From positions 1 to 27,850 of the IMG/VR virus record IMGVR_UViG_3300037635_001807: a stretch of DNA of 27,850 nt; one strand, given 5' to 3'. A program made the translations under genes and the position numbers. How positions within the stretch are numbered: the stretch's first letter is position 1; every line of letters begins with the position of its first letter. The notes beneath the pieces were generated by a model. It made no database searches and was not told the origin of the DNA. It saw only the letters and a program-made list of their open reading frames with translations. This document shows positions 1 through 27,850 of this stretch, piece after piece. The DNA comes from a virus.

Positions 1-69
1 ATTTGGAGTAATGAAAACGGCTTCCAGTGTAAGAAATGTTTTGACCCTAAGCCTACTCGGAGTGATTGA
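1..69 (+). CDS. C-terminal end of a small zinc-ribbon-like protein (5' partial)
   Basis: Frame 1 is open from the window edge to TGA at 67-69 and encodes 22 residues with a C-x2-C pair (QCKKC). The start lies outside the window. The tail resembles the ends of other zinc miniproteins here, such as the one at 27498. The next gene begins 1 nt after this stop, matching the tight spacing seen throughout. The competing ATG at position 11 in another frame sits too close to its GGAG and lies inside this reading frame, so I prefer the partial gene. Function unknown. Confidence 0.55.
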   Translation: MWSNENGFQCKKCFDPKPTRSD

Positions 70-70
70 G

Positions 71-367
71 TTGTCAATTATGGTTGAAGATTTTAGTAGA
101 AAACATTACGCTAGATTTACTAACGGTGTTGTCTGTATAGATGATGTTCAAGCATTTACTTGGAGTAAACTAAAACCTAGTGATGATTTAACTAAGTTTA
201 TTTATCCGGCCACTAAATCAGGTGATGTCTATAAAATAGTTATCTTCCTAAAAGGAGGACAGAATTTTATAACAGCAACAAGCCCTAAGAATCTAAAAAA
301 GGTCATAAATAGATTCAAAGAACAAAAAACCCTTCTTGGAGAAGATGAACTATGGGAAGAGGAATGA
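71..367 (+). CDS. Small beta-rich hypothetical protein
   Basis: About 98 residues. The chosen start is TTG at 71, which has GGAGTGA at 59-65 with 5-nt spacing and follows the previous stop directly; ATG at 80 is the alternative. The protein reads as alternating hydrophobic strands, then a strand-turn-strand around KGGQNF, then a final helix. The same order (strand, Gly turn, strand, Leu-rich helix) recurs in the small proteins at 5872 and 15928, so the three may share a fold; this is inference. The stop overlaps the next ATG (ATGA). Function not recognised. Confidence 0.6.
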   Translation: MSIMVEDFSRKHYARFTNGVVCIDDVQAFTWSKLKPSDDLTKFIYPATKSGDVYKIVIFLKGGQNFITATSPKNLKKVINRFKEQKTLLGEDELWEEE

Positions 368-561
368 CCGAAGAATTAATAGAAAATCTAGAAGCAATGA
401 AACACCACTACAATAAATTAGTGGAGGCTTATGAAAAACTCCCTCATCTATCCATGATGAGAAGAGTAATTCTAGATGATGCACTTACAGTAATAGGTGC
501 AACAATGGATGGTGTAGTTAATGAATTAAGAGACTACACTGATATGTATAAGGAAGAATAA
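364..561 (+). CDS. Small helical hypothetical protein
   Basis: 65 residues from ATG at 364, which overlaps the previous stop as ATGA and has GGAAGAGG at 355-362. The sequence is almost wholly helical, with a charged amphipathic N-terminal half (ELIENLEAMKHHYNKL) and an acidic C-terminus. No Cys, no membrane segment and no recognised motif. It probably folds as a helical hairpin or oligomerises. Translationally coupled to its neighbours. Function unknown. Confidence 0.6.
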   Translation: MTEELIENLEAMKHHYNKLVEAYEKLPHLSMMRRVILDDALTVIGATMDGVVNELRDYTDMYKEE

Positions 562-563
562 AA

Positions 564-794
564 ATGGAAAATATAGAAATGAAAAAATGGAGAGAAAATC
601 AAAACTACAAGATAGGCCACATAGGTTGGTCTGTTTTAGGTGGTAAATGGTATCAAGTAGAAGTTATTGGTAAAGAATATTATCCCATTACGGGAAATTT
701 TCGAAGACACGTTGTAAAAATATTAAATATGGATTATACATTTAAGAGAATAACGATTTACACAAGAAAAGAAAAGGAGATGAATGAAATATGA
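564..794 (+). CDS. Small beta-strand hypothetical protein
   Basis: 76 residues, starting 2 nt after the previous stop. Strand-rich and aromatic (GWSVLGGKWYQVEVIGKEYY), with a basic C-terminal half ending in a Lys/Glu-rich stretch whose DNA (AAAAGGAG) also supplies the ribosome site of the next gene. The pattern would suit a small SH3-like barrel, but that is a guess from hydrophobicity only. Its stop overlaps the next ATG by 4 nt. Confidence 0.6.
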   Translation: MENIEMKKWRENQNYKIGHIGWSVLGGKWYQVEVIGKEYYPITGNFRRHVVKILNMDYTFKRITIYTRKEKEMNEI

Positions 795-1054
795 ATATAG
801 AAGAAAGAATAAGAAGAAATGATGAATTAAGAACAAAAGCCCCAATACCTGATGGTGTTGAAGATTTAAGAGGAATTACATTTAGAAATAAATATAACTC
901 CGCTTTAATTACTATTATATCAAGTAAAATTACTGATTTAGGTAATATTTTTTGGAGAGCAGATGTGGGTGGTATCTATGATACTAAGGAACTAAATAAT
1001 CACTGGAATAGATTAACAGATATAGGAATGAAAATGTTAGAGCAAGAGGAATAA
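791..1054 (+). CDS. Small hypothetical protein
   Basis: 87 residues, ATGA overlap with the preceding gene and a preceding AAGGAG. It has a charged helical N-terminus, a strand-rich centre (SALITIISSKITDLGN) and a C-terminal helix. No cysteines, signal peptide or membrane segment. I do not recognise the family. Part of the run of short coupled genes at the left of the window. Confidence 0.6.
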   Translation: MNIEERIRRNDELRTKAPIPDGVEDLRGITFRNKYNSALITIISSKITDLGNIFWRADVGGIYDTKELNNHWNRLTDIGMKMLEQEE

Positions 1055-1056
1055 AT

Positions 1057-1287
1057 ATGGAAAGAAATGTAGAATTTAGAATGGTAAATGATAATGAGAT
1101 GCCTCCGTTAGTTATAACGATGAATGATGATGATGAAGTTAAGGTTTTATTAAACCAAAATCATTTAATTTGGTTATCCTTAAATCGTAAAACAATTGGT
1201 GGTTTACCCGAAGCATTGTATAAGAATATAGATATGTTACTAGATGGTTTCCTTAGAGAACAACGTCAAAACGAGAGGATGGAATAA
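1057..1287 (+). CDS. Small hypothetical protein
   Basis: 76 residues, starting 2 nt after the previous stop behind AGAGGAAT. Two strand-like segments flank an acidic turn (MNDDDEV), followed by an amphipathic C-terminal helix. Its last codons carry GAGAGGATGG, the ribosome site for the next gene, and the stop shares one base with the next start (TAATG). No recognised motif. Confidence 0.6.
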   Translation: MERNVEFRMVNDNEMPPLVITMNDDDEVKVLLNQNHLIWLSLNRKTIGGLPEALYKNIDMLLDGFLREQRQNERME

Positions 1288-2282
1288 TGGCTACTTATAG
1301 TAGATTAACAGATAAATTATTGTCATTATCTAATTCTGATGATTATGAAGAAGCCAAAAAAGAATGGAGAATTACAGGAAATGTTTGGAGACAATCTCCT
1401 AATGAAACAACAAGAAACCATGTTTCAGGACACCCCAATTCTTGTCTTTGTGGGCATGATATCGTCTATCACTTTGAAATTGAAAATACTGAAAATGGAA
1501 CTAAAGAAATTGTTGGTTCAACTTGTATTGGTAATTGGATGGTTCTTCGACATATGGAAGAGAAACTAAAAATAGACAGGAGAACTATTACAGATAAAAT
1601 GATTGAAGATTGGAAAGCAAGTGCAGTGCAATCTTTAATCAAAGATGCTTGGTGGGAAGAAAATGGTGAATGGTTTACTAATACATTTGATGAAATTAAA
1701 GAATTAGATTTGAGAATCAATGTCAAGAAAACAGGTAAAACATATTGGGAAGAGTCTGTTAAAGATTACAGACCGGAGACCTTTATCCGTAAAAGTAGCA
1801 ACGGTTCATATGGAAACCCTACCTATGAAATGGCTTCTATTGTGTGGAGATGGAATCATCCTGACAACCCTAGAAGACAGCGAGATAGTAAAAGAGGAAC
1901 ACCAAATGATAAACTTATGGAGGATTTAGTTTTATTTAAAACCAATATGCAAAAACATTTGGATATTGTAAACAGAATAGACTCTATTGATTCGAATAGA
2001 ATAATTCATTTGGGTAATGTTGATTCATATATCACTAGGAAATTGGTTACAGTAAATGATAATGATTTAGACCAACAAAAGTTCCTACAAGGCTGTAAAG
2101 CCTTTGGTATCAGACCATTCACCACAGGTGAAGCAGTAAATAGTTGGGAAAGAAGATTTCTAAGAGACATGAGAAGACGGGTTGTAAGGTTGGAATTACC
2201 CTCACCTAAACAATGCGATAGTCTTATTAGTATATTACATAGACGTAATGATATACTCTTGGAGTGTAAGTCGGAGGAATAA
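1287..2282 (+). CDS. Cys/His-motif protein of phage/archaeal-virus type, function unknown
   Basis: 331 residues, the largest gene in the left block. The N-terminal third holds a conserved-looking pattern: H49, C53-x-C55-G, then a strand pair with NG, then VGSTCIGNW with C80. Proteins with a 'CxCG...hxNxxxG...VGSxCI' signature are common, as I recall, as hypotheticals in tailed phages and marine viruses, and the Cys/His set probably binds one zinc. The middle is rich in Trp, Asn and charged residues. The C-terminus (residues about 210-331) is helical and basic. No catalytic motif recognised. Overlaps its upstream neighbour by 1 nt and is followed after 2 nt by the coiled-coil gene. Confidence 0.7.
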   Translation: MATYSRLTDKLLSLSNSDDYEEAKKEWRITGNVWRQSPNETTRNHVSGHPNSCLCGHDIVYHFEIENTENGTKEIVGSTCIGNWMVLRHMEEKLKIDRRTITDKMIEDWKASAVQSLIKDAWWEENGEWFTNTFDEIKELDLRINVKKTGKTYWEESVKDYRPETFIRKSSNGSYGNPTYEMASIVWRWNHPDNPRRQRDSKRGTPNDKLMEDLVLFKTNMQKHLDIVNRIDSIDSNRIIHLGNVDSYITRKLVTVNDNDLDQQKFLQGCKAFGIRPFTTGEAVNSWERRFLRDMRRRVVRLELPSPKQCDSLISILHRRNDILLECKSEE

Positions 2283-2284
2283 AC

Positions 2285-2545
2285 ATGGCAAAGAAAAGTA
2301 AAAAAAATGAAGAAGTAACAGAAGATGTGGCGGAGCAAACGCCTGTAAACACATTGCAAGAAGATTTCAACCGTCTTCTAGAATATGCTAAAGGATTAGA
2401 AGGAACAATCCAAACATTCAGACAGAAGGTTGAAGTTTACGAAGCAATGCAAATACAACTCCTTGATGATAAAAGGCAATTAAAATCCTATGTATCATCA
2501 TTAGAGAACACGCTTAATCAAGCGAGACAATCAACACAGTCTTGA
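2285..2545 (+). CDS. Coiled-coil small protein
   Basis: 86 residues behind GGAGGAATAAAC. The N-terminus is Lys/Glu-rich and disordered (about 1-22). From about residue 23 to the end there are Leu/Val/Tyr positions with heptad spacing (LLEYAKGLEGTIQTF, VEVYEAMQIQLLDD, LKSYVSSLENTL), so a long two-helix or dimeric coiled coil is likely. It sits immediately before the Ubl candidate; whether they act together is unknown. Confidence 0.6.
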   Translation: MAKKSKKNEEVTEDVAEQTPVNTLQEDFNRLLEYAKGLEGTIQTFRQKVEVYEAMQIQLLDDKRQLKSYVSSLENTLNQARQSTQS

Positions 2546-2580
2546 ACATAGTTGAACCAAAAAAAAAGGAAGTAATAAAA

Positions 2581-2784
2581 ATGAAATTGAGAATAATGAA
2601 TGAAACAGGACACACAGATTTAGATGTTAATACATCTGAAATGATTGAACAGTTGGCAGAACACCCAACCCATTGGGTATATGTTGACGGAGACATGGTT
2701 AGCCGTGAATCTGTTAGCGATATTAATTGGGATGGCGTTGAATCTGTTAACCTAGTTCAAGCAATTGTTGGCGGAAACCAATAA
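2581..2784 (+). CDS. Ubiquitin-like (beta-grasp) modifier candidate with Gly-Gly-Asn-Gln tail
   Basis: 67 residues from ATG at 2581, placed by AAGGAAG about 8 nt upstream; a TTG at 2542 would add 13 unlikely residues and has no ribosome site. The order fits a beta-grasp: strand 1 (MKLRIMNETG), hairpin strand 2 (HTDLDVN), helix (SEMIEQLAEH), strand 3 (HWVYVDG), then a last strand leading to Gly64-Gly65 and two extra residues, Asn-Gln. Ubiquitin-like proteins of prokaryotic E1/JAB systems typically end in GG, often with a short extension that the JAB protease removes. An E1-like enzyme (6132) and a JAMM protease (7004) are encoded 3-4 kb downstream. The GG codons (2773-2778) are not followed by a close start codon, so they are not a by-product of a ribosome site, unlike the GG at other protein ends here. 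The Ubl assignment is inferred from pattern and context. Confidence 0.6.
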   Translation: MKLRIMNETGHTDLDVNTSEMIEQLAEHPTHWVYVDGDMVSRESVSDINWDGVESVNLVQAIVGGNQ

Positions 2785-2931
2785 ATCTGCTTTAGTTCTA
2801 GTCTATCTTATCATAGATATAAAATCTATCGGTAATTACTATATGGTATTCACTACCGTAAAGTATTCCTAGTAACAGGAGACGTTATCGGACGGGTGCA
2901 AAGCCCGTTAACAAAATAATGTGGGATAAAA
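2785..2931 (+). promoter_or_regulatory. Structured 147-nt leader: three-way-junction-like RNA and/or internal promoter
   Basis: One of the few real gaps between genes. Complementary arms visible by eye: CTTTA 2790-2794 with TAAAG 2859-2863, enclosing ATAGAT 2813-2818 / ATCTAT 2824-2829 and CGGTA 2830-2834 / TACCG 2854-2858; these would make a three-way junction. Downstream, ACGGG 2892-2896 / CCCGT 2904-2908 is flanked by GTTA 2884-2887 / TAAC 2909-2912. The last hairpin (GGGTGCAA..CCC..TTAA) recurs at 15891. The SD-like GTGGGAT (2921-2927) of the next gene could pair weakly with CCC. A TATA-like TATAAAA at 2818-2824 could instead make this a promoter with a start site near 2845-2850. No tRNA fits. 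Confidence 0.5.
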
Positions 2932-3144
2932 ATGAAATGTAGAATATGTAAACAGAAATTAGGAACAAGAAATCATACTTCTAGAAAAAAAACAACAACT
3001 AATTTATGTTTCAATTGTATAAGAAACCCTCCCCTTGAAGAAAGGTGCAAGGGGATAACAGTAAAAAATAAAAAATGTAAATTAATTAAGAGAAACAATA
3101 GTGATTATTGTAAAATACATTCATCAAGAGAGACCATCAAATGA
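2932..3144 (+). CDS. Zinc-binding miniprotein (two Cys clusters)
   Basis: 70 residues, strongly basic. The N-terminal half has CRIC and LCFNC, a zinc-ribbon or knuckle. The C-terminal half has RCKG-x-T-x5-KC-x(9-10)-YCKIH, which resembles the small 'CKGITxxGxxC...YCxxH' domain seen in many viral and eukaryotic proteins (DUF5763-like, from memory). It probably binds two zinc ions and may contact nucleic acid. It is the first gene after the structured leader and overlaps the next gene by 4 nt. Cellular role unknown. Confidence 0.6.
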   Translation: MKCRICKQKLGTRNHTSRKKTTTNLCFNCIRNPPLEERCKGITVKNKKCKLIKRNNSDYCKIHSSRETIK

Positions 3145-3458
3145 AGTATTACAATAAAAATAAGCCTGACGAGGAATACCTACATATTTGTAGGGAAGTT
3201 CTAGTTGACACCATTATCGGTGCGGGTAACAAAAATAATGTATCTCATTCCTTTTGGAGAAGAAATAAAAAGGACATATCATATAGATTATTATGGTATA
3301 ATATAGTTAGTCATATTATTAACGGCAACTCAACACTCAAAACAGTAGAAGAATTACATAATTTTATCTACTATTCAACAAAACAAATTAAAAATAACAA
3401 AGAAAATAAATGGAGAGAAAAAAATGAAAATAAAAATAATAATACCCTCAGTAGGTGA
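3141..3458 (+). CDS. Basic hypothetical protein
   Basis: 105 residues, ATGA overlap with the previous gene. Tyr/Trp-rich helical core (residues about 12-85) and an Asn/Lys-rich, probably disordered tail that overlaps the next gene by 35 nt. No motif recognised. The poly-Asn/Lys tail is read from the same A-rich DNA that precedes the next start codon, so its sequence is probably under little constraint. Confidence 0.5.
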   Translation: MKYYNKNKPDEEYLHICREVLVDTIIGAGNKNNVSHSFWRRNKKDISYRLLWYNIVSHIINGNSTLKTVEELHNFIYYSTKQIKNNKENKWREKNENKNNNTLSR

Positions 3459-4797
3459 TGGAGGCAATACCTCAACATCGAGTTTCCTACTTAGGATATC
3501 CAATAACCAAAAGAAAATGTATAAACAATTATTTACTGGAACAGTAGATAGAAAGGCAACTGAAATAAAACGGTTATCAATCGAACCTACCCCTAGTAAA
3601 CTATATGGTTCTGATAGAGTTATTATTAGAACACCCAAAAACATGAATCATAGAGGTGAACATATAATTAATTGCGGTAGAATTAGGATGAATGAAGTTA
3701 AAGATGGAATAGACCCTATTTTAGAAACGGTTTCTAAACAAGTAAAAAACAACTTATTTCCCACTAAAGATTACGATACAGCAAAAGAAGATTTTATGAA
3801 TAGTATTACCTTCAAATATTTTGACGGTAATGTTCGTATAATTTATGGAAGAACTAACAAGAGATATTATATCAATACCTTACCTAGAAATAAAGCAGAT
3901 ATTGTCAAGGCAATCAGTAAAGTAATTCTAAGGGCTTCGCTTTCAAGAAGTTCAGTTCAATTGCGTGAGTATTTGAGAAAGGTAACTACTTTTCCTCATA
4001 ATGTTCTTTATGCTTTAGAAAACAGAACACCTTATCACTTTTTAGATGAGTTCCGTAAGACTGATGTTGTTATTAACACGAAACTAATAAGCGATAAAGA
4101 ATGTGTTTTAGAAATATCTGATAGCACTTGGGGTGTAATGTCAACTAAAGAATTAAGCACTTTCATTGACTACTATAAGTTCGGTAAGAAAAGGAGTAAG
4201 AAATGGAACATAAGAGTAGATAACGAGTTTCTTTGGACTGAATTGATGGGTAGTCCACCGACTAGAACAGAATTAGAAAAAATGAAACAATGGTTATTGC
4301 AACACCGAACTTCTAATATTATAGAAGATAGAGCAACTAAATTATTGTTCGACATTGCGGCTGAAACTCCTCAACTTGATTTCGTGCAATTCAAAAATCC
4401 TAAGAATAAAGCACTGTTCGTTCATGGAAAATATTCTGATTGGGTTATTACTTATACCGGAGATGGTATGAAAAGAGGTAATCAAGATGTCAATACCCAT
4501 CAAATAGTAGGGTTCAGTCAAGAAAAAGGTAATTGGCATGGTATGAAACTTTCAGGTTCAATTTGTATTGACAACGTTTCTAAAGGTGCTAGTATCGGAG
4601 ACCAACTAACAGCGAGGGCATTAGCATTAATCAATGAAGATATAGCGGCACATCATCTTTACACAATTAAACCGTTAATAACAGAAGATTTAAGAAATGG
4701 TGTTAAAGTAATGCCGAGATTAGACAGGAGTAAATTAAATGCGTGGAGTCAAAGAAAGTGTGATGAATATTTACACAAAAAAAAGGAGAATAAGTAA
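3424..4797 (+). CDS. Large hypothetical protein (457 aa)
   Basis: 457 residues from ATG at 3424, preceded by GGAGAGAAAAA. Mixed alpha/beta and basic. Features seen: a Gly/Ser/Thr-rich N-terminus (SVGDGGNTSTSS), a central helical region (residues about 155-215), and a strand-rich C-terminal third with several Gly turns (VHGKYSDWVITYTGDGMKRG). I see no P-loop, no obvious metal cluster and no membrane segment. Its size and its place before the TFB gene suggest a conserved lineage-specific protein, perhaps DNA-binding given the many Arg/Lys. A structure prediction or profile search is needed to assign it. Confidence 0.7.
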   Translation: MKIKIIIPSVGDGGNTSTSSFLLRISNNQKKMYKQLFTGTVDRKATEIKRLSIEPTPSKLYGSDRVIIRTPKNMNHRGEHIINCGRIRMNEVKDGIDPILETVSKQVKNNLFPTKDYDTAKEDFMNSITFKYFDGNVRIIYGRTNKRYYINTLPRNKADIVKAISKVILRASLSRSSVQLREYLRKVTTFPHNVLYALENRTPYHFLDEFRKTDVVINTKLISDKECVLEISDSTWGVMSTKELSTFIDYYKFGKKRSKKWNIRVDNEFLWTELMGSPPTRTELEKMKQWLLQHRTSNIIEDRATKLLFDIAAETPQLDFVQFKNPKNKALFVHGKYSDWVITYTGDGMKRGNQDVNTHQIVGFSQEKGNWHGMKLSGSICIDNVSKGASIGDQLTARALALINEDIAAHHLYTIKPLITEDLRNGVKVMPRLDRSKLNAWSQRKCDEYLHKKKENK

Positions 4798-4884
4798 ATG
4801 AAAATATGTAATAAATGTAAAAAAGAATTAGGAGACCTTCGGGTTAAAGATGGCGATTGTTGTAGAATAATGGTGATGAAATGA
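4798..4884 (+). CDS. 28-residue zinc-knuckle miniprotein
   Basis: Starts directly after the previous stop behind AAAAGGAG and stops at 4882-4884, overlapping the TFB start as ATGA. It carries ICNKC and a later CC pair, enough for one zinc. The conserved spacing to both neighbours and the good ribosome site argue for a real gene, but at this length it could also serve mainly to couple TFB translation to the upstream gene. Confidence 0.45.
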   Translation: MKICNKCKKELGDLRVKDGDCCRIMVMK

Positions 4885-5870
4885 AGTGTGTTGAATGCGA
4901 CTGCACCACTACAACCTTCGATGAAAGAATGGGTGAAACTATTTGTTCTGATTGTGGTTTGATATTATCAGTAAATATGTTTGAAGAAACTAGTGTATCA
5001 GTCAGAAGTAATGACAAAGCATTGGGTAATTCCTTTTCTAAAATCCGTGATGCTGACTTTAACGGATTGGGTTCAATGATTGGAAGACAAGATATTACAA
5101 ACAGGAAGACCTTCTATTTATTTGAAGAACAAAGAAGGACTGTTTATGATTCATCGACAACAAACTTTAGGCTATCTGCAAGTATGTTCTTATCATATTA
5201 TAATGGTAAAAAACTACTACAAGAAGCAACAAGGAAATATAAAACTATGAAAGAAGAACACTTAGTAAGAGGACTACCAATAGAAAACGTAGCGGCGGGA
5301 ATAGTTTATTATGTGTTAAAAGACAAGGGAATATCTGTTTCATTGAAAGAGTTTTCAAGACAAAGTAAAATACCTATTAAAAATATATTAAGGACTTCCA
5401 AAAGAGCGAAGAAGAAGTTCGGTTGTACTGATTTCAATTTTATAAATATAGATAATATAATAACTGAAACCATAGAACGTATTCGTGTTAGACAACAAGA
5501 TACAATAACAATACACAATCGAAAACACAAAGGTTCTGAAGGCCATGTGAGATATAAAAACAACCGTACCAGTTTTGAAGATATTCAAGGAGACTTAAGA
5601 CGAGATTGTTATAGGTTCGCTGAATATGTTAAGAGATGTTATGATTTGTTCGATGAGACTTTAACTAAAAGCGACATAATAGCGTCAATGTGGGTAGTGT
5701 CTCAGATTTATAATTCACAAAGTATCACTACTGCCGCACTATCAGAATGTGGTGGGTTTAGTGAAGTAACCTTAAGAGAAAAAAGAAAAAGAATTTGTTC
5801 TAATCTAAAATTAGATATAGACAAGATTAAACTTTATACTATTAATAATATAATAGACGGAGTAAGATAA
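4881..5870 (+). CDS. tfb: Transcription initiation factor B (archaeal TFB/TFIIB homologue)
   Basis: 329 residues, close to the usual archaeal TFB length of about 300-340. The N-terminal zinc ribbon is C3-x2-C6-x15-C22-x2-C25 followed by GLIL, as in TFIIB. After a linker come two cyclin-like repeats: one around residues 105-200 (the RGLPIENVAAGIVYYVLKD block is typical) and one around 235-325 (KSDIIASMWVVSQIYNSQS). TFB bridges TBP-bound TATA promoters and archaeal RNA polymerase. A virus-borne copy could redirect host polymerase to viral promoters; that use is inference. The first repeat is less conserved than in cellular TFBs, and residues 1-70 contain a B-reader-like stretch with unusual Asn/Ser content. 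Confidence 0.9.
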   Translation: MKCVECDCTTTTFDERMGETICSDCGLILSVNMFEETSVSVRSNDKALGNSFSKIRDADFNGLGSMIGRQDITNRKTFYLFEEQRRTVYDSSTTNFRLSASMFLSYYNGKKLLQEATRKYKTMKEEHLVRGLPIENVAAGIVYYVLKDKGISVSLKEFSRQSKIPIKNILRTSKRAKKKFGCTDFNFINIDNIITETIERIRVRQQDTITIHNRKHKGSEGHVRYKNNRTSFEDIQGDLRRDCYRFAEYVKRCYDLFDETLTKSDIIASMWVVSQIYNSQSITTAALSECGGFSEVTLREKRKRICSNLKLDIDKIKLYTINNIIDGVR

Positions 5871-5871
5871 A

Positions 5872-6135
5872 ATGATAAGAAGAAAAATAACAATGAAAAC
5901 AGCAAGCGGAAGAACGACAATAGATGTAAATTATTGTACTGCCTTTTCTATAAGAGAGGTGAACAAGAAAGGAGTATTATCTAAGGCTAAGTATGAATTA
6001 GATATACATATGCAAAGTGGTACTATATTTACAGCAGAAGCAGATGATAAGGAACTGTTAGTGTTCACTACGTTATGGGAAACCAAACGTGAACATAACT
6101 TATCTGTAATAGAATTAAAAGAGGAATTAGAATGA
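5872..6135 (+). CDS. Small beta-rich hypothetical protein
   Basis: 87 residues, starting 1 nt after the TFB stop. Strands dominate (RKITMKTASGRTTIDV, YELDIHMQSGTIFTAE), followed by a helix (DDKELLVFTTLWE) and an acidic tail. The strand-SG-strand-helix end resembles the proteins at 71 and 15928. It overlaps the E1-like gene by 4 nt and so is co-translated with the Ubl pathway genes, but there is no sign of a mechanistic link. Function unknown. Confidence 0.6.
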   Translation: MIRRKITMKTASGRTTIDVNYCTAFSIREVNKKGVLSKAKYELDIHMQSGTIFTAEADDKELLVFTTLWETKREHNLSVIELKEELE

Positions 6136-6761
6136 AAACAAAGAAATTAAAACAAAGAAAATTATTGATAATTGGAGCAGGTGGAATAGGTAGTTACCTA
6201 GCATCTTTCCTAGAAAGAATTAGTGAAAGAAGACAAGCACTGTATGACATCACAATTTATGATGATGATAAAGTTGAAGAAAAGAACTTATCCTATCAGA
6301 ACTTCACAGTTGAAGATATCGGTCGCCCAAAGGTTTCTGTTCTAGGCGATAAGATAGGAATACAATCAGCGATAACAGAAAAGAGAGAACATCAAGTTCT
6401 TACCGCTAAACAGTTAACTGAAAAGAAATATGATTTAGTAATCTGTTGTGTAGATAATCTTGCGGCAAGAAAACTCCTATACAAAACAGGACATGGTGAA
6501 GATAGTCCAGTAAAGTGGTTAGACCTTAGAGCGCAAGGTAGGAATGGAGTATTGATTTCTTACAAAGTTAATCCTATATTAATACCGGATTTATTAGCCG
6601 GAGCAGACGGTTCATTCAGTTGTCAAGGTGGTGATTGGGATGGTTCTGCTAAAGATATAAGTGCAATGCACATTGCCATAGCAGGTATTGCAACTCAATG
6701 GATACAGCGTTGGTTTAACGATAATAATGATGTTATAGATAAAATGGTGGTGAATGTATGA
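6132..6761 (+). CDS. E1-like / ThiF-family ubiquitin-like-activating enzyme
   Basis: 209 residues. A Rossmann nucleotide-binding loop GAGGIG lies at 15-20 behind a hydrophobic strand (KLLIIG). YDDDKVEEKNLSYQNF (43-58) is the family's second motif (acidic D44/D46, N52, Q56), then DIGRPK (62-67). DLVICCVDNLAAR (101-113) is the D-N-x-x-x-R motif that positions ATP and Mg. SFSCQGG places C164 where ThiF/MoeB/UBA-type enzymes often have a functional Cys. These enzymes adenylate the C-terminal glycine of a ubiquitin-like protein and may pass it to a thiol. The protein is short (cellular MoeB/ThiF about 240-270), lacking a rhodanese or adenylation-accessory domain. Coupled by ATGA to a zinc protein and then a JAMM protease. 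Alternative role: sulphur transfer without conjugation. Confidence 0.88.
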   Translation: MKTKKLKQRKLLIIGAGGIGSYLASFLERISERRQALYDITIYDDDKVEEKNLSYQNFTVEDIGRPKVSVLGDKIGIQSAITEKREHQVLTAKQLTEKKYDLVICCVDNLAARKLLYKTGHGEDSPVKWLDLRAQGRNGVLISYKVNPILIPDLLAGADGSFSCQGGDWDGSAKDISAMHIAIAGIATQWIQRWFNDNNDVIDKMVVNV

Positions 6762-7003
6762 GTAGTGAAGAAGACACTGAAATTGATAATTTAATAGAAG
6801 AAGACGTAGGTAATATTGTTAATGTTATTTCTACTGATGGTTTCTACAAACAAGCAGAAATAGTAAAGGTAGTTTGTCCGGCTTGTCTAGAAGCGTTTCT
6901 AGGAACAAAAAGACACGCAGGTGGATTCATAGCCGGACACAGAACATACCATGAGTTTGAAAACTCTATGGATACCTTGTTAGAACAAATGGGAGGAATA
7001 TAA
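6758..7003 (+). CDS. Small C2H2-type zinc protein between E1 and JAMM genes
   Basis: 81 residues, ATGA overlap with the E1-like gene. The acidic N-terminal half (about 1-35) is followed by VCPACLEAF, then after 17 residues from the second Cys a H-x3-H pair (GHRTYH), giving C-x2-C-x17-H-x3-H. This suits a zinc finger or small treble clef. It ends MGGI, but those Gly codons form the GGGAGGA ribosome site of the JAMM gene, so I do not read them as a modifier tail. The position between E1 and JAMM makes it a candidate adaptor or substrate-recognition subunit; a RING-like role cannot be claimed because there are only four ligands. Confidence 0.65.
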   Translation: MSSEEDTEIDNLIEEDVGNIVNVISTDGFYKQAEIVKVVCPACLEAFLGTKRHAGGFIAGHRTYHEFENSMDTLLEQMGGI

Positions 7004-7576
7004 ATGAAAGAAGAAATAAAAGAAGAAATGAATAATGAAGAAAATGAAAAAGCAATGAAGAACTTTGATTGGAAGGGACACATAAGAGATGTCTATAAAG
7101 ATATGAGTAACTCCGAAGGTGGTGTTAATTTTATTAGACCATGTGCAGATACAGAAACGTTTCTGTCTGCTATTTGGCAGATGTCTGATGAAGTTTTAGA
7201 AGGAATGGAAGTACAAGTAGTAATAGACGATAAAGATGATTTGTATATTAGTAGCGGCACACCCGCTTTCGTATCTTTTCAAGGACACGAAGATGAATTA
7301 ACTAACGGTGAACCTATGAGAATACCGATTAAGAGTTGGATACATACTCATCCCTTCGGAGAAGCATATCTAAGCAGTACTGATTGGAGAACTGTAAATA
7401 CTTGGAATACTATGATGAAGAGTGCAATAGTACTTGGGGATAATCAGTACCTTGCTGTTAACATGAATAATGAACAATACGAAAAAGGAACTTACTCAGC
7501 AAAGAAAGTTTTCTACGGTTTAATACAACAAACTGTTTTTGATGACATAGAACCTACAATGGGTGGTGAAGAATAA
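7004..7576 (+). CDS. JAMM/JAB (Mov34/MPN) zinc isopeptidase
   Basis: 190 residues behind GGGAGGA. The active-site signature is complete: H114-T-H116-P, then S124-x2-D127, i.e. H-x-H-x7-S-x2-D, ending the strand KSWIHTHP. The catalytic Glu normally lies on an upstream strand; E69 in GMEVQVVI (or E63/E66) is the likely one. The first 20 residues are highly charged and probably disordered. JAMM enzymes cleave the (iso)peptide bond after the terminal Gly of ubiquitin-like proteins, both to mature precursors and to remove modifiers. The E1-like gene is two genes upstream, and the Ubl candidate with a GG-NQ tail is at 2581. The terminal MGGEE is explained by the ribosome site of the next gene. No NlpC/P60 domain as in phage tail proteins. 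Confidence 0.88.
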   Translation: MKEEIKEEMNNEENEKAMKNFDWKGHIRDVYKDMSNSEGGVNFIRPCADTETFLSAIWQMSDEVLEGMEVQVVIDDKDDLYISSGTPAFVSFQGHEDELTNGEPMRIPIKSWIHTHPFGEAYLSSTDWRTVNTWNTMMKSAIVLGDNQYLAVNMNNEQYEKGTYSAKKVFYGLIQQTVFDDIEPTMGGEE

Positions 7577-7885
7577 ATGAATAATAAAGAATTAGTTGAA
7601 AACACAAACAATGTTGCTAAGGCTGTAAAGTCTCTTGTTAAAGATAACAAGGAACTATTAGATTTAGTATGTTACATGAGAAAGTTATTAGATGAATGTC
7701 TTCATGAAAATAGTGAAGGAGACTTAGTTATGTTAACTAATGACGATAAGAAATTATCTAGAGCCTTTGAAATTATGATGTTAGTCCAACATGAAAAGGA
7801 TTTAGAGAAAGAAAGAAAAGAACAACTTAAAGAGCGTTTCGGTAATCCGAAGGGCGAACAACTAGGGTTAGGTGCGTTTAAATGA
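7577..7885 (+). CDS. Helical coiled-coil protein
   Basis: 102 residues, starting directly after the JAMM stop behind GGTGGTGAAGAA. Nearly all helix; Leu/Val heptads at residues about 5-45 (NVAKAVKSLVKDNKELLDL) and a charged helix at about 60-95. Ends GLGAFK. Co-translated with the JAMM gene and overlapping the lipoprotein gene by 4 nt. Function unknown. Confidence 0.55.
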   Translation: MNNKELVENTNNVAKAVKSLVKDNKELLDLVCYMRKLLDECLHENSEGDLVMLTNDDKKLSRAFEIMMLVQHEKDLEKERKEQLKERFGNPKGEQLGLGAFK

Positions 7886-8388
7886 ATATGGAAAATAGCA
7901 GACAAACAACATTGAAAGAATTTGGATTAGTATTTTTGGTAGCAGTAATGTTATCAGGATGCGCGGGTGAAATAATACCCGACCCTCCATCGGATGATGA
8001 TAGAGTTATTCCTAACTCTTCTACATTAGAAGGTTCTTTTACAGTATTGGTTGGAGATGAAAATGCAACTAAACCTACAATCACATTGGGCAATTCAACA
8101 ACATGGTTAGAAGTAATTAGTTGTAATTATACTGTAACCCACTTAAGTTTCACAGTAGATAATAATACTGTAACTTTCCACAATTATACCTTTGAAGTCG
8201 GAGGATACGTGTCTCAAAACATAACTTACACACATAGACTTAATGCCGATATTATTTATTACGATTATCTTTGGTCTAGCGGCTATGCTCCTTCTATTGG
8301 AACAGTAGACCTATACTTCTCTGATTTTACATATGATATAACAATTAACTATACTATTACATATAGAGAATGGAGAGGAACGGAATGA
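7882..8388 (+). CDS. Predicted lipoprotein, secreted and rich in N-glycosylation sequons
   Basis: 168 residues (ATG 7882 overlaps the previous stop; ATG 7888 is an alternative). N-terminal signal: polar start, hydrophobic core GLVFLVAVMLSG, then a lipobox L-S-G-C with C27 as the predicted lipidated residue. After an acidic Pro-rich spacer the mature domain is strand-rich. It holds eight N-x-S/T sequons (N45, N61, N71, N82, N94, N101, N113, N156). Archaeal surface proteins are N-glycosylated at such sites, so this is likely a membrane-anchored, glycosylated outer-surface protein made during infection. Roles such as superinfection exclusion or virion surface display are possible but not shown. 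It is the only clear exported protein in the window. Confidence 0.75.
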   Translation: MNMENSRQTTLKEFGLVFLVAVMLSGCAGEIIPDPPSDDDRVIPNSSTLEGSFTVLVGDENATKPTITLGNSTTWLEVISCNYTVTHLSFTVDNNTVTFHNYTFEVGGYVSQNITYTHRLNADIIYYDYLWSSGYAPSIGTVDLYFSDFTYDITINYTITYREWRGTE

Positions 8389-8465
8389 CTTGTAACTACT
8401 GTAACAATGTAGAATATAGATTCGGTTTTTGTTACGAATGTTTTTGTAGGGAAAAGGGCTACTGA
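8385..8465 (+). CDS. 26-residue zinc-ribbon miniprotein
   Basis: ATG 8385 overlaps the lipoprotein stop (ATGA) behind GGAACGGA, and TGA 8463-8465 overlaps the next ATG (TGATG). Two Cys pairs, C-NY-C and C-YE-C, separated by 12 residues, plus one extra Cys, make a minimal four-Cys zinc site. The exact phasing with both neighbours supports a real gene. Function unknown. Confidence 0.5.
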   Translation: MTCNYCNNVEYRFGFCYECFCREKGY

Positions 8466-8869
8466 TGGGAAACCGCAAGGCGGTTACTATTCAGTTCCCT
8501 GCCCCACTACCTGCTGAAATTCTATGTCCTATTTGTGAAGGAAACAAATGTAAAGTTTGTGAGATGACAGGTAAGATGAAGTTAGTAGTCGATGCTAAAG
8601 TACCAATACAAAGAAATCTAATAGTGAAATATGTTTCTAATCATTTAGAATCTATTGCATTAGAATTATCTAGAAACTATGGTCTAGTTCCTGAAGTTAA
8701 TACAGAAGAAGTATTTGAGTGTGACGAGAAAAGACAATATGAAATTGTAAAGATAAGTAGTTTAGGTGGGGTGATTTGGGTAGCAAATAGATTAGATGAT
8801 TTAGAATCACCTAGATATTTTACCACACTTAAGGAACTTACTAGATTTAAGGAAGGTTGGTTTACATGA
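8465..8869 (+). CDS. Zinc-binding hypothetical protein (DnaJ-like Cys cluster)
   Basis: 134 residues. After a basic strand (KAVTIQFPAPLP) comes CPIC-x-G-x3-C-x2-C-x2-TGK, which has the CxxC...CxxCxxxG spacing of a DnaJ-type zinc knuckle, without the rest of DnaJ. The remainder is alpha/beta with an amphipathic helix (HLESIALELSRNYG) and an FTTLKELTRF helix near the end. A perfect hairpin AACCGC-AAG-GCGGTT (8471-8485) lies just after the start codon. Nucleic-acid or protein binding is plausible; role unknown. Confidence 0.65.
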   Translation: MGNRKAVTIQFPAPLPAEILCPICEGNKCKVCEMTGKMKLVVDAKVPIQRNLIVKYVSNHLESIALELSRNYGLVPEVNTEEVFECDEKRQYEIVKISSLGGVIWVANRLDDLESPRYFTTLKELTRFKEGWFT

Positions 8870-9108
8870 ATAGCAATAACATTGATGAAGGTATGGATAA
8901 TTGTTTCAATTGTGCTTTTGAAACAGTTGAAGAATATCTTGTTGAAGATTCAGATATAGAAAAACACAAATCAACAGTTATTAGTTGTAATGCGTGTGGT
9001 GCTATGTGGAATAACATCACTCGCCGAGCCATGGCCGAGAGAGCGGAAGCATACATGAAAGAAACTCGTATATTGCTACTAAAGTTGAAGAAGGAAGTGA
9101 ATGAATGA
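8866..9108 (+). CDS. Zinc-ribbon small protein
   Basis: 80 residues from ATG 8866, which overlaps the previous stop (ATGA) behind AAGGAAGG; an in-frame start 9 nt earlier has no better support. NCFNC and SCNACGAMWNN form a four-Cys zinc ribbon (residues about 13-50), the second half like rubredoxin-type knuckles. A long basic/acidic helix (about 52-80) follows. Similar 'ISCNxCGAxW' ribbons occur in phage proteins. Function unknown. Confidence 0.6.
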   Translation: MNSNNIDEGMDNCFNCAFETVEEYLVEDSDIEKHKSTVISCNACGAMWNNITRRAMAERAEAYMKETRILLLKLKKEVNE

Positions 9109-9272
9109 GCGATACTGAACCGGATAATAAATTGTATATTCATATGACCCAATGTTGTGGTGCAACGGTATTTATTTATACTGATTATAGTCAAGGTGGA
9201 GAGTTGATGATACCTATTTGTTTTTCTTGTAAACAGAAAGTAACTTTAGAAGGAGAGATAATCAATGAGTGA
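9105..9272 (+). CDS. 55-residue zinc-ribbon protein
   Basis: ATG 9105 overlaps the preceding stop (ATGA) behind GAAGGAAG; stop 9270-9272 overlaps the next gene. QCCGATVFIY is followed after 18 residues by ICFSCKQKV, a two-strand four-Cys ribbon. No other feature. One of a cluster of four small zinc proteins at 8385-9272. Confidence 0.55.
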   Translation: MSDTEPDNKLYIHMTQCCGATVFIYTDYSQGGELMIPICFSCKQKVTLEGEIINE

Positions 9273-9597
9273 TATTTGGATTGAAATACTAATGGAAGAT
9301 AGTTGCTTGTGGCAACTCAAGGGTAAAACTTGGACTGAATCGCCTACATTAGAAGATATGCAAGAAACGGTAGGAGGTAACATTCAATATGTGCCTAAAG
9401 CACTATTGCTTGATGGTGTAAAAAGTATGATTGTGAATGAAGAAGGTCTTTGGTCGAAATTAGAAATTAACCATTTAGCAACTCAGCAATACTTCCATGT
9501 ACACTTGTCCACCAATCCGATTGTCGGTAATGTAATTGTGCAGGTTGATGAAGAGTTTGTTACTAAAGACTACTGGCTAAAGGGGGGAGAAGAATGA
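9265..9597 (+). CDS. DUF3846-like small protein
   Basis: 110 residues behind AAGGAGAG. It shows the layout I associate with DUF3846, a phage/archaeal hypothetical family: a helix leading to VGGNIQYV, a strand pair, then VNEEGLWSKLEINHLAT, and a last strand with IVGNVIV. The family has no established function that I can state with confidence. The terminal KGGEE is encoded by GGGGGGAGAAG, the ribosome site of the next gene. Assignment by motif order only. Confidence 0.55.
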   Translation: MSDIWIEILMEDSCLWQLKGKTWTESPTLEDMQETVGGNIQYVPKALLLDGVKSMIVNEEGLWSKLEINHLATQQYFHVHLSTNPIVGNVIVQVDEEFVTKDYWLKGGEE

Positions 9598-9824
9598 GTG
9601 ATGATATGGATATAATAGCGAGAGTTCCTCGCAACGCTACTACCGAACTACTAATCAAAACAGGAGAGTTTTGGAAAGTAGAAGTAGTAGATGTAAGATG
9701 GTATTCTGATGGGAAGCCAACAAGAAAAGGAGTGAGAATAAATATGGAAGAATTACCTACGTTAATTAAAGCGTTAGAAAAAATAAATAATAAAAATGAG
9801 GCGAATAAGGATGACACTAATTAG
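9594..9824 (+). CDS. PC4/p15-like ssDNA-binding protein
   Basis: 76 residues. Residues about 20-65 match the transcriptional coactivator PC4 domain: strands (ELLIKTGEFWKVEVVDVR), the short turn WYSDGKPTRKGVRIN, and the amphipathic helix EELPTLIKALEKI. PC4 proteins dimerise and bind ssDNA through the strands, and in phages and archaea they act in replication, recombination or transcription. Located between a DUF3846-like gene and DNA ligase, whose start lies inside the end of this gene. With the OB-fold protein at 14621 it would be a second ssDNA-binding protein. Short Asn/Lys-rich tail. Confidence 0.72.
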   Translation: MSDDMDIIARVPRNATTELLIKTGEFWKVEVVDVRWYSDGKPTRKGVRINMEELPTLIKALEKINNKNEANKDDTN

Positions 9825-11340
9825 ATTTGCAAGAATGTGTGAAGCAGTAGAATTAAACAATACAATGAAAAATAAAATCAAAATAATAGACGAATCATTA
9901 AGTTCATTTTCCTGTCCTAAGACAGTTTTAGATATTTTAAGTCTAAACCTTGAAGCAAACTCTATCGGTAAAAAACGGGCTATTACTTGGATAGCAAATT
10001 CATTAGAATTATTTGACAACGAAGTTCAAGAACAGGAAGAAATATGGGGAGACATAGGCGAAGGTATGTATCAATATCTTCCCGATAATAGAACAAGCAA
10101 TTTATCAATAAAACAATTACACTCTTTATTATTGTTAGACTGTTCTAGTATCAATAGTGATTCATATAGTGTTTTTAGTAGTGCATTAAAAGAAATGTCC
10201 TCTTTAGAAGCAAAATGGTTCATTAGATATTGGCTAAGAACTCCTAGAAATAGAGTTTCTTATTCTACTGTTGTTAAGGCTGTTAAGAGAAGGTTTCCTA
10301 ACAAAAGAGTAAATTTTCTATCTTCAATACAACACGTTTCAACTGTTTTTCATTATTTAGAAAATGATTTACAGCCTCCGACCACTATTCAAACAGGAAT
10401 GTTTCTCAACCCCTCATTAGCAAAGACCTACGGTAATGAGTTACCTAAAAAATATATTTTAGATGTAAAATATGACGGGAACAGATATCAAATACATAAA
10501 AATAAATCCGATGTAATAATTTTTAATAGAAAGGGTAAGGTTGTATCGAATCAGTTTCTCGATGTCGTTGAACAGGTTAAAAAATTTAACGCTAATACTT
10601 GTATTTTAGACACCGAGATATATCCGGTCATCGAAAACGGAAGTATAGAACCTGCTCCACATAAGAAAATGGCCGCTAGGGTTCACGCTAAGGATAAACA
10701 AGAAGCCATGCTTAAATGCCCTGTTAAAATGGTTATATTTGACATAATACAATACATGGGTTTCCTATTGATTGACGAACCATATGAAAAACGTCTTATC
10801 CATCTGAAAGATTTTCCATCAGAGAATAGAGTGTGGTCTTTTTCTAAAGAAACAACTATCGAATCTGCCTATAACACATCAATCAACAGTGGTTTTGAGG
10901 GTATTATGATTAAAGACTTAGAAGCCAAATACAAAAGCGGTAGGAGTAATAATATTTTAAAACACAAACCTTCTAGAATAGAATTAGATTTAGTCATAAC
11001 TTCTGCTAAGTATGGTGATGGTAAAAGATTAGGATGGTTCGGTTCTTTCGGGATTTCTGCTAAAACAGAAAACGGTTATGTTAGTGTAGGAAACGTAGGT
11101 AGCGGCCTTTCGGATGGAGATTTAATATATTTAACAACTGAATTAAGAAAAATAATAGACAAGTTTTCAGGTGAAACATATTATGTCTTACCTAGAATAG
11201 TGTTAGAAATTAGATGTGATTTAATTTCTCAAGATTCTGATGGTAATTATGGCTTGCGATTTCCTAGAGTAGTTAGAATACGGCACGACAAACACCCGTA
11301 TAATTGCACAACTCTAGATGACATAAAAAATATGATATAG
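9811..11340 (+). CDS. lig: ATP-dependent DNA ligase
   Basis: 509 residues from ATG 9811 (GAGG at 9798-9801); the upstream in-frame ATG at 9796 lacks a site, and from 9811 the N-terminus reads like archaeal ligases (MTLIRFARMCEAVE). Motif I is K220-YDGNR, where K220 takes AMP. Motif III is ILDTEIY (265-271), IIIa MVIFDI (307-312), IV EGIMIK (363-368), V ILKHKP (382-387). A helical N-terminal DNA-binding domain (about 1-195) precedes the catalytic core and an OB-fold C-terminus (about 390-509). It seals nicks between Okazaki fragments using ATP. Slightly shorter than the cellular archaeal enzyme (about 560). No clear PCNA-binding tail. Confidence 0.93.
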   Translation: MTLIRFARMCEAVELNNTMKNKIKIIDESLSSFSCPKTVLDILSLNLEANSIGKKRAITWIANSLELFDNEVQEQEEIWGDIGEGMYQYLPDNRTSNLSIKQLHSLLLLDCSSINSDSYSVFSSALKEMSSLEAKWFIRYWLRTPRNRVSYSTVVKAVKRRFPNKRVNFLSSIQHVSTVFHYLENDLQPPTTIQTGMFLNPSLAKTYGNELPKKYILDVKYDGNRYQIHKNKSDVIIFNRKGKVVSNQFLDVVEQVKKFNANTCILDTEIYPVIENGSIEPAPHKKMAARVHAKDKQEAMLKCPVKMVIFDIIQYMGFLLIDEPYEKRLIHLKDFPSENRVWSFSKETTIESAYNTSINSGFEGIMIKDLEAKYKSGRSNNILKHKPSRIELDLVITSAKYGDGKRLGWFGSFGISAKTENGYVSVGNVGSGLSDGDLIYLTTELRKIIDKFSGETYYVLPRIVLEIRCDLISQDSDGNYGLRFPRVVRIRHDKHPYNCTTLDDIKNMI

Positions 11341-11349
11341 AAAATACGT

Positions 11350-11371
11350 TAGGTAAAATATTATTTACCTA
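11350..11371 (+). other. 8-bp hairpin after the ligase gene
   Basis: TAGGTAAA (11350-11357) and TTTACCTA (11364-11371) are perfect complements around a 6-nt loop, in the 48-nt gap between ligase and the next gene. No T-tract follows, so a terminator is unlikely; an mRNA-stability or processing hairpin ahead of the AAGGAG site at 11378-11383 is more plausible. Confidence 0.5.
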
Positions 11372-11388
11372 TTGTATAAGGAGTTAAT

Positions 11389-11790
11389 ATGTTAGACCGC
11401 AAGATTGTTCTCGGAGTTTGTTCTGTAATAGCAAAACCGACAGTATCAGTTATCAAAGCGGAAAGATATAGTTTAGGTTATAGAGTAAAATTATCAATAG
11501 TCTTTAGGAGTAACGGTGGAAGATTACAGGCACTACACCGTTGCTTCTTACAAAATAATATTCAAAGCAAATATAAAATATCTGAGTCTAAAAATAGACA
11601 AAGACCTATACTAACAATAAGTAAGTTAGAAGATATTGACAGATTTATGAAGACGTATGATATGTCTTCTGTATCCTTTGACAACAATTGGGATGTCTTT
11701 AAAGGAGTTAAAAACATAGTGGATACCAACCAACACAAGACGATGAAGGGTCTTGATGAAATACTAGAATTGAAGGGGTATCTAATATGA
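11389..11790 (+). CDS. Possible LAGLIDADG-fold protein (degenerate half-domain)
   Basis: 133 residues behind AAGGAG. The layout recalls one LAGLIDADG homing-endonuclease unit: strands GYRVKLSIVFRSN, helix LQALHRCFLQNNI, strand pair with SKNRQRPILTI, helix KLEDIDRFMKTY, then a C-terminal helix in which KTMKGLDEILELK resembles the 'H-x-T-xx-G' end of the family. I do not see the acidic LAGLIDADG helix itself, so a cleavage activity is doubtful. It may be a domesticated DNA-binding remnant or an unrelated fold. It lies between ligase and the clamp-loader block, not inside a gene. Confidence 0.4.
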   Translation: MLDRKIVLGVCSVIAKPTVSVIKAERYSLGYRVKLSIVFRSNGGRLQALHRCFLQNNIQSKYKISESKNRQRPILTISKLEDIDRFMKTYDMSSVSFDNNWDVFKGVKNIVDTNQHKTMKGLDEILELKGYLI

Positions 11791-12131
11791 AAAAGAAAGA
11801 AGAATTGTGTCCTAGATGTGATTTAAGACCTACTAAAAACGGTAAACATATTTGCGAAATGTGCAACCTTTCAATTCTAGAAAACAAACCTGTTGATTCA
11901 GTTAACGATACCGAAATATTAGGTTATCACATACACCAAATACTTTGGGAAGGATGTCAAGATTGTGGAAATAATAATTTTCATTGTGATGCGGGTGTTG
12001 TAGAAGAAAACAATTTGAAGTGGTACATAATACAAGTACAATGTCAAAAATGTAATGTTAATTATGAACAAATAATGGAAGTGAGAATGAATGAGTCTAA
12101 TAAAAATAAGCAAAGAACACATGAAGAGTAA
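11787..12131 (+). CDS. Double zinc-ribbon protein
   Basis: 114 residues, ATGA overlap with the previous gene. Four CxxC pairs: LCPRC, ICEMC (first ribbon, residues about 8-26), GCQDC and QCQKC (second ribbon, about 57-92). The first ribbon has the RPTKNGKHIC spacing of small Cys4 knuckles. The tail beyond residue 100 overlaps the clamp-loader-like gene by 41 nt and is polar. Likely nucleic-acid or protein binding; role unknown. Confidence 0.6.
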   Translation: MKKKEELCPRCDLRPTKNGKHICEMCNLSILENKPVDSVNDTEILGYHIHQILWEGCQDCGNNNFHCDAGVVEENNLKWYIIQVQCQKCNVNYEQIMEVRMNESNKNKQRTHEE

Positions 12132-12942
12132 ACCAATAGTAATATTAGGAAATACATCTATGGATAAGATGAAGAGAGCAAGGTCTTTTGTTTCAGATAG
12201 CCCAATAGTTATGTATGCAAATGAGTATGATATTACTGATAACTTTAGTATCCCTAAAGATGTAGGTATTATTATTGACGAGATGCATTACAAACCTAAT
12301 ACTGATTTAATAAGAAGAACAGTATTAGAATACGCAGGTCAAGTTGTATTAATTACTGATAGTAAAAAGGCAGTACCAACTTCTTTGTATAACCTATGTG
12401 ATATGAAAAGACCAACAGAAAAGTTAGATGTTCTAAACATATCTCCTAGAGCAGATGAACCTATCAATTATGATTTAGATATGTTTACTTTAGTTAGAGA
12501 ATATCTAACTAATAGAAATAGAGACGAGGTTGCTACTAAATTAAGGATGAACAAACCCGCAGATAATCAAATACTATCTTGGATTATACCGAATATAAAC
12601 CCAAACAAAATAGCATTCATTGATAATAATGTGAAAAGACGTTGGGATAATTCTTACTTTTATGAGTTGTTAGCATATTCTCATAACGGTAAACTTAGTG
12701 CTAAGATGGTAATGCCTACTAGAAGAAAGTATTCTAAGTTAGGTAGTATTGCTAGTAGGTTAGGACTAAGAAGACATGAAACTTATCTTCTCGATGATTT
12801 ATTGAAAGATGATAAGTTCAAAAAATATGCAATGACAAAGTTAGATAATTCAGAATGTAGATTATTAAAACTTGGAGAGAAAAGAAAAATAGAAACAAAG
12901 AAGATAGTATTACCTTCGCCCACTTTAGATAAGTGGTTATAA
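12091..12942 (+). CDS. Degenerate AAA+ clamp-loader subunit (RFC-large-like) with PCNA-binding tail
   Basis: 283 residues from ATG 12091 (GGAAGTGAG upstream); ATG 12121 is a weaker alternative. The AAA+ outline is visible but eroded: strand IVILGNTSMDKM (17-27) in place of a P-loop, with Lys26 but no GxGK[T/S]; GIIIDEMH (59-66) like Walker B; VVLITDSKK (85-93) like sensor 1. A basic helical C-terminal region follows, and the last eight residues, SPTLDKWL, fit the PCNA-interacting pattern x-x-x-L-x-x-W-L. Archaeal RFC large subunits also end in such a box. The RFC small subunit gene is two genes downstream. I infer a non-hydrolysing RFC-L-like partner that contacts PCNA. Alternative: an unrelated P-loop-derived protein. 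Confidence 0.6.
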   Translation: MSLIKISKEHMKSKPIVILGNTSMDKMKRARSFVSDSPIVMYANEYDITDNFSIPKDVGIIIDEMHYKPNTDLIRRTVLEYAGQVVLITDSKKAVPTSLYNLCDMKRPTEKLDVLNISPRADEPINYDLDMFTLVREYLTNRNRDEVATKLRMNKPADNQILSWIIPNINPNKIAFIDNNVKRRWDNSYFYELLAYSHNGKLSAKMVMPTRRKYSKLGSIASRLGLRRHETYLLDDLLKDDKFKKYAMTKLDNSECRLLKLGEKRKIETKKIVLPSPTLDKWL

Positions 12943-12960
12943 AAATAAAGAGGAATAAAA

Positions 12961-13083
12961 ATGAAAAAACAATTAAATGATAAAAAATATAAAAGAAGAA
13001 TGGATAAAATGTTAGATTTGTTAGAGAAACAAAATGAACTGTTTCTAAAATTAATAAGTGAACTTAACGGAGAGGAAGAGTAA
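12961..13083 (+). CDS. 40-residue charged helical protein
   Basis: ATG 12961 behind AGAGGAATAAAA, stop 13081-13083 sharing one base with the next ATG. Lys-rich N-terminus, then a heptad-like helix (MLDLLEKQNELFLKLISEL) that could dimerise, and an acidic end encoding the next ribosome site. Sits between the two clamp-loader genes. Function unknown. Confidence 0.5.
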   Translation: MKKQLNDKKYKRRMDKMLDLLEKQNELFLKLISELNGEEE

Positions 13084-13385
13084 TGGTGGGAAGATTAAAA
13101 GTTGTAAACACTTTACAATGTGTTATTTGTCTAAAAAACATAGAACATAAAATGTTAGATGGTAAAGTTTTCAAAACAGATGGGCATAACGCTGAACCAA
13201 TCACATTAGGAAGATGTTGTGATTTTTGTGATTGTGTAGTAGTTGAACCTTCTAGGATAGGAGAATTGTTTGACAAACCTGTCGATGTTATTGTTTATGG
13301 TCTAAAAAGATACCAAGAAAGAATGGCTAACGATAAAGCCAATGGTATTACAACTAAAAGTTTGAAACAGAGGGCGATACAATGA
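13083..13385 (+). CDS. Zinc-finger protein of common phage type
   Basis: 100 residues. CVIC near residue 13, then TDGHNAEPITLGRCCDFCDCVVVEPSR region: the 'GHNA-P...GrCC-xx-C...VV..R' pattern is, as I recall, shared by many small phage and viral hypotheticals and makes a four-Cys zinc site. A helix (about 70-90) follows. Overlaps the RFC gene by 4 nt. Function not established. Confidence 0.65.
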   Translation: MVGRLKVVNTLQCVICLKNIEHKMLDGKVFKTDGHNAEPITLGRCCDFCDCVVVEPSRIGELFDKPVDVIVYGLKRYQERMANDKANGITTKSLKQRAIQ

Positions 13386-14302
13386 GTGAATTATGGACTG
13401 AAAAATATAGACCAACAAGACTTAATGAAATAATAGGACAAACTAATTTTGTATTAGATGCAGAACATTGGGTTGTCAATAAAGAAATGCCTAATGTTTT
13501 ATTATACGGTGTAGCGGGTGTAGGTAAAACCGCTGCTGCTATTTCTTTAGCAAACGGAATACTAGAAGATAATAGAAAAAATAACTTCTTTGAGATTAAT
13601 GCTTCTGATGATAGAAAGTTAGAGACAGTAAGAAACAGAATCAAAGAGATTGCATCTACTAAAAGAATCGGTGATGTACCGTTTAAGATTATTTTACTAG
13701 ATGAAATGGATGGTATGACTAAGGATGCACAAAATGCACTAAAGAGAATCATGGAAAGATATGCTGATAATTGTAGATTCATTATTACTTGTAATGATAG
13801 ACATAAAATTATTAATCCTTTGATGTCAAGATGTGCTAACTATAACTTTAAGCGTCTTAACAATAAAGACATGAAATACATAATGACCGAAATCCTGTCA
13901 AAAGAGGACATTAGAACTCATTCAAGTGAGTCATTAGATAAGTTTATTACATATCTACAAGGAGACCTAAGACGAGGGTTGAATGAATTACAGGCTTCAT
14001 CGGCAAGTAAACGAACTCTCCAATATCAAATAGACATGAATATGAAACCATACTCTGAAATTATAACAATGATAAATGAAAATAACTATGACAATGCTTT
14101 AGAGAAGGTGCATAAATTGATTTACGATTCAACAGACATGAAGACTATATGTATTAATTTACATACAGAAGTTCTCGAAACCGAAAGTGATTCGTCATAC
14201 AAATTCAAAATGCTTCGTATCATTGGTGAAACAGAATACAGAAGTAATAATATGAATCCTAAAGTCTTGGCATCTTGGATGGTAGGACAGATGATAAAAT
14301 GA
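13382..14302 (+). CDS. rfcS: Replication factor C small subunit (clamp-loader ATPase)
   Basis: 306 residues, near the usual 315-330. It opens with WTEKYRPTRLNEIIGQ, the RFC signature. Walker A is GVAGVGKT (43-50), the RFC box NASD lies at about 73-76, Walker B is LLDEMD (105-110), sensor 1 is ITCND (135-139) and the SRC arginine-finger motif is at 149-151. The C-terminal helical collar (about 230-306) is present. The protein loads the PCNA ring on primed DNA using ATP. Partner candidate: the degenerate AAA+ protein at 12091; clamp: PCNA at 17006. ATGA overlap with the preceding zinc protein. Confidence 0.95.
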   Translation: MSELWTEKYRPTRLNEIIGQTNFVLDAEHWVVNKEMPNVLLYGVAGVGKTAAAISLANGILEDNRKNNFFEINASDDRKLETVRNRIKEIASTKRIGDVPFKIILLDEMDGMTKDAQNALKRIMERYADNCRFIITCNDRHKIINPLMSRCANYNFKRLNNKDMKYIMTEILSKEDIRTHSSESLDKFITYLQGDLRRGLNELQASSASKRTLQYQIDMNMKPYSEIITMINENNYDNALEKVHKLIYDSTDMKTICINLHTEVLETESDSSYKFKMLRIIGETEYRSNNMNPKVLASWMVGQMIK

Positions 14303-14382
14303 TAGAATTACTTTTGGGGTTGATTGGATTGAGAATAATAATTAAAATGTTAGATAGTAACAGGGGGAGAAGAAGATGGTAA
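14299..14382 (+). CDS. 27-residue hydrophobic/basic miniprotein
   Basis: ATG 14299 overlaps the RFC stop (ATGA) and TAA 14380-14382 overlaps the next start. Hydrophobic first half (LLLGLIGLRIIIKML), then an Arg-rich end whose GGGGGAGAAGAAG DNA is the ribosome site of the next membrane protein. It could be a small membrane peptide or only a translational coupler. Confidence 0.4.
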   Translation: MIELLLGLIGLRIIIKMLDSNRGRRRW

Positions 14383-14618
14383 AAAAATTCTTTGACTTTA
14401 ATAAAGATGGAGTTGTTAATAAAGATGACTTTGAACATCTCATACTTAGATATGAGATAATCGTGTTAGGTGGTATAGCACTAATTATACTACCAATATT
14501 AAACACGTTAAATTACATTAGTGTAGATTCCAATTTCTTTTGGGTGCTTTGCGGATTAGTAATGGCAGCCGAAGGATTGGTTGAAATAAAATACGAAAGG
14601 AAAAAAAGGAGAAAATAA
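14376..14618 (+). CDS. Two-span membrane protein with an EF-hand-like calcium loop
   Basis: 80 residues. Residues 7-18 are D-F-N-K-D-G-V-V-N-K-D-D, which keeps EF-hand positions 1, 3, 5, 6, 9 and 12 (Asp at 12 rather than Glu, as in dockerin-type loops). Two hydrophobic spans follow (about 27-45 and 54-68), then a basic KYERKKRRK tail that would stay in the cytoplasm by the positive-inside rule, putting the calcium loop on the same side. Coupled to the RFC and SSB genes. Role unknown; a calcium- or membrane-sensing part is possible. Confidence 0.6.
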   Translation: MVKKFFDFNKDGVVNKDDFEHLILRYEIIVLGGIALIILPILNTLNYISVDSNFFWVLCGLVMAAEGLVEIKYERKKRRK

Positions 14619-14620
14619 AA

Positions 14621-15850
14621 ATGAATGAAGAAATGAAAAATGAAATAATGAAAGCGGCAGAAATACTCGGTCTATCCGAGGAAGATGCTATGAGTAAGTT
14701 CGAGGACATATGTTCTAAGAACAATCTCGATGCATCTAAAGAACCTTTATTGGCTAGAGGTCTTTGGCGACAGTACTTTAGTAGTGCTAGAAACCTACTA
14801 AATCGTGAAAGAACAACAACTAATAATACAAACAATTCTTTTTACAAAGATGCGTTTGGTTTCTTTGTATCGTTAAACGATGCAGTAGATATAATGGCTT
14901 TGGATAGAGACCGTGTTGTTAAAGAATACAATAGAGATAGTGATTTAACCTACTCTCTTGGTAAAGTAGCAATTTTTGCTGAAACAGCAGACGGAAAATA
15001 CGAAGGAAGAATGATGAGGGATAACGAAGAAAGAGTAAAAGTTATGGACGAATTACCTGAAAACAATGTAGCATTAGATAGCGGACTATTCTTAGTTCCA
15101 CTAAACACTAATGATGCGGCGTGGAATAAAAAGAACTATGGTAAACCAACGAAGGCTTCTGAGTGGAGAAGAACAGGAGTGTTTGTAGGAGAAGTTGATG
15201 GAAGAATGGGAGCATTCGCTTTTAGTTACAAAGGCGATTCATCACTAACATTTACTCCTAATACTTTTGAGTGGGTTCACTTTAATGCATTCTTTATGAA
15301 TGAAGACTACACTACTATATTTGGTGGTAAGTCTAGAACTATGGAGTCTCTAATACTAAACGATGATTTAGCAGAAGAAGATGAAAGAAGAAGAGTTCCA
15401 TTCGGTTCAGTTCAAGATATAATTATGGAATACTGCACAGAAAATTACAGTCCATTAGTTGACTTAGAACAGGCTCATAGTAATGCGGCGGCAAGACCAT
15501 ACAAACAACGCTATGTTGTTACTGATGGTACTGTTACTAGTATTAACATGACACCTACTGCTAATGGTAATAGGATAATTAATATTGATGATTTAACTAC
15601 TGAATTTAATTTCGATAACGATGGCTTCACAGCAACTACTTGTTGGATTCCTTCTTCGTTAGTAGTTGATTTTGGTATTGGTTCAGAAGTTATTGTAGTA
15701 GGCAGAACATCACAAGGTACAGATGACGAAGGCGCATTAAAACCTGTAACAATTAATGTTAGTGGTATATATGTTATCAGTGCTAGAGGCGGTAGTCCTG
15801 AACTGATTGAACACGTTGAATCAGAAGAAACAGATTGGTTCTTCGACTGA
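14621..15850 (+). CDS. OB-fold ssDNA-binding protein (RPA-like), tentative
   Basis: 409 residues behind AAAGGAGA. The N-terminal helical segment (about 1-60) is followed by a strand-rich middle (about 75-225) and a likely OB fold at about 298-390: VVTDGTVTSINMT, RIINIDD, TATTCWIPSSLV, GSEVIVVGRTSQG, VTINVSGIYVI. The last ten residues, ESEETDWFFD, form an acidic tail with aromatics, a feature used by many ssDNA-binding proteins to bind partners. Position among replication genes supports an SSB/RPA role, with ssDNA as ligand. No zinc finger as in some archaeal RPAs. The gene ends at the second structured leader. Assignment by fold pattern and context. Confidence 0.6.
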   Translation: MNEEMKNEIMKAAEILGLSEEDAMSKFEDICSKNNLDASKEPLLARGLWRQYFSSARNLLNRERTTTNNTNNSFYKDAFGFFVSLNDAVDIMALDRDRVVKEYNRDSDLTYSLGKVAIFAETADGKYEGRMMRDNEERVKVMDELPENNVALDSGLFLVPLNTNDAAWNKKNYGKPTKASEWRRTGVFVGEVDGRMGAFAFSYKGDSSLTFTPNTFEWVHFNAFFMNEDYTTIFGGKSRTMESLILNDDLAEEDERRRVPFGSVQDIIMEYCTENYSPLVDLEQAHSNAAARPYKQRYVVTDGTVTSINMTPTANGNRIINIDDLTTEFNFDNDGFTATTCWIPSSLVVDFGIGSEVIVVGRTSQGTDDEGALKPVTINVSGIYVISARGGSPELIEHVESEETDWFFD

Positions 15851-15927
15851 TTATGTAAAAGTGTAGTCATACACATATTGTTGGCTATAAGGGTGCAATA
15901 CCCTTAAACCTTTAAGGAGGATTAACT
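15851..15927 (+). promoter_or_regulatory. Structured leader with two mutually exclusive hairpins over the SD
   Basis: Gap of 77 nt. Hairpins: GTGTA 15861-15865 / TACAC 15870-15874 (loop GTCA), and a perfect 7-bp TAAGGGT 15888-15894 / ACCCTTA 15900-15906 (loop GCAAT). The 3' arm of the latter overlaps CCTTAA 15902-15907, which can instead pair with TTAAGG 15912-15917 and cover the ribosome site AAGGAGG (15914-15920). The two pairings cannot coexist, as in a translational switch. The core GGGTGCAA-xx-CCC-xTTAA is shared with 2894-2911. Ligand, if any, unknown; growth-phase or protein control is equally possible. Confidence 0.5.
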
Positions 15928-16167
15928 ATGAAAGAATACGAAATAATAAACAATACGATAATAAAAGGTAGTAGTTATTGGTTCAATGTAGCCAAAGTTG
16001 ATTTTACTACTAGAAGAATGAATGACGATACAGGAGAGTTTTGGGTTAAGTTCCACTTTCCATCAGGAAAAGAAATACGAATAAAAGTAGATGAAGAAGA
16101 TTTAGAGGAAATAACAAATCTCTTCGATTATAATAAAAATGGTGATTTATATGACAATGAGTTATGA
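15928..16167 (+). CDS. Small beta-rich hypothetical protein
   Basis: 79 residues behind the strong AAGGAGG site of the leader. Strands SYWFNVAKVDFT and GEFWVKFHF, then SGKEIRIKV, then a helix (EEDLEEITNLFDY) and an acidic tail. The strand-SG-strand-helix end resembles the proteins at 71 and 5872. It overlaps the ATPase gene, whose start lies within its last codons. Unknown function, but its leader suggests its level is controlled. Confidence 0.6.
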   Translation: MKEYEIINNTIIKGSSYWFNVAKVDFTTRRMNDDTGEFWVKFHFPSGKEIRIKVDEEDLEEITNLFDYNKNGDLYDNEL

Positions 16168-16990
16168 AGAAAGAAAAAAAATAATAATGCAACAAATACA
16201 AGATAGAATGAAGAGAGAAAAAGAGTTCCTATTATTAGGAATTACGGGCAATCCTAAAGTCGGTAAATCCGGTTTAGCAATGGATTGTAGAACTGAAGAA
16301 GAAATCAAGAAAGGTATGACGGTCGAAATACTAGACTTAGATGACGGTTCAACTGCAACTTGGGATTCAGCATGGAATAGAGATGAAAACATAAGAGTGT
16401 TTGTTCCTAATGTTTGGAATGAAGATGGCTCTATGAATTGGGATGAAACATTTCACAACTGTTCAACTTGGATTAAAATGTTAGAAGAACAAATTAAAGA
16501 AGGAAATGTAAAGGCTGTAATTTTAGACGGTGTTGATAAAATTTACGAAGGGTCTAGTGATGTTCTTCGTAAATCTTTAGTAAAGAATGCGGCAAGAAGC
16601 GGTTCTGTAATACAGGATTCGGATACAGTAAGAGTAAGCCCATTAGATTGGAAAGTTAGAAATAAGATTTATGATAGAATCATTAATCCGTTTGTAGCAT
16701 TAAGAACTAACAGATTTCTTATTACACATATGAAACCTGTTTACGAAGGTATAGGCGCACCAATTGCAGTAGGGGAAACTCCCGATTGGTACAAAACTAC
16801 ACCACATAAACTACTACAAATAGTAAACATAAAAGAACAAAAGTTAGGAAAGAAAACCACCTACATGGCGACACTAACTGCTAGTAAAACTAATTCCAAA
16901 ATGGTAGGTAAAAAATGGCCTGTCTTCGTATTAGAAGAGACAGGAAATCAATGGAATGGAATACCTGAATTAAAAACAGGTGAATTATAA
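16151..16990 (+). CDS. RecA/RadA-fold ATPase, Sak4/AAA_24-like
   Basis: 279 residues from ATG 16151 (GGTGAT 4 nt upstream); ATG 16157 is equally possible, while ATG 16139 lies before the ribosome site. Walker A GITGNPKVGKS (30-40) follows a hydrophobic strand (EFLLL), and Walker B AVILDGVD (122-129). EILDLDDGS at 59-67 fits the strand after the first helix in this group. The length and order match phage Sak4-type and AAA_24 ATPases, which act with ssDNA-binding proteins in single-strand annealing or recombination. It lies between the SSB candidate and PCNA. No helicase or KaiC duplication is seen. Alternative: a packaging-unrelated RadA paralogue. Confidence 0.72.
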   Translation: MTMSYEERKKIIMQQIQDRMKREKEFLLLGITGNPKVGKSGLAMDCRTEEEIKKGMTVEILDLDDGSTATWDSAWNRDENIRVFVPNVWNEDGSMNWDETFHNCSTWIKMLEEQIKEGNVKAVILDGVDKIYEGSSDVLRKSLVKNAARSGSVIQDSDTVRVSPLDWKVRNKIYDRIINPFVALRTNRFLITHMKPVYEGIGAPIAVGETPDWYKTTPHKLLQIVNIKEQKLGKKTTYMATLTASKTNSKMVGKKWPVFVLEETGNQWNGIPELKTGEL

Positions 16991-17005
16991 TGGAGATAAA
17001 TAACA

Positions 17006-17782
17006 ATGAAAATAATAATAGAAGCAAAGGAATTGAGTAAATTAATAGAGAGCGTAGCATTAAAAGGAAGATACTTCGATGGTGGAGAATCTAAAAATGG
17101 TATGTTATCAGCACACGCATATTTAGTAGTCGATAGTAACACGCTACAAATATGGAATGCTGATAACACTACTATTTGTGGGTTGAACCATGGCTTAGCG
17201 GAAGCAACTCATGTCTCCGTTGAGAACGGTTCGGCAGTGGTTGACATCAAGAAGACTGTAAAATACCTAAAGGGATTTACAGGAGAAGTTACAGTTGAAG
17301 CGAATGATTTCTTACATATTAGCAATGAATCATCCAATGCAACTTTACCTTTAGTGGTTGAACATAGTCATCAGCCTATGATTGATATGTTAATTGTGTT
17401 CGAGAAAACTGTAAGGGATGTCAATGTAACGTTTCCTACGTTTAGAAGAACTACCTTTGAAACTAAACTTCACCTTCTAAGCGACACTTTAACAGCCGCA
17501 ACAAAAGGTTGTGATGTAATTAATACTGCTAGGTATAAGTTTGATTATAGTATTAATAATACATTAACAATGTCTTCTATTAAAACAGATTTAGATAAGT
17601 TTGAAACTGTTGTGCCTACTATAACTAGAGACGGCGAACCTTCAACAGTAGAGTTTACAGGTTTCTTTCACGGCTTCTTTGAGTTAACCGCAGTTAATAT
17701 TTATCTTAAAGATGACGCACCTATTCTGTTTGTATCGCCAACTAGAATACTATTGAAAGCGCCCTACATGGATAGGAGTTGA
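17006..17782 (+). CDS. pcn: Sliding clamp PCNA
   Basis: 258 residues, close to the cellular 245-250. It has the two-domain PCNA outline: a first domain with KTVKYLKGFTGEVTVEAND (about residues 72-100), an interdomain connector (about 115-135), and a second domain ending NIYLKDDAPILF...ILLKAPYMD, which matches the typical 'vyl.~d~Plkl.f...~~~llAP' C-terminus. It forms a homotrimeric ring that tethers polymerase and other enzymes. The polymerase follows directly, and the tails of PolB-C (20754) and the clamp-loader-like protein (12942) look like PCNA-binding peptides. Divergent in the middle. Ribosome site GGAGAT at 16992-16997. Confidence 0.85.
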   Translation: MKIIIEAKELSKLIESVALKGRYFDGGESKNGMLSAHAYLVVDSNTLQIWNADNTTICGLNHGLAEATHVSVENGSAVVDIKKTVKYLKGFTGEVTVEANDFLHISNESSNATLPLVVEHSHQPMIDMLIVFEKTVRDVNVTFPTFRRTTFETKLHLLSDTLTAATKGCDVINTARYKFDYSINNTLTMSSIKTDLDKFETVVPTITRDGEPSTVEFTGFFHGFFELTAVNIYLKDDAPILFVSPTRILLKAPYMDRS

Positions 17783-17786
17783 ACGG

Positions 17787-19487
17787 TTGATAATTAATGA
17801 AATAAAAAATGGTATAGGATTAGTTTGGAGAGATGAAAATAATAACAGACTGCAAGAAACTGTTTCTTTGAAAGACTTCAAACATTACTTTTTCATTAAG
17901 GCTACGTCAACTAGACATACTAATTTGTTAGTTAAAGACAACAATACAAGAGGCAACTTTCAAGTTGACCTGTCTTATGAATTAGGAGATTGGGTATCTC
18001 TCGAAGGTGAATCTTTGGTGAAGGTTTCTTGGGGTACTAAATCTCCTAGTCTTAGGTATCAAATTAGAGAGAAGTTAGAAGAGTTAGGTGTTGATACTTA
18101 CGAAGCAGACATACCACATCATTATCGGTATGCTGTTGATGAGTTAAATTCTATCCCTGATTATAAAATGCGTAAGTGTTTTTGGGATATGGAATGGATG
18201 CAAGGCGGAGAACATGATGGTAAGATTACTTGTATAGTAATATACGATAATTATGATGATGAGTATAGTGTATTCGCTTGGTTTCCTAACTTAGAAAAGA
18301 AACTTAGTATGGAGTTCCTTTACAAACTAAGAAGGAATTATAACTTAAAAATATTCAAGTCAGAAGAATCTATGCTTGACAACTTCTTAACCTATTTTAT
18401 TCAGAAGAGACCGGATATGTTAATCTCATGGTTCGGTTGGAAATTCGACCTACCTAAACTAATAGAGAGAAATAGTGCTTACAATATTGATTCGAGAATG
18501 TTATCTCCCTTTAATGAAGTAAGGGGAGTTTCTTGGAAGGATAACAAAGTTAAGATATATCCTAAACAAGTAAACGGGTCTTCTCCTATAACACAACCTA
18601 TTAAGGGAGTAATTACAGTAGCATTAGATTTAGTCTTTGAAAGACAATGGAACGATTCACAAAGAGGAACATTACCTTCTATGGCGTTAGATTATATTTC
18701 TGAATCTGTTTTAGGCGATAAGAAATTAGTTAGTGAAAAGTTTCCTGATAAAAATGAGTTCTTTGCTAGAGGTTGGTTAGAAGATACTGAAACATATTTA
18801 GAGTATGCAATAAAGGATGTTGAGTTAATCAAAAGAATTGATGATGAAAACCATTGTATTGATTCAGTATTAGCATTACAAAAATTACTAATTGCTCCTT
18901 TCGATGCTTGCTTCTATGCAAGTAATATGGGTGGAATATATTTCATGCGTAACGCTACTTGGAAAGCACCAACAGGTAAGAAAGGTGAGAAAGTTAACTA
19001 TGATGGAGCAATGATTTACAATCCATTAACGGAAGGCACGAATGGTAGATATGATAATGTAGCAGCGTTTGATTTTGCAGGGCTATATCCTTCAATGATT
19101 ATTTCACGGAATATTTCGTGGGAATCTAAATCAAAAGTACCAACAGAGTTTGCAGTTAACCTAGCAATACCTAGAGATTTTAGTGAAGTTAAAGAAGAGA
19201 AGATGTTGTATTACAATACAGATAAGTTAGGATTGTTACCCCAATCACTAATAGGACTTAAGAAGTTAAGAAATGAATATAAAACAAATATGAAAGAAGC
19301 ATCTTCCAAAGATGAAAAAGTAAAGTGGAATAATAATCAAATGGCTGTCAAAAGATTGATGGCTTCATTTTATGGTATTACAGCCTATCAAGGATTTGGT
19401 TGGGCTGATATAGACCTAGCCGCTAGTATTACTGCTAGTGCTAGAGAGGCAATTAGATTAGCCGCATTTAAGGCGAGGGAATTATAA
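17787..19487 (+). CDS. polB: DNA polymerase family B, N-terminal part (exonuclease, motifs A and B)
   Basis: 566 residues from TTG 17787 (AGGAG 8 nt upstream; the nearby ATG is out of frame). 3'-5' exonuclease motifs: Exo I D134-M-E136, Exo II GWKFDLPKL with D221, Exo III Y340-x3-D344. Polymerase motif A is DFAGLYPS (D429-S436). Motif B is K522-x3-A-S-x-YG (Ala where Asn is usual). The gene stops right after the helix that follows motif B (REAIRLAAFKAREL); motif C is missing and is encoded separately at 19828. The two products presumably assemble into one replicative polymerase. A natural split with motif C on the smaller chain is known for Methanothermobacter PolB. Here the halves flank a 114-aa ORF, in three different frames. 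Confidence 0.93.
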   Translation: MIINEIKNGIGLVWRDENNNRLQETVSLKDFKHYFFIKATSTRHTNLLVKDNNTRGNFQVDLSYELGDWVSLEGESLVKVSWGTKSPSLRYQIREKLEELGVDTYEADIPHHYRYAVDELNSIPDYKMRKCFWDMEWMQGGEHDGKITCIVIYDNYDDEYSVFAWFPNLEKKLSMEFLYKLRRNYNLKIFKSEESMLDNFLTYFIQKRPDMLISWFGWKFDLPKLIERNSAYNIDSRMLSPFNEVRGVSWKDNKVKIYPKQVNGSSPITQPIKGVITVALDLVFERQWNDSQRGTLPSMALDYISESVLGDKKLVSEKFPDKNEFFARGWLEDTETYLEYAIKDVELIKRIDDENHCIDSVLALQKLLIAPFDACFYASNMGGIYFMRNATWKAPTGKKGEKVNYDGAMIYNPLTEGTNGRYDNVAAFDFAGLYPSMIISRNISWESKSKVPTEFAVNLAIPRDFSEVKEEKMLYYNTDKLGLLPQSLIGLKKLRNEYKTNMKEASSKDEKVKWNNNQMAVKRLMASFYGITAYQGFGWADIDLAASITASAREAIRLAAFKAREL

Positions 19488-19831
19488 TGAGTAAAAGATG
19501 GAAGAAAAGAGTCAATCAAAACAATAAAGATACAATGAAATTATCTGAATTAATAGCATTAATGATGAGTAAATATGCCATGTCCGAAGAAGAACACAAC
19601 GCAATATTAACTTGGGAAGAGTTCAATATTAATATAGAAAGGCAGACTACATCAGAAGAACAAGCAAAGCAGACATTTTCAATAGAAGCAATTGCAGGTG
19701 TTACTGCCACCTTTCATCTTTGGCTCTTAGGAAGAGTAAAGGATAGGTGGGAATCAGAAAATTGGGATTCAGATAAAGCACCCCATGCTATTTCTGTTAA
19801 TGCTAAAGTGGATTGGAGTAATGACATATGA
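19487..19831 (+). CDS. 114-aa ORF between the two halves of polymerase B
   Basis: Starts on the last base of the PolB-N stop (TAATG) behind GGCGAGGGA, and its stop overlaps the PolB-C start (ATGA). Basic N-terminus, a helix (LSELIALMMSKYAMSEEEHNAIL), an acidic/Gln-rich centre, a hydrophobic helix (SIEAIAGVTATFHLWLLG) and a Trp/Asp-rich end. No intein splice junctions (no N-terminal Cys/Ser, no C-terminal His-Asn) and no homing-endonuclease motif. Its phasing with both halves suggests a polymerase accessory chain or a bridge between them, but that is inference only. Family not recognised. Confidence 0.7.
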   Translation: MSKRWKKRVNQNNKDTMKLSELIALMMSKYAMSEEEHNAILTWEEFNINIERQTTSEEQAKQTFSIEAIAGVTATFHLWLLGRVKDRWESENWDSDKAPHAISVNAKVDWSNDI

Positions 19832-20754
19832 AAGTAGTTTACGGACACACGGATTCAATTTATGTTCAATGTGATGATATAGAAAAAGCAAAGAACGTTT
19901 GTAGTGAAATTAACGATTATGTTAGGGAATCCTTTCCTAATCTATTAGGTCTAGATGAACACCCTGTCACTTTAGAGTTTGAAAAGTATTACAAATCTCT
20001 TGGAGTTGGTGCAACAAAGAATAGAAATGCAGGGTTAATAACTTGGAAGGATGGAGAGTATCTTGAAGAAGATGAGTTTGTTCTTACAGGTTTTTCTGCT
20101 AAAAGAGTTGCACAAACAAAACTAGCAAAGGAAACACAAATGAAAGTGTTGCGAATGTGGGTTGATGGTGTTGAAGAAGAAGAAGTTTCTAATTACTTAC
20201 ACGGGTTATTTAACACTGTTATTTCCGGCGATATAGAACTATCAATGCTTACTAACAGAACTAGATTTCGTGAAGAGAGATTTAAGGTAAAATGTATGGG
20301 AGAATGTAAAAAAATGAAATGGGGAAAGGTTTTCTCACTATCAGAAATCATTGAGAATATTACAAAACACCGCAGAAGTTTTTCTAGTGATAAATGGAAA
20401 TGTTGTAATAAACCTAATCTTAGAACATTACAAGATAAGAGACCTACAATTGGTTCAGGTATAGAAGGAGTATTGTTTTACAATTCCTTTAATGAAGTGC
20501 AAATAGATGACTCCTACCTTTACATTAAGATTAAGGGTAACAACACAACTTACATTCATCCTCTAACTCAAGAAGATACTATCCCTTCTTGGGTTTCAGT
20601 TAAGCATGAATCAGAACTATCTAACTTTACTCCTGACTATTTGCATTATGCTTATCAAGTAGTTAGTAAGGCAGAACCCATCTACAATGCAATGGGTTGG
20701 AATATAGATAATATTACTAAAAGTAGAAATCAAGATTTGGGGGATTGGTTTTGA
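19828..20754 (+). CDS. polB: DNA polymerase family B, C-terminal part (motif C, thumb)
   Basis: 308 residues. It begins KVVYGHTDSIYVQ: motif C, normally Y-x-D-T-D. Here His7 replaces the first Asp, while the second, catalytically essential Asp (D9) is kept. KYYKSLGVGATKNRNAGLITW follows as the KxxY-type motif region, then the palm-thumb linker AKRVAQTKLAKETQMKVL. Two cysteine pairs (C155/C159 and C197/C198) may bind zinc. The end, NQDLGDWF, fits a PCNA-binding peptide (x-x-x-L-x-x-W-F), like other archaeal polymerase tails. With the 566-aa part it makes a complete B-family enzyme of about 870 residues. Start overlaps the preceding ORF by 4 nt. Confidence 0.92.
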   Translation: MKVVYGHTDSIYVQCDDIEKAKNVCSEINDYVRESFPNLLGLDEHPVTLEFEKYYKSLGVGATKNRNAGLITWKDGEYLEEDEFVLTGFSAKRVAQTKLAKETQMKVLRMWVDGVEEEEVSNYLHGLFNTVISGDIELSMLTNRTRFREERFKVKCMGECKKMKWGKVFSLSEIIENITKHRRSFSSDKWKCCNKPNLRTLQDKRPTIGSGIEGVLFYNSFNEVQIDDSYLYIKIKGNNTTYIHPLTQEDTIPSWVSVKHESELSNFTPDYLHYAYQVVSKAEPIYNAMGWNIDNITKSRNQDLGDWF

Positions 20755-21155
20755 GATTGTCTTGGTCTATGAAAAGAAGAATAGAAAGATGGAAAATTAG
20801 ACACGCTAAAATAAACGAATGGGTTGTATTTTACAAAGAAGAAATAGTAAAAGATTATAATAGAATGAAAAGTTTTTTACAGAAATTAAATAAAAAGAAG
20901 GTTAAAAAAATGAAAATAGATAACAAGAAAAAACAAACTATATTTTTCGATTCTAAAGAATATATAGGATTAACAATGCAAAAAGGTAATATTACACTTA
21001 TAGAAAAACCTCCTTTAAGTGTTATTTCTTTTAAAGAGGAAAAAACAATAACACCCACTTGGTCTCCACATGACAAAAATTGTGATTGTGAAGATTGTTT
21101 AGAAACGTTATTAAACACGTTAAAGTTTAAATTTGATACGGAGAATGATGAATGA
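20751..21155 (+). CDS. Basic hypothetical protein with CDCEDC motif
   Basis: 134 residues from TTG 20751, which overlaps the PolB-C stop (TTGA) and has GGGGGAT 7 nt upstream. The N-terminal 50 residues are a Lys/Arg-rich helix; an internal ATG at 20910 would drop it. The C-terminal part is strand-rich (TIFFDSKEYIGLTMQKGNITL) and ends with SPHDKNCDCEDCLETLL, where the three Cys plus His could bind zinc. Unknown function; adjacent to polymerase and nuclease. Confidence 0.5.
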   Translation: MRLSWSMKRRIERWKIRHAKINEWVVFYKEEIVKDYNRMKSFLQKLNKKKVKKMKIDNKKKQTIFFDSKEYIGLTMQKGNITLIEKPPLSVISFKEEKTITPTWSPHDKNCDCEDCLETLLNTLKFKFDTENDE

Positions 21156-22051
21156 TGAAAATACAAAGTAAAGAAGGATTTGATAGAGATTTTACCTATC
21201 AATGGAATGCTGAATGGAAAGAAGAAGATACTGATAAGCCTATATTGAAGATAACGAAATCTTCTGTGGGGCAATTTGATTGGTGTGCTAAGAAATATGA
21301 GTTTGGATATATAGACAGAAAACCACAAGATACTTCGGAAGCAATGCATAATGGAACATTAGTCCACAATGCATTAGAGGAATTTTACAATGTTTTTGAT
21401 ATTAAGAAAGCAGAAACTATGGATACTAAAGAAGTAACAGAATATATGTTTAGTCTATTTCCTATTGATAATATGTCTGAAATGTATGAAACATTATCTA
21501 TTAATGAAGCACAACGTTTTATGGTTGCTAAAGAAGATAAAACCTTAGAAGAGTTTCTTCCTGTAATTAATGAAGTTACATTGGATGCTCAGATTACCAT
21601 TAACAGGGCAAACTACCCTAAGTTCCCATTGAAGAGAGATTATGTTATACATTTACAAGGGATAATAGATAGAATGTTTGTTGATAAGAACGGTTATATT
21701 CCTATGGAGTTAAAGACAGGAGCATGGAAAGAGTATAAGAAAACTATGATGAGAAAAGAAATGGCTTATTATAAATTATTATTTGATAATTGCCCCATTG
21801 AACAGTTAGAAGCAATCGGTCTTAACCGTGATAAATCAATAACACATTGGGGTTGGAGATATCCGGCTTCAAATCATATCTATGTAGAAGAACAGAAGAA
21901 AAGTAGCCACAAAGCAGTTATGCGTAGTATAGTAAAATTATTGAAGGCTTATGAAGATAATTCATTTCCAACAAAATACAATGCTAGAACGTGTTCCTAT
22001 TGTAGTTACTTGGATATTTGTGACGGCGGAGCAGACGAGGGGTGGTTGTAA
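21152..22051 (+). CDS. PD-(D/E)XK nuclease with Fe-S cluster (Cas4/RecB-like)
   Basis: 299 residues. Nuclease residues: H72 in GTLVHNALEEF, D173 in GIIDRMF, E186-L-K188 in PMELKTG, and the KEMAYYKLL helix (usual Q-x-x-x-Y place). A lone C45 in FDWCAKKY joins C281, C284 and C290 (CSYCSYLDIC) as the four ligands expected for a 4Fe-4S cluster, the Cas4/AddB arrangement. Cas4-like proteins process DNA ends or ssDNA in CRISPR and in viruses. There is no cas1/cas2 or repeat array here, so a viral recombination or genome-processing role is favoured. Coupled to the next gene by overlap. Confidence 0.88.
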   Translation: MMKIQSKEGFDRDFTYQWNAEWKEEDTDKPILKITKSSVGQFDWCAKKYEFGYIDRKPQDTSEAMHNGTLVHNALEEFYNVFDIKKAETMDTKEVTEYMFSLFPIDNMSEMYETLSINEAQRFMVAKEDKTLEEFLPVINEVTLDAQITINRANYPKFPLKRDYVIHLQGIIDRMFVDKNGYIPMELKTGAWKEYKKTMMRKEMAYYKLLFDNCPIEQLEAIGLNRDKSITHWGWRYPASNHIYVEEQKKSSHKAVMRSIVKLLKAYEDNSFPTKYNARTCSYCSYLDICDGGADEGWL

Positions 22052-22284
22052 TCACAGAAGAAGTTATTATTTGGACGGCTACTTGGTGTGCGCCCTGTAA
22101 AGGACTTAAGACTTGGACTGATATACACTATCCGTTTGTAGTTTACAAAGATATAGAAAAAGACGTAGCCCCATTCGAGATTAAATCAGTTCCGACAATG
22201 CAAATAGGACAAGTCTTTATTCCGAATATTTCTACAATAAAACAACACTTATCTAAGAGAGGAAATGATTTAAATGGAAATTAA
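22042..22284 (+). CDS. Thioredoxin/glutaredoxin-like small protein
   Basis: 80 residues from GTG 22042, overlapping the nuclease end by 10 nt (GGAG at 22027-22030). Active site W-C16-A-P-C19-K and the cis-Pro P51 in SVPT are both present, with strands IIWTA and VVYKDIE before them. The enzyme reduces disulfides or supplies electrons, for example to ribonucleotide reductase, though no reductase gene lies in the window. CAPC differs from the commoner CGPC. Shorter than full thioredoxin (about 105). Confidence 0.8.
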   Translation: MVVITEEVIIWTATWCAPCKGLKTWTDIHYPFVVYKDIEKDVAPFEIKSVPTMQIGQVFIPNISTIKQHLSKRGNDLNGN

Positions 22285-22546
22285 ATGGATTTATCATAAT
22301 GGTATTAGGATTCTAGCATTAGTAGTTAATGATAAAGACCCCTACACACGTTGCGAAAATTGTGGAAACAGAAATTACAACCATCCTAGATTAGCACCTA
22401 AAGAAGATGAGAGTTGGTGTGGAGATTGTAATGACGAACATCATAAACAAAATATGAATGATATAGAAATAGGATTGTGGACTATGTATCAATTGGAAAG
22501 AAACAGGGCAGTAGTAGTTGTAAGAGAGTTGGATGTAAATGAGTAA
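22274..22546 (+). CDS. Small zinc-ribbon protein
   Basis: 90 residues, overlapping the thioredoxin-like gene by 11 nt. N-terminal strands (IRILALVVND), then RCENCGN and WCGDCNDEHH, a four-Cys ribbon with a His pair, then a helix and a strand (RAVVVVREL). Function unknown. Confidence 0.55.
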   Translation: MEIKWIYHNGIRILALVVNDKDPYTRCENCGNRNYNHPRLAPKEDESWCGDCNDEHHKQNMNDIEIGLWTMYQLERNRAVVVVRELDVNE

Positions 22547-22724
22547 GATAGAAGATATAGTAATTAAAAAAATAGAAGCAAGAGCAGAAATTGGTGAACG
22601 TAAGTATAATACAACAATGGAAAGAGTTGACTTGACCAAAAAAGCATGGTTAATCCATGCACAGGAAGAGGCTTTAGATTTAGCAATTTATTTGCAGAAG
22701 TTGATAATGTTGGAGGAAGAGTAG
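22539..22724 (+). CDS. MazG-like all-alpha NTP-pyrophosphohydrolase-type miniprotein
   Basis: 61 residues. The order helix-GERKYNTTMER-DLTKKAWLIHAQEEALDLAIYLQKL matches small phage proteins related to MazG/dUTPase-type all-alpha hydrolases, whose metal site uses an E-E-x-x-D helix (EEALD here). Phage versions are suggested to clean up nucleotide pools or alarmones. It is only half the size of full MazG domains, so it must dimerise or may be inactive. Confidence 0.6.
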   Translation: MSKIEDIVIKKIEARAEIGERKYNTTMERVDLTKKAWLIHAQEEALDLAIYLQKLIMLEEE

Positions 22725-22802
22725 ATGAAACGTAATTGGACTATCAAACTCTTATTCTTCATTGGTAAAGTTTCTACTATGATTAAGAGGTGGAGAAAAT
22801 GA
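22725..22802 (+). CDS. 25-residue basic amphipathic peptide
   Basis: Starts directly after the MazG-like stop behind GGAGGAAGAG. One hydrophobic stretch (IKLLFFIGKVSTMI) between basic ends (MKRNW and KRWRK) suggests a membrane-surface or membrane-spanning peptide. The good ribosome site supports translation; function unknown. Confidence 0.4.
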   Translation: MKRNWTIKLLFFIGKVSTMIKRWRK

Positions 22803-22858
22803 AGTGGAAAGAATACTTTAGAAGAAAGAAAGAATACAAAGAGAGGAATAAAAAATGA
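22799..22858 (+). CDS. 19-residue Lys/Arg-rich peptide
   Basis: ATGA overlap with the preceding peptide (GGTGGAGAAA upstream) and with the next gene. Almost wholly Lys, Arg, Glu and aromatic. It could simply be the coupled leader that delivers ribosomes to 22855. Low confidence that the product matters. Confidence 0.3.
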   Translation: MKWKEYFRRKKEYKERNKK

Positions 22859-23229
22859 AAGATAAAGTAGAAAAAATATTAAATTCTAGAGAATGGACGT
22901 TTGCAGATTTAACTAACATGAGTCAATTGGTAAAGAATTTTTCAGAAGAGATATATACACAACTAGATTCTAAAGAAAAATTATCTATTGTATGGGAAAA
23001 AGACATATCTAACATACAGTCGTTTGGAAGTTTCTTTCAAACTCTAGTAACAGAAGAAATACAATTACAAGTAGCAAGTATTTTGCAAGAACAACTAATA
23101 AATGCAAATGTAAACTTTAGTAATAATAAAAATAAGGAGAGTGAAAACGATGATGTTTCCGAGAGAAGTGTGGGCGGGAAGCCACTTAAAGAACGCACCT
23201 CAGATGAAAAGAAAGATAGTGAAGAATAA
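22855..23229 (+). CDS. Helical hypothetical protein with charged tail
   Basis: 124 residues, ATG behind AGAGAGGAATAAAAA. Residues about 1-90 are amphipathic helices (FADLTNMSQLVKNFSEEIY, TEEIQLQVASILQEQLI); from about 92 the tail is Asn/Lys/Glu/Ser-rich and overlaps the primase start by 80 nt. The tail includes a GG but it is internal. May be a primase partner by position; nothing in the sequence proves it. Confidence 0.55.
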   Translation: MKDKVEKILNSREWTFADLTNMSQLVKNFSEEIYTQLDSKEKLSIVWEKDISNIQSFGSFFQTLVTEEIQLQVASILQEQLINANVNFSNNKNKESENDDVSERSVGGKPLKERTSDEKKDSEE

Positions 23230-24151
23230 GAAAGAGTTTATTGATTGGGTTAATATTTACAATGGAAGAATGAATTGTTATACAACAGTTTATGATTTTG
23301 AAGTTGTGAATGATAATACTAAAATAGATTCTTCAGTTGTTCTTGACAGAATGTTTCTTGATTTTGATGCACATGATGAGCCTTTAGAAAATGCACATAG
23401 AGATTTTATGAGCGTTGGAAAGAAACTATCATCATTGAATATAATGTTCAATGCTTATTTTAGTGGGAAAGGTTTTCATATAATTGCACATGGAGAGCGA
23501 GTTAATGATATTAGATGCATTCAACAGTATTATACCGAATTGGCTAAAGACCATCCTACACTTGATAGAACAGGTATTCAAACTAATAGGTTAAGGAGAG
23601 TTCCCAATACTTTGAATCTAAGTAGTGGTAAAGAAAACAATCATTACTTTTGTACGCCACTAGACTTTGTTTCCTTAGAAGGAGTCTCTATGTATGATAT
23701 ATTAGTTATGGCTAAACATAGAAACCCCATGATAACTACGGGAACAGAAAGAATTGTATTTCCTACGGTGAAACCGATTCACTTAGCAGATATTGAAATA
23801 GAGATACCAAAACCTATCGGTACATTACCAATTATACCCTGCTTACATAATGCAATTATGGTAGAGAATCCTAGTCATTATGCTAGAGTTTACTTGGTTC
23901 AATGGTATAGAGACCTACTTACATTAGGAGAAAGAAAAGTTTCTTTGGAACAACAAAAGGAAGTAACAGAATTGATTATGACAGAGTTGGCATCAATAGC
24001 AGGTCATCCCGAAGTTTGGTTAGATTGGGATTACAATAAGACTAAGAAATATGTTAGTGGAATTGTTTCTAAGGGTTATCACGCAGCAGGTTGTGAGACT
24101 CTAATTACACAAGGATATTGTGTAGGAAAATGTTGGAGGTATCACGAATGA
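23150..24151 (+). CDS. Archaeo-eukaryotic primase, PriS catalytic domain fused to PriL-type Fe-S domain
   Basis: 333 residues from ATG 23150 (AAGGAGAG upstream; GTG 23141 is too close to it). The catalytic half has FLDFDAHD with D71 and D73, SGKGFH (105-110), D139 in PTLDRTG and RRVPNTLN (149-156), the three-motif core of archaeal PriS/AEP. The C-terminal half has IPCLHNAI (C231), then a helix HYARVYLVQWY, and later C315, C324 and C328 (GCETLITQGYCVGKC), the four-Cys set and layout of the PriL C-terminal 4Fe-4S domain. So one chain combines both primase subunits, with the long PriL N-terminal domain absent; PriS-PriL fusions are known from archaeal plasmids. It makes primers for PolB. Confidence 0.86.
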   Translation: MMFPREVWAGSHLKNAPQMKRKIVKNKKEFIDWVNIYNGRMNCYTTVYDFEVVNDNTKIDSSVVLDRMFLDFDAHDEPLENAHRDFMSVGKKLSSLNIMFNAYFSGKGFHIIAHGERVNDIRCIQQYYTELAKDHPTLDRTGIQTNRLRRVPNTLNLSSGKENNHYFCTPLDFVSLEGVSMYDILVMAKHRNPMITTGTERIVFPTVKPIHLADIEIEIPKPIGTLPIIPCLHNAIMVENPSHYARVYLVQWYRDLLTLGERKVSLEQQKEVTELIMTELASIAGHPEVWLDWDYNKTKKYVSGIVSKGYHAAGCETLITQGYCVGKCWRYHE

Positions 24152-24846
24152 AATTATTAATAGATAGTAGAGAAAACTCGGAACTAACAGAGAGAGTAAT
24201 AGAAAAAGTCCAAAGTCTAAACGTACCATTTGAAAAACAATGGTTAGAAATTGGCGACTATGTTTTCAATGACGTTTGTTTCGAGGCCAAATCCTCTTTT
24301 GATTTTATTCAATCTATTGTAAATAAAAGATTGTGGAATCAATTAGATAATATGGATAGAGCATATGTAAATAATTTAGTTATTGTTTACGGTTCATTTG
24401 AAGATGGTTTTCGTAAACATTTAGAACACATAAAAACTAGCATGAATAAAACAGCACAAAGAGTTATTCTCAGAAAGAAATTCTTTGGTTCAATGAGTAA
24501 GATAATATTAGATACTGATTGTAGTATTATTTGGGTTAGAGATGCATTAACAGCCGCAGAATTAATCGCAGTTGTTTGTAAAATGCAACCACATGATAGG
24601 GAAGTATATGTTCCTAGAATTGTGAAACAAAAGAAAATTAGCACTACTGATTTAAGAGTGGATGTATTATCTACAATTAAAGGGGTTAGTGATAAAAAGG
24701 CTAAACTTTTGATAAAGAAGTTTGGCTCTATAATGGAAATAGGAGAGTCATCTTCTTTAGAATTATGTAAGATAGACGGTATTGGTAGTGTATTAGCAAC
24801 CCGTATTATTGATACTTTAAATTCAGAAGACAAAATACAAATATAG
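24148..24846 (+). CDS. XPF/ERCC4-type structure-specific endonuclease with (HhH)2
   Basis: 232 residues from ATG 24148, overlapping the primase stop behind GGAGG. Nuclease motifs: D6-S-R8-E9, G36-D37-Y38, and FEAKSSFDFIQSI with E46, K48 and D52, where the family's ERK triad reads E-A-K. Two helix-hairpin-helix units close the protein (LSTIKGVSDKKAKLLIKKFG and LCKIDGIGSVLATRII). Archaeal XPF and Hef nucleases cut 3' flaps and stalled forks as dimers bound to PCNA. No helicase domain and no obvious PCNA-binding tail. Likely processes replication or recombination intermediates of the virus. Confidence 0.9.
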   Translation: MKLLIDSRENSELTERVIEKVQSLNVPFEKQWLEIGDYVFNDVCFEAKSSFDFIQSIVNKRLWNQLDNMDRAYVNNLVIVYGSFEDGFRKHLEHIKTSMNKTAQRVILRKKFFGSMSKIILDTDCSIIWVRDALTAAELIAVVCKMQPHDREVYVPRIVKQKKISTTDLRVDVLSTIKGVSDKKAKLLIKKFGSIMEIGESSSLELCKIDGIGSVLATRIIDTLNSEDKIQI

Positions 24847-24858
24847 GAGAAAAGAAAA

Positions 24859-26433
24859 ATGAAAAATATTGATAATAATTTTAATGAAGATGAATTACTA
24901 GAAGAAGCAATGAGGAATCAGTTTAATGAAACAATAAATACCACATTAAGACTACCAAAAATAGTTGAAGAATATGCAGACAGCGCAATAGAAGTCTCTA
25001 GAAATAATAGAGTTCCCGCAATATTGTCAGCCTATTCTTTACTAGGGCAGATATGTAAAGAAATGGTTTATGTTCCTAAAGGAAGAGGAACGGAAGACAT
25101 TAGAGTTCATATTATTTGGCTACAAACAAGTGGTTCAGGTAAAAGTGAAATGTATAACTTTACAGGAAGAATAGCAGATTATGTATTTAGTATTCTTAAT
25201 AATAGGTATAGAGATAATATTGAAGCAGAAACAGCAGGTGAAAGACATAATAGATTTTCCATCCACGCAGTTAAGTCCACAACAGACGCGGCTCTTATCG
25301 GTAAAATGAAAATGGAAGATGTAACTATTACTGATGATGAAGGCAACACAACTTACGAACAAATACCCAAACAACTGTTTGGTGGTTTAGAAGGAGACGG
25401 TCTTTGTGTTTATGACGAGTTTGAATACTCCGGTGTTTTCAAACCTACACAACATAAACAAGAAGTTGTTATGTATTTGAATACTTTAATGAATACTCTA
25501 GCAGGTCAAAATTATAGAATAACAAAACAATTAGCAGAGGGTGGAGAAATGTATTGTGATAGTAGGCGTTCCATTTACGCTACCTCCTATATTCCTAAAA
25601 CACTAACTAGTGTTATAGCAGAAACAGGATTATTGCAACGTTGTTTAATTTATATTAGAGAAGTTCCTATAAGTGAACAAAACGCGGTAAGAGAAACCTT
25701 GAGTAATGACTATGGTAAGATTATAGATACTCAAACACCAATAAATAAGTTTGGTGATGCCTTTGTTGAAATCTATGAATGCCTAAAAGAAAAATATGAT
25801 TCTGTACCATTAGAAGTAAATGATGGTATGTCGGAAGAACAGATTAGAGAAGCAGAAGTAATCAGAAGAAAGAAAGTAATTACTTTTTCTAAAGGTGTAA
25901 ACGATACGATAACAAATGAAACAATTAAATTTCAAAACTTCGTTCACGATAGCAGACCTGCTGTAATTGAGATAGCGAATAATTTCATTACTAGAATGCA
26001 AGTAAGTATGGTTAGACTAGCAGTTCTTTCTTGTATAGCAGAAGCACCTAAATTACCAAAGAAGGATAGGTTTAAATTAACTAGTAAACACGTTTTGCAA
26101 GCATCTCATGTAACCCAACAATGTTATAAATCTCTTGTATTGTGGTTAGATTCAGCCCTAAGAGCCGAAAGACTATCCTCTGCCAAGAAACAAAAGTTAG
26201 ATGTATTTACAAAAGAATATAAAAAGTTAGTAGAAAATGGAAAATCGGTAAACATAGAAGGACAGACAGGAGAGTGGATAAACAAATCTGTGCTATTAGA
26301 AACAGTAAGATTAGTAACAAACGCATCACCTGCAACAGTATATAGAAACTACAAATCTAATAAGGAGTATTTTGACGAAATAAGACACAACAAAACTAGA
26401 TTTGTAAATATAAAAAGGAGAGGAATAAAATGA
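24859..26433 (+). CDS. MCM/DUF3987-like AAA+ ATPase, probable replicative helicase
   Basis: 524 residues behind AGGAGAAAAG. Walker A is QTSGSGKSE (89-97). Walker B is GLCVYDEFEYSG (181-192), close to the MCM form 'CIDEFDK'. SRRSIYATSYIP (236-246) resembles MCM sensor 1 and GLLQRCLIYI (257-266) the arginine-finger 'LLSRFDLIF'. The C-terminal 70 residues look like a winged helix (SVLLETVRLVTNASPATVYRNY). The N-terminal MCM domain and zinc site are not seen, so DUF3987/YfjI-type ATPases, also linked to replication modules, are an alternative. It lies after primase and nuclease, where a helicase would complete the replisome. DnaB-type motifs are absent. Confidence 0.68.
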   Translation: MKNIDNNFNEDELLEEAMRNQFNETINTTLRLPKIVEEYADSAIEVSRNNRVPAILSAYSLLGQICKEMVYVPKGRGTEDIRVHIIWLQTSGSGKSEMYNFTGRIADYVFSILNNRYRDNIEAETAGERHNRFSIHAVKSTTDAALIGKMKMEDVTITDDEGNTTYEQIPKQLFGGLEGDGLCVYDEFEYSGVFKPTQHKQEVVMYLNTLMNTLAGQNYRITKQLAEGGEMYCDSRRSIYATSYIPKTLTSVIAETGLLQRCLIYIREVPISEQNAVRETLSNDYGKIIDTQTPINKFGDAFVEIYECLKEKYDSVPLEVNDGMSEEQIREAEVIRRKKVITFSKGVNDTITNETIKFQNFVHDSRPAVIEIANNFITRMQVSMVRLAVLSCIAEAPKLPKKDRFKLTSKHVLQASHVTQQCYKSLVLWLDSALRAERLSSAKKQKLDVFTKEYKKLVENGKSVNIEGQTGEWINKSVLLETVRLVTNASPATVYRNYKSNKEYFDEIRHNKTRFVNIKRRGIK

Positions 26434-26672
26434 ATAAAACATACGAACATACATTTCAAATGTATAATGTAAAAGATGGCCCGAAAGTAATGATTGAAGC
26501 ACTAAACACGTTAGGACAACAAGGTTGGTCTTTAAGCACAGTAATGAATATAGGAACTGATAGATTAATCGCTTTCTTAGTAAGAGATACAACTAAAGAA
26601 GCACCTAATCCACAAAAAGCAGACCAAGATAAAATTACTGCTTTGTGGTCTGCAACAGGTGATGAGGAATGA
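26430..26672 (+). CDS. DUF4177-like small protein
   Basis: 80 residues, ATGA overlap with the helicase gene behind AAGGAGAGGA. YEHTFQMY strand, helix EALNTLGQQGWSLSTVMN and strand LIAFLVRD reproduce the 'YE...LN.lG..GWel..v......~.F.R' pattern of DUF4177. Family function unknown. Polar tail from residue about 55. Confidence 0.6.
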   Translation: MNKTYEHTFQMYNVKDGPKVMIEALNTLGQQGWSLSTVMNIGTDRLIAFLVRDTTKEAPNPQKADQDKITALWSATGDEE

Positions 26673-26755
26673 AGATTAAAAAACTATTGAAATTGTTTGG
26701 ATTTAGTACCGTAGACTACGATTTAAGTGAGGAATGCTTGCATGACGATTGCTAA
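26669..26755 (+). CDS. 28-residue peptide with two Cys and a His
   Basis: ATG overlaps the previous stop (ATGA) behind GATGAGGA; TAA at 26753-26755 lies 14 nt inside the exonuclease gene. Basic hydrophobic start (KIKKLLKLFGF) and an acidic end with C-x-H-x2-C. Possibly a small zinc or membrane peptide, or just a coupler. Confidence 0.35.
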   Translation: MKIKKLLKLFGFSTVDYDLSEECLHDDC

Positions 26756-27350
26756 GAACGTTTTAGCAATTGACTTAGAAACTAAAAATATGTCTCACGA
26801 AATTGGTGGTTGGGGTAATACCCATATGTTTCAAGTATCAACAGTTTGCACTTGGGACGGAGACATAGGCACTATTTATATTGACAAATCGGTGGACGAT
26901 TTAAAAAAATCTAATGTAATTATCAAACCATTATCAGAATTAAAGTTTGATTTAGAAAAACATTTTGATAATGGTGGAAAATTACTAGGACATAATATAC
27001 GAAACTTTGATTTGCCTGTATTAAAAAACGCAATGGATATTTTTTGTATTAAAAAATACTTAGATAATCCCGAATCGTATATTGATACTAGTGCTATTCT
27101 TTCTAAAGAACACGGTGAAAGATATTCTCTTTCTAATTTAGTTCAACATACACTTGGTTCTGATAAACTAATGGATAGTGCTGATGCACCAAAGATTTGG
27201 AAAACAGGAGGCTACTCTCAAGTTGCTGAATATTGTTTAAAAGATTGTGAGTTAGTTTTTGACCTTTGGAAACACGGTGTTGAAAACGCAAGTGTTAAAG
27301 GCTTCTCCCTTGAAGAAGCAATTGAGAAAGATTTGGAGGTGATGTGGTAA
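26742..27350 (+). CDS. DEDDy-type 3'-5' exonuclease (RNase H-like fold)
   Basis: 202 residues from ATG 26742 (GAGG 9 nt upstream). Motifs: D11-L-E13 in VLAIDLETK, HNIRNFDLPVL (N85, F89, D90), and Y164-x3-D168 in AEYCLKDCELV, the three exonuclease signatures of the DEDDy group (DnaQ/PolB-exo type). It removes nucleotides from 3' ends and may proofread or trim ends, although PolB-N already carries its own exonuclease. A stand-alone enzyme of this size is normal. Middle region has an IDTSAIL strand and a YSLSNLVQHTLG helix, also typical. Confidence 0.88.
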   Translation: MTIAKNVLAIDLETKNMSHEIGGWGNTHMFQVSTVCTWDGDIGTIYIDKSVDDLKKSNVIIKPLSELKFDLEKHFDNGGKLLGHNIRNFDLPVLKNAMDIFCIKKYLDNPESYIDTSAILSKEHGERYSLSNLVQHTLGSDKLMDSADAPKIWKTGGYSQVAEYCLKDCELVFDLWKHGVENASVKGFSLEEAIEKDLEVMW

Positions 27351-27511
27351 TGGCGTTAAGTGCAACTTCTATTGCTATTTGGATTGTTTTTATAATTATG
27401 ATTTCATTGTTATTTTTCGCGGCTTTTGGCAATAGTAAATATTCAGAAGATACTATTGAAGAGTATATGTCGAATTTAATAAGCGAGGAACAAAAACGTG
27501 GCTCTAGTTGA
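27350..27511 (+). CDS. 53-residue single-span membrane protein
   Basis: ATG shares a base with the exonuclease stop (TAATG) behind GGAGGTGATG. Residues about 6-27 form one transmembrane helix (IAIWIVFIIMISLLFFAAF), followed by a polar acidic C-terminal helix (about 31-50). No charged N-terminus, so orientation is uncertain. Role unknown. Confidence 0.55.
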   Translation: MALSATSIAIWIVFIIMISLLFFAAFGNSKYSEDTIEEYMSNLISEEQKRGSS

Positions 27512-27635
27512 GGTTTGTAACTTCTGCAAAGAAGAAACAATACCAAGACGGATTCGTGGGGTCTATGTTGGTAGTCTTGATGAAATCAAGATATGGCAAT
27601 GTAGAAAATGTAAGGCTTTGTGGTCGAATAATTAA
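27498..27635 (+). CDS. 45-residue zinc-ribbon protein, last gene of the unit
   Basis: GTG start at 27498 with GAGGAAC about 8 nt upstream, overlapping the membrane-protein gene by 14 nt. VCNFCKEE and WQCRKCKALW give a four-Cys ribbon around a short basic strand. Its stop codon lies inside the 10-bp terminator hairpin at 27622-27647. Tail style matches the partial gene at 1-69. Function unknown. Confidence 0.55.
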   Translation: MALVEVCNFCKEETIPRRIRGVYVGSLDEIKIWQCRKCKALWSNN

Positions 27636-27676
27636 TTTTATTCGGCCATGAGGTCGCTTTTTTTTTGGTTTTTTTT
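27622..27676 (+). terminator. Hairpin plus oligo-T terminator
   Basis: GGTCGAATAA (27622-27631) pairs with TTATTCGGCC (27638-27647), 10 bp with one G-U, loop 6 nt. Runs of nine T (27658-27666) and eight T (27669-27676) follow. Archaeal RNA polymerase terminates on oligo-T, so this marks the end of the long rightward transcript. Confidence 0.75.
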
Positions 27677-27693
27677 AGCCTATTTTTATATAG

Positions 27694-27728
27694 ATACTAT
27701 TCTTAGTTTTTTAACAATAGTATTTTTT
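27694..27728 (+). terminator. Second inverted repeat with T-tract, possible back-up terminator
   Basis: ATACTATT (27694-27701) and AATAGTAT (27716-27723) are perfect complements with a 14-nt A/T-rich loop, followed by TTTTTT at 27723-27728. It could be a back-up terminator or a protein-binding palindrome. Confidence 0.45.
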
Positions 27729-27748
27729 GTGTAAAGCGATTATGAGAG

Positions 27749-27756
27749 TATATAAA
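27749..27756 (+). promoter_or_regulatory. TATA-like promoter element
   Basis: TATATAAA lies downstream of both terminators with a purine-rich GAGAG just before it, resembling an archaeal TATA/BRE. A start site would be expected about 25 nt on, near 27780, for a rightward unit beyond the window. From 27636 to 27850 I see no gene on either strand; the box is nearly symmetric, so direction is uncertain. Confidence 0.4.
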
Positions 27757-27850
27757 CTCAACAAAATCTAGTCTTTTACTCTCTTTTTATAGCAATGTAA
27801 ATTAACTACTTGGTGTTAGAACTACACTAGAGTGAAGCGGATTTGTCAAC

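Follow-up and report, generated by a model that had tools for sequence, protein, structure and literature searches.

Conjugation of ubiquitin-like proteins has been described chiefly in eukaryotes and, recently, in bacterial defence against phages. The closest described gene sets are the Bil operons and operon classes 6a to 6e of Iyer 2006, which are bacterial sets of a ubiquitin-like modifier (Ubl), an E2-like protein, an E1 and a JAB/JAMM protease, with tandem Ubls and E1-JAB fusions known among them (PMC11354881, PMC1779556). For BilABCD itself, the relevant passage describes a tandem-Ubl BilA and an E1 having inactive and active adenylation domains and a Cys domain (PMC11354881). Caldiarchaeum has an archaeal multi-gene cascade of ubiquitin type consisting of Ub, E1, E2, RING and Rpn11 (PMC5654768, PMC6043591). 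A section on Lambda TAPI/TAPK describes a phage-borne Ubl with a JAB peptidase, located in tail operons, and in that section no E1 or E2 is named alongside (PMC1779556).

The kit that we describe here is found in an archaeal virus and on archaeal chromosomes, whereas the Bil and Iyer sets are bacterial. Like them it clusters Ubl, E1 and JAMM genes, but its fourth gene can only be called E2-like. The viral E1 is a short single domain of 209 aa, in contrast to the pseudodimer with a Cys domain that the passage on BilD reports, and the viral Ubl is a single 67-aa unit, unlike the tandem Ubl given there for BilA; tandem Ubls occur in the probable host only. A beta-grasp Ubl with GG, an E1 and a JAMM are common to the viral set and the archaeal SAMP/UbaA/JAMM1 system, the structures matched by the viral Ubl include that of SAMP2 bound to JAMM1, and the catalytic-loop Cys of UbaA aligns with C164 of the viral E1. 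Unlike in that system, the viral genes form a cluster that includes a gene for an E2-like protein, and the viral E1 branches apart from host UbaA. The viral JAMM profile reaches an archaeal Rpn11-like protein, Rpn11 being a member of the Caldiarchaeum cascade, but no recognisable classical E2 or RING was found in the kit described here and its Ubl belongs to a different family. The viral set resembles Lambda TAPI/TAPK in pairing a Ubl with a peptidase of the JAB type, and a host protein of four Ubls matches Pfam Lambda_tail_I (5.4e-5). The viral E1 matches crAss-phage ThiF weakly (at most 69% query coverage among the 30 matches listed), and the viral JAMM and Ubl had no match in the phage collection containing that protein. 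Gene sets of this kind are already known from bacteria, and an E1 alone had been noticed earlier in archaeal viruses; neither a viral set of these four genes nor the polyubiquitin-like proteins of the host were described in the literature searched.

The viral locus and its conservation

The sequence analysed (the window) was a 27,850-nt IMG/VR virus record, IMGVR_UViG_3300037635_001807, positions 1 to 27,850. A preliminary description had placed a Ubl candidate, an E1-like enzyme and a JAMM protease at 2581-7576, inside an archaeal replication/transcription locus. All three ORFs were found, conserved and linked, and their position within an archaeal-type replication/transcription block was supported; the region is a larger system than noted earlier, with a fourth conserved part, a 457-aa protein. 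All features given below are on the plus strand.

Relatives were gathered by tblastn, which gave 29 loci for the E1, 288 stretches for the JAMM (80 retained) and 188 for the Ubl (80 retained). All four genes occurred together in 47/47 JAMM-anchored and 73/73 Ubl-anchored viral loci with enough sequence, and their order was the same in 150/150. The anticipated co-occurrence of the Ubl with the E1 and JAMM genes was borne out, none of the viral loci with enough sequence lacking it. The E1-like genes of two viral contigs, L029 and L030 (33% and 27% identity), had no Ubl, JAMM or 457-aa partner within the stretch examined.

The virus is probably a magrovirus, and probably one of marine archaea. 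Magrovirales have genomes of about 90-110 kb with opposed replication and structure blocks, and they carry TFB, RFC-S, PCNA, PolB and ligase genes (PMC10768690, PMC12999244). The opposed blocks were seen in a relative of 99,250 bp whose core proteins are identical, and magrovirus-type genes were recognised weakly in Pfam (TFB), via tblastn (PolB) or by eye (the remainder). An Rfam scan of the window and of the stretch after the Ubl returned no matches.

We interpret the region as a viral cassette for conjugating and deconjugating a ubiquitin-like protein, with a related system in the host, a reading to which we assign a probability of about two in three. Its observed basis is conservation, linkage, motifs, predicted folds and homology to host proteins; the chemical steps, conjugation, targets and role in infection are proposed as follows. 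The JAMM would trim the 0-4 extra residues of the Ubl and so expose Gly-Gly, and the E1 would adenylate the C-terminal Gly with ATP and then load the Ubl onto C164. The Ubl would be handed to Cys381, which lies in the E2-like domain at the C terminus of the 457-aa protein; the N-terminal part of that protein may select or hold the target. The Ubl would then be attached to host and/or viral proteins, from which the same JAMM could remove it. The host would make its own tag as single or tandem (2-4) Ubls, and the virus would probably redirect or override the host system with its own copy during infection.

Candidate modifier, protease and activating enzyme

The 67-aa ORF at 2581..2784 starts at ATG 2581 (a TTG at 2542 is an alternative start in the ORF list) and ends in VGG-NQ, with the Gly64-Gly65 codons at 2770-2775 and the NQ tail at 2776-2781. 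It had been suggested to be beta-grasp-like, and this agrees with its predicted order b-b-a-b-b-a-b (pLDDT 84.7, pTM 0.65). The GG was present in 90/90 distinct viral relatives, followed by 0-4 variable residues, compared with 32/569 other ORFs of the same viruses. Foldseek placed mostly Ub/Ubl structures in the top rows (best E 2.4e-3, none below 1e-3), and VIA-align returned MoaD (Z 6.0) and TtuB, SAMP2 and ISG15 (Z 5-5.4) together with beta-grasp domains that are not modifiers, namely Raf RBDs and protein L (Z 5-5.5). Single-sequence scans of Pfam and PHROGs gave no match below 0.1. Two matches of the Ubl profile to PDB sequences (E 0.018 and 1) covered short stretches of unrelated proteins and were judged chance. 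The fold prediction and GG tail make this protein a candidate ubiquitin-like beta-grasp modifier, with putative covalent attachment.

The JAMM/MPN+ metalloprotease (190 aa, 7004..7576) was identified by motif conservation and profile matches. Each residue of H114-x-H116-x7-S124-x2-D127, within the HxHPx6SxxD at 7343-7384, was kept in 71/71 relatives and invariant over 40 aligned members, and the same was true of an upstream residue that the preliminary description did not name, E69 (near 7208). The HxH..SxxD pattern was found in 116/117 distinct JAMM proteins, the single miss being truncated by a contig end. The JAMM profile matched an AMSH-like protease in the PDB (4.5e-5 over 34 positions), while the single sequence matched only Prok-JAB in Pfam (0.23).

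The E1-like enzyme (209 aa, 6132..6761) was assigned to the ThiF family by Pfam (E 1.5e-18 over residues 3-126; 67.3 bits, cut-off 28.1), conserved motifs and a tree. GAGGIG, D44/D46, N52, Q56, K67 and D108-N-x3-R113 were conserved in relatives, and C164 (codon 6621-6623) was kept in 64/66. An SCQ at this position occurred in 71/71 viral and host rows and in 108/112 distinct viral E1 ORFs, the misses being two cut proteins and the L029 and L030 genes; the alignment suggests that C164 is a putative catalytic Cys. Viral E1s were set apart from host UbaA with support 100/100 in a tree that excluded L029, L030 and the fragments L012 and L105 and whose rows were thinned at 85% (viral), 95% (host) and 90% (UbaA) identity. 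Against PADLOC models the viral E1 matched E1-E2 (1.6e-11) and BilD (2.4e-8). One of the 37 E1 matches, of which only some were inspected singly, was an ordinary CxxC-bearing MoeB-like enzyme (G081, L313).

The related kit of Poseidoniales

Poseidoniales chromosomes encode homologues of the viral Ubl, single or in tandem with up to four units, and in many cases several copies of the host tag follow one another in a head-to-tail array, polyubiquitin-like. The same chromosomes carry E1-JAMM operons, Ubl-Ubl-E1 and E1-JAMM fusions, and seven loci with E2-like homologues, 6/7 of which were found with a viral-only E2-like profile (E 5e-3 to 2e-6 per locus) and the other (L306) via a motif pattern. 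The virus and host therefore share a homologous system, and from the shared genes Poseidoniales are the probable hosts. Across the order, E1 and Ubl were both present in 33 cases and both absent in 39, with one only in 3 + 3, and E1 was absent from about half of the genomes. In one host Ubl (L318) the terminal pair is AG in place of GG.

The homologous Ubl, E1, JAMM and E2-like genes of the host also bear on a claim about role, namely that the cassette serves mainly to block a Ubl-based antiviral system of the host, the JAMM stripping host tags while the viral Ubl and E1 compete. Precedents are consistent with this: a paper on Borg deSAMPylases proposes that they act against host tagging, and a title in its reference list gives Bil as a bacterial defence (PMC12660748). 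However, conservation of the E1 catalytic residues and of Cys381 in the 457-aa protein is as strict as that of the JAMM residues, which would be superfluous in a pure stripper, and a defensive role of the host system is itself hypothetical. We regard such counter-defence as possible, on the unlikely side, and it can be compatible with a conjugation/deconjugation cassette.

We lean towards a wider picture in which an archaeal virus lineage would hold a conserved, complete E1 - E2-like - Ubl - JAMM cascade with ancestry common to the Poseidoniales polyubiquitin-like system. The virus and the host would each add tags to proteins and take them off, using related but distinct Ubls in a conflict of Ubl against Ubl or a hijack, and the E2-like family would be a new one. 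With a conserved set in viruses whose hosts are probably abundant marine archaea, and a tandem-Ubl homologue on the likely host chromosomes, Ubl conflict would extend to archaea, and core genes of viruses that have been seen only in metagenomes would gain a function.

The E2-like candidate and a possible accessory protein

The preliminary description saw no E2, having overlooked the 457-aa ORF at 3424..4797, between the Ubl and the E1 and always in the set. It is a good E2-like candidate by structure, Cys and linkage, without a significant sequence match. Cys381 (codon 4564-4566) was present in 110/110 viral homologues and 32/32 viral and host rows, and the 457-aa pattern in 108/110 distinct proteins, both misses retaining the Cys. 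The predicted strand and helix order of the C-terminal domain (residues about 295-437, 4306-4734) is that of an E2, the Cys falling between b4 and a2. With this domain, VIA-align rows 1-15 were E2s and one RWD domain, the best match having a Z of 4.7, low by VIA-align's notes (rmsd 4.6, 124 aligned). For the whole model, the best Foldseek PDB match was a non-E2 (E 0.056, none below 0.05), and a weak or absent fold match is not evidence for a different fold; in BFVD the only strong rows were three nameless viral proteins.

In sequence comparisons Pfam gave nothing under 0.2 and PHROGs gave no match at all (single sequence), no PADLOC model matched, UQ_con was not among the best 25 of 35 families listed for 72 family members, no HPN was seen by eye before Cys381 in the viral and host alignment, and hhalign against E2s was not significant (E 0.096 and 0.044). 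We therefore call the protein E2-like and not a classical E2. Among PDB sequences the top match of the domain was aspartate decarboxylase (E 0.24), judged chance.

UbaA-type systems such as SAMP/UbaA conjugate without an E2, and the 457-aa protein could accordingly be read as a substrate, adaptor or E3-like partner, with the E1 passing the Ubl directly to targets. The lack of a significant match to E2s, and of any known fold in the first two thirds of the protein, suits such a role, but given the universal Cys381, its placement between the predicted b4 and a2 and the E2s filling the first structure rows, we consider it unlikely.

MoeB/UbaA sulfur-transfer E1s are defined by two CxxC zinc motifs, with rhodanese in some, and short tails trimmed by JAMM occur in sulfur-carrier systems, of which QbsE/QbsD, CysO/Mec and HcyS/HcyD are precedents. 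A module in which the JAMM trims the Ubl and the E1 makes a C-terminal thiocarboxylate, whose sulfur would end up in tRNA, in a cofactor or in an amino acid, would fit those tails, a Ubl as similar to MoaD/TtuB as to ubiquitin and an E1 of the ThiF family, but it is very unlikely given that the E1 has neither CxxC nor rhodanese domain, that the 457-aa Cys protein invariably accompanies the set, and that the ATP_bind_3 (PF01171) thiolase, the only acceptor sought, was absent from 22/22 long virus records, possibly fragments, picked after Ubl, E1 and JAMM had been detected in them.

A zinc-finger-like protein of 81 aa (CPxC...HxxxH; 6758..7003), identified in the E1-JAMM gap from the ORF list and alignment, was present in 38/47 JAMM-anchored and 23/73 Ubl-anchored loci and is a possible accessory. 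Its GG-x end, missing in 5 of 47 rows, was considered as a second Ubl tail and rejected as the ribosome site for the next gene, because its codons spell GGAGG or GGGGG in most rows and, judged by eye, most of the 47 have a start codon only a few bases further on.

The four-gene set and the virus that carries it

The gene for the 67-aa ubiquitin-like protein (Ubl, 2581-2784) is the first of the set in the window, a 27,850-base IMG/VR virus record, and is followed on the same plus strand by a 70-aa open reading frame (ORF), a 105-aa ORF, the 457-aa ORF (3424-4797), a TFB-like gene with weak Pfam support for TFIIB (4881-5870), an 87-aa ORF, the E1 gene (6132-6761, Pfam ThiF), the gene for an 81-aa CPxC/HxxxH protein (6758-7003), and the JAMM protease gene, recognized by its motif residues (7004-7576). 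Further along the window, a DNA ligase, an RFC small subunit, a RadA-like ATPase, and PCNA were identified by eye and a B-family polymerase by tblastn. A 99,250-base relative, whose core proteins are 100% identical to those of the window, shows a pair of opposed gene blocks, the layout published for magroviruses (PMC10768690, PMC12999244); the virus is probably a magrovirus. Many ORFs at 350-2545 and 5870-8390 terminate in -EE, apparently from overlap of their 3' ends with the purine-rich signal that starts the following gene; these tails are not to be taken for protein motifs. The noncoding stretch 3' of the Ubl stop (2785-2931) resembles a structured RNA with three helices over nine relatives; both sides had changed in 8 of its 19 pairs, and Rfam gave no match for it.

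The preliminary description had proposed that Ubl, E1, and JAMM form a set, and their co-occurrence across related viral contigs bore this out. All four genes were present in each of the 47 JAMM-found loci (L031-L108) with more than 9 kb upstream (43 distinct anchor proteins) and in each of the 73 Ubl-found loci with more than 8.5 kb downstream (56 distinct anchor proteins). The order Ubl, 457-aa protein, E1, JAMM on one strand held in 150 of 150 loci containing all four, which do not equal 150 viruses because loci overlap between searches. Across 22 long records (66.8 to 102.7 kb), selected after Ubl, E1, and JAMM had been seen there, the Ubl occurred once in each and so did the E1, with one exception; this record begins with an additional, truncated E1, which probably reflects overlapping record ends.

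Predicted folds and conserved residues

The AlphaFold2 model of the Ubl, built from an alignment of 42 relatives (pLDDT 84.7, pTM 0.65), has strands at residues 2-7, 10-15, 31-35, 38-40, and 55-60 and helices at 18-27 and 42-45. Its top Foldseek rows were mostly ubiquitin and Ubls (best E value 2.4e-3; none below 1e-3), which agrees with the beta-grasp fold first suggested for this protein. VIA-align returned MoaD (Z = 6.0), TtuB (5.4), SAMP2 with JAMM1 (5.2), ISG15 (5.1), and a bacterial Ubl-deubiquitinase complex (5.0), as well as the nonmodifiers Raf ras-binding domains (5.5) and protein L (5.0); according to the notes of the program, Z values at this level alone indicate only a common arrangement. 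Loss of the GG tail in relatives had been named beforehand as a refuting point, and the tail was found in 90/90 distinct Ubls versus 32/569 other ORFs from the same viruses. It consists of GG plus 0 to 4 residues in 154/154 loci (GG at the very end in 13). Different codons are used for GG, and none of the rows inspected has a ribosome site and start directly behind the Ubl stop, unlike the 81-aa protein, whose GG codons themselves resemble the next gene's ribosome site.

The E1 matched Pfam ThiF (E value 1.5e-18), and its nearest profiles were a ThiF-type protein (9egc), Cap2, UBA5, Uba4, and MoeB (2e-10 to 7e-10). An SCQ motif was conserved in 71/71 E1s (34 viral and 37 host, the likely hosts being Poseidoniales), and hhalign against host UbaA (the longer E1 type) and MoeB (5e-20) placed C164 on the Cys of VPSC-EGGVLG, which we take to be the UbaA/Uba4 catalytic position. 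These comparisons support the original E1-like assignment with Cys164. Likewise, the reported protease motif of JAMM persisted, with E69, H114, H116, S124, and D127 each in 71/71 sequences; profile matches to an AMSH-like protease (4.5e-5) and an archaeal Rpn11-like protein (8e-4) covered only a short stretch around the motif.

The preliminary description saw no E2, but a candidate lies between Ubl and E1. Among 110 aligned, overall diverged members of the 457-aa family, Cys381 was invariant (110/110), within G-x-I-C-I-D-N...GDQ, and it had been flagged as a possible E2 active site before the protein was folded. The model (72 rows below 80% identity, one cut row excluded; pLDDT 90, pTM 0.80) runs helix 296-314, strands 318-323, 328-334, 339-344, and 356-364, Cys381, and helix 391-403, presumably the order known for E2s. 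VIA-align rows 1 to 15 were E2 enzymes plus one RWD domain, spanning about 287-442 (best row Z = 4.7, rmsd 4.6, 124 aligned). The best Foldseek row (E value 0.056) was not an E2, sequence profiles did not reach E2s, and hhalign to four human E2s (0.096) and to UBE2D2 (0.044) put the Cys in register, not significantly; an HPN motif is absent. We term the protein E2-like and consider the E2 reading likely.

A probable Ubl cascade and its alternatives

Judging from sequence, linkage, and predicted folds, the genes probably encode a Ubl cascade. JAMM would trim the Ubl, E1 would adenylate and then load it, the Ubl would pass to Cys381 and then to targets, and JAMM could remove it from them. Because 71 of 80 distinct viral Ubl domains have no lysine or one, single tags would be favored over Lys-linked chains. 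The cassette may serve in counter-defence, but conservation of E1 and Cys381 along with JAMM speaks against stripping only and argues that the virus conjugates the Ubl rather than merely removing host tags. Sulfur transfer is less likely because the PF01171 thiolase is absent from 22/22 long virus records, which may be incomplete, and the 209-aa E1 has neither a rhodanese domain nor CxxC.

In the E1 tree (35 viral, 34 host, and 6 UbaA rows), a branch (95/97) set the viral rows apart, host rows grouped weakly (90/67), and virus plus host separated from UbaA (100/100); between-group branches are long, about which the program warns. The tree fits an old common origin of viral and host E1s. A distinct E1-like gene is present on two further viral contigs (L029 9953-10648, L030 6168-6851), with no Ubl, JAMM, or 457-aa partner within the stretch examined.

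A related system in Poseidoniales

When the Ubl alignment was run once against genome_contigs (84,980 species), a scan limited to close matches, it gave 14 loci, 13 of them titled Poseidoniales, Poseidoniaceae, or Euryarchaeota. The 14th (L188) is a magrovirus-like contig with Ubl and 457-aa protein in an Altibacter MAG, probably a binning error. Two head-to-tail Ubls, each ending L-V-G-G, occurred in 11 of the 13 host loci and a single Ubl in 2; three or four in a row also occur in genomes of the order. The Ubl of L318 ends in AG. Polyubiquitin-like ORFs encode four head-to-tail Ubls at L315 826-1680 and three at L316 584-1228.

An E1 match was present in 13/13 host Ubl genomes (G031 matches just with the UbaA type, which is longer) and a JAMM match in 12/13. 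E1 adjoins JAMM in 11 of 12 host loci inspected, the twelfth being cut. In one genome, JAMM follows a Ubl-Ubl-E1 fusion; a second genome has an E1-JAMM fusion with a Ubl beside it, and E1-JAMM fusions occur in two further cases. A Cys-domain protein lay near E1/JAMM or Ubl/E1 genes in 7/17 host loci, several of them short, these seven having been part of the search profile; six were matched by a viral-only profile and the seventh by motif pattern. The E2-like family is supported because three paralogues lay outside the profile (L306 7884-9791, E value 3e-11; L317 872-2212, 5e-9, and 6717-7559, 2e-6). For the viral against the host Cys domain, hhalign gave 96.2% (E value 1.5e-9). The host contig L317 packs two Ubls, three E2-like ORFs, and the E1 into 8 kb (271-8203), a hint that the E2-like proteins have diversified.

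Among 78 genomes of the order, 36 had E1 and 36 had Ubl, 33 having both (Fisher P = 4e-15, kinship uncorrected); since 39 had neither, about half of these genomes lack the system. A phylum sample gave E1 matches in 37/292, at least one an ordinary MoeB-like enzyme.

Neither the viral four-gene set nor the tandem Ubl of Poseidoniales was described in the literature searched, which does not settle priority, and none of the six terms sought occur in a magrovirus survey (PMC10160649). Earlier papers describe bacterial Ubl/E1/E2/JAB operons, polyUbls, and JAB-E1 fusions (PMC1779556), Bil (PMC11354881), SAMP1/JAMM and archaeal E1/E2/RING and Rpn11 (PMC4443979, PMC5654768, PMC6043591), Borg deSAMPylases (PMC12660748), and a UCH protease with RING E3s in one MGII single-cell genome (PMC4327156). 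A 2010 account knew of no archaeal E2-like protein and described Jab as rarely linked to archaeal Ubl genes (PMC2948915). E1 alone in archaeal viruses is not new, because the RaFAH paper reports that a MoeB/ThiF gene ranks among the commonest auxiliary genes in its archaeal viruses and connects this gene with ubiquitination (PMC8276007).

Similar-looking 78- to 99-aa ORFs follow the host JAMM at L309 5939-6178 (no Pfam match), L312 5864-6100, L306 6394-6633, L308 6416-6661, and L305 6018-6317.
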